From: Lachnospiraceae bacterium
Lineage (GTDB): Bacteria; Bacillota; Clostridia; Lachnospirales; Lachnospiraceae
Assembly: GCA_017626325.1 (NCBI GenBank)
Contig: JAGAIZ010000082.1
Span: 1 to 43,093 of the forward strand
DNA length: 43,093 nucleotides
Direction of reading: 5' to 3'
The notes under the pieces were generated by a model. That model was not told the DNA's origin, made no database searches, and saw only the letters and a program-made list of their open reading frames with translations. Positions 1 through 43,093 of the stretch are shown piece after piece. How positions within the stretch are numbered: position 1 is the first letter of the stretch; every line of letters begins with the position of its first letter. Position numbers and translations under genes: made by a program.

Positions 1-3000
1 TCCCGCGATTCTCTTATAGATATCCAGCTTCTGCACTTCATTCACGATATAGGACGGCGGAATATAAGCGTCCGCCTCCAGATCTACAGTGGTATTAAAG
101 TCCTCTATCGTCGGAATCCCCTTCAGAGTCTTCACTGCTTCATTGAGCATCTTGCAGTACAGATCATACCCCACTGCCTGCATATGCCCATGCTGGCTTC
201 GCCCAAGCAGCGTGCCCGCGCCCCGGATTTCCAGATCACGCATGGCGATCTTAAAGCCGCTGCCTAAGTCCGTAAATTCCTTAATGGCTTCCAACCGCTT
301 CTCCGCCACCTCTTTTAACATCTTATTCCGTTTATACATAAGGAACGCATAGGCGGTGCGGTTAGAACGCCCCACGCGGCCTCTGAGCTGATAGAGCTGA
401 GAGAGCCCCATCTGGTCGGAATCATGGATAATCATCGTATTCACATTGGAGATATCCAATCCTGTCTCGATAATCGTCGTAGAGACCAGCACATCGATTT
501 CCCCGTTGATGAAATCAAACATGATGCGCTCTAATTCCGTTTCCTTCATCTGCCCGTGGGCAAACGCTACATTGGCCTCCGGCACAAGCTTCTGAATCAT
601 CGCCGCGATATCCGCAATGTTATTCACTCTGTTATAGACATAATACACCTGCCCGTCCCGGGACAATTCCCTGACGATCGCCTCCCGCACCAGTTCCTCG
701 TTATATTCGCAGACAAAGGTCTGTATCGGCAGTCTGTCGCCCGGCGCTTCCTCCAGCACACTCATATCGCGGATACCGATCAGGCTCATATGGAGCGTTC
801 TCGGAATCGGCGTGGCCGTCAGCGTCAGCACATCTATGTTTTCTTTCAGCTTCTTAATCTTCTCCTTGTGCGTCACGCCAAACCGCTGCTCCTCGTCAAT
901 GATAAGAAGTCCCAGATCCTTATACTCCACATCCCCGGAAAGCACCCTGTGTGTGCCGATGACAATATCCACCATGCCTTTTTTTAAATCAGCGACAGTC
1001 TTCTTCTGCTCCGATGCCGTGCGGAAACGGGACAATAGATCGATACGCACCGGAAAATCCTTCATCCGGTGGACAAAGGTATTATAGTGCTGCTGCGCCA
1101 GAATGGTCGTAGGCACCAGGTACACCACCTGCTTTCCTTCCTGCACCGCCTTGAACGCCGCCCGAATGGCGATTTCCGTCTTGCCGTAGCCCACGTCGCC
1201 GCAGATCAGACGGTCCATGATCTTACCGCTCTCCATATCCGCTTTGGTAGCCGCAATGGCCTCCAACTGGTCCTCCGTCTCCTCAAAAGGGAACATCTCC
1301 TCAAATTCCTTCTGCCATACCGTGTCCTTACCATACCGGAAGCCCTGGCTCTGCTGCCTTGCTGCATACAGTTCAACCAGATCCTGGGCCACCTCGTCCA
1401 CAGCAGTACGCACCTTCGTCTTCGTCTTATGCCACTCCTGCGTACCCAGCTTATTCAACTTCGGCTTCGTGCCCGCATCGGCGGAGGCGTATTTCTGAAT
1501 CACGTCCAGTCCGGTCGCCAGCACATAGAGAACGCCGCCGTCCCGATAGGATATTTTCATATAATCCTTGACGATCTTGTCTACCTCCACCTTCTCGATA
1601 CCCTGATAGATGCCCAGCCCGTGGCTTTCATGGACCACATAATCACCGACCTTCAGTTCGTTAAAGTCGTTGATTTTCTGCCCCTCATAGATTTTCTTCT
1701 TCTTCCTTTTCTTCTTCTCTACGCCGAAGATATCGCTTTCGGAGATAACGATGAATTTCAGCAGCGGATATTCGAAGCCCTTAAGCGCCCTGCCGTAATA
1801 CGTCATAACCTCGCCCGGCTGCACCTCCCGCATGGGATCCTCGCTGTAAAAGGCGCTGATTTCCTGCTCCCGCAAATCCTCCGCCAGTCTGCGCGCTCTC
1901 GTACGGGAACCGGAAAGCAGCAGAATCCGATAGCCTCTGCGTTTATAGCCTGCCAAATCCTTCACCAGCGTCTCAAAGCTGTTATTATAGGAGGATAAGC
2001 TCCGGGCCTGGATGTCAAACTTCTTATCTACCTTGAAAAAAGGATTCCTTCCGTCCATCATGGAAAGTGTCACAACCCTGTGCGCGGCCATCTTCGCCGC
2101 CACTTCCTCCGTACTGAACAAAATGTCCATCTGCCCCGGCAGAATATAGCCTTTCTCGGCACGGTGCATCATGCTCTCCCGAAATTCCAGTTCCACCGCC
2201 GACGTATGCTCCTTCACCCGCAGCGGCTCGTCGATGAAAATACAGCTTTTATCCGTATCAAAGCACTCCAGAAAAGAGGAAAGCCGCGGATAAAAGTACC
2301 GGACATAGCTTTCCAGACTGACCGCGTTGCGGGACAGCCCTAATTCCAGAAGCTGTTCCGACAGTTCCCGCACCTGCGTCTCAATCCGGTGGGCTTCTTC
2401 GGTCTTCCTCTGACTGCGCAGAACCGCCGCCTGTTCCTTTCCTTCTGTCTCGATTTTCTGAAGTCCGGCCTTTAATTCCTCCGAAGACAGAATCATCTCC
2501 GTTGCGGGATAGACTGTCATTGACTCCAATTTCTCAATGGAACGCTGGCTTAAGATATCGAAGCTTCGGATAGATTCCACCTCATCGCCCCACAGCTCGA
2601 TGCGGTAAGGGTTTTCCTCCGTCAAGTCGAAAATATCGATGATACCGCCCCGGATACTGAACTGCCCCGGCGCTTCCACCTGATAGTTTTTCTCATAGCC
2701 AAGCTCCACCAGCTTCGCCGCCAGTTCGCTCTCCACAATGCTCGTCTTCTTATCAATATAGATGACATGCTTTTTCCACACCTCCACAGGAACCTGCGGC
2801 GCCATCAGCGCGTCGTATGTCGTAATCACCGTGACCGGCCTGCCCTCCATCAGCCGCCGCAGACACTTGATGCGCTCCGTCACCAACTGATTGCCATGGA
2901 TATCCGCCTGGAAAAAGATTAAGTCCTTCGCCGGATATAATGCGACATTTCTGTCATAAAATTTGTAATCCTCGTACAGTTCTTTTGCTTTCAAATCACT

Positions 3001-3171
3001 GAAAGTAACGATGATTTTGTATCGAAAACCATCGCCCAAGCCATAAATCATATGAAGCTTCTGGGAGTCCACACACCCGCTCAGCGCGACAGACGCGCTC
3101 TTTTTCTCCAGCAGCTTCTTAATCTCTTCATATTCTCCCAGTTCTTCCAGGGGAGCCAGTAGTGCCCTCAC
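1..3171 (-). CDS. mfd: Transcription-repair coupling factor Mfd (3' end outside window)
   Basis: Superfamily 2 ATPase that pushes stalled RNA polymerase off lesions and recruits UvrA. About 1057 residues are visible. The UvrB-like N-terminal module is followed by a CarD-like RNA polymerase-interacting domain from about residue 498. The translocase then shows Walker A GDVGYGKTE (658-666), DEEQ (759-762), TATPIPRT (from 785) and RGRVGRS. The last visible residues, KLDIYKRIAG, belong to the C-terminal domain, so perhaps a hundred residues are missing. The start is GTG at 3171, with GGAGG six bases upstream; the nearby ATG at 3184 runs into a stop after 18 codons. It lies 24 bases after pth, so the two are probably co-transcribed. 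Identification is secure. Confidence 0.97.
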   Translation of the reverse strand, partial: MRALLAPLEELGEYEEIKKLLEKKSASVALSGCVDSQKLHMIYGLGDGFRYKIIVTFSDLKAKELYEDYKFYDRNVALYPAKDLIFFQADIHGNQLVTERIKCLRRLMEGRPVTVITTYDALMAPQVPVEVWKKHVIYIDKKTSIVESELAAKLVELGYEKNYQVEAPGQFSIRGGIIDIFDLTEENPYRIELWGDEVESIRSFDILSQRSIEKLESMTVYPATEMILSSEELKAGLQKIETEGKEQAAVLRSQRKTEEAHRIETQVRELSEQLLELGLSRNAVSLESYVRYFYPRLSSFLECFDTDKSCIFIDEPLRVKEHTSAVELEFRESMMHRAEKGYILPGQMDILFSTEEVAAKMAAHRVVTLSMMDGRNPFFKVDKKFDIQARSLSSYNNSFETLVKDLAGYKRRGYRILLLSGSRTRARRLAEDLREQEISAFYSEDPMREVQPGEVMTYYGRALKGFEYPLLKFIVISESDIFGVEKKKRKKKKIYEGQKINDFNELKVGDYVVHESHGLGIYQGIEKVEVDKIVKDYMKISYRDGGVLYVLATGLDVIQKYASADAGTKPKLNKLGTQEWHKTKTKVRTAVDEVAQDLVELYAARQQSQGFRYGKDTVWQKEFEEMFPFEETEDQLEAIAATKADMESGKIMDRLICGDVGYGKTEIAIRAAFKAVQEGKQVVYLVPTTILAQQHYNTFVHRMKDFPVRIDLLSRFRTASEQKKTVADLKKGMVDIVIGTHRVLSGDVEYKDLGLLIIDEEQRFGVTHKEKIKKLKENIDVLTLTATPIPRTLHMSLIGIRDMSVLEEAPGDRLPIQTFVCEYNEELVREAIVRELSRDGQVYYVYNRVNNIADIAAMIQKLVPEANVAFAHGQMKETELERIMFDFINGEIDVLVSTTIIETGLDISNVNTMIIHDSDQMGLSQLYQLRGRVGRSNRTAYAFLMYKRNKMLKEVAEKRLEAIKEFTDLGSGFKIAMRDLEIRGAGTLLGRSQHGHMQAVGYDLYCKMLNEAVKTLKGIPTIEDFNTTVDLEADAYIPPSYIVNEVQKLDIYKRIAG

Positions 3172-3195
3172 GTCTTACCTCCATGCCTGTTGTGC

Positions 3196-3762
3196 CTATT
3201 TACGGTTATATTCATTCATCGCCTTATCCGCGCCTTCCGTTATCATCACCTCTATGGCTCTGGCCGCGCGTCCGGCACTATCGTCCATCGTTTTCCGTTC
3301 TGTGCTGTTGAAATGCCCCAGCTCATAGTCCGCCAGATCGGCGCCCCGGGGCTTCTCTCCCACACCCATCTTCACCCGCTGGAACTCATCATGTCCCAAA
3401 TGCAGAATGATATTTTTCAGCCCGTTGTGTCCGCCCGCGCTTCCCTTCTTACGGATACGAATCTGCCCCACGTCCAGGCTGACATCATCTGATATCACGA
3501 TCAGCTCCGATCTCTCATCTATCTTATAGAAGTTTATGACATCCCGCACGCTTTCACCACTCAGATTCATATAGGTCTGAGGCTTCACCAGCACTGCCTT
3601 CTGTCCTGCCACAAAGCCTTTACCGATTAACGCCTTATGCTTCTTCTCTCCCACTGCGATATGATTTCTGTCCGCCAGCACGTCGATGACGTCGAAGCCA
3701 ATATTATGCCGCGTATTCTGATACTCCCGTCCCGGATTTCCGAGTCCTACTATAATGTACAT
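3196..3762 (-). CDS. pth: Peptidyl-tRNA hydrolase
   Basis: Hydrolyses the ester bond of peptidyl-tRNAs released prematurely from ribosomes, recycling tRNA in the cytoplasm. The protein has 188 residues, the usual family length. Visible signatures are the N-terminal VGLGNPG with Asn9, TRHNIGF with the catalytic His19, PQTYMNLSG, and GSAGGHNGL. I chose ATG 3762 (MYIIVGLG) because GGAG lies six bases upstream; an in-frame ATG at 3774 would add four residues that the family lacks. The gene precedes mfd, a common Firmicute order. Its leader of about 195 bases carries three perfect hairpins and a possible pseudoknot reaching the ribosome binding site. Confidence 0.96.
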   Translation of the reverse strand: MYIIVGLGNPGREYQNTRHNIGFDVIDVLADRNHIAVGEKKHKALIGKGFVAGQKAVLVKPQTYMNLSGESVRDVINFYKIDERSELIVISDDVSLDVGQIRIRKKGSAGGHNGLKNIILHLGHDEFQRVKMGVGEKPRGADLADYELGHFNSTERKTMDDSAGRAARAIEVMITEGADKAMNEYNRK

Positions 3763-3775
3763 ACTAATCTCCATT

Positions 3776-3908
3776 CCGGAGCGTTTTACGCGACGGGGCG
3801 ATGAGAAATCCGCATAGGCGGTTTCTCATCTGCCATCAGACAAATTTGTGACGCTCCGGCACAAATTTGAGATTGAAAAATCAGCATATCAGTGTGATTT
3901 TTCAATCT
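3776..3908 (-). promoter_or_regulatory. Structured pth leader: three abutting hairpins with a possible pseudoknot
   Basis: Plus-strand coordinates. Hairpin C pairs 3870-3883 with 3895-3908 (14 bp, perfect). Hairpin B pairs 3841-3850 with 3860-3869 (10 bp, perfect) around the nine-base loop 3851-3859. Hairpin A spans 3797-3834: GATGAGAAA pairs with TTTCTCATC, plus inner CCGC/GCGG and outer GGC/GCC with single bulges. B and C touch with no spacer. The loop of B (ACGCTCCGG on plus) is exactly complementary to 3776-3784, which sits four bases upstream of the pth ribosome binding site. The element lies downstream of a candidate promoter at 3963-3991, so it should be transcribed as pth leader RNA. 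The hairpins are seen directly; their function is inferred. A dispersed intergenic repeat is the main alternative. Confidence 0.7.
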
Positions 3909-3962
3909 AACCTCATTTCTGTTCCTATTCTATGATAATTATGCTTCTGGTGATGCTTTCTC

Positions 3963-3991
3963 ATTTTATCAATAACATTCATCACGAACAA
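3963..3991 (-). promoter_or_regulatory. Candidate sigma-A promoter for pth-mfd
   Basis: Read on the minus strand: TTGTTC (3991-3986), a 17-base spacer, then TAAAAT (3968-3963). Transcription would start near 3956 and pass through all three leader hairpins before reaching pth. Confidence 0.5.
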
Positions 3992-4042
3992 GTATTATTT
4001 CCACTTTTGACAGATTATTTGAATAACCTTTATGCCCATAAG

Positions 4043-4066
4043 AAAAGGACGCTTCCGCGTCCTTTT
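4043..4066 (-). terminator. Rho-independent terminator of spoVG
   Basis: A perfect ten-base-pair stem (AAAAGGACGC with GCGTCCTTTT) around a four-base loop, 21 bases after the spoVG stop codon. On the minus strand the stem ends in a T-rich run, as expected for spoVG transcripts. Confidence 0.9.
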
Positions 4067-4087
4067 CCTTCCACACTATGCATTTTA

Positions 4088-4360
4088 CTACTCACTATCC
4101 GGTTCTAACAACGCCTCTTCATAGCTTTCCAGAATAATCTTCTGAATCCGATCTCTTGTCTCTGAGTTGATCGGATGTGCAATATCACGATACTCGCCGT
4201 CGCTTGCCTTCTTGCTTGGCATAGCAATGAAAAGACCCTTTTCACCTTCAATTACTTTAATGTCATGAACTACGAATTCATCGTCAATGGTAATTGAGAC
4301 GATTGCTTTCATCTTGCTGTCTTGAGTCATCTTACGCACGCGGACATCAGTAATTCTCAT
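4088..4360 (-). CDS. spoVG: SpoVG, RNA/DNA-binding regulator
   Basis: Small nucleic-acid-binding regulator, known in Bacillus for effects on septation and cortex formation and in Staphylococcus and Listeria as a global regulator. The 90 residues begin [10 protein letters not shown] and contain [30 protein letters not shown] and DIAHPINSE, all hallmarks of the family; the length is normal. The start at 4360 has GGAGG nine bases upstream. An open frame continues upstream to 4444, but those residues have no family counterpart and are probably leader sequence. A terminator follows directly. The gap of about 180 bases back to glgD shows no convincing sigma-A promoter; a sigma-H type is possible but not clear by eye. 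Confidence 0.95.
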
Positions 4361-4537
4361 GAAGCTCAGCCTCCTTATCATAATGATACCGAACAGATTC
4401 CCGTCGGTTTTCACAAGCTTCTCCACATAAGTCATACTCATCAAGCCACGTAGCTTGTAATAAACATTTAGTTAAAAACCTTCATGCCCTTCACACTATA
4501 TTCTACTCTAATTAGCAGTTGCCCTTCTATCATATCA

Positions 4538-5656
4538 TTAAATTACGTATCTGTCATTATGTTCTACAACAATTTGTATTCCATTGTCTCCCTTATAATA
4601 CGAATTAGCTCGAATTGTACCCCTGCTCTCTACGATACAATTCTCAATATGTGTGTTATCTCCAATATAAACATCATTCAGAATGATAGAATTCTTTATG
4701 TAGCAGTTATTGCCGACATAGGTCTTCTTAAAGAGTACAGAATCCTCTACCGTACCATTTACAATACATCCGCTGGATACCAGACTGTTCTTGATGCTTG
4801 CTCCCGTATTGTACTTAGCAGGCGGCAGATCATCTACCTTGGAATAAATATCAGGGTACTGCTTGAAGAAATAATTTCTGATTTCCGGCCGAAGGAAGTC
4901 CATATTTGTCTTGAAATAATCAGCCACTGTCGCGATATTGCTCCAGTAATCCTTAATCTTATAACCGAAAATCCTCTTCTGGTCCTTGTAACGGATCAGG
5001 ATATCCTTAACGAAATCGTAACGGTCCTCTTCCCTGCACTTCTCGATCATCTCAATCAACTGACGTCTTCTGACTACATAGATACCGCAGGAAATCGTAT
5101 TGGATTTGGCTACGATAGGCTTCTCCTCGAATTCTTCAATCCGGCATTCTTCATTCATCTTAATCGTACCGAATCTGTCCACATTCACGTCAGGAGCCAT
5201 ATCCTTGCATACAACCGTAATATCCGCTTTCTTCTCAATGTGATATTCCAGAATCTTATTATAATCCATCTTATATACACAGTCACCGGAAGAGATTACC
5301 ACATAAGGTTCATGAGAATTCTTCAGGAAAGACAGATTCTGTGCGATTGCATCCGCCGTACCGCGATACCACGCGTTGCTTTCCGCCGTAACTGCGGGGG
5401 TGAATACATACAGGCCTCCCTGCTTACGGCCGAAATCCCACCACTTGGAAGAACTCAAGTGTTCATTCAGGCTGCCCGCATTATACTGCGTAAATACAGC
5501 CACCTTGTTAATATGGGAGTTGGACATATTACTCAGTGCAAAATCAATACTGCGGTAGCTGCCCGCAATAGGCATTGCGCAGACTGCACGTTTCTGCGTC
5601 AGTTCCTTGATCCTATGATTATTACCACCAGCTAAAACGATTCCAATTGCTCTCAC
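4538..5656 (-). CDS. glgD: GlgD, regulatory subunit of ADP-glucose pyrophosphorylase
   Basis: Paralogue of GlgC that forms hetero-oligomers with it and stimulates ADP-glucose synthesis for glycogen; Firmicute GlgD alone is inactive. The 372 residues show a nucleotidyltransferase fold followed by left-handed beta-helix hexapeptide repeats near the C terminus. The pyrophosphorylase loop, GGQGSRL in the neighbouring GlgC, reads GGNNHRI here, consistent with a non-catalytic role. The start is GTG at 5656, sharing one base with the GlgC stop TAG, so the two genes are translationally coupled. No terminator is obvious before spoVG. Confidence 0.93.
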   Translation of the reverse strand: MRAIGIVLAGGNNHRIKELTQKRAVCAMPIAGSYRSIDFALSNMSNSHINKVAVFTQYNAGSLNEHLSSSKWWDFGRKQGGLYVFTPAVTAESNAWYRGTADAIAQNLSFLKNSHEPYVVISSGDCVYKMDYNKILEYHIEKKADITVVCKDMAPDVNVDRFGTIKMNEECRIEEFEEKPIVAKSNTISCGIYVVRRRQLIEMIEKCREEDRYDFVKDILIRYKDQKRIFGYKIKDYWSNIATVADYFKTNMDFLRPEIRNYFFKQYPDIYSKVDDLPPAKYNTGASIKNSLVSSGCIVNGTVEDSVLFKKTYVGNNCYIKNSIILNDVYIGDNTHIENCIVESRGTIRANSYYKGDNGIQIVVEHNDRYVI

Positions 5657-6927
5657 TATTTGTCACCTGCCTTAATCAAAGTTTTACCGCTTGGAAGATT
5701 TCCGTTCTCATAATCCTCTGCACTTGTCACGCCAAATACAACAGAATTCTTTCCAACGGTAATTCCCTTCGGGACAACGCTCTTTTCTCCAACCGTTACG
5801 ATGCCGTGATTATAAATATGCGGATCTGTCTCATTCTCTGCTTCTTCACCCATACCAAGCTTCACTTCATCCTCAATCACAACATTCTCCGCAATGATTG
5901 CTTTCTGCAATTCACAGTTAGCGCCGATCTGCGTCTCATTCATTATAATGGAGTCTCTGACTACCGTGTCAGCGCCGATCGTTACACCGCAGCCGATCAC
6001 AGAATTATATACCTTGCCGTATATCTCCGACCCTTCCCCTATAATACTTCTCTCTACCACGCTGCCGGATGACAAATACTGGGGCGGCAGGATCTCGCTT
6101 CTCGTATAAATCTTCCAGTATTCTTCATACAGATTGAATTCCGGAACAATATCGATCAGCTCCATGTTCGCTTCCCAATAAGAATTCAGCGTTCCTACAT
6201 CTTTCCAGTAGCCGTTAAATTCATATGCATAAAGAGGTGCGCCATTCTTATGGCAGTATGGAATGACATGCTTGCCAAAATCCAGCCCCGGCTGCTCCGC
6301 GTTAGCAAGAAGCGCCTCTTTCAATGTCTTCCAATTAAAGATGTAAATTCCCATAGAAGCAAGATTACTTCTCGGATTCGCCGGTTTCTCCTCAAAATCC
6401 GTAATTTTACGGTTATTGTCCGTAATCATGATACCGAACCGCTTTGCCTCTTCCATCGGGACAGGCATAACCGCGATAGTTACCTCTGCGTTATTCTTCT
6501 TGTGGAAATCCAGCATTACCTCATAATCCATCTTGTAAATATGGTCTCCTGACAGAATCAGAACATATTCGGGATTAAAGCTTTCCATATAATCGATGTT
6601 CTGGTAAATCGCATTCGCCGTACCTGTGTACCACTCGCTGTTTACACTCTTCTCATAGGGCGGAAGCACCGTTACACCACCGATATTCCTGTCAAGATCC
6701 CACGGAATACCAATTCCGATGTGTGTGTTTAACCGAAGCGGCTGATACTGCGTCAACACGCCGACGGTATCCACTCCTGAATTGATACAGTTACTGAGAG
6801 GGAAATCGATAATCCTATATTTACTGCCAAAAGATACCGCCGGTTTAGCTACCTTTGACGTAAGTACACCTAATCTGCTTCCCTGACCACCTGCCAACAG
6901 CATGGCAATCATTTCTTTCTTAACCAT
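5656..6927 (-). CDS. glgC: Glucose-1-phosphate adenylyltransferase GlgC
   Basis: Catalytic subunit making ADP-glucose from glucose-1-phosphate and ATP, the committed step of bacterial glycogen synthesis. The 423 residues show the intact N-terminal loop [13 protein letters not shown], the [19 protein letters not shown] segment, [11 protein letters not shown], and C-terminal beta-helix repeats. The start ATG at 6927 follows AGAGGTGA at good spacing; an in-frame ATG at 6948 lacks a site. It begins a two-gene operon with glgD. No other glycogen genes are in the window. Confidence 0.96.
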
Positions 6928-6989
6928 CTTATCACCTCTTGTTTCCATAAAATATGTTATATAATTTTTAAATATTATATTATTTGATA

Positions 6990-7094
6990 ATTATATCACA
7001 ATTCGATAGGAAAATGAATGTTTTTTACAAAAATATTCACTTTTTATTCTCTTCGATATGTTAATAATATACAATATTTTATTGTTCTTTTCAA
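6990..7094 (-). promoter_or_regulatory. Candidate promoters of glgC-glgD
   Basis: Two candidates on the minus strand in a very AT-rich gap. One is TTGAAA (7094-7089), 17 bases, TATATT (7071-7066). The other is an extended -10, TGATATAAT, with its TATAAT at 6995-6990 and a weak -35. The remainder of the gap 6928-7262 holds the divergent murC promoter and otherwise nothing recognisable. Confidence 0.5.
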
Positions 7095-7203
7095 TATCTT
7101 TGTTTATTTTTATCATAAAGTATTTTTAAGCGGCCGGAAGCGTCTTTTGTTTTTGTAAATTTTTTCTAAAACCTCTGTAAAACATAAGCGAAATAAATTT
7201 CTA

Positions 7204-7232
7204 TTGGTTTTTTAGGGTGAAATGAGTATAAT
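7204..7232 (+). promoter_or_regulatory. Sigma-A promoter of murC
   Basis: TTGGTT (7204-7209), a 17-base spacer, then a perfect TATAAT (7227-7232), 31 bases before the murC start. Confidence 0.75.
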
Positions 7233-7262
7233 ACTAATAAAAACGAAATCAGGGAGATATCC

Positions 7263-8642
7263 ATGTATCAAATTAATTTTAAAAATCCGATTCACATATA
7301 TTTTATTGGCATCGGCGGTATCAGCATGAGCGGCCTCGCCGAGATTCTTCTGACAGAAAACTTCCGTATATCCGGCTCTGACAGAGCGCCCTCCGAGCTG
7401 ACCCGTATCCTCGAGGAGCGCGGCGCCGCCATCTACTACGGTCAGCGCGAAGAGAACATCACCTCCGATATTGATCTGGTGGTATACACAAGCGCCATCA
7501 AGCCCGACAATCCGGAAATGATCGCCGCAGGCAGGCTTAACGTCCCCGTCCTGACCAGAGCGCAGCTCCTTGGACAGATGATGCAGAATTATAAGACTCC
7601 CATCGCAGTCAGCGGAACCCACGGCAAGACTACCACCACTTCCATGATATCCCAGATATTATTGGAGAACCGGGATGATCCAACCTTGTCCATCGGCGGT
7701 ATCTATAAACCGATCGGCGGCAATATCCGTGTCGGCTCCTCTGAGCATTTTGTCACAGAGGCCTGTGAATATACCAACAGCTTTTTAAGTTTTTTCCCTA
7801 AGATCAGTATTATACTTAATATAGAAGAAGACCATTTGGATTTCTTCAAAGATATCGACGATATCCGTGCTTCTTTCCGCAAATTTGCGCTTCTTCTTCC
7901 GGCTGACGGTACGCTTATCATCAATGGCGATATCGACCGTGTTGAAGAGATTACCGACGGGCTTTCCTGCCGGGTGATTACCTACGGTTCTTCTTCCGCA
8001 TTTGATTACAGCCCGTCCGAAATTACTTATGACGCGTCAGGATACCCTTCTTTTCATCTTATGCGCAAGGATGGCAAAAAAGAAGTCTTTGCCTTACATG
8101 TACCGGGAGAACATAATGTCTACAACGCCATAGCCGCCATTGCGCTTGCCGATACGCTGGGCATCGCATCCGACGTTACTGCAAGAGCGCTGTCCGCGTT
8201 CGACGGCACCGACCGCCGTTTTGAATACAAGGGCAAGGTAAACGGCATTACCATCATCGATGACTACGCCCATCACCTCACTGAAATTACCGCCACGCTT
8301 ACAGCGGTAAAGAACTATCCGCACAGGAGAGTCTGGTGTGTATTCCAGCCTCATACCTACACCCGTACCAAGGCGTTCCTGCCGGATTTCGCCAGGGCGT
8401 TATCTCTGGCTGATGAAGTCATTCTGGCAGACGTCTACGCTGCCAGGGAGAAGGATACGCTGGGGATCAGTTCCCGAACTTTACAGGCTGAGATTGAGAA
8501 GCTGGGGCATCCCTGTTACTACTTCCCTTCTTTTGAAGAAATACAAAATTTCATATTAGAAAATTGCACAAAGGATGACTTGTTGATAACTATGGGGGCA
8601 GGTGACGTCGTAAAAATCGGCGAAAATCTTCTATTGAAATAA
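7263..8642 (+). CDS. murC: UDP-N-acetylmuramate--L-alanine ligase MurC
   Basis: Cytoplasmic ATP-dependent ligase adding L-alanine to UDP-MurNAc, the first step of the peptidoglycan stem peptide. The 459 residues match the usual length. They show the UDP-binding GIGGISMSGLAE near residues 16-27, the ATP loop GTHGKTTTT (118-126), EDHLDFF (from 189), PGEHNVYNAIAA (from 281) and DDYAHH (333-338), where the common following Pro is Leu. The start follows AGGGAG at six bases. It has its own promoter and a strong terminator, so it is probably monocistronic. Confidence 0.97.
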   Translation: MYQINFKNPIHIYFIGIGGISMSGLAEILLTENFRISGSDRAPSELTRILEERGAAIYYGQREENITSDIDLVVYTSAIKPDNPEMIAAGRLNVPVLTRAQLLGQMMQNYKTPIAVSGTHGKTTTTSMISQILLENRDDPTLSIGGIYKPIGGNIRVGSSEHFVTEACEYTNSFLSFFPKISIILNIEEDHLDFFKDIDDIRASFRKFALLLPADGTLIINGDIDRVEEITDGLSCRVITYGSSSAFDYSPSEITYDASGYPSFHLMRKDGKKEVFALHVPGEHNVYNAIAAIALADTLGIASDVTARALSAFDGTDRRFEYKGKVNGITIIDDYAHHLTEITATLTAVKNYPHRRVWCVFQPHTYTRTKAFLPDFARALSLADEVILADVYAAREKDTLGISSRTLQAEIEKLGHPCYYFPSFEEIQNFILENCTKDDLLITMGAGDVVKIGENLLLK

Positions 8643-8650
8643 TTATTCAC

Positions 8651-8702
8651 AATATCCACAGAAAAGAACCGTATAATTCCATCTTTTTCTGTGGATATTT
8701 TT
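8651..8702 (+). terminator. Terminator of murC
   Basis: A perfect 14-base-pair stem (8651-8664 with 8686-8699) followed by a T run on plus. Each arm contains an ATATCCACA-type motif, so it also forms part of the DnaA-box-like cluster described next. Confidence 0.75.
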
Positions 8703-8758
8703 GTGGAAAAGTTCCCCGAATTAATACGTGCTTTTTTGTTCTTTCCACATTATCCACA
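8652..8758. promoter_or_regulatory. Cluster of DnaA-box-like 9-mers
   Basis: A perfect TTATCCACA lies at 8750-8758. It is directly abutted by CTTTCCACA (8741-8749, two mismatches). One-mismatch copies lie at 8652-8660 (plus), 8690-8698 (minus) and 8702-8710 (minus). The cluster lies upstream of the DnaD/DnaC helicase-loading genes, so control by DnaA is plausible; this is inference. Confidence 0.55.
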
Positions 8759-8836
8759 TTCATTCCGCGCGCTGCAAACATTTGTTCTTTTTGTGTTTAT
8801 GGCAGTTTGCCTATTTCTTTTTAAAAATCTCTATGC

Positions 8837-8842
8837 TATAAT
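8837..8842 (+). promoter_or_regulatory. Candidate -10 for the DnaD-dnaC-prs operon
   Basis: An extended -10 TGCTATAAT with a perfect TATAAT hexamer, 60 bases upstream of the DnaD-like start. The -35 region is weak and T-rich. Confidence 0.5.
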
Positions 8843-8901
8843 TCACAATGCGTTCCAAAGCGCGCTGTATATTTCATATGTGTATTATGGGGTGGTTAGA
8901 G

Positions 8902-9981
8902 ATGAGTCGTTTGACAATTTATCAGGATAATTATACGGATGCTACGGTAATATCCAATCGTTTCATTGATGAGTTTATGTGCACCGCAAACGATGCGCAG
9001 CTTAAAATCTATCTGTATCTGGTCCGTATGATGAGCGCCGGTCTTTCTACCAGTATTTCTGATATTGCGGACAAGTTCAACTATACGGAGAAGGACGTTA
9101 TGCGCGCCTTAAAGTATTGGGAAAAGAACCGCCTCCTGACACTGGACTATGACGAAAACAGAAACGTTACAGGCATCCATTTGATGAACTTTGCGGCTGC
9201 TGCGCCGCAAATCACACCGGCGCCGTCCGTATCAGCGCCTGCTGCCGTCGTACCGATTTCTTCTAAATTAAACGCTAACGTAAATACTAACGCTTTTCCT
9301 GCAGACGAAAGCGCTGACACGGACAAATACAGCAAGCCCAACTACTCACTGGACGAGCTGAAAGCATTCAAATCCAATGACGCGACTTCCCGCCTGCTCT
9401 TTATTACAGAGCAGTATCTGAAGAAAACGTTAAGTCCGAACGAAATCCGCACGATTCTTTTTATCTCGGACAAGCTTGGCTTCTCCGAAGACCTGATCGA
9501 CTATCTGATCCAATACTGTGTGGACCGGGAGAAAAAGGATCTGCGATACATAGAGAAAGTGGCCATCAGTTGGGCACAGCAGGGAATTACCACACCCGGG
9601 CAGGCCGCCCAGCTTACCTGTAAGTACGACAAGTCCGTCTACGAGGTCATGAAGGCTCTCGGCAGGAACGGCTCACCCACCCAGACGGAGGCTGCCTATA
9701 TCAACCGCTGGATCAAAGAATACGGCTTCGCCCAGGACGTCATCTTCGCCGCCTGCGAGCGCACCGTACTTGCCACGGACAAGCATCGCTTCGAGTATGC
9801 GGACAGCATCTTAAGCAACTGGCACAAGGCCGGCGTACATCATAAGAGCGATATTCAGTCCCTGGACGACAGCTACCGCAAGGCCAAAAGCACAAAAGCC
9901 GTTTCCAATAACAAATTTAATCAATTCAAACAAAACAACTACGATTTCGATGCCTTAGAACAGGAATTGTTAAGCAACTAA
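8902..9981 (+). CDS. DnaD-like replication initiation protein with two DnaD domains
   Basis: Primosome remodelling protein expected to act with the neighbouring ATPase in loading the replicative helicase. The 359 residues contain an N-terminal winged-helix-like region (SISDIADKFNYTEKDVMRAL), a Pro/Ala-rich linker, and two successive DnaD (DnaB_2) domains. Each domain ends in the typical Y-x3-I-x3-W pattern: YIEKVAISWAQQGI, then YADSILSNWHKAGV. I chose ATG 8902 (MSRLTIYQ) because GGGGTGG lies six bases upstream; an upstream in-frame extension from 8848 is uncharacteristic. The next two genes are probably co-transcribed. Confidence 0.87.
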   Translation: MSRLTIYQDNYTDATVISNRFIDEFMCTANDAQLKIYLYLVRMMSAGLSTSISDIADKFNYTEKDVMRALKYWEKNRLLTLDYDENRNVTGIHLMNFAAAAPQITPAPSVSAPAAVVPISSKLNANVNTNAFPADESADTDKYSKPNYSLDELKAFKSNDATSRLLFITEQYLKKTLSPNEIRTILFISDKLGFSEDLIDYLIQYCVDREKKDLRYIEKVAISWAQQGITTPGQAAQLTCKYDKSVYEVMKALGRNGSPTQTEAAYINRWIKEYGFAQDVIFAACERTVLATDKHRFEYADSILSNWHKAGVHHKSDIQSLDDSYRKAKSTKAVSNNKFNQFKQNNYDFDALEQELLSN

Positions 9982-10058
9982 TCTTTTATATTAAGACGCC
10001 TTAGCGGCAGGCTTTTCCGATATCGGAAGCCTGGACGCCGGATTCCAGGGAGGAGACT

Positions 10059-11030
10059 ATGCCCCTTACCAACGCCCAGTACGATCAGATTCTGCATCAG
10101 TACGAGATGAGACAATTTCATAACCGCGCCGAAGCAGACCGCAGGCTTTCTTATGTATACGATCATGTACCCGGTTATCGGGAACTGGAGGAGTCCGTCG
10201 CCACGCTCTCCGTCGCCCAGGGCAAGAAGATGCTGGCCGGAGACGAGGACGCCATGGAAGATTTGCGGGACATTCTGGCGGAATTATCAGGCCGCAAGGC
10301 ACAGCTTCTGGAGGACGCGGGCCTTCCCGCAGACTACCTGAAGCCTGTCTGCACCTGCCCTGACTGCCAGGACACAGGCTATATCGGCAGCCAGAAATGC
10401 CACTGCTTCAAACAGGCCGTGATCACGCTCCTCTACCAGCAGTCCAATATTCAGGAAATGCTGCGCACGGAGAATTTTGAAGCCCTTTCCTACGAATACT
10501 ATGAAGGCGAGGATTTGTCCCGCTTTAAGAATGCGGTGCAGACCTGCCGGAATTTTGTCAAAAATTTCAATTCCGACTACCATAATCTGTTTTTTTATGG
10601 TACAGTGGGTACTGGAAAATCATTTCTTTCAGGCTGTGTCGCCAGGGAGCTGATCGAGAGCGGTCATTCCGTTATCTATTTCAGCGCGGTAGGTCTGTTT
10701 GATTTTCTTTCTAAAAATTCCTTTGATTATAAGAACAGAGAGGGACAGCGCAGCGCCTATGCCGACCTGACCCAGTGCGATTTGCTGATTATCGACGACC
10801 TGGGTACGGAGCTTACCAATCAGTTTGTCGCATCCGAGCTTTTCGCCCTGTTAAACGAACGGCATATGGGCAGAAAGGCCACTGTCATCTCTACGAACCT
10901 GTCATTGGAAGAATTGCGGAACCGGTACTCAGACCGTATCTTTTCCCGCATCACAAGCAATTATGAACTCTGTAAGCTATCCGGACAGGATATCCGTATG
11001 TACAAGAAAAGATTGATGAACAGAAAGTGA
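10059..11030 (+). CDS. DnaC/DnaI-like helicase loader ATPase
   Basis: AAA+ ATPase of the DnaI/DnaC family, which opens and loads the DnaB helicase. The 323 residues contain an N-terminal cysteine cluster of the zinc-binding type (Cys98, 100, 103, 114, 116). Walker A is GTVGTGKS (181-188), Walker B is LLIIDD (242-247), and the C-terminal SDRIFSRI fits the arginine-finger region. GGGAGGAG lies just upstream of the ATG. It follows the DnaD-like gene by 77 bases and precedes prs by 10, forming one operon. A symbol is withheld because dnaC and dnaI usage differs between lineages. Confidence 0.9.
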   Translation: MPLTNAQYDQILHQYEMRQFHNRAEADRRLSYVYDHVPGYRELEESVATLSVAQGKKMLAGDEDAMEDLRDILAELSGRKAQLLEDAGLPADYLKPVCTCPDCQDTGYIGSQKCHCFKQAVITLLYQQSNIQEMLRTENFEALSYEYYEGEDLSRFKNAVQTCRNFVKNFNSDYHNLFFYGTVGTGKSFLSGCVARELIESGHSVIYFSAVGLFDFLSKNSFDYKNREGQRSAYADLTQCDLLIIDDLGTELTNQFVASELFALLNERHMGRKATVISTNLSLEELRNRYSDRIFSRITSNYELCKLSGQDIRMYKKRLMNRK

Positions 11031-11040
11031 GGATTTTCTC

Positions 11041-12225
11041 ATGACCAAACGTGAAGAAAAGAGAAATCTGGAAACCATACCCTTTGGCTCTCTCGGTATG
11101 ATTCCGCTGGAAGGTTGTAAATCTTTAGGAGAAAAGGTAGACTACTACCTGGTAAAATGGAGAACGGAGCGCGAAAGCGAACACAAGGATTCCCTTGCTT
11201 TCTCCGGCTATCAGCGCGACACTTATATCTTAGACGCCAAAGTGCCCCGGTTCGGTTCCGGCGAAGCCAAAGGCGTCATTAACGAATCCGTCCGCGGTAC
11301 AGACCTGTACCTTCTTGTGGATGTGGCTAACTACAGCCTCACTTATTCTCTCTGCGGACATGAGAACCACATGTCCCCCGACGACCATTATCAGGATTTG
11401 AAGCGTATTATCGCCGCCGTAGGCGGTAAAGCAAGACGCATTACGGTGATTATGCCCTTCCTCTACGAGAGCAGGCAGCATAAGAGAACCGCCAGAGAGT
11501 CCCTTGACTGTGCGCTGGCGCTTCAGGAAATGGTAAACATGGGCGTGGATAACATCATTACCTTCGACGCCCACGATCCCCGTGTACAGAATGCCATTCC
11601 GCTGCATGGCTTCGAGACAGTGCAGCCTACCTATCAGTTCATCAAGGGTCTGCTCTACCATGTAAAGGATTTGAAGATTGACAGCAGCCATATGATGGTG
11701 ATCAGCCCCGACGAAGGCGGTATGAGCAGGGCGATCTATATTGCCAATGTACTGGGTCTGGACATGGGTATGTTCTATAAGAGAAGAGACTATACCCAGG
11801 TCGTAAACGGCAGAAACCCCATCGTTGCCCATGAATTCCTTGGAAGCAGCGTGGAGGGCAAGGACATGATTATCATCGACGATATGATTTCCTCCGGCGA
11901 AAGCGTCTTAGAGGTTGCCGCCGCCTTAAAACAGCGTAAGGCCAACCGGATCTTCGTCTTCTCCACCTTCGGTCTGTTCACCGCAGGGCTGGAGCGCTTC
12001 GACAAGGCTTACGAGGAGGGCATTCTGGACAAGGTTCTGACCACTAACCTCATCTATCAGACGCCGGAGCTTCTCAAGCGGGAATGGTATATCGACTGTG
12101 ATATGAGTAAATACATCGCTTACCTGATCGATACGTTAAATCACGACACCTCTATCAGCGATCTCCTTAATCCGGTAGAGCGTATTCAGTCTGTTGTGGC
12201 AAAATATAATGCCGGAGAGCTTTGA
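11041..12225 (+). CDS. prs: Ribose-phosphate pyrophosphokinase, long divergent form
   Basis: Makes PRPP from ribose-5-phosphate and ATP for nucleotide, histidine and tryptophan synthesis. At 394 residues it is about 75 longer than the common class I enzyme. Recognisable parts are GSGEAKGVINESVRGTDLYL, matching the FSDGE/ESVRG segment, FDAHDPRVQNAIP in place of the usual DLHAxQIQGFF, YKRRDY for the flexible catalytic loop, and the PRPP loop IIIDDMISSGES. These differences suggest a separate subfamily, but the fold and active-site order are kept. The start follows GAGG, 10 bases after the helicase-loader stop. A phosphoribosyltransferase of other function is less likely. Confidence 0.82.
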   Translation: MTKREEKRNLETIPFGSLGMIPLEGCKSLGEKVDYYLVKWRTERESEHKDSLAFSGYQRDTYILDAKVPRFGSGEAKGVINESVRGTDLYLLVDVANYSLTYSLCGHENHMSPDDHYQDLKRIIAAVGGKARRITVIMPFLYESRQHKRTARESLDCALALQEMVNMGVDNIITFDAHDPRVQNAIPLHGFETVQPTYQFIKGLLYHVKDLKIDSSHMMVISPDEGGMSRAIYIANVLGLDMGMFYKRRDYTQVVNGRNPIVAHEFLGSSVEGKDMIIIDDMISSGESVLEVAAALKQRKANRIFVFSTFGLFTAGLERFDKAYEEGILDKVLTTNLIYQTPELLKREWYIDCDMSKYIAYLIDTLNHDTSISDLLNPVERIQSVVAKYNAGEL

Positions 12226-12280
12226 TAGGCGCTCAGGAAACCCAATAAGCTTCTTGCTTATCCGATACGCATTAAATATA

Positions 12281-12308
12281 AAGCGGGACCGAATCATCGA
12301 TCCCGCTT
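12281..12308. terminator. Shared terminator between prs and the response regulator
   Basis: An eight-base-pair stem, AAGCGGGA (12281-12288) with TCCCGCTT (12301-12308). On the minus strand it is followed by TTATATTT, so it fits best as the terminator of the two-component operon; the hairpin overlaps the final codons and stop of that gene. It may also end prs transcripts. Confidence 0.6.
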
Positions 12309-13025
12309 CTTATATTCCGAAGGCGTCTTGCCGATCACTTTTTTAAAGATCCTGGAGAAATATTTCTCATCCCGAAATCCTACTTTGAAAGCAACCTCAT
12401 AGGTCTTCATCTGATTCTGCTCCAGATAGACACATGCGCGCTCTATCCTGATCTTGTTAAGTGTTTCCACAAACCCGGCGTCCAGATTCTGCGTAAAAAG
12501 CGTAGACAGATAGCCGCCGCTGATTCCCACCTTCTCCGCCACATCAACAAGCGTAAGCTCTTCATTATAATGCTCCCTCATATACTCCACCGCCTGATTT
12601 ACGATCATGTTTCCGCTGACTTCTCTTACCGGTTCCTTCTGTTCCTCTCCGAGTATTTCATCAAGAAGTTTATTCAACAGCTGCATAACTTCCGTCGAGC
12701 GGCAGGGCTTCAGCACATATTCCTCAACCCCATACCGGATCGCCTGCTGCGCATATTTAAAATCATCATAGCCGCTCAGTATAATCGTTCTCGGAAGAAT
12801 ACCCGCTTTTGCGGCTTCTTTCATGACCTCGATACCATTCATTACCGGCATCTGGATATCCAGCAGCATAATCTGCGGGCGATATTGAATAATCGCATCC
12901 AACGCCTGCTGCCCGTTCTGTGCCAGATAGATCTGCTCTATACGGTCTGTATGAAGCCTCACATAATTCCGTATCCCATTGCGGATAGATTCCTCATCAT
13001 CCGCAATCAACAATTTGACAGACAT
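12294..13025 (-). CDS. AraC-type response regulator (YesN-like)
   Basis: Transcription factor phosphorylated by the adjacent sensor kinase. The 243 residues hold a receiver domain with the acidic pair Asp9-Asp10, phospho-acceptor Asp56 in LLDIQMP, Ser84 and Lys106 (VLKP). After a short linker comes an AraC-type double helix-turn-helix (about 140-243) ending in the signature DEKYFSRIFKKVIGKTPSEYKK. It starts two bases after the kinase stop, with GAGGGG as its ribosome binding site. Genomic position points to control of the sugar ABC transporter at 14971-18185; direct repeats at 18268-18296 are a candidate target. Confidence 0.93.
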   Translation of the reverse strand: MSVKLLIADDEESIRNGIRNYVRLHTDRIEQIYLAQNGQQALDAIIQYRPQIMLLDIQMPVMNGIEVMKEAAKAGILPRTIILSGYDDFKYAQQAIRYGVEEYVLKPCRSTEVMQLLNKLLDEILGEEQKEPVREVSGNMIVNQAVEYMREHYNEELTLVDVAEKVGISGGYLSTLFTQNLDAGFVETLNKIRIERACVYLEQNQMKTYEVAFKVGFRDEKYFSRIFKKVIGKTPSEYKKRDR

Positions 13026-13027
13026 AA

Positions 13028-14833
13028 CTACCCCTCTTCTATCGGAAGCCGTATCATCACCACAGTTCCCTGGCCGACCTTACTTTCTATCTTCATCTGA
13101 TACGCCTCCTTATATTTTAACTCCAATCTCTCCCTGACATTCTTAATGGCATAACGTCCTATCCTCTGGCTCGCGTATTCCCTGGTATCCCCCATATCCC
13201 AAATAGCGTCTATCTGTTCCCGGGACATACCTACACCGGTATCCTGAATACGAAATTCCAGATATCCTTCTCTCCGCCTGCCCGTTACCGTCACACTTCC
13301 TGCATCCTGCTGGTTTTCCAGCCCATGAACAATCGCATTCTCCACAAAAGGCTGCAGAATCAGCTTAGGAATCCGGCAATTCTGAATTTCCTCTTCCACA
13401 TCGATCTCATATTCCAATCGCGCTGTAAAACGCATTTTCTGAATCTGCAGATAACATCTGACCAATTCTATCTCCTGAGACACAGAAATAATACTCTGTC
13501 CCTGCCCCAATACCATGCGGAACAGTTGAGACAAGGTATAAATATCTTCCGCCAGATCCTCATTATCACCATCCATCGCTCTCCAATATAAAGAATCCAG
13601 CGTATTATACAGGAAATGCGGATTGATCTGTGCCTGCAGCGCAAGCAGTTCGCTCTCCTTTTCCTTTAAGGACATCACATAATTCTTATCAATCAATTCC
13701 TTAATATCCAGAACCATCCGGTTAAAGCATTCTGTCACCTCACCGACTTCATCCCCCGCGGTCACTTCTACCTGCTGTGTAAAGTCTCCCTGCTTAAATT
13801 GATTCATGGCGGCACTGAGCTTCACCAACGGCTTGCTGATCACATGAGACACTATACTGAGTATCGGATACATCGCGATCAACAGACCTGCCAGCAGGCA
13901 CAGCGGCAGCTTCGCCACTCTGTACACTGACCGGTAACTGTCCGGCAGCATCCGCATTACGAGAACACCCTTCTTCTCACTCTGGCTGCAGAATACCCTG
14001 AAACCGTTGTATGTAAAACTGTTTTCTCTTTTCCGGTAATCCTGACCGATATATTCTTCGCTCTGCACATAAGCAAGTACTTCCTCATCCACTTCACCGA
14101 CCCGTGTCAGTTCCTCTCCCTGCCAGCTTAGTACGATGATCCCTTCTCTGTCATTTCGAAGCGCATTCCGGCACAACTCCTGATACCACTCCTCATCAAT
14201 ACCGATTACCATATAACCGAGCGGTTTCTTCTTCGACAGATCGTACATCTCCCTGTACATAACGATTTTATTTGTGCGGTTCGCCTGATAGGTATCAGAA
14301 CTTCCCTTAGGCACCTTCTTCCATATAATATCCCCTCTGCCAGCAACCGCGCTTCTGTAAATATCCGTTTCCCGGATTTCTTCCAGATTATTCAGATAAG
14401 AGCTTGCATCCAGACAGCGCAGATAAGGGTTCACGCCGTTTTCCGGATATATCGCCAGCGTTTTGATGTTGCCTTTAATAGAAATGATATCCTCCAGAAT
14501 CTCCATAGGCGCATCCGTTCTCCAGATTCTGGAATTCAGATTCAATATCTCCGGCTCATCAGAATTCAGAATCGCCAGAATATCATTATTAATGCACATA
14601 TATACCGAGAAATTGACCACATCCGACTGCAGAGACGTAATGTTATCCTCCAGACTCTGTATGGTATTTAAGTCGGCCTCTTCCTGCTGCTTTAAGGCAG
14701 CTCTGCTGTCCCCCAGGAATATTCCCGTAGCGATCATCACGAATACCGGGCTGATGACCAGATAAACATATACCACGATCTTATGCTTCAATTTTAAGTG
14801 ATTCATCCAGCCTCTGAACTTCTCCATAAACAC
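13028..14833 (-). CDS. Sensor histidine kinase (YesM-like)
   Basis: Membrane sensor that probably detects an extracellular sugar or its bound binding protein and phosphorylates the adjacent regulator. The 601 residues show transmembrane segment 1 (about 18-40), a large extracytoplasmic region (about 41-305), transmembrane segment 2 (about 308-332) and a HAMP linker. A His_kinase domain follows with LQAQINPHFLYNTLDSL (phospho-acceptor His406), then an ATPase domain with the N-box PFVENAIVHG (Asn499) and DTGVGM (531-536). I chose GTG 14833 because GGAG lies six bases before it; ATG 14827 is an alternative. It has its own promoter in the gap after the permease gene. Confidence 0.93.
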   Translation of the reverse strand: MFMEKFRGWMNHLKLKHKIVVYVYLVISPVFVMIATGIFLGDSRAALKQQEEADLNTIQSLEDNITSLQSDVVNFSVYMCINNDILAILNSDEPEILNLNSRIWRTDAPMEILEDIISIKGNIKTLAIYPENGVNPYLRCLDASSYLNNLEEIRETDIYRSAVAGRGDIIWKKVPKGSSDTYQANRTNKIVMYREMYDLSKKKPLGYMVIGIDEEWYQELCRNALRNDREGIIVLSWQGEELTRVGEVDEEVLAYVQSEEYIGQDYRKRENSFTYNGFRVFCSQSEKKGVLVMRMLPDSYRSVYRVAKLPLCLLAGLLIAMYPILSIVSHVISKPLVKLSAAMNQFKQGDFTQQVEVTAGDEVGEVTECFNRMVLDIKELIDKNYVMSLKEKESELLALQAQINPHFLYNTLDSLYWRAMDGDNEDLAEDIYTLSQLFRMVLGQGQSIISVSQEIELVRCYLQIQKMRFTARLEYEIDVEEEIQNCRIPKLILQPFVENAIVHGLENQQDAGSVTVTGRRREGYLEFRIQDTGVGMSREQIDAIWDMGDTREYASQRIGRYAIKNVRERLELKYKEAYQMKIESKVGQGTVVMIRLPIEEG

Positions 14834-14924
14834 ATCCGTCTCCGCTTTATATATAATATTGCACCATATTGATCATAGGCGCCGGCAATGAGCAGTCTTT
14901 GCCTGTTCTCACCCGCCAACGCCC

Positions 14925-14953
14925 ATTATATCGTACGGAAAATGTATTGACAA
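14925..14953 (-). promoter_or_regulatory. Sigma-A promoter of the two-component operon
   Basis: Minus strand: TTGTCA (14953-14948), a 17-base spacer, then a perfect TATAAT (14930-14925). It lies between the last permease gene and the kinase, so the sensor and regulator can be made independently of the transporter operon. Confidence 0.72.
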
Positions 14954-14970
14954 TTCCATATTACAGGACA

Positions 14971-15816
14971 TCAGCCTTTTACTGCTCCCATTGCCACACC
15001 CTTCGTAATGTGCTTATTCAGAATAATATATACGATAACGGCAGGCGCCGCAGTCAATGCCATCACAGCGAACTGCACAGCGTAGTTGGAAGAATACTCT
15101 CCCGTAAACTCCAGGACAGAGAATGGAAGCGTCTTCCACTTCGGCGTGCTCAAATAAGTGCTGGCCATCATAAACTCATTCCAGTTATTTAAGAAAGTCA
15201 TGATAGATACAGTAGTGATCGACGCTTTCAAAAGAGGCGTAACGATAATAAATATAATCCTGTAGATACCGCAGCCATCGATAACTGCCGCTTCCTCCAG
15301 TTCCTTTGGAACCGATTCTAAGAAACTTCCCATCAGGAACATGCCCTGCGGCAGTGAGAACGCCACATAAGGAATTAACAGCGCCCAAATCGTATCTGTC
15401 AGATTAAGTGCATTGTATATTTTATAATTAGGAAGCAGCGTTGCATGAATTGGAATCATCATTCCCATCAGTAAGATTGTCTGCACGACTCCGCTCAATT
15501 TCCATTGCATTCTTTTGCATGCAAACGCAGCCATGATAGAAATGATAATGACGAAAAACACCGCCAGAAAATTAATCAAAAGGCTGTTTTTCAAATATAA
15601 AAGAAAATTGCCGTCCACAAAGGCTTTCACATAATTTCCCCACTGGATCTTCTCAGGGATGACCAGAAGGCCGCTTGTAAACATTTCATTGCTGCTGGCC
15701 AGCGAGAAATCCACGAGCCAGATCAACGGGAATATCTGAACAACCGCTATCATCAGCAAAACAATAAACAATACCACTTTGGACAAAGGATTTTTCTTCT
15801 TACCTGCATATTCCAT
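14971..15816 (-). CDS. Carbohydrate ABC transporter permease, MalG type
   Basis: Inner permease of a CUT1-type sugar importer. The 281 residues predict six transmembrane helices and contain the ATPase-contacting EAA loop, reading ELEEAAVIDGCGIYRIIFIIV, followed by TPLL. The C-terminal KHITKGVAMGAVKG is typical of MalG-like proteins. I chose ATG 15816 (MEYAGKKK) with GGAGG eight bases upstream; a GTG at 15825 overlaps that ribosome binding site and is less likely. It follows the first permease by 12 bases. No ATPase subunit is encoded here, so a shared MsmK-type ATPase elsewhere is expected. Confidence 0.94.
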   Translation of the reverse strand: MEYAGKKKNPLSKVVLFIVLLMIAVVQIFPLIWLVDFSLASSNEMFTSGLLVIPEKIQWGNYVKAFVDGNFLLYLKNSLLINFLAVFFVIIISIMAAFACKRMQWKLSGVVQTILLMGMMIPIHATLLPNYKIYNALNLTDTIWALLIPYVAFSLPQGMFLMGSFLESVPKELEEAAVIDGCGIYRIIFIIVTPLLKASITTVSIMTFLNNWNEFMMASTYLSTPKWKTLPFSVLEFTGEYSSNYAVQFAVMALTAAPAVIVYIILNKHITKGVAMGAVKG

Positions 15817-15828
15817 TCCTGCCACCTC

Positions 15829-16704
15829 CTAGTCTTCTCTCTGCCGGAAAATTACCTGATTGAGCAGTACCGTAACAACCAGACAAATGATAATAAAGAC
15901 TACGCCAATCGCATTGCCGTAACCGTATCTGAATGCCTTAAAGGCCTGCTGATATAAATAGTTTGCGGCAAACTGCGTTCTGTCGCCCGGGCCGCCTCCG
16001 GTCAGCAGGTATACCGTTTCCATCTGCTTTAACGCGGAAATAATAGCCATCGTTACATTTACCTGGATAACCGGCACCATCAGAGGCAGCGTTATCCTGA
16101 TAAAGGTTGTTTTGGAATCCGCGCCGTCAATTGCCGCCGCCTCATAGAGTACAGGGTCGATATTCTTGATGCCAGTATAATAAATCAGCATACCCCAGCC
16201 AAATCCGTGCCAGATTAAGACAACCAATACTGCCCAAATCGCATTATCAGCGCTCAGCCAGTTAATCTGCCCCTGATAGCCGAAAGCCTTCAGTACATTG
16301 TTTAACAGTCCGAAATCCGGATTATATATAAATTTCCACAGATATGCGATAACCGCAACAGAAATAACATTCGGAATAAAGTATACACAGCGGAAAAAGC
16401 CTTCCGCTTTTCCCTGAAGCTTATCCAAAACAGCCGCCACCACAATAGCGATCGGATGCTGGATCAGGATAAACCCGATCGCCAACAGCAGCGAGTTTTT
16501 CAAAGAAATAAAAAATTTCGTATCATGAGCAAGCGTTTTATAGTTCTCCAATCCGACCCACACAGCCTCGCCCATTCCTGAATAGTCGGTAAATCCATAG
16601 TATACGCTAAGACAAATCGGCGCTAATATAGCAAACAGGAACACAAGCAGTCCCGGCAGTACCAAACTGAAAATTACCAGTTTATTGCTATACATTTTCT
16701 TCAT
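15829..16704 (-). CDS. Carbohydrate ABC transporter permease, MalF type
   Basis: First membrane subunit of the sugar importer. The 291 residues predict six transmembrane helices, with the EAA loop YEAAAIDGADSKTTFIRITL and the typical LTGGGPGDRT segment before the last helices. I chose ATG 16704 because AGAGGG lies six bases upstream; the ATG at 16710 touches that site. The gene is separated from the binding-protein gene by a 92-base gap containing a strong hairpin, a common way to make more binding protein than permease. Confidence 0.94.
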   Translation of the reverse strand: MKKMYSNKLVIFSLVLPGLLVFLFAILAPICLSVYYGFTDYSGMGEAVWVGLENYKTLAHDTKFFISLKNSLLLAIGFILIQHPIAIVVAAVLDKLQGKAEGFFRCVYFIPNVISVAVIAYLWKFIYNPDFGLLNNVLKAFGYQGQINWLSADNAIWAVLVVLIWHGFGWGMLIYYTGIKNIDPVLYEAAAIDGADSKTTFIRITLPLMVPVIQVNVTMAIISALKQMETVYLLTGGGPGDRTQFAANYLYQQAFKAFRYGYGNAIGVVFIIICLVVTVLLNQVIFRQRED

Positions 16705-16727
16705 TTTCATCCCTCTTTCTTATAAGA

Positions 16728-16763
16728 ATGGCTGCCTAAAAGAACCAATCTTTAGACAGCCAT
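16728..16763 (-). promoter_or_regulatory. Intercistronic hairpin between binding protein and permeases
   Basis: A 13-base-pair stem with one G-U pair, 16728-16740 with 16751-16763, lies between the binding-protein stop and the first permease. The run after it on the minus strand is only moderately T-rich, so it is probably a partial terminator or mRNA stabiliser rather than a complete stop. Confidence 0.65.
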
Positions 16764-16802
16764 ATCTAACTTATTATTCCGCTCTTTGCTACCCTTCTGT
16801 TT

Positions 16803-18185
16803 CTATTTGCAGGCTGCTCCGATCGCTGCCAGGAAATCGTCTATAGACTCCGTGCCATTGGAAACACTCTGTATTTCGCTCTCGATCGCCGTCTTGAACG
16901 CGGAAGGTCCGCAGTCATTAATCGGTGTTCCGGATACGCTTGTTGCATTCTTCAGAATATCTACGACCTGCTTCTGTAATTCTGTCTCGTTGCCTGTCAT
17001 AAAGGAACTCTGATCCTGAGCAGACATACCTACGCCGTTTTCCCAGCCATACTTGGATAATTTATCAGGCTGATACATATAGTTCAGGAATTTAATCGCT
17101 TCCTCTTTTATTTCGGAATTTGCAGATACCGCATATCCGCCGCCGTTCCATGCAGCGATATCGTTAGCGCCGCCCTTGCCGTCTGCCATAGGCGGTAAAG
17201 TAAATGCACGGATGTTTGTCCTGATTTCTTCCGGAATATCCTCATTCAGCGCCATAGAACATTCCCAGCTTCCCATTGCAAACATCGCTGCCTGACCATT
17301 GGTAAACAAATTCTGTGCCGTTCCATAATCCTGCGTATCATAACCAGTCTGGAATACGCCCGCTTCTGCCGCCTGTACCAATAACTGCGTAGCTTCCTTA
17401 ATCTCCGGCGCTGTAAAATCGCCTGACGCAACCGCGTTGCTTACAATATCCGCATAATCTGTTCCGGCTACCTTCACAAGAATATCCGTTAAATAACAAG
17501 CCATCGGCCAGCCGTCTCCGCCATCCATTGCAACCGGCGTAATGCCCGCATCCTTGATCGTCTGGCAAAGCGTTATGTACTCTTCATAAGTAGAAGGAAC
17601 CTCCCAGCCGTTATCCTCAAACATTTTCTGATTATAATAAATAATCTGAATATCCGTATTTCTCGGAAGTCCATATAATTTACCGTCCTTCTTGAAGCCT
17701 TCCAGAGAACCGGCGATAAATCCATAGTCCGCGTAATCGTCTTCATTTAATTCCGCAAGAACGCCCGCTTCCAGTACTTCATCCAGGAAAGACGGCTGAC
17801 CCCAGATACTCACCACATCCGGCATACCGTCCATAGAGTAAGCCTTAAATTTGGTCTTATAGGCCTCCTCATCCAGCGCCTCGACCTCAATGGTAACATT
17901 CGGATTTTCTGCCATATACTCGTCGATGATCATCTGCTCTACCAGCCCCTGTCCGTTCTTTCTGTCAGGCAGATTAGAGAAGATCTTAAGCGTCACGGCT
18001 TCTCCTGCTGTCTCCGCGCTTTGTTCCGTCCCGCCTGCACCTTCTGACGTCGTATCTTCTGCCGCGCTGTCTGTGTCTGACGTCTTTGTGCTTTGAGGCT
18101 CTGCTGCATTCTTGCTGCCGCATCCTGCCAGCATTCCTGCGGTCATAGCCGCCGTCATCATTACTGCTACTAATTTTTTCTTCAT
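16803..18185 (-). CDS. Extracellular sugar-binding lipoprotein of an ABC importer
   Basis: Family 1 solute-binding protein that delivers sugar to the two permeases. The 460 residues begin with a lipoprotein signal peptide ending in lipobox LAGC (Cys22). An acidic, Ser/Thr/Ala-rich tether follows (about 25-65), then a two-lobe binding domain starting VTLKIFSNLPDRKNG. The sugar cannot be told from sequence. GGGAGG lies ahead of the ATG. It is the first gene of the importer operon, with a candidate promoter at 18232-18260 and direct repeats immediately upstream of it. Confidence 0.95.
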   Translation of the reverse strand: MKKKLVAVMMTAAMTAGMLAGCGSKNAAEPQSTKTSDTDSAAEDTTSEGAGGTEQSAETAGEAVTLKIFSNLPDRKNGQGLVEQMIIDEYMAENPNVTIEVEALDEEAYKTKFKAYSMDGMPDVVSIWGQPSFLDEVLEAGVLAELNEDDYADYGFIAGSLEGFKKDGKLYGLPRNTDIQIIYYNQKMFEDNGWEVPSTYEEYITLCQTIKDAGITPVAMDGGDGWPMACYLTDILVKVAGTDYADIVSNAVASGDFTAPEIKEATQLLVQAAEAGVFQTGYDTQDYGTAQNLFTNGQAAMFAMGSWECSMALNEDIPEEIRTNIRAFTLPPMADGKGGANDIAAWNGGGYAVSANSEIKEEAIKFLNYMYQPDKLSKYGWENGVGMSAQDQSSFMTGNETELQKQVVDILKNATSVSGTPINDCGPSAFKTAIESEIQSVSNGTESIDDFLAAIGAACK

Positions 18186-18231
18186 TTCGTTCCTCCCTGC
18201 TGTGTTTTGTGCAATCTCTTGGATTAATTGC

Positions 18232-18260
18232 AGTATATCATCGTTCTTTTATGCAAAACA
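18232..18260 (-). promoter_or_regulatory. Candidate promoter of the sugar importer
   Basis: Minus strand: TATACT (18237-18232) as -10, a 17-base spacer, and a poor -35 TGTTTT (18260-18255). A weak -35 is what an activator-dependent promoter would show. Confidence 0.45.
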
Positions 18261-18267
18261 GATAACG

Positions 18268-18296
18268 TATTTTTAAAAAGGTGGAATATTTTTAAA
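18268..18296. repeat. Paired direct repeats upstream of the importer promoter
   Basis: Two identical ten-base copies of TATTTTTAAA, at 18268-18277 and 18287-18296, have a 19-base period and start eight bases above the putative -35. This is the arrangement expected for an AraC-type activator site. The AT-rich composition means chance cannot be excluded. Confidence 0.45.
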
Positions 18297-18326
18297 CAAG
18301 ATCTGTTTCCTATTATTGTTATTGTA

Positions 18327-18355
18327 TTGATATCTGACTTTTATCGTGTTAAAAT
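18327..18355 (+). promoter_or_regulatory. Candidate sigma-A promoter of the chemoreceptor
   Basis: TTGATA (18327-18332), a 17-base spacer, then TAAAAT (18350-18355). Transcription would start near 18362, giving a leader of about 110 bases that contains three phased CTCTGA copies. Confidence 0.55.
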
Positions 18356-18369
18356 CTCTATGATTTATT

Positions 18370-18405
18370 CTCTGATTCACTCTGAGATTGAGATTTACTC
18401 TGAAA
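18370..18405 (+). repeat. Phased CTCTGA repeats in the chemoreceptor leader
   Basis: CTCTGA occurs at 18370-18375, 18380-18385 and 18400-18405, with start intervals of exactly 10 and 20 bases. The last two copies are part of a longer 20-base-period repeat, ACTCTGA[G/A]ATTGA. They could be an operator downstream of the transcription start. Confidence 0.4.
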
Positions 18406-18471
18406 TTGAATTCAATACAAAATATAAGGTTTCATATATAATTAAATTTTTCAAAAGGAGTAGCTGAAACT

Positions 18472-20433
18472 ATGAAAAAACTGCGAAACATTCATCAGAA
18501 AATCATTTTTTACGTTATGTCTGTTTCTGTCCTGGTGGCCGTCCTGATTACCACCATTATGTCCATCGGCAGCATCCGTTCCACCAATGCCGTGCTTCTG
18601 GACAACATGCAGATTACCGCCAGGATCGCTTCCCAGAATCTGGGCTCCAACATGCATCTGCTCACCGAGCGTATCTATAACCTGGCCCACGAGGAAGCGC
18701 TTCTTGACGCCGCATCCGGTACGGAAGAGAAACAGGCAGTCCTGGACAACGCCAGGCTGCAGATTGAATTCGTATGGCTTGCCGCCTATGATACCGCCGG
18801 AAACAAGCTCTACGGCGACGCGCTTGCACCCGGCTCTATCGCTTCCACCCAATATTATACCTATCTGACCCAGACACAGAATATCGTAATCGGTGAACCC
18901 TGTTATGACAATGATCTGCTGCAGTTGAGCGTAGGCTATCCGCTGACAGACAACGGAGAAGTCACCGGCTACCTCATCGGCAGCTACAAATACGATTTGT
19001 TAAACGACGTATTAAGCATGTTGATTCTCGGCGACACCGGAAGCGCCTGTATCGTGAATACGGACGGGCAGATCATCGGCGACAGGGTGTTTGACAACAT
19101 CATCAATCAGGAGAACATCTACGATCTGTATCCCTCCGCCCAAAACCGGAAGGTATTCGATAAAGTACTGGCCGCGCAGACGGATTCCGCCATGCTGACG
19201 CTGAATCATGTGAAGCATTACGCCGGCTACGCGCCCATTCCGGGCACCAACTGGTCGCTAATCGTGTATGCGCCGCAGCGCGAATTTATGAATTCCGTGC
19301 TGCTGTCCCTGTTATTATCTATCCTGCTGTCCATCCTGCTTCTTATCGTGGCGGCAGGCGTTATCATTCCGCTTGCGCGGAAAATATCCGCCTCCCTCTC
19401 CTCCGTGACCACACGGCTGCAGGCGTTGGCCGAGGGCGATATTACCACCGAAGTGACGCTCTCTGACAGCAACGACGAGACGAGCATATTAACGGAGGCG
19501 CTGGCCCAGACCATCAGACGGCTGAACCGTTACATAGAAGATATCCGAAGCTGTCTCGGGGCCCTGGCTTCCGGAGATTACAGCATTGAAATACCCGACA
19601 GTTTCCACGGCGATTTCTCTTCTATACAGGATTCCCTCTGTCATATCACGGATTCCCTGAACCAGACTATGCTGCGCATGAACCAGTCCGCCCTGGAGGT
19701 AACGGAGAACTCCGGCGAAGTATCCGAGTTCGCCAGACAGCTTCTGGAAGGCTCTGCCAGCCAGGCGCAGGTATTAACCCAGTTAGAGGAGAGCATAGCT
19801 TCCATCACCGCCTCCATCGAGCAGAACCGGGACAACGCGCTGCAAATCGAGCACTGCTCTGCCAACGCCCACGATAAAACCGCCCTGGGCGATAACTACA
19901 TGCAGAGTATGCTGGACACCATGACGCAGATACATGACGCCGTAGAAGAAATCTCCAAAATCAGTAAGCTGATTCAGGATATTTCCAGCCAGACCAATCT
20001 CCTGTCCCTGAACGCTTCCATCGAAGCGGCGAGAGCAGGTGAGTCCGGCAAGGGCTTTGCTGTCGTAGCCTCAGAAATCGGCACACTTTCCGGACAGACC
20101 TCGAACGCGCTGCAGCAGACCGAGGCCATCATCCAAAGCTCCGCCGACATTATCCGACAGGGCTTAGAAACCGCAAACCAGACTGCAGAGGCTTTCCGCC
20201 AGATTCGGCAGGTAACCGAACAGTACCGCGAAATCTCCGACCGTCTGTCGGAGACCGTACAGGCACAGACCACAGCCGTTACCTCCGTCAACGACCAATT
20301 GGCTTCTCTGGCACAGATTGCTACAGACAATCAGGATCTGGCTCACGAAACCGACCAGTTGGCCGCCGGTTCCCTCGCCCAGTCCGAAAGTCTCAAGGAT
20401 TATGTGGCACAGGTGAAGCTCAGACAGCCATAA
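18472..20433 (+). CDS. Methyl-accepting chemotaxis protein
   Basis: Transmembrane chemoreceptor feeding the CheA kinase. The 653 residues show transmembrane helix 1 (about 10-33), an extracytoplasmic dCache-like sensor ending in [16 protein letters not shown], transmembrane helix 2 (about 275-300) and a HAMP region with a second HAMP-like segment ([14 protein letters not shown]). The methyl-accepting signalling coiled coil carries the hairpin tip [20 protein letters not shown]. It is divergent from the sugar importer operon, so it may sense the same compound; that is inference. GGAG lies 11 bases upstream of the ATG. The FMN lipoprotein gene follows after 43 bases. Confidence 0.94.
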
Positions 20434-20476
20434 ACGTATCAGACACGACATGAAAGAATAAAAGAGAGGTATGGTT

Positions 20477-20920
20477 ATGAAGATAAGAAAATATATTTGT
20501 TACGGACTGCTGGCGCTGACCCTGCTGCTGACCGGATGCGGCTCCGGTTCCAGGATGAAGGACGGCTTCTATACAGCGGAGATGTCGGATTTCTCCCACG
20601 GCTGGAAGGAATATCTGTGTATTATGGTCAAAGACGACACCATCGTCTATGCAGAGTTTAACGCCAAAGATCCCAGCGGTTATATCAAAGCCTGGGACAA
20701 TGCCTACATGCAGAACATGGCTTCCGTACAGGGCACCTATCCCAACGAATATACGAGAAGCTATGTCAGCCAGTTGATAGAAGGGCAGACCCCTGACGCC
20801 GTGGATACCGTATCCGGCGCCACCTCCTCCGGCAGCAATTTCCTGAAATTATCGGAAGCGGTCATCGCCCAGGCAGTCAAAGGCGATTCCAGCACTTCTA
20901 TCGTGGAAACCGCAGAATGA
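20477..20920 (+). CDS. FMN-binding domain lipoprotein
   Basis: Small surface lipoprotein expected to carry covalently bound FMN. The 147 residues start with a lipoprotein signal ending LTGC (Cys21), then a compact FMN_bind domain with the flavinylation motif DTVSGATSS (110-118). Thr116 is the expected attachment site for the flavin transferase ApbE, which is not encoded in this window. I chose ATG 20477 with AGAGAGG seven bases before it; an ATG at 20471 is adjacent. It lies just after the chemoreceptor and is probably co-transcribed. Related proteins take part in extracytoplasmic electron transfer; the partner here is unknown. Confidence 0.88.
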   Translation: MKIRKYICYGLLALTLLLTGCGSGSRMKDGFYTAEMSDFSHGWKEYLCIMVKDDTIVYAEFNAKDPSGYIKAWDNAYMQNMASVQGTYPNEYTRSYVSQLIEGQTPDAVDTVSGATSSGSNFLKLSEAVIAQAVKGDSSTSIVETAE

Positions 20921-20936
20921 CAGCGGCATCTTCCTG

Positions 20937-20964
20937 TTGACATTCTCTCTGTTTCCAGTATAAT
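20937..20964 (+). promoter_or_regulatory. Strong sigma-A promoter of the queT-like gene
   Basis: A perfect TTGACA (20937-20942), a 16-base spacer and a perfect TATAAT (20959-20964). Transcription would start at about 20970, exactly at the first base of a nine-base-pair hairpin. Confidence 0.85.
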
Positions 20965-20969
20965 AATCC

Positions 20970-21003
20970 CTTGGGAAAACCTGCATCCTCCGGCTTTCCC
21001 AAG
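20970..21003 (+). promoter_or_regulatory. 5'-terminal hairpin of the queT leader
   Basis: CTTGGGAAA (20970-20978) pairs perfectly with TTTCCCAAG (20995-21003) around a 16-base loop. It begins at the predicted transcription start, so it may protect the 5' end or form part of a larger riboswitch fold. Confidence 0.6.
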
Positions 21004-21010
21004 AATAACC

Positions 21011-21053
21011 GGTGAGTTCGAGACCTTCCTCACCTAAAACAAAACTAAAGGAG
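21011..21053 (+). promoter_or_regulatory. Candidate preQ1-I riboswitch
   Basis: Stem GGTGAG/CTCACC (21011-21016 with 21029-21034) encloses the loop TTCGAGACCTTC. An A-rich tail TAAAACAAAACTAA follows and runs into the ribosome binding site AAAGGAG (21047-21053). Loop bases CCTT (21024-21027) can pair with AAGG (21048-21051), making the H-type pseudoknot typical of preQ1-I and masking the ribosome binding site. The layout is close to the Thermoanaerobacter aptamer as I recall it (UCG-AG-ACC loop, A-rich tail). The downstream gene is a QueT-family transporter, which fits. Prediction: preQ1 represses translation. Confidence 0.75.
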
Positions 21054-21057
21054 ACAA

Positions 21058-21591
21058 ATGAATATGAAAGACAAGAAAGTATTATTTCTGACCCAGGCAG
21101 CCATGATTGCTGCTCTCTATGTTGTGCTTACCTTTATAGCCAACGCCTTCGGACTTGCCAACTACGCCGTGCAGGTTCGTTTCTCTGAGGCACTTACCAT
21201 TCTGCCTTATTTCACCCCCGCCGCCATCCCCGGCTTATTCATCGGATGTATGCTCAGCAACATTTTAACCGGCTGCGCCCTGCCGGATATTATATTCGGC
21301 AGTCTGGCGACGTTAATCGGCGCGCTTGGCACTTATGCGCTGCGCAGATGGAAATGGTGCGCTCCCATCTGCCCGATTGCTGCCAACACGATTATCGTAC
21401 CGTTAGTATTGATCTACGGCTACGGTCTGATGATCGAGGGGCTGTCTGTGTTACAGTGCTTCGGCTACTACTGTCTGACCGTCGGCGCCGGCGAACTCAT
21501 TTCCTGTGGTGTCCTGGGCATGCTTCTGCTGTTTACGCTGCTAAAATACCGTGGAAAGCTTTTCGGTGAACAATACGCAGGCAAAGTCTGA
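21058..21591 (+). CDS. queT: QueT family ECF transporter S component (queuosine precursor uptake)
   Basis: Membrane substrate-binding subunit of an energy-coupling-factor transporter, predicted to import a queuosine precursor such as preQ1. The 177 residues are hydrophobic with five to six transmembrane helices. They carry the family segment VQVRFSEALTILPYFTPAAI followed by PGLFIGCMLSN. A candidate preQ1-I riboswitch directly upstream strongly supports the substrate. The ATG at 21058 follows GGAG; a second Met two codons on (21064) is possible. It has its own promoter and ends at a strong terminator. Shared ECF ATPases must come from elsewhere. Confidence 0.88.
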   Translation: MNMKDKKVLFLTQAAMIAALYVVLTFIANAFGLANYAVQVRFSEALTILPYFTPAAIPGLFIGCMLSNILTGCALPDIIFGSLATLIGALGTYALRRWKWCAPICPIAANTIIVPLVLIYGYGLMIEGLSVLQCFGYYCLTVGAGELISCGVLGMLLLFTLLKYRGKLFGEQYAGKV

Positions 21592-21595
21592 AACA

Positions 21596-21639
21596 AAAAG
21601 CCTTATGGAGCCTGCATAAATGCATTCCATAAGGCTTTT
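21596..21639. terminator. Bidirectional terminator between queT and the HAD phosphatase gene
   Basis: A perfect 14-base-pair stem (21596-21609 with 21626-21639) with an additional TGCAT/ATGCA pairing inside the loop. T-rich runs flank both sides, so it can end the convergent transcripts. Confidence 0.9.
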
Positions 21640-21672
21640 ATACTTCCTTTTCTGCTTCTTCCTGTCATGTAT

Positions 21673-22347
21673 TCATTCGCCGGATAACCCTTTCGCAAAG
21701 TACTCTTTTACCTGCAATAAATCCTCAAACACAGCCTCACTCATCCTGTACATTTCCTCTGTGGCAGGGAGCAGATCAGGTACCATGACAGGCTTCATCC
21801 CCGCATGATACGCGGAGCGGATACCATTGTAGGAATCCTCCACCGCATAGGCGTTTTGAGGTTCCACTCCCATCTTATCACAGGTCATCAGGTAGATATC
21901 AGGGGCTGGTTTGCTGTGCCTTAGCTGGTCGCCGCCCACCACTACCTGGAAATAATCATACAGCCCCGCCTGCGTGAGTTCCTCCGTAACGGCCGCCAGT
22001 CTGGTAGAGGAAGCAACAGCCATGGGAATCCGGTTCTCTTTCAGAAATTGAAGAATCTCCCGGACACCCTTTTTTACAGGCAGTCCTTCTCTATCCGTAA
22101 TTTCATGAAACAGCGCAGAGCTTTCCTGACTAAATCTGTCATATGGAAACTCCGGTCCATAAGCCTCAAATACAATCTCCTTCGTGCGTGTCTTATTGGT
22201 TCCGATGCAAGCGGTGAAAACCTCCCGGATGCCTTCAATTCCATGCCGGATTCCGACTCTCTCCCAGCAATCCAGCACAAGACGCTCGCTGTCAAAGATC
22301 GTCCCGTCCATGTCAAATACAACTGTCATATTTCTGTCGATACGCAT
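21673..22347 (-). CDS. HAD-family phosphatase / beta-phosphoglucomutase-like
   Basis: Cytoplasmic phosphohydrolase or phosphomutase of the haloacid dehalogenase superfamily. The 224 residues show motif I DMDGTIFDSE with the nucleophile Asp, an alpha-helical cap, motif II ASST, the Lys motif HSKPAPD and motif IV EDSYNG. This pattern is shared by beta-phosphoglucomutase and several sugar-phosphate phosphatases, so the substrate is open. It starts 44 bases after the 845-residue surface protein and is probably the last gene of that operon. It converges on queT at a shared terminator. Confidence 0.9.
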   Translation of the reverse strand: MRIDRNMTVVFDMDGTIFDSERLVLDCWERVGIRHGIEGIREVFTACIGTNKTRTKEIVFEAYGPEFPYDRFSQESSALFHEITDREGLPVKKGVREILQFLKENRIPMAVASSTRLAAVTEELTQAGLYDYFQVVVGGDQLRHSKPAPDIYLMTCDKMGVEPQNAYAVEDSYNGIRSAYHAGMKPVMVPDLLPATEEMYRMSEAVFEDLLQVKEYFAKGLSGE

Positions 22348-22391
22348 CTTGATACCCGTTCCTTTCTCTTATCGTACGCATGACCATCTGT

Positions 22392-24929
22392 CTACTCCTT
22401 ACGCACATACGTAATGAACCGGTTTCCGTTCTCCTCGAACCACTCTGTAGAATCGTTCATGCCCTTCTTATATAAAGTACCCGTGACCGGATCCATCACC
22501 ACGATATTCAGCTCGTTAAATCCTACCACCAGCACCGCGCTGCCGTCGTCTAATGTCGCCAGTACCGGAATATCCCGATTAACATAGTATAAGGCCGCAT
22601 CCAGACTGCATCCCGAGAGGTCTAATATGGTGCATTCCTGCAAATCAGACTCCAGAATATCCAGAATCGTGTCTCCCCGGTTGAGCAGACTTTCCGCACT
22701 TCTGGAGATGCCTTCGTATTTCAGGATTGTATCCAGGCAGACAGCCAGTGAACTTCTCGTTTCCGACGCCTCGTCCTCCGTAATCGCCATGATCTGATTT
22801 CTTGTACTTCTCGTCTCCCGTTTCCAGATATAATCTCCCTCGTCATCCACTACCACGGCTGACATCTGATAGGCCAGTTCAACCGCCTTGCCGGGGTTCT
22901 CATATATGCCCTCGATTCCATTCTTGCCATAGACATAGTAATGCGGCTCCTGCAGTTCCGGTTCCGGTCTGCTGACGGAGCGGTTACCCTCGAACAATAC
23001 TTCTTTGGGCGTTAAGTATTTCAGCCCTTTGCTGTCGATCTCATCCTTCACGTCGATTTGACAGATCGTCTCATAACGCTCAGTAACCACATAGCTTAAT
23101 ACGTTATTTCCCGCTTTTACTTCCTCCGTACTCATAATCTGATCTTCCGTAGTCGGTATATAACTCTCGCTTTCCTCGTCCCATATCACTCTGGACAGGG
23201 TAAGCTGATTATTCTGAATAGAGCTGTCTGTCACATAAATATCCGGTTTCTGATACGTCTTCAGAATGGCTCCTGTATCACTCTGAATTTTCAGGCAGTA
23301 CATCGGAAACGTGGTGCTGCCCATATTATTCTCGACGACGTCCCGCTTCTTAGCCAGACCATAGATCAGATCCTCTTCCATAAATCCAAGCACTGATATA
23401 TATTCTCCAGCGCCTGCGTTGATCGCCGTCTTGGTCTGTGTATTCAGATTCATCAGCGTCAGACTGCTGCTGGCATACAAATCTCCTTCCTGCCAGACAA
23501 GCATCTTATTGGAATCCGATACATGATACCCATCCTCATGCAAGCCGGTAACCACGATCTGACAGGACTCCTCCTCCAGATCGACCGCATACACGCTTCC
23601 ATCCATCATAAAATAATAAATATTGGATTTATTCAGATAAGACAGCTTGTTGATATCGGTTTTGAGCAGTTCATAGGATTTGTCATACGGGATATAAGCC
23701 ATTTCCTCTATCGTATTGGTCATGCTGTTATATCCATATACCGCAACGCCCACACTTCCCTCATGACGCCCTCTGTTCATATATCCATATACGAGAAACG
23801 ATACGTTGCCTGTCTCATCCACATTAAGCACCTGTATATCATGCTTATTGTAAGCGCTTCTGGGATCCTGCAGTTGTTCCGTGTTCTCATAGAAGCTGAA
23901 AAGCCGCGCCAGTTTGTTATCTGTTACGTTATAACTGTACAGCTTGTCTTCTACTATAAAGGTAAAAATATTGCCGCCGTCGCTTTCCTGCAGCACTACT
24001 TCGTCCCCTGTGATACCCAGCATAATCTTATCATTCACATAGACGTCGGCCTTCTCGTCAAAAATCTGCCGCATGTCCCTCTCATAATCCAACAGATACA
24101 TTCTGTCCGGCGTATATCGTATTCTATAGTATTCCGAAACGCGGTAATAATTTGTATCTCTGCCATCTTTCACGGAAACCAGATATTCCATCCTGAAGGA
24201 ACCTGTCTGTTCCGTCAGCTCCTTAATGGCAATATCCGGTTCCGTCAGTTCCCGGACAGCCAGATCGCCCCAGGTAACCTGATTAAAGCTGCTGTGTATC
24301 GTCACCTTATCAAAAGTCGTATTGTCGCCCTCAGAATTGGATTCCAGATATTTCGTCAGTTCCGCAGCCGCCTCTTTATCAAACGTCCGCTCATGGAAAT
24401 CCACAATATAATCCAGTTTCTCCTGCATGTGCAGCGAATCGCTCATCACAATTCTCGTATAGTACCGGATAGTCGTGCTGCCCTCGGGCGTAACCAGAAA
24501 CACCAGCAGATATTCCGTATCGTTTTCAACCAGATCTTTCAGGGTAATATCGAAATGAATCATATCCGTATCTTCTTCATAGGATGTCACTTCTGTACTT
24601 TCTACCAGCCTCTCTCCCTCCAGGCTTCGCACTTCAAAAGCAATCTCCGATATTTCTCTCCCATAAGTATCTATCTGCACGCCGATCTTTCGGTCATTTT
24701 CCACCGGCTGCAGCGTATCTCGCAGATACGCGCTGTTCATGCTCTCGGCATAACCATGAAGCTCATTGACCTGATGTCCTTCCACAAACATAGATACGAT
24801 CGGATAGGTCGGATCCCCCATTTCTGTTGTCATATCGGTATTTCCCTGATTCATTACGATACTGATAATCATCAGTGCCAGTACAAAGATCACGCCCAGA
24901 GAAGCCCCTTTTATGATTGCTTTCTTCAT
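22392..24929 (-). CDS. Large membrane-anchored extracytoplasmic protein with degenerate C39-like end
   Basis: I do not recognise a named family. The 845 residues start with a single transmembrane anchor (about 8-27) and should lie outside the membrane. The first 300 residues look beta-rich. From about 320 to 640 there are repeated short beta-strand pairs resembling a beta-propeller. The last 120 residues resemble a C39-like papain-fold peptidase: a possible nucleophile Cys731 in AVCLDTILKYEG, then GSAVLVVGF and VVMDP (Asp813). Position 797, where His would be expected in GHxVxVxG, is Ser. The end is therefore probably non-catalytic, perhaps peptide-binding. It lies 21 bases after the methyltransferase gene. 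Confidence 0.8.
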   Translation of the reverse strand: MKKAIIKGASLGVIFVLALMIISIVMNQGNTDMTTEMGDPTYPIVSMFVEGHQVNELHGYAESMNSAYLRDTLQPVENDRKIGVQIDTYGREISEIAFEVRSLEGERLVESTEVTSYEEDTDMIHFDITLKDLVENDTEYLLVFLVTPEGSTTIRYYTRIVMSDSLHMQEKLDYIVDFHERTFDKEAAAELTKYLESNSEGDNTTFDKVTIHSSFNQVTWGDLAVRELTEPDIAIKELTEQTGSFRMEYLVSVKDGRDTNYYRVSEYYRIRYTPDRMYLLDYERDMRQIFDEKADVYVNDKIMLGITGDEVVLQESDGGNIFTFIVEDKLYSYNVTDNKLARLFSFYENTEQLQDPRSAYNKHDIQVLNVDETGNVSFLVYGYMNRGRHEGSVGVAVYGYNSMTNTIEEMAYIPYDKSYELLKTDINKLSYLNKSNIYYFMMDGSVYAVDLEEESCQIVVTGLHEDGYHVSDSNKMLVWQEGDLYASSSLTLMNLNTQTKTAINAGAGEYISVLGFMEEDLIYGLAKKRDVVENNMGSTTFPMYCLKIQSDTGAILKTYQKPDIYVTDSSIQNNQLTLSRVIWDEESESYIPTTEDQIMSTEEVKAGNNVLSYVVTERYETICQIDVKDEIDSKGLKYLTPKEVLFEGNRSVSRPEPELQEPHYYVYGKNGIEGIYENPGKAVELAYQMSAVVVDDEGDYIWKRETRSTRNQIMAITEDEASETRSSLAVCLDTILKYEGISRSAESLLNRGDTILDILESDLQECTILDLSGCSLDAALYYVNRDIPVLATLDDGSAVLVVGFNELNIVVMDPVTGTLYKKGMNDSTEWFEENGNRFITYVRKE

Positions 24930-24950
24930 AAAATCATTAATCCTCTATTT

Positions 24951-26135
24951 TCATTTCACATCGCTTAAAAGCTTCTGTAATGTTGGTTCTATCTGCAATT
25001 TCTCCGTAAGAAACGCCGTCTCCCTCGCGGCGCGCTCCGCCTTTGCGCTCTTATCCCCGGACCGCTTCACCGCGCGGATCAGAAGATTCTTCGGCGTATG
25101 CTCCATATCGATGAATTCCAGAATATTCGTCTCATACCCCTGTGATTCCAGCAGTTTGGCACGAACCGCATCCGTAATCAACGCCGACATACGCTCTTTA
25201 ATGATACCGTATTGCAGAATAACCGCCAGATCGTCGCTCTTAATCTGCTTATTGACCTCATGCTGGCAGCAGGGCACTGACAAAATCACCTTTGCATTCC
25301 ATCTGACCGCTTTCTCCAGCGCATAATCCGTCGCCGTGTCGCAGGCATGCAGCGTTACCACCATATCTACCTGCTCTTCCCCTTCATAATGGGCTATATC
25401 GCCTTTGAAAAAATGTAATTTATCATATCCGTACTGCTGTGCCAGAAGACTGCATTGTGCGATCACGTCCTCTTTCAGATCAAGCCCTGTAATCTCCACG
25501 TCATATCCCTTAAGTTCATGCAGATAATAATACATCGCAAACGTAAGATAGGATTTCCCGCAGCCAAAATCGATGATACGCACTGTTTTGTCCTTGGGAA
25601 ATGCAGGCAGAATATCTTCGATAAATTCCAGAAACCTGTTAATCTGCTTGAATTTATCATAACGTGCATGTACAATTCTGCCCTCTTTGGTCTGCACGCC
25701 CAGATCCACCAGAAACGGAACCGGAATCCCCTCTTCCAGGATATAACGCTTGACTCTGTTATGAGTCATCTGCAATCGTCCGGCGGACTCCTTCTCCGTT
25801 TCTGCCGCGTCGATCTGTTTTCTCTTTACTGTCATTTTACCCTTTTTGCTGACTAATATCACCGCTTTGCAGGTCCTGTGCTCTATCTCGCACTGTTTAA
25901 ACTCATCGTGCATCATATTCTCAATATGCGCGATCAGATCGCCGCGCTCATAATTTTCATGAAAAACCTTCGTGCCTTGATACACCGTTTCCTGAAAAAA
26001 CAACCTGTCTTTTAACATAACAGGCCTTATTTTAATTTTGAAAGCCCCGTCCTTCTTCCTGGGATTGCTCAGGACAATCTGATATAACCCGCTGTCCACC
26101 GTATCCTGTAACAGTATTCCAAGCTGCTCGTTCAT
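24951..26135 (-). CDS. SAM-dependent methyltransferase, substrate unknown
   Basis: Class I methyltransferase. The 394 residues contain, after an N-terminal region of about 190 residues of its own kind, the SAM-binding IIDFGCGKSYLTFAM, the acidic motif GLDLKEDVI, HACDTATDYAL in motif IV position, and SVPCCQHE. The HACDTATD and PCCQHE motifs resemble a conserved family of unknown target that includes the methyltransferase domain of GSTCD; an RNA target is possible but unproven. I chose ATG 26135 (MNEQLGIL); a GTG at 26195, two bases after the upstream stop, would add 20 residues and allow coupling. Neither has a good ribosome binding site. Confidence 0.85.
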   Translation of the reverse strand: MNEQLGILLQDTVDSGLYQIVLSNPRKKDGAFKIKIRPVMLKDRLFFQETVYQGTKVFHENYERGDLIAHIENMMHDEFKQCEIEHRTCKAVILVSKKGKMTVKRKQIDAAETEKESAGRLQMTHNRVKRYILEEGIPVPFLVDLGVQTKEGRIVHARYDKFKQINRFLEFIEDILPAFPKDKTVRIIDFGCGKSYLTFAMYYYLHELKGYDVEITGLDLKEDVIAQCSLLAQQYGYDKLHFFKGDIAHYEGEEQVDMVVTLHACDTATDYALEKAVRWNAKVILSVPCCQHEVNKQIKSDDLAVILQYGIIKERMSALITDAVRAKLLESQGYETNILEFIDMEHTPKNLLIRAVKRSGDKSAKAERAARETAFLTEKLQIEPTLQKLLSDVK

Positions 26136-26197
26136 CGTATTGTTATATGCCTTTCTTTTCTGTATATTATTGTAATAAGATCGCGCCGAAACCACAA

Positions 26198-26803
26198 CTA
26201 AAATTTTAAGATTCCATTGCGGTTCGTATGCCTTTTCTTATAGATCTCATAAGACAAAAGTACCTGTATAAACTCCGTAATCCAATCCCAATCCATAACG
26301 GTATCATGTTCCGGCATACGCGCCGGACTCTGCCCCATGCTGTTCCCCTGATTCACGCCGTTATTTTGATTCATATTGTTATACATACCGGAACTTACGC
26401 CGCCGTTAAACATATAGCCCATATTCGTATAATTTCCCATTTCTGCTCCGGCATTCAAGCCCGCATCCGCGCCATTGTCCGCCGTATTGGCTTCTGCAGC
26501 GCCACGGTCCGCCATGGCTCCCATCGCATTTGCCTGTTCCTCTTCCTGCTGTCTCTTAATTTTGTCCACAATAATCTGCGTCAACCGATAAATCTGCCAT
26601 TTATCCGGATATTCGTCATAAATCATGCTGCCTTCATAATCTATCTTATCTAATACCTCTGCTATGATTTTCTGATACTTCTTCGCCTCTGTCGGATACA
26701 TCTGCTGTAAATATTCCAAATCCCTCGTGACCGTATCCTCCTGCTGGTAATACATAGGCAGAGGATACGCCATATAGAAGGGTAATATTCTGGATTGCTT
26801 CAT
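26198..26803 (-). CDS. Hypothetical protein with Asn/Gly/Met-rich linker
   Basis: Not recognised. The 201 residues fall into three parts: an N-terminal helical block of about 85 residues starting MKQSRILPFYMAYPLPMYY and rich in Tyr; a low-complexity linker of about 80 residues rich in Asn, Gly, Met and Ala; and a short ordered end, VMDWDWITEFIQVLLSYEIYKKR. No signal peptide or transmembrane helix is seen. Composition recalls spore-coat-associated proteins, but this is only a resemblance. ATG 26803 is preferred because the predicted transcription start is about 26826, which would leave ATG 26824 almost leaderless. It heads the operon with the methyltransferase. Confidence 0.72.
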   Translation of the reverse strand: MKQSRILPFYMAYPLPMYYQQEDTVTRDLEYLQQMYPTEAKKYQKIIAEVLDKIDYEGSMIYDEYPDKWQIYRLTQIIVDKIKRQQEEEQANAMGAMADRGAAEANTADNGADAGLNAGAEMGNYTNMGYMFNGGVSSGMYNNMNQNNGVNQGNSMGQSPARMPEHDTVMDWDWITEFIQVLLSYEIYKKRHTNRNGILKF

Positions 26804-26832
26804 ACTGCACCAGCTTCCTGTCATTTTGTTTT

Positions 26833-26861
26833 ATTATATGCGCAATTTTTCGCCGTGTCAT
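26833..26861 (-). promoter_or_regulatory. Sigma-A promoter of the hypothetical-methyltransferase operon
   Basis: Minus strand: ATGACA (26861-26856), a 17-base spacer and a perfect TATAAT (26838-26833). It lies just past the ATP synthase terminator. Confidence 0.7.
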
Positions 26862-26900
26862 TCGTTATTTATTGAATCCTGATTTAATTTTTCTCTTAAA

Positions 26901-26935
26901 ATAAGAGGGAACGAGTCATACCCGCCCCCTCTTAT
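26901..26935 (-). terminator. Terminator of the ATP synthase operon
   Basis: The nine-base-pair stem ATAAGAGGG (26901-26909) with CCCTCTTAT (26927-26935) is followed on the minus strand by a TTTT run, 31 bases after the atpC stop. Confidence 0.85.
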
Positions 26936-26965
26936 ATCATGCATTTCAATTACAATCGTTATCTG

Positions 26966-27370
26966 TTATTTAACTGCCTCGATTCTGGCAACAGCACGCT
27001 TCAAAGACAGCTCCGCTCTCTTCATATCCGTTCCCGGCGCATGCTCTTTGATTCTCTCCTCGGCACGATGCATGGATTCCTCCGCGCGTTCCAGATCAAT
27101 CTCACCCGGCCATTCAATAATCTCTGCAAGGATCGTAACCTGATCCGGCAATACCTCCGCAAATCCCGCATGCAGCGCCGCCTCAGACACTTCCTCCCCA
27201 TTGGTAATCGTCAAAACACCCGGAGCAATAATCATTGTCATAGGGATATGATTCCTGTAGATACCGACTTCGCCCTCGATCGTATTGAATTCCACCATGG
27301 ACACTTCCTCTTCATAGAAAACTCTGTCCGGTGTAATAATTTTTAAAATAAAATTTCTGTCATCAGCCAT
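26966..27370 (-). CDS. atpC: ATP synthase epsilon subunit
   Basis: Central-stalk subunit of F1 that couples and inhibits rotation. The 134 residues show the beta-sandwich start FILKIITPDRVFYEEEVSMV, GEVGIYRNHIPM, and a C-terminal two-helix end with ERAEESMHRAEERI. The N-terminal DDRNF extension is short. It is the last gene of the ATP synthase operon, 30 bases after atpD and just before the terminator. Identification is secure from sequence and position. Confidence 0.96.
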   Translation of the reverse strand: MADDRNFILKIITPDRVFYEEEVSMVEFNTIEGEVGIYRNHIPMTMIIAPGVLTITNGEEVSEAALHAGFAEVLPDQVTILAEIIEWPGEIDLERAEESMHRAEERIKEHAPGTDMKRAELSLKRAVARIEAVK

Positions 27371-27400
27371 ATGCCGCCTGCTCCCTTCTGAAAATGTCTC

Positions 27401-28816
<1,416 letters not shown>

Positions 28817-28902
28817 TCACTTATATTTATTCCTGCGTGCAGTCCGTAGGCTTAACGCCGCGCGTTTTCTGATCCTGCCGCATTTACTCTGGTGCAATTT
28901 AC

Positions 28903-29766
28903 TTAGGAAATAGCGTTTGCACCTGCAATAATTTCTGTTAATTCCTGTGTAATAGATCCCTGACGTGCCCTGTTGTACATCAGTGATAAATGATCTATCA
29001 TTTCCTCAGCATTGCTTGTTGCGGAATCCATCGCCTGCATTCTCGCACCGTTCTCACTGGCAACCGCCTCTACCAATCCGCCGTAGATCAGGCTTGTCAC
29101 ATATTTCGGAATAATAAGGTCAAGCGCCTCATCGTCCTCCGGCTCGAAATTCATCAATGCCTTACTGCCTGTCTCCTGCGGGTTGTCCTCAGTCTGCACC
29201 GGTTCTACCGGAAGAAGCTTCAGAAGCTTCGGCTCATGCACAACCGTATTCTTAAACCCTGTATAGGCGAGGTATATTTCTCCGATCTCTCCTGCGGCAA
29301 AAGAATCAAGTAAGGTCTGGCTGATATGCATTGCATCCATATAAGACGGTTCCTCAATCACATCGGAATAATCCCTGGCAATCTCATAACCATAACGGTG
29401 CAGCGCATCCTTTCCTTTCTTACCGATCGCATAAATAATCAGGTCTTCTTTCTGAAAATCTCCGTTTGTGATCAGCTTCACGATATTGGAATTATACCCG
29501 CCCGCAAGACCTCTGTTGGAAGTAATCACAACGACCGCCTTCTTCGCGGAATCTCCCGCCTTCAAATAAGGATGGTTCAAATTACCGGTTTTCGCCAGCA
29601 TGGAATTCACCGTCTCATACATACAGTTAAAGTACGCCTTCGACTGCTCCGCACGCTGTTTCGCTCTTTGCAGCTTAACGGTAGAAACGAGTTTCATCGC
29701 TTTGGTAATCTGCTGAGTACTCTGAATACTGCCTTTACGACGTTTTATGTCTCTCATTGACGCCAT
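28903..29766 (-). CDS. atpG: ATP synthase gamma subunit
   Basis: Rotor shaft inside the alpha3-beta3 ring. The 287 residues begin MASMRDIKRRKGSIQSTQQI and end ARQGSITQELTEIIAGANAI, both strongly conserved. The start at 29766 has GAGGG seven bases upstream; an internal ATG three codons on is less favoured. It lies between atpA and atpD in the standard order. Confidence 0.97.
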   Translation of the reverse strand: MASMRDIKRRKGSIQSTQQITKAMKLVSTVKLQRAKQRAEQSKAYFNCMYETVNSMLAKTGNLNHPYLKAGDSAKKAVVVITSNRGLAGGYNSNIVKLITNGDFQKEDLIIYAIGKKGKDALHRYGYEIARDYSDVIEEPSYMDAMHISQTLLDSFAAGEIGEIYLAYTGFKNTVVHEPKLLKLLPVEPVQTEDNPQETGSKALMNFEPEDDEALDLIIPKYVTSLIYGGLVEAVASENGARMQAMDSATSNAEEMIDHLSLMYNRARQGSITQELTEIIAGANAIS

Positions 29767-29852
29767 AGCATTACCCTCTTCTTTCCAGTCCCTTCATGCA
29801 TCTCAGATGTTACCCATCCGCTTACATTGCCGGACTATTTACAGATTTCACT

Positions 29853-31361
<1,509 letters not shown>

Positions 31362-31390
31362 TCATACGCACCTTTCTTCACTTTTATGAT

Positions 31391-31936
31391 TTAGATCTGA
31401 ACTTTCAACAATTCTCTTTGAAGTTCATTTAATTTAGTACTGATACTGCTGTCTACGACCCTGTCGCCAATACGGATTACCATACCGCCGATCAGCGCCG
31501 CGTCCACTTTGTAATGCATTTCCATTGATTTATATTCTGTCGTATCGAGCAGCTTCTGCTCAATCTTCCTGCGCTGCTCTTCCTTCAGGGGAACAGCCGT
31601 AGTCACCGTAGCAATGCCTATTCCCTTGTACTTCTTGACCTCTGCGACAAAATAAGCAAGAATTTCATCCATTTCTTTATAACGGTCTTTGGAAATAATG
31701 ATAGTCAGAAAACCCAACAATTCTTTGGATATTCTTCCCCGAAACACATTCTCAGCAACCTGAATCTTTTCCTCCTTGATAATCTTGGGATGATTCATCA
31801 GCTTGCCGAAGTCTTCGTTCTGTTTCAGGATATCCTGAAGCTGTTCGATTTCTTCTAACAGGACGTCTATCTTATTTTCTTCGACTGCAAGTTCGAATAA
31901 CGCATCACCGTATGTCTTTGAAATCAGCTTAGCCAT
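31391..31936 (-). CDS. atpH: ATP synthase delta subunit
   Basis: Links F1 to the peripheral stalk. The 181 residues contain YGDALFELAVEENK near the start and IGGMVIRIGDRVVDSSI followed by LNELQRELL at the end, as in the family. Its ATG lies inside the 3' end of atpF, with a 13-base overlap, so translation is coupled. Confidence 0.95.
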   Translation of the reverse strand: MAKLISKTYGDALFELAVEENKIDVLLEEIEQLQDILKQNEDFGKLMNHPKIIKEEKIQVAENVFRGRISKELLGFLTIIISKDRYKEMDEILAYFVAEVKKYKGIGIATVTTAVPLKEEQRRKIEQKLLDTTEYKSMEMHYKVDAALIGGMVIRIGDRVVDSSISTKLNELQRELLKVQI

Positions 31937-32484
31937 GTGCCCTCACCTATTTCTTTCAGTGTTTCCTCAATCAGACTGTCCTGTACAGTCGTGTCAATTG
32001 CCGCGTTTACTACCTTGCCCGCAAGCATGGACGCCAATACCACCATCTCACGCTTCACTTCATCGGCAGCCTTCTTCTTCTCAAGCTCCGCTTCCACATT
32101 CGCTCTCTCAATAATCCTGGCTGCTTCTTCCTTCGCATCCGCTACAATCTTATTCTCGTTAGCAAGCGCTTTCTTTCTTGCTTCCGACAGAATTGTCTCG
32201 GCTTCCTTATCAATATCTTTTAATTTGGCTTCATACTCTTCCTTCAGCGCACGCGCGTTTTCCATATCAGCCGCCGCAGTATCCAGCTCATTCTTAATCC
32301 GGTCCTGTCTGTTCTGCATCATATTTCTTACCGGATTAAATAAGAGATGGGACGCAATCAGGAACAATGCAAATACGGCAATAATCATCAAAGCAGAATC
32401 CGTGATCAACTGCAGATCCAAATCAAAAAGTCTCGGTTCCATCTCCGCAGATGCCAGCACTAACCCTGTAGCTAATGTTTTCAA
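31924..32484 (-). CDS. atpF: ATP synthase b subunit (TTG start)
   Basis: Membrane-anchored peripheral stalk subunit. The 186 residues show an N-terminal transmembrane helix (about 32-50, ALMIIAVFALFLIASHLLF), then NPVRNMMQNRQDRI and a long charged coiled coil. The only start with a good site is TTG at 32484, eight bases after AGGAGG; an internal ATG at residue 15 has none. A TTG start may set lower expression relative to subunit c. Confidence 0.93.
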   Translation of the reverse strand: MKTLATGLVLASAEMEPRLFDLDLQLITDSALMIIAVFALFLIASHLLFNPVRNMMQNRQDRIKNELDTAAADMENARALKEEYEAKLKDIDKEAETILSEARKKALANENKIVADAKEEAARIIERANVEAELEKKKAADEVKREMVVLASMLAGKVVNAAIDTTVQDSLIEETLKEIGEGTWLS

Positions 32485-32523
32485 GTTCTCAGCCTCCTTT
32501 CTTTATAGTCTGCCAGAGGCTTC

Positions 32524-32796
<273 letters not shown>

Positions 32797-32842
32797 TTAG
32801 TCTTTTAAAATTTAAAAATGGTAATTTCAAAAATATTCATAC

Positions 32843-33565
32843 CTACTCTTCCGTCTCACAGGCATTGGCAATATATGTCATTGTCAGCATACAGAATACA
32901 TACGTCTGAATTGCTCCGGAGAACAGATCAAAATAAACATGAAGCGCTGCCGGCCAGACAATCGCTATCTTACTGAGCAGTCCGTAGATCAGCGCCATCA
33001 TTACCGTGCCTGATAATACGTTCGCAAACAGACGCAGCGACAACGAAATCGGAACGGCAATATCGCCAATAATATTAATAGGCGCCCAGATAGGCCATGG
33101 ATCGCATAGGCCAGCGATAACGCCCTTTACCTTCTGATATTTGAACTGGTTGAAATGAATCAGCACAAACGTCATAATACCCAGCGCAAACGTCACGCCG
33201 TAATCTGCCGTGGGCGGTCTTAAGCCGAACAGCCCCGAGATATTGCTCAGGAAAATAAAGATAAAAATCGTTCCGATATAATTACGGAATTTCGGACTGA
33301 ACCTTCCCATAACGCCGCCGATCATATTGTCGAGCATCTCTACCACCATTTCAACAATATTCTGGAACGTACCCGGTACGTCCGACGCATGCTTCATGGC
33401 ACGGTTGGCGGCAATACAGAAGCCGACAATCACAAGCATTACGATCAGGACACATACATGCGTAGTCGTTATCCATACAGTCTGCCCGAACAATTCATAA
33501 GAAAACACTCCGTGAATCATAAAGTCAATATCCGCCGCAGACGACAACAAGATTCCTTGTCCCAT
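32843..33565 (-). CDS. atpB: ATP synthase a subunit
   Basis: Membrane stator that forms the ion half-channels against the c ring. The 240 residues predict five to six transmembrane helices with the essential Arg in SLSLRLFANVLSG and a conserved late helix ending QTYVFCMLTMTYI. AGGAGGTGA precedes the ATG. It lies between the AtpI-like gene and atpE. Confidence 0.96.
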   Translation of the reverse strand: MGQGILLSSAADIDFMIHGVFSYELFGQTVWITTTHVCVLIVMLVIVGFCIAANRAMKHASDVPGTFQNIVEMVVEMLDNMIGGVMGRFSPKFRNYIGTIFIFIFLSNISGLFGLRPPTADYGVTFALGIMTFVLIHFNQFKYQKVKGVIAGLCDPWPIWAPINIIGDIAVPISLSLRLFANVLSGTVMMALIYGLLSKIAIVWPAALHVYFDLFSGAIQTYVFCMLTMTYIANACETEE

Positions 33566-33620
33566 AGTCTCACCTCCTTATTACACTTTTTTTATGATTT
33601 AATTTTCCATAAGAACAAAA

Positions 33621-34052
33621 TTAAATTTTAAATACTTTCTCACTGATCCTGCGGATTACCGGGTTTAAATATGCCGATACTTTCATGCCCATATACCCGC
33701 AGAACGCAAAAATCGGATTCGCAAAATCCGTATAGATCAACGCCAGAATCACGAGCACGATCACAAAATAGCGGACGAGGTTATTCGTCCCCACCGTCTT
33801 GCCCGCATCCTTCGATGCCATGTCCAGACTGCGGTTCAACGACCACCACATATGCACCGAACCGGCAACCGCAAGGATAACGCCGATCCACAATCCGATA
33901 CTGTACGACGGCTTCCGGCTGATACACAGCAGGATGATCTCAAATACAACGCCGTATAACACGATCCCCAGACAAAGATCAAATAGAGTCGGATCAATTT
34001 TCTTCTTCAATGAACAGCCTCCGTTTCCTTCCGCTTCCATAATATATGTCAT
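33621..34052 (-). CDS. atpI: ATP synthase subunit I (AtpI-like), four-helix membrane protein
   Basis: Accessory protein thought to help assemble the c ring. The 143 residues predict four transmembrane helices: FDLCLGIVLYGVVFEIILLC, IGLWIGVILAVAGSVHMWW, YFVIVLVILALIYTDF and the following NPIFAFCGYMG. Sequence alone is weakly conserved in this family, so the call leans on position. Its ATG overlaps the stop of the upstream AtpZ-like gene by four bases (ATGA). A short basic tail follows the last helix. Confidence 0.82.
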   Translation of the reverse strand: MTYIMEAEGNGGCSLKKKIDPTLFDLCLGIVLYGVVFEIILLCISRKPSYSIGLWIGVILAVAGSVHMWWSLNRSLDMASKDAGKTVGTNNLVRYFVIVLVILALIYTDFANPIFAFCGYMGMKVSAYLNPVIRRISEKVFKI

Positions 34053-34324
34053 TCCTTCGTATGTCCGGTCTTCTTCTCTCCATGATCCGTACTGCGCTTT
34101 CTGGTTACCGCAGGCTGCTCATAAATCCGCCTTGCAAACCGGAAAACATTCGTAAATCCTGCCAGCGCGCCGACGAAAAACAACGCCACTGTGAAAACGG
34201 AAGAATCAAGCTTCCTGTCTATGAATATACCCAGAAAAGTGCAAATAAAAATGGGAACCAGCATGTTAATACCGAACTGCGTTATCATCGTAAGCGCCTG
34301 ATAAACATTTCTATTATATTTCAC
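34049..34324 (-). CDS. atpZ: AtpZ-like protein, first gene of the ATP synthase operon
   Basis: Small two-helix membrane protein of the ATPase_gene1 type, found at the head of many Firmicute ATP synthase operons and linked to c-ring assembly or magnesium uptake. The 91 residues show helix 1, FGINMLVPIFICTFLGIFI, the turn DRKLDSS and helix 2, FTVALFFVGALAGFTNVF, ending in a charged tail. The start is GTG at 34324, with AAGGG close ahead. It overlaps the AtpI-like gene by four bases. Confidence 0.85.
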   Translation of the reverse strand: MKYNRNVYQALTMITQFGINMLVPIFICTFLGIFIDRKLDSSVFTVALFFVGALAGFTNVFRFARRIYEQPAVTRKRSTDHGEKKTGHTKE

Positions 34325-34420
34325 AGCCCTTCCCTTCTTATTCTTCCAGAATATATTATTATCTTATACAGTTATAAGCGTTAGGCATCTTGTATCTGAC
34401 AAACGAAACCTAATAGAAAA

Positions 34421-34449
34421 ATTATACCCATTTTTGGTAGTTATGTCTA
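34421..34449 (-). promoter_or_regulatory. Sigma-A promoter of the ATP synthase operon
   Basis: Minus strand: TAGACA (34449-34444), a 17-base spacer and a perfect TATAAT (34426-34421). The leader would be about 90 bases. The rest of the 34325-34617 gap is AT-rich and holds the divergent DUF402 promoter. Confidence 0.72.
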
Positions 34450-34528
34450 GCAGAATCGTGAAAAATTGTTGAATCTTAACAACAATCCATAAGCAGAATA
34501 ATTAGCGCGGCTATTTAAAATAATTACG

Positions 34529-34557
34529 TTGACTTTTTAATTCTCTCAGTGTAACGT
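34529..34557 (+). promoter_or_regulatory. Candidate promoter of the DUF402 gene
   Basis: TTGACT (34529-34534), a 17-base spacer and TAACGT (34552-34557), an imperfect -10. A second -10-like TATAAG lies a little downstream. Confidence 0.45.
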
Positions 34558-34617
34558 ATCGTATAAGAATATTACTTTACACGGAATATTTCATCTTCAA
34601 ACCACACAGGAGGTACT

Positions 34618-35106
34618 ATGACTGCTCCCATCCTATACCGCAAAAGACTGATCCCCGAAGAATGCATACTGCTGAAGGACGATACGGTTCTGTATCGCGA
34701 CGATAAGATTATCGTGACCGGCTGGAATTCCCTCAAGCCGCGCAAGGATCTGCATCACGGCAGCTCCTGCTATTATCTGGAGGAGGGCATTAAAGTAAGC
34801 CGCTTCTGCCGGGCGGACAATTCCCTGCTGTACTGGTACTGCGATATTGTGGATTATGATTATAACAAAAACACCGATACCTATGTCGTAACCGATCTTC
34901 TGGCGGACGTCATCGTATATCCTGACGGATTTGTAAAGGTTGTGGATCTGGACGAACTGGTGACCGCCCAGGAATCCTGTCTTCTGACAGATGATATGCT
35001 TAGGAAGGCGATTCTGCGCCTGAATCACCTGCTGGAAATCATCTATGCCGGAGCTTTTCCCGGGCTGCTGGCGCCGATCGAACAATATTCCGGCGATAAC
35101 GTATGA
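34618..35106 (+). CDS. DUF402 family protein, possible nucleotide phosphatase
   Basis: Member of the DUF402/FomD-like family; some relatives are nucleoside di- or triphosphatases. The 162 residues show the family core: WYCDIVDYDYNKNTDTYVVTDLLADVIVYPDGFVKV in part, with the acidic DLLADV and DLDEL residues expected to bind metal. AGGAGG precedes the ATG by five bases. It is a single gene between a promoter and a strong terminator. Substrate unknown. Confidence 0.83.
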   Translation: MTAPILYRKRLIPEECILLKDDTVLYRDDKIIVTGWNSLKPRKDLHHGSSCYYLEEGIKVSRFCRADNSLLYWYCDIVDYDYNKNTDTYVVTDLLADVIVYPDGFVKVVDLDELVTAQESCLLTDDMLRKAILRLNHLLEIIYAGAFPGLLAPIEQYSGDNV

Positions 35107-35137
35107 TATTTATATTGTTTACTCGGTGTACACAGAA

Positions 35138-35177
35138 TAAGCGCAGGCCGATGCATTTGCTTTCCGGTCTGCGCTTA
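35138..35177 (+). terminator. Terminator after the DUF402 gene
   Basis: A 13-base-pair stem with one G-T pair, 35138-35150 with 35165-35177, is followed by GTTTTT on plus. Confidence 0.9.
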
Positions 35178-35218
35178 GTTTTTCCAAAACCGTGATCCTA
35201 TCGATTACAATAGTTATT

Positions 35219-36418
35219 TTAATAGAAAATATGCCCGCCGATCGTATACTTCGGCGTGATCCCTTCCACCGGTGTTCTGAAATAAACACAGTTTCCTACA
35301 TTGGTGGTGCCGCTCATCACTTCGTCTGCCGCCTGATAACAACTGCTGGTAGCTCTGCCTTCCGCCAGCGCCAGCGCCAGTCTTCCGCTGGCAACCGGGG
35401 AGAACTGTCCCGATTGGTATATAACGCCCGTTACCGTGTCAGGGTATACAGAACTGAGTACGCGGTTTATCACAACGGAGCCTACCGCCACCTGTCCGGT
35501 ATAGGATTCGCCGCCGGCTTCGCAATATATCAGATTGGCCAGAAGGTATCGGTCGCCGTCCCCGAAGCTTACTTCCGAAATATCTCTCCAGCTCGACTGC
35601 GCCGCCAGTTCTGCCATACGGATTTCCTCCGCCAGCTTCGCCCGCAGAGCGGTAAGATTCTCTTCCTGCTCTTTAATCTGCTGTTCATAGGCAAGCGCCG
35701 CAGCCTCCGCATCGGAAATCTGACTGTCCGTAGCATGAATTGAGTTGGACGTCTGGCTGACAAGGCCGGACACGCGGCTTTGCTCTGCCACTACCTGCAC
35801 CTTATAATCATCCAGTTGCGCTTTATCCTCTTCCATCTTCACCTTCGCCGCCTCAAGCTCCGCCGCTTTCTGCTCCATAGCGGCCTGCGCGTCCTTATAG
35901 CTTTGCAGCACTTTCTGCTGATAATCGGATAACTGCTCAATATAACTGTTCTTATTCAGGAAATCCGAGAAGCTTCCCGCCGAGAAAAACAATTCCATAT
36001 AGAGGGAATCGCTTCTCTCATACATGAATTGAATCTGCTCCTTCATGGAAGCATACTGCTCGTCCTTTAGCCGGATCGCCTCCTCCAGCTCCCGGTTGAT
36101 CTGCTCGATCTCCAGATTCAGATCTTCAATCTCCGCTTCCTTATCTGTAATCTTTGATTCCAGATCATTCAGATTATTGCTTACCTGAGAAAGTTCCGTA
36201 TTTAATGTTGTCAAAGTACCCTGCAGAGAATCCAACTGCTCATTCAGACCCTTCAGGTTCTCTTCTGTTTCATTCAGTTTATTCTCCGTGTCCTTCTTCT
36301 CCCGCTCAGCCTGGTTGATTAGCTGTTTCGTCTCCTCCGTCGCATACACAGAAACAGACAGAGCGGTACACAGCAGAATCAGCGCCAGACAGGCGGCAAT
36401 CTTCCGCACTTTCTCCAT
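35219..36418 (-). CDS. Coiled-coil SleB-like cell wall hydrolase
   Basis: Secreted peptidoglycan hydrolase. The 399 residues begin with a signal peptide (about 1-26, ACLALILLCTALSVSVYA). A long coiled coil of about 230 residues follows (PcsB/CwlO-like heptads), and the C-terminal 115 residues form a SleB/CwlJ Hydrolase_2 domain: LLANLIYCEAGGESYTGQVA, AVGSVVINRVLSS, QFSPV and CVYFRTP. The first Glu of EAGGE is the expected catalytic acid. GGAGGAG precedes the ATG. The coiled coil suggests control by an FtsEX-like or divisome partner, as known for PcsB; inference. It is the last gene of the wall cluster, 29 bases after rpiB. Confidence 0.9.
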   Translation of the reverse strand: MEKVRKIAACLALILLCTALSVSVYATEETKQLINQAEREKKDTENKLNETEENLKGLNEQLDSLQGTLTTLNTELSQVSNNLNDLESKITDKEAEIEDLNLEIEQINRELEEAIRLKDEQYASMKEQIQFMYERSDSLYMELFFSAGSFSDFLNKNSYIEQLSDYQQKVLQSYKDAQAAMEQKAAELEAAKVKMEEDKAQLDDYKVQVVAEQSRVSGLVSQTSNSIHATDSQISDAEAAALAYEQQIKEQEENLTALRAKLAEEIRMAELAAQSSWRDISEVSFGDGDRYLLANLIYCEAGGESYTGQVAVGSVVINRVLSSVYPDTVTGVIYQSGQFSPVASGRLALALAEGRATSSCYQAADEVMSGTTNVGNCVYFRTPVEGITPKYTIGGHIFY

Positions 36419-36447
36419 AAGCTCCTCCGTTTACCGCAACCGAAGCG

Positions 36448-36879
36448 TTATTCCTGTTCAATCAGATTCACTCTTCTTTGATGTCTCTCTTCTCCGGAAA
36501 ATTCCGTTCCCAGGAAAGTATCTACAATGCCAAGGGCAAGATTCTCGCCTACAATGCCCGCACCCATGGCAAGCACATTTGCGTCATTGTGCAGTCTTGT
36601 CAGTTTCGCGGATACCGTGTCCGCACAGAGCGCACAGCGGATACCTTTCACCTTGTTCGCCGTAATGGAGATACCGATACCGGTCGTACAGATTACGATG
36701 CCCTTCTCGCACTCTCCCTTTGCTACCGCTTCCGCAACCGCACGTCCGAACACCGGATAATCGCAGGAGCTTTTATCATAACACCCGCAATCTCTGCATT
36801 CAATCCCCTGCTCCTTTAAATGGGCGATCACCTTCTCCTTCAAATCAAATCCGCCATGGTCGCTTCCAATCGCTATCAT
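36448..36879 (-). CDS. rpiB: Ribose-5-phosphate isomerase B
   Basis: Interconverts ribose-5-phosphate and ribulose-5-phosphate in the pentose phosphate pathway. The 143 residues show GSDHGGFDLK (Asp7, His8), the catalytic Cys64 region VICTTGIGIS and RLHNDANVLAMG. The residue after the Cys is Thr, where Gly is common. AGGAGGG precedes the ATG. Together with the Sua5-type gene upstream it recalls the Bacillus ywlC-ywlF neighbourhood. Confidence 0.94.
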   Translation of the reverse strand: MIAIGSDHGGFDLKEKVIAHLKEQGIECRDCGCYDKSSCDYPVFGRAVAEAVAKGECEKGIVICTTGIGISITANKVKGIRCALCADTVSAKLTRLHNDANVLAMGAGIVGENLALGIVDTFLGTEFSGEERHQRRVNLIEQE

Positions 36880-37000
36880 ACCTGTTCCCTCCTATTATAC
36901 ATTATAATTGTTATTTAATATTTTGCAGCTTTTATTCTCTCTACATAAATATTCTACCATATATTCCATGCATTCAAAACAGTCTTTTGGACAACATTAG

Positions 37001-38053
37001 TTATTTAACTGCAATCACCTTATGTCCCGCCGCTTTCAGGAGTCTGTTCATAACCGCCTGTCCGATTCCCGATTCGTCGAAGGCTTCCGAATAGATGACC
37101 TCCACAGCCTCATCATCAAACTCTCTTAGGATACGGTAAAGTTCTTTTGCAACCGTACTTTCTTCCGCCCTGCTACCGGCACTCTTACACACGTCCGCAT
37201 GATAACATCCTATTGTTTCGTCCGTTCCAATAACACCCGTTCTGATTCCTGCAAGACGACGCTTGTCCAACTGTTCATTGATATATTCAATCACAGCGGC
37301 AACATCTCCGGTAATGATCGTGAGATCTCCCTTCGGCGCATAATGTCTGTATTTCATGCCCGGCGCCTTAGGCGCCTGTCCTGAGTCGGCACGCATCAGG
37401 GTACAGTCTTCTTCCACACCGCCGAGCACTTCTTCCAGCATTTCCTTCGTAATATAGCCCGGACGTAGTATCATTGGTTCCGGCACAGTCAGATCAACGA
37501 TCGTAGACTCCAGACCGATCTCTACATCTCCGCCGTCAATAATCATTTCGATCCTGCCGTCCAAATCCTCCGCCACGTATTTGGCTACTGTAGGGCTGGG
37601 CCGCCCGGAGCGGTTGGCGCTCGGAGCCGCCACATAACCGCCTGCTTCCCGAATGAATTCTCTCGCAACCTTATGAACGGGCATACGCACCGCCACGGTA
37701 TCGAGCCCTCCCGTCGTCTCGTAAGGCACTCTGTCAGATTTGTACAAAATCATCGTCAACGGTCCCGGCCAGAACGCTTCCGCAAGCTTTCGGGCGTTCT
37801 CCGGAACCTCCCGCACAATTGCGTCAAGAGCCTCCATATCCGCAATATGTACAATCAGCGGATTATCCGACGGTCTTCCCTTAGCCGCATATATCTTTCT
37901 GGAGGAAGCAGGGTTTAAGGCATCTCCGCCCAGACCATACACAGTCTCTGTGGGAAACGCCACCAGCCCGCCGGCCTTAATAATGCCTCCGGCTTCCCGC
38001 AGCAATCGCCTGTCGAGACGTTCTTCCTCCATCCGTATCACTTTTGTATTCAC
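37001..38053 (-). CDS. ywlC: Threonylcarbamoyl-AMP synthase (Sua5/YwlC)
   Basis: Makes threonylcarbamoyl-AMP, the activated intermediate for the t6A37 modification of ANN-decoding tRNAs. The 350 residues contain the YrdC core: GGLVAFPTETVYGLGGDAL, IYAAKGRPSDNPLIVHI, WPGPLTMIL, VAVRMPVH, APSANRSGRPSPT and LRPG. The longer Sua5-specific C-terminal domain follows, with APGMKYRHYAPKG. I chose GTG 38053 (reads VNTKVIRM) because GAGGG lies seven bases upstream and the length then matches Bacillus YwlC; a longer frame from 38170 has residues with no family match and overlaps cwlD. Confidence 0.95.
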   Translation of the reverse strand: MNTKVIRMEEERLDRRLLREAGGIIKAGGLVAFPTETVYGLGGDALNPASSRKIYAAKGRPSDNPLIVHIADMEALDAIVREVPENARKLAEAFWPGPLTMILYKSDRVPYETTGGLDTVAVRMPVHKVAREFIREAGGYVAAPSANRSGRPSPTVAKYVAEDLDGRIEMIIDGGDVEIGLESTIVDLTVPEPMILRPGYITKEMLEEVLGGVEEDCTLMRADSGQAPKAPGMKYRHYAPKGDLTIITGDVAAVIEYINEQLDKRRLAGIRTGVIGTDETIGCYHADVCKSAGSRAEESTVAKELYRILREFDDEAVEVIYSEAFDESGIGQAVMNRLLKAAGHKVIAVK

Positions 38054-38121
38054 ATCTGTTCCCTCATTCTTACTCAACTGCAGATCCGGACACACGCACT
38101 TATCTGAAGTTGAGATGATTG

Positions 38122-38841
38122 CTATGGCTGACTGTTCAAGTACTGTAAGATCGCCAGTTGAATCGCCCATGCCACCTTTTCCTGATAAATATCTGAGGAA
38201 AGCTTCTGCGCTTCCTCATAATTAGATAAGAAGCCGCACTCCACGATCACAATCGGCGACGAGGTTTTCTTCAACAGGTAATAACTGTCGTTCGCCTTCG
38301 CCTGTCTCGTATTATCCTTATCCAGTTCAAGCGCCATAACCTGCTGTATCCTCTCCGCCAGCTCCTTGCTCTTCTCGCTGCCTGCATAATAGAATGCCTG
38401 AGCGCCGTGTACATACTCCTCATGATAACTGTTCTGGTGTATGCTGACGGTAAGGGCAGGCTTCTTTTCCTCGATAATCGCCACCCGGTTCTTCATATCC
38501 TGCACTTTCTTATTGGAGGCATTTTCGTCATACAGTCCGGCGTCCGACTCCCTGGTCAGAACGGCGTCCACATCCTCCATCGCCAGAAATGTCTGCAGTT
38601 TTCTGGCAATCTGCAGGTTAATGTCCTTTTCCAGACTTCCGTCTACACCGACCTTGCCCGGATCTGCGCCTCCGTGTCCGGCATCGATCACAACGCACGG
38701 ACGAACCGGCTGTGTTTCTATCTGCTGCGAAGACGCAAGCTTCGCACCCCCGCGAACCATAAAATAAGCAGACACAAGCATAAGCGCCAGCAATATCGTC
38801 CTGATCAGTCTCTCCATATCTTCCGGATTATTTCCCCTCAT
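38122..38841 (-). CDS. cwlD: N-acetylmuramoyl-L-alanine amidase, CwlD type
   Basis: Zinc amidase of the Amidase_3 family; CwlD removes stem peptides so that muramic lactam can form in spore cortex. The 239 residues begin with an uncleaved signal or anchor (about 12-30) and carry VIDAGHGG (His56), SLEKDIN (Glu71), SIHQNS (His135) and IVECGFLSN (Glu201), the zinc ligands and catalytic Glu. ATG 38841 has GGAGG seven bases upstream. It follows the GH18 gene by 74 bases. Confidence 0.92.
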   Translation of the reverse strand: MRGNNPEDMERLIRTILLALMLVSAYFMVRGGAKLASSQQIETQPVRPCVVIDAGHGGADPGKVGVDGSLEKDINLQIARKLQTFLAMEDVDAVLTRESDAGLYDENASNKKVQDMKNRVAIIEEKKPALTVSIHQNSYHEEYVHGAQAFYYAGSEKSKELAERIQQVMALELDKDNTRQAKANDSYYLLKKTSSPIVIVECGFLSNYEEAQKLSSDIYQEKVAWAIQLAILQYLNSQP

Positions 38842-38915
38842 ATACACCCCTCCTGCCTGTTAATGCATATGAGAAAATACCCGAAAAAATACCGTTCCGG
38901 CAAAGATTATCCGGA

Positions 38916-40607
38916 TTACTGATTCATATAATCCGCGATCACATCCCATATGGAAGCCGTCTCAAATCCCAGCTTCCACTCTGCCACGCCTGCAATACCG
39001 TAGTTCTGCATAATATTGAGTTTGACCCGTATCGAATCAGCGTCCTCCAGCCATATCTGATAATAGCTGTCTCCCGACTGGTATTCGCCATAGTTCTGAC
39101 ACGTTTCCTCATCCCATCTGGTTGTAATGTCATGTTCCTCTATATATTGCTGCGCCAGTTCCATACCCACAGCCTGACTGTCTACCGTAGTACCCTTCGT
39201 CTCCCAGATTCTTGTATAGAAAGGAATCGCGTTAATCACCTTATCTGCCGGAACCTGCGCCACCGTATCGGCAATGCCCCGCTCCACGAAATCGATGGAA
39301 GCGACAGAGCCGGCTTGCGTACTGCCCTTATAATGCTCGTCATACCCCATGATAATAACATAATCCGCTACGATTCCTTGTTCTTCCCTGTCGTAGTAAT
39401 CCGTATGGGCCATCGGCACATAATTGTCCACTGACAGCACAATACCGTGTTCCCTGCAGGGAATGGACAATTCTCTGATAAATTGAATAAAAGGCTCTCC
39501 CGCATCCAGACCGATATTCTCAAAGTCAATATTAATACCGTCCAGATCGTACTCCAAAGCCGCGTTAATCAGACCATCGATCAGATAGGTCCTGGTACTT
39601 GTCCCCGCCAGCACTTCATAAACGCTTACGCCTTCATTGGTGAAATTATCCACTAACGCCCACACTTCCAGCCCCATATCGTGCGCTTGGTTCACATATT
39701 CCCTGCTGGCGAAGCTGGTGAAATTCCCCTGGTTATCACTGAGCGCGAACCATGTGGGAGAGATCACGTTGACACTCTTCGTATTCTCCATGACAGCCGC
39801 CAGCGTATCATTGCCCGCCGTACCCGCCACCGCATGCCACGCCAGATTAATCTTATGATCGCGGGTATTGGATTCATACACCGGCTCTTCATAATCCGTC
39901 ACAGGACTTGGCGTCTCTGCCGTAAGCTCGCCAAGCTTCTTATTCTCCACATATCCTATAAACGCATCCTGCGTCTTCACCTTCGCCCACGTCTCCATCT
40001 GCTCGAGAACGATAACCTTGTCCCCCTTGGAGACATCGGTCAGAATATCGCTCTTGATGCCGCCCTGATACCGCACCTGTGTATCTTTGGACACAACCGC
40101 CGTCTGACGTTCGTTCCATTCCGTATACACCTGCATATGGTTCGGATCCGTATACAGCTCATAGGAAAAATTCGTATATTCCCTGACAAAATCCGCCGCA
40201 ATGTATAAAGTGTCGCCCTCATATCTGGCGATCACATAATCTCTGCCGCTTCCGTCTCCTCCCACAGACACCGAATCCGAGCCGATCAGCGTACTGACCA
40301 CAGCGTCCGGAAGCGTATACAGCAGGAGTCCTTCTTTCTTATCCTCATAAAATCTGTCATTAAAATATTTATGCACGGTGGCAAGATCAAAATAGCATAC
40401 GCCGTCCCATAACTTGGCATATTCTTCAATCTGTTCATCCTGTAAGATCACAGCCACATCATCACTATTCGCAAGATCAAAATATTCCGTCAAATCCGCC
40501 CGTTCCTTGGAATAGGAATATTTCTCCACCAACTTGGCGCCAAAACCCGCAGCCGCCACCACAATAATAAGGACGATCGCGATTAGCACCGGAATCAATT
40601 TTTTCAT
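38916..40607 (-). CDS. GH18 hydrolase with SH3-like domain, membrane-anchored
   Basis: Wall-associated glycosidase of family 18, related to spore germination or cortex YaaH/YvbX-type proteins. The 563 residues show an N-terminal anchor (about 4-23), a region of about 140 residues resembling a copper-amine-oxidase-like N-terminal domain, a bacterial SH3 domain (about 170-228) and a GH18 barrel from about 250. The barrel motif DGINIDFE lies at 356-363, with Glu363 as the catalytic acid, and MGYDEHY follows. AGGAG precedes the ATG. It is the first gene of the cwlD-ywlC-rpiB cluster and has its own promoter. Confidence 0.9.
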   Translation of the reverse strand: MKKLIPVLIAIVLIIVVAAAGFGAKLVEKYSYSKERADLTEYFDLANSDDVAVILQDEQIEEYAKLWDGVCYFDLATVHKYFNDRFYEDKKEGLLLYTLPDAVVSTLIGSDSVSVGGDGSGRDYVIARYEGDTLYIAADFVREYTNFSYELYTDPNHMQVYTEWNERQTAVVSKDTQVRYQGGIKSDILTDVSKGDKVIVLEQMETWAKVKTQDAFIGYVENKKLGELTAETPSPVTDYEEPVYESNTRDHKINLAWHAVAGTAGNDTLAAVMENTKSVNVISPTWFALSDNQGNFTSFASREYVNQAHDMGLEVWALVDNFTNEGVSVYEVLAGTSTRTYLIDGLINAALEYDLDGINIDFENIGLDAGEPFIQFIRELSIPCREHGIVLSVDNYVPMAHTDYYDREEQGIVADYVIIMGYDEHYKGSTQAGSVASIDFVERGIADTVAQVPADKVINAIPFYTRIWETKGTTVDSQAVGMELAQQYIEEHDITTRWDEETCQNYGEYQSGDSYYQIWLEDADSIRVKLNIMQNYGIAGVAEWKLGFETASIWDVIADYMNQ

Positions 40608-40635
40608 CTGTCCAGCTCCTTTCTGACCGTCCTAT

Positions 40636-40664
40636 ATTATAGCAAACTATTTCTTCTCAGTCAT
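40636..40664 (-). promoter_or_regulatory. Sigma-A promoter of the GH18-cwlD operon
   Basis: Minus strand: ATGACT (40664-40659), a 17-base spacer and a perfect TATAAT (40641-40636), 29 bases before the start. Confidence 0.68.
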
Positions 40665-40701
40665 TATTATTTTGACATTTTTCTTACTGAAATATAAATT
40701 T

Positions 40702-40727
40702 ATGCACACACAATATGCGCACACAAC
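40702..40727. repeat. Tandem 13-base repeat
   Basis: Two directly adjacent copies of ATGC[A/G]CACACAA[T/C], at 40702-40714 and 40715-40727, lie upstream of the GH18 promoter. No function is evident. Confidence 0.5.
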
Positions 40728-40739
40728 CGTCCGATCAAA

Positions 40740-41120
40740 AGCAGACTGTGTACCAGCACCGACAAAGTGGGAACTTCCTTATAATTAATCTATATTATAA
40801 TGTATATCGTTCTGTGCATGCAGCGCCGCTTTCTCTCATACAGTTTAACCAGCCCCGTCTTACTTTAATCTTTCACCGCCAAAAGGAGTATCGTGATATA
40901 CGTACGGCATAAGATAATATGCGGGCAGAAATAGTTCTGAAGACGTCTCTGACATGCAAAAATAAATAAAAATAACTGTATAACCAACTCATTCCTTGTG
41001 AATTATAATTGTGAAATAGAAATAGCAGGAAGTAAGATATGGTCTATGATCAGGCACACCGCCTATAAGACTTCTCCCGGCTCCAAAGCCGCCGGAAGTA
41101 CAGATGTTATTTGCAATTGT
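40740..41120. other. Non-coding stretch between GH18 and mecA
   Basis: Between the GH18 promoter region and the mecA promoter I see no gene with a convincing start, ribosome binding site and protein-like composition. It contains a plus-strand AAAAGGAG followed by GTG and a 13-codon frame near 40882-40934, weak as a gene. A GC-rich imperfect hairpin lies at 41071-41100. The minus-strand transcript candidate at 41107-41203 is listed separately. Confidence 0.5.
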
Positions 41121-41203
41121 TTACATGCTTTGCCTCCTTTCGATGCAGATTGTCAGGAGACATCTTGTAGAAGCATTATATCTATAATATGACAAAAAAG
41201 CAA
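41107..41203 (-). promoter_or_regulatory. Candidate minus-strand promoter with start-stop minimal ORF
   Basis: Minus strand: TTGCTT (41203-41198), a 17-base spacer and a perfect TATAAT (41180-41175); transcription would start near 41168. A full-strength AAAGGAGG (41140-41133) is followed six bases later by ATG TAA (41126-41121), a start codon directly followed by a stop. A second frame, ATG 41163 to a stop at 41107, encodes 18 residues (MSPDNLHRKEAKHVNNCK) starting almost at the transcript end. This could be a small regulatory RNA, a toxic-type minigene or a gene remnant. Confidence 0.4.
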
Positions 41204-41235
41204 GAAATTTCTAAAAATATTAAAATTTTTTAAAC

Positions 41236-41279
41236 ACTTTACACGCACTATTGACTAAAATTGACGTAAAGTATAAGAT
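41236..41279 (+). promoter_or_regulatory. mecA promoter with flanking inverted repeat
   Basis: TTGACT (41251-41256), a 17-base spacer and TAAGAT (41274-41279). The inverted repeat ACTTTAC (41236-41242) and GTAAAGT (41266-41272) brackets the -35, so it may be an operator. Confidence 0.5.
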
Positions 41280-41309
41280 ACTTTTATCTAAAAAGGATGT
41301 GATCATCAT

Positions 41310-42095
41310 ATGAAAATAGAAAAAGTAAATGAGCATCAGATCCGATGCACTCTTACGCGGGAGGATCTGGCAAATAGAGAACTGAAAATCAGTGAACTGG
41401 CTTACGGCACCGAGAAAGCCAAAAGCCTGTTTCGTGACATGATGCAGCAGGCTGCCTTTGAATGTGGTTTTGAGGCGGAAGATATCCCTCTTATGATCGA
41501 GGCAATTCCTCTCAATGCCGAATGCATCGTACTGATTGTTACCAAGGTCGAGGATCCTGACGAGTTAGATACCCGCTTTTCCAAGTTCGCCCCTTCCGTA
41601 CACGAAGAAAACAGTTATGAGGATGAGCACGAAGAAATGATGGAGACCTTTGCCGACGGCGCTGACGAAGTCTTAAATCTGCTGCGCAGAATGAACAGCG
41701 AGGAATCTTCCGAAGATTCTGCGCCCGTTTCAGGCACAGAAGCGCAGAAACCTTCCGGCGGGCAACCGCCCAAAGACATTCCGGCTAACCAGGCGGCCCC
41801 TGTTGCCAATCAGTTATTTTCCTTTGCTTCCATACATGAGGTGACAAGGCTCGCCCATATCGCGGCCGTTTCTTATCACGGAATGAATTCTTTATATAAA
41901 GACGAAGCTTCCGGCGCCTATCTGCTTTTGTTAAGTTCCGCAGATATGAGTCCGGCGGACTTCAACAGAATCTGCAATCTCGCTTCAGAGTATGGCAGAA
42001 CCGAGAAGGCGGCGCGCACCACAAGCGCCCATCTGGAAGAACACTCCGAACCGCTGATTAAGGATCACGCATTAGAAGTACTGTCCCGGCTTTGA
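41310..42095 (+). CDS. mecA: MecA-type adaptor protein
   Basis: Adaptor that delivers substrates to the ClpC unfoldase. The 261 residues contain the N-terminal substrate-binding domain (about 1-85, MKIEKVNEHQIRCTLTREDL and FECGFEAEDIPLMIEAIPL). A long acidic and Ser/Pro-rich linker with EDEHEEMMETFADGADE follows, then a C-terminal ClpC-binding domain (about 165-250, FASIHEVTRLAHIAAVSYHGMNSLY). The linker is somewhat longer than in Bacillus MecA. AAAGGATG lies upstream of the ATG. It is a single gene ended by a strong terminator. Confidence 0.88.
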   Translation: MKIEKVNEHQIRCTLTREDLANRELKISELAYGTEKAKSLFRDMMQQAAFECGFEAEDIPLMIEAIPLNAECIVLIVTKVEDPDELDTRFSKFAPSVHEENSYEDEHEEMMETFADGADEVLNLLRRMNSEESSEDSAPVSGTEAQKPSGGQPPKDIPANQAAPVANQLFSFASIHEVTRLAHIAAVSYHGMNSLYKDEASGAYLLLLSSADMSPADFNRICNLASEYGRTEKAARTTSAHLEEHSEPLIKDHALEVLSRL

Positions 42096-42126
42096 ATCAG
42101 TGCCGCATAAGCGCTTTTAACAAAAC

Positions 42127-42155
42127 ACGTCCCGAACTTCTCAGGTCCGGGACGT
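42127..42155. terminator. Terminator between mecA and the DUF1858 gene
   Basis: An eight-base-pair stem, ACGTCCCG (42127-42134) with CGGGACGT (42148-42155), has ATTTTATGCTTTT after it on plus and GTTTTG on minus, so it can serve both convergent genes. Confidence 0.85.
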
Positions 42156-42166
42156 ATTTTATGCTT

Positions 42167-42367
42167 TTATGCGCCTGTTACGGCGTTGATTTTCTCCATC
42201 AGATCTTCAATGGCGATGCCGTGCACCATAGCTGCCTCTTCCAGCGTCTCTCCCTGTGCGGAAGGACATCCCAGACAATGCATACCGATCTCCATCAGTA
42301 CCGGAGCGATATCGGTGTTGATTCTTAATGCCTCGCCGATTGTTGTATCTTTACTGATCTGCGCCAT
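42167..42367 (-). CDS. DUF1858 protein with CxxC redox motif
   Basis: Small cytoplasmic protein of the DUF1858 family (hybrid-cluster-associated disulfide type). The 66 residues form a compact helical domain with [21 protein letters not shown] and the dithiol pair in MHCLGCPSA, followed by [12 protein letters not shown]. Its role is unknown; family members are suspected redox partners or cluster-binding proteins. ATG 42367 has GGAGGT seven bases upstream; an earlier ATG at 42382 overlaps that site. Confidence 0.88.
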
Positions 42368-42601
42368 GATTATTACCTCCATATGTCTTTATTCTAAAAT
42401 ATAGGATGCCTTTTCATAAATGAAAAATACATCCCGCCGCAAGTACATGTAAGATTATAAAATAAAACGGCTGTCCAGTCAAGCCGCCGCTCCAAGCGCC
42501 CTGCGCATTCCCCTCCGTCCGTATTTCCCGGTTTCCATACATATTTCACAAATTTTTACTCAATTTTTACTATTTGTATGAGAAAAAGTACAAACCCCGA
42601 C

Positions 42602-42631
42602 TTGACTCTACTGCTTCCTATAACATATAAT
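42602..42631 (+). promoter_or_regulatory. Sigma-A promoter of pflB
   Basis: TTGACT (42602-42607), an 18-base spacer and a perfect TATAAT (42626-42631). The leader is about 90 bases. The stretch 42383-42601 holds no recognised gene. Confidence 0.7.
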
Positions 42632-42658
42632 ATTGGTACTGGATAAGCATATCTTTTC

Positions 42659-42684
42659 GACATGCTTTCTCCCGGAAACATGTC
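42659..42684 (+). promoter_or_regulatory. Hairpin in the pflB leader
   Basis: GACATG (42659-42664) pairs with CATGTC (42679-42684), with inner TTTC/GAAA pairing and one bulged base. It lies between the promoter and the ribosome binding site; it may stabilise this abundant message. Confidence 0.5.
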
Positions 42685-42728
42685 AAAACATATCAACCAA
42701 ATTATATTAAACAGGAGGCTATTTCAAA

Positions 42729-43093
42729 ATGAGACCAGAATGGAAAGATTTTGTAGGCGGCAAATGGGACAAAGAAGTCAATGTTCGTGACTTCATCCAG
42801 AGAAACTATCATCCTTATGATGGCGACGATTCCTTCTTAGCAGGACCTACACAGAACACAAAAGACTTATGGGCAATGGTTCTTGACTTACAGAAGCAGG
42901 AACGTGAAGCCGGCGGCGTACTGGATATGGATACGAAGGTTGTATCTACTATCACATCCCACGGTCCTGGCTACTTAGACAAGAGCAAAGAGACAATCGT
43001 TGGTTTCCAGACAGATAAGCCTTTCAAGCGTTCTTTACAGCCTTACGGCGGTATCAGAATGGCAGAGAAAGCCTGCTCCGATAATGGTTACGA
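42729..43093 (+). CDS. pflB: Formate C-acetyltransferase (pyruvate formate-lyase), N-terminal part
   Basis: Glycyl-radical enzyme that splits pyruvate with CoA into acetyl-CoA and formate in anaerobes. The 121 visible codons begin MRPEWKDFVGGKWDKEVNVR and continue DFIQRNYHPYDGDDSFLAGPT, TITSHGPGYLDK, PFKRSLQPYGGIRM. They align clearly with the N terminus of E. coli PflB, but with a shorter start. The catalytic cysteines and radical glycine lie beyond the window edge. AGGAGG lies 10 bases upstream. Codon choice is restricted, as in strongly expressed genes. Confidence 0.96.
   Translation, partial: MRPEWKDFVGGKWDKEVNVRDFIQRNYHPYDGDDSFLAGPTQNTKDLWAMVLDLQKQEREAGGVLDMDTKVVSTITSHGPGYLDKSKETIVGFQTDKPFKRSLQPYGGIRMAEKACSDNGY

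Follow-up and report, generated by a model that had tools for sequence, protein, structure and literature searches.

Three hairpins upstream of pth belong to a probably mobile, RNA-structured repeat with copies ahead of the start codons of many genes

Next to pth, the gene for peptidyl-tRNA hydrolase, three perfect hairpins lie end to end in the window, by which we mean the whole 43,093-nucleotide stretch of Lachnospiraceae DNA that was analysed (contig JAGAIZ010000082.1). Do they form a regulatory RNA for pth, as the initial annotation proposed, or are they something that merely happens to sit there? The parts themselves are as first described. An inverted-repeat search recovered arms of 9 bp (3800–3808/3822–3830, with an inner CCGC/GCGG seen both in the sequence and in the computed fold), 10 perfect bp (3841–3850/3860–3869, part of a 13-nt pair at 92%) and 14 bp (3870–3883/3895–3908, at 100%), and the loop at 3851–3859 is fully complementary to 3776–3784. 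The segment folds far beyond chance on both strands (z of −8.1 and −8.7, with 0 of 200 shuffles reaching this in each case). Two points needed correction. The hairpins and the complementarity stand, but pth is on the minus strand and the RNA is thus the reverse complement of the letters as read; and the unit defined by the structure model runs from 3760 to 3910, with an SD and the pth ATG at its end. On the minus strand the order is GAGG, hairpins A, B (with its nine-base loop), C and D, then ACGCTCCGG, which is the strand that pairs with loop B in this copy, and AATGGAGATTAGTATG, which holds the SD, the spacer and the pth start codon (Table 1). The promoter-like sequence noted upstream is not above chance by consensus, one being found where 1.4 are expected in shuffles. 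A perfect 11-bp inverted repeat at 4042–4067, just downstream of a minus-strand ORF (4088–4444) that reads by eye as spoVG, is perhaps the putative terminator of that ORF.

Table 1. Parts of the element copy at pth (window coordinates)
Feature	Position	Strand	Basis
Whole element copy, including its own SD and the pth start codon	3760..3910	-	covariance model, 159.1 bits
GAGG, left flank, probably the original pth SD	3911..3914	-	inference from relatives' pth leaders
Hairpin A, 14-bp stem	3870..3908	-	inverted-repeat arms; covarying stem
Hairpin B, whose loop (3851-3859) forms the 5' strand of the pseudoknot	3841..3869	-	arms; covariation
Hairpin C (3800-3830) with GGC/GCC extension	3797..3834	-	arms, fold, covariation
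Small hairpin D; bases common to the long pseudoknot form	3781..3791	-	covariation; 88.4% of cells paired (relatives' copies)
3' strand of the pseudoknot, partner of 3851-3859	3776..3784	-	complementarity; covariation
GGAG, the element's own SD (function inferred)	3769..3772	-	sequence; conserved among copies
pth start codon, directly after the element	3760..3762	-	sequence, ORF

The first point to note is that the segment is not confined to pth. BLAST with the 133-base segment gave 36 matches in its own draft genome (3.11 Mb). Six of these, the window copy counted, are full length with 93–100% identity, and searches with two further element types gave 46 and 38 matches, partly overlapping. 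A covariance model built from 23 own-genome copies, which had been collected by BLAST, matched 45 places in that genome. The same model, applied to relatives as the initial annotation had proposed, matched 31 of 61 genomes: the own genome, 29 of the 36 other species of the genus and 1 of the 24 others, with matches per same-genus genome ranging from 0 to at least 50. The pth leader could be read in 29 of the 36 congeners (five more matched pth without a locus and two were unmatched), and the element was at pth in none of the 29. A riboregulator of peptidyl-tRNA hydrolase has the position and the pairing at pth in its favour, but near-identical copies precede other, unrelated genes, a pattern that the initial annotation itself had named as grounds for refutation, and with 36 own-genome matches and 0 of 29 relatives' pth leaders carrying the element we rejected it; it is now scarcely credible. 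The alternative first offered beside it, a dispersed hairpin repeat, proved right, with the addition that copies lie in gene leaders and in one orientation. We read the trio at pth as a single copy of a mobile, RNA-structured repeat of some gut bacteria, which has come to stand ahead of the start codons of many genes of different kinds and brings a new ribosome-binding site with it.

Across the order the element is rare, being found under strict filters in 9 of 246 genomes, 5 of 116 genera and two families. An exact 3'-end pattern retrieved at least 113 stretches, of which 80 loci (L082–L161), chosen by their 3' end, were used; among the matches listed were Lachnospiraceae, Acetatifactor, Roseburia, Eisenbergiella, Lachnospira and other Clostridia, together with a single 'Bacteroides' and a single 'Bacillus' label. 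The 'Bacillus sp.' contig (L154, 268865 bases) has the same element and the same size as contig G035:C50 of the present genus (L242), and its public label looks wrong. Searches of plasmid records (72,556) and phage records (50,697) gave no match to the window copy, and the 3'-end pattern was absent from the viral contigs searched, so that phage or plasmid cargo was rejected.

Copies end in their own SD followed by a start codon. Under a strict test, requiring an ATG that opens at least 50 codons and lies 6–13 nt past the end of the pseudoknot strand, this holds for 12 of 23 own copies and for 47 of 56 relatives' copies, the latter somewhat favoured by a covariance model that contains the start codon; random positions pass at 4–5% (115/2300 for the own genome, 222/5600 for the relatives). 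A looser test lets through 17 of 25 own copies and 50 of 56 from relatives, yet its control also passes at 23–24%, and the strict test was therefore preferred. Loci L082–L161, selected by 3' end, were left out of these counts. Among the 11 own copies without a strict start codon, a further element or hairpin fragment comes next in five (L010, the first of two, L017, L040, L038 and L029), the start codon lies slightly beyond the strict distance in L014, and L012, L022, L025, L027 and L030 are misses without explanation. The downstream genes have no evident common theme; reading their N-termini suggests pth, RNase III, cytidine deaminase, NAD(P)HX epimerase, an Rrf2-type regulator, ArgC, RuvA, TruA and FabZ. 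At L046, L049, L050, L051, L052 and L053, solo 3' modules (..GCTCTGACATGGAGGATTAG..) precede genes with little or no remainder of the element, as if the SD end alone had been kept.

The four hairpins and the pseudoknot covary across copies. In the 23 own copies, 97.1% of the cells at the 46 pairs of six helices are standard. Double-change cells number 136, where shuffles give 45.9, and pairing falls to 34–44% when slid. In 56 copies from 18 other genomes, aligned by fitting to the covariance model, the nested helices are 98.0% standard with 385 double changes against 120.6 shuffled. The pseudoknot, which lies outside that model, pairs at 92.9% in the same copies against 81.4% in shuffles, with 39 double changes against 13.2 and 6–55% pairing when slid. 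All these measures are inflated by kinship among the copies; the number of further pair types is not above shuffles for the own copies, the relatives' nested helices or the relatives' pseudoknot, nor is the number of doubly changed pairs for the pseudoknot in the 56 relatives' copies. We accept the pseudoknot because distinct compensated loop/partner types exist, namely CCGGAGCGT/ACGCTCCGG, GTCAGAGC/GCTCTGAC, TTCTGAGCGA/TCGCTCAGAA and CCGAAGCGT/ACGCTTCGG. Joint changes of loop and partner are also seen as CCGGAGCG/CGCTCCGG and CCGAAGCG/CGCTTCGG. Compensatory changes, both within the own genome and among relatives, thus bear out the pairing of the loop with the SD-adjacent strand that was first seen at pth. 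The longest loop–tail helix averages 8.3 pairs within copies against 5.6–6.4 between mismatched copies (A1, A2), hairpin B being recognised for this comparison in 20/23, 50/56 and 50/77 rows. Some chimeric copies (L014, L063, L234) combine the loop of one type with the tail of another and show only partial pairing. Extra hairpin modules such as AACTGAGTAAACTCAGTT, resembling expansion segments, occur at set points of hairpin A (L020 2458–2641, L029 4146–4307, L038 1995–2178, L032 8748–8910) and of hairpin C (L017, L040, L227).

The left flank of the copies holds a further SD, in a fixed register. For this count 124 of the 156 rows of A1–A3 were kept, loci L082–L161 included, after dropping duplicates, short flanks and rows in which the start of hairpin A was unrecognised. 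An SD core falls within the last 16 nt in 78 of 105 non-tandem copies (95 of 124 with tandem copies included), against 567 of 4960 random 16-mers (11%). This flank is AATGGAG-like and resembles the element's own right end, a likeness that would also explain the tandem copies. Several relatives' pth leaders have GAATCGAGGTAACTATG in place of the window's CAGAAATGAGGTTAG before the element, which suggests that the element inserted just after the original pth SD.

Comparison of the draft genomes of two close species locates the insertions. Of eight insertions in G006 that were looked up in G035, both flanks found a match for five, and all five sites were empty. The junction could be read in three of these pairs. 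In the cleanest (L229/L266), ATGGAGG, the element and TTAAAATG face an empty ATGGAGGAAATCGTAAAATG; in L237/L265 the element directly follows GGGAGG; and in L235/L267 the junction is approximate. For L230/L268 and L233/L269, divergence of the leaders prevents the junction from being fixed. Two further sites (L228, L232) matched their flanks on separate G035 contigs whose ends (L270, L273) fall inside the element, implying that these sites are filled in both species, and the eighth (L234) was without a match in G035. Read against the empty sites, the insertion point is at or next to the SD of the target gene and before its start codon. One site, with flanks 93% identical and a shared remnant of an older copy upstream, is occupied by different element types in G035 and G006, which suggests that insertion recurred at that SD. 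A second site has the same type in both. Five of 11 fetched G031 loci were queried against G009, and none matched across both flanks. Left and right flanks are both SD-like, but the three readable pairs gave no exact target-site duplication, and the empty/filled comparisons gave no fixed right junction. Since G035 contigs break within copies, copy numbers in draft genomes are probably underestimated.

What, then, might the structure do? The initial annotation considered a pseudoknot that would occlude the ribosome-binding site. We found no support for this: the SD sits immediately past the pseudoknot strand, where none of the covarying helices reaches. Nested folding, whose models leave pseudoknots aside, was applied to 77 of 79 rows; relative to shuffled upstream sequence, the SD was more accessible in 16 of the 23 own copies and in 23 of the 54 from relatives (means of 0.43 versus 0.31 and of 0.33 versus 0.34, respectively). 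Nested folding gave no consistent sign of either occlusion or exposure of the SD. These results bear on the idea of a dispersed regulon leader, in which the pseudoknot would switch translation in response to a protein or ligand and mobility would spread the regulon. A pseudoknot with compensatory changes beside the SD is what such a leader would have, and hairpin D and the long pseudoknot form share bases and so partly exclude each other, which is switch-like. Against it, the SD outside the helices is not consistently altered in accessibility, the genes are without a theme, and copy number runs from nil to 50 or more within one genus. We consider a regulon leader unlikely.

The reading we favour, at a probability of roughly 0.72, is that of a mobile but non-autonomous 5' leader: landing between the SD and the start codon of a gene, it would provide a replacement SD, placed behind a pseudoknot. 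An element of ∼140–180 nt would insert in the orientation of the gene, leaving the old SD upstream, and the element's own SD (AATGGAG..TTA), beside the start codon, would take over. In the mRNA, hairpins A–D would fold and loop B would pair with the strand that immediately precedes the new SD, the structure presumably acting in RNA. Its main use may be that the target gene stays translated after insertion, and the element is tolerated as a result. A putative enzyme would move the element, with the SD-like AATGGAGATTA serving as the target and also forming the right end of the element. Dispersal, orientation, position, presence or absence between species and the covarying structure, pseudoknot included, are established by comparing genomes and copies; that the structure preserves translation is what we infer from them.

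Searches for a Y1 transposase, a reverse transcriptase and an IS110 transposase found no mobiliser common to all the copy-rich genomes, which are drafts. PF01797 (Y1), present in 12 of 37 genomes of the genus, is absent from the own genome and from the copy-rich drafts G002, G006, G009, G014, G029 and G031; reverse transcriptases are absent from the copy-rich drafts G002, G006, G008 and G009, and IS110 transposases above the cut-off from the own genome and the copy-rich drafts G002, G006, G014 and G029. Reading by eye beside eight copies, mostly hairpin-A-only or decayed, revealed no evident mobiliser ORF. The fold could instead serve only single-stranded DNA transposition, of REP or IS200/IS605 derivation, with no role in RNA and with the leader position reflecting tolerance. 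Copies start with NTAG or NAAG followed by a bulged hairpin, a foot that may resemble the GTAG-type REP tag, and the left flank is like a retained target; the fixed orientation, the replacement SD and the missing Y1 in the own genome and the six copy-rich drafts named for it tell against this, and we regard it as improbable.

Searched in E-value mode, window positions 3600–4100 and 20 loci gave no Rfam match at gathering level, with one weak sub-threshold match each; with only these two weak sub-gathering matches, a known Rfam family was rejected. Our literature search, which stopped short of supplements and most subscription papers, found no description of such an element. SAM-II and preQ1-II are riboswitches with an SD-proximal pseudoknot, formed between a hairpin loop and a strand in the vicinity of the SD. 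The element is alike in this pairing and, as in cis-regulatory RNAs, has covarying secondary structure in 5' leaders; unlike them, it has its SD outside the helices, occurs in dispersed copies and has no Rfam match at gathering level, and the N-termini read belong to unrelated genes rather than to the consistent downstream function of a riboswitch. BOX and RUP are modular structured repeats near genes in streptococci, and the element is similar in that respect. Neither is known to insert between an SD and a start codon or to carry an SD with a pseudoknot.

REP/REPIN sequences, with their RAYT transposases (PMC3116915, PMC2817692), are likewise short, high-copy, non-autonomous, palindromic and extragenic, with a hairpin bearing a short foot tag; the terms sought do not occur in a further REP/RAYT paper (PMC3733652). 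The element differs in having four hairpins and a pseudoknot, one orientation to the gene, its own SD and no Y1 transposase in the listed copy-rich drafts. MITEs, exemplified by MITEAba12 (PMC6382973), are also small, non-autonomous, dispersed and variable between strains or species, but the element has no terminal inverted repeats (internal arms only), its right end is a single-stranded SD sequence, and at the three readable empty/filled sites the flanks are both SD-like without a clean target duplication. A survey of mobile or repeat sequence candidates, covarying motifs in many copies per genome, lists 250 of them (PMC11109978); its example MRSC-65-2 is a single long stem and thus unlike the element, although covariation and high copy number are common to both. 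The element family might be among those 250. We file the element as a dispersed non-autonomous repeat. Its SD-targeted insertion and SD replacement may set it apart as a kind of its own. Whether an SD-targeting, RNA-structured cassette that inserts site-specifically between SD and start codon, restores the SD and gives dozens of genes a pseudoknotted leader amounts to a new kind of mobile element is a claim we make tentatively, at slightly less than even odds.

Most mobile elements are burdensome when they land in a gene leader. This element appears to use the leader as its niche and to offset the cost of landing there by providing a replacement ribosome-binding site. Were that the case, dozens of unrelated genes within one genome could quickly gain a common structured leader, and mobile DNA could thereby build or rewire translational control by a direct route. 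The copies also form a natural pseudoknot family with several compensatory haplotypes, in which to ask what structure just 5' of an SD does.
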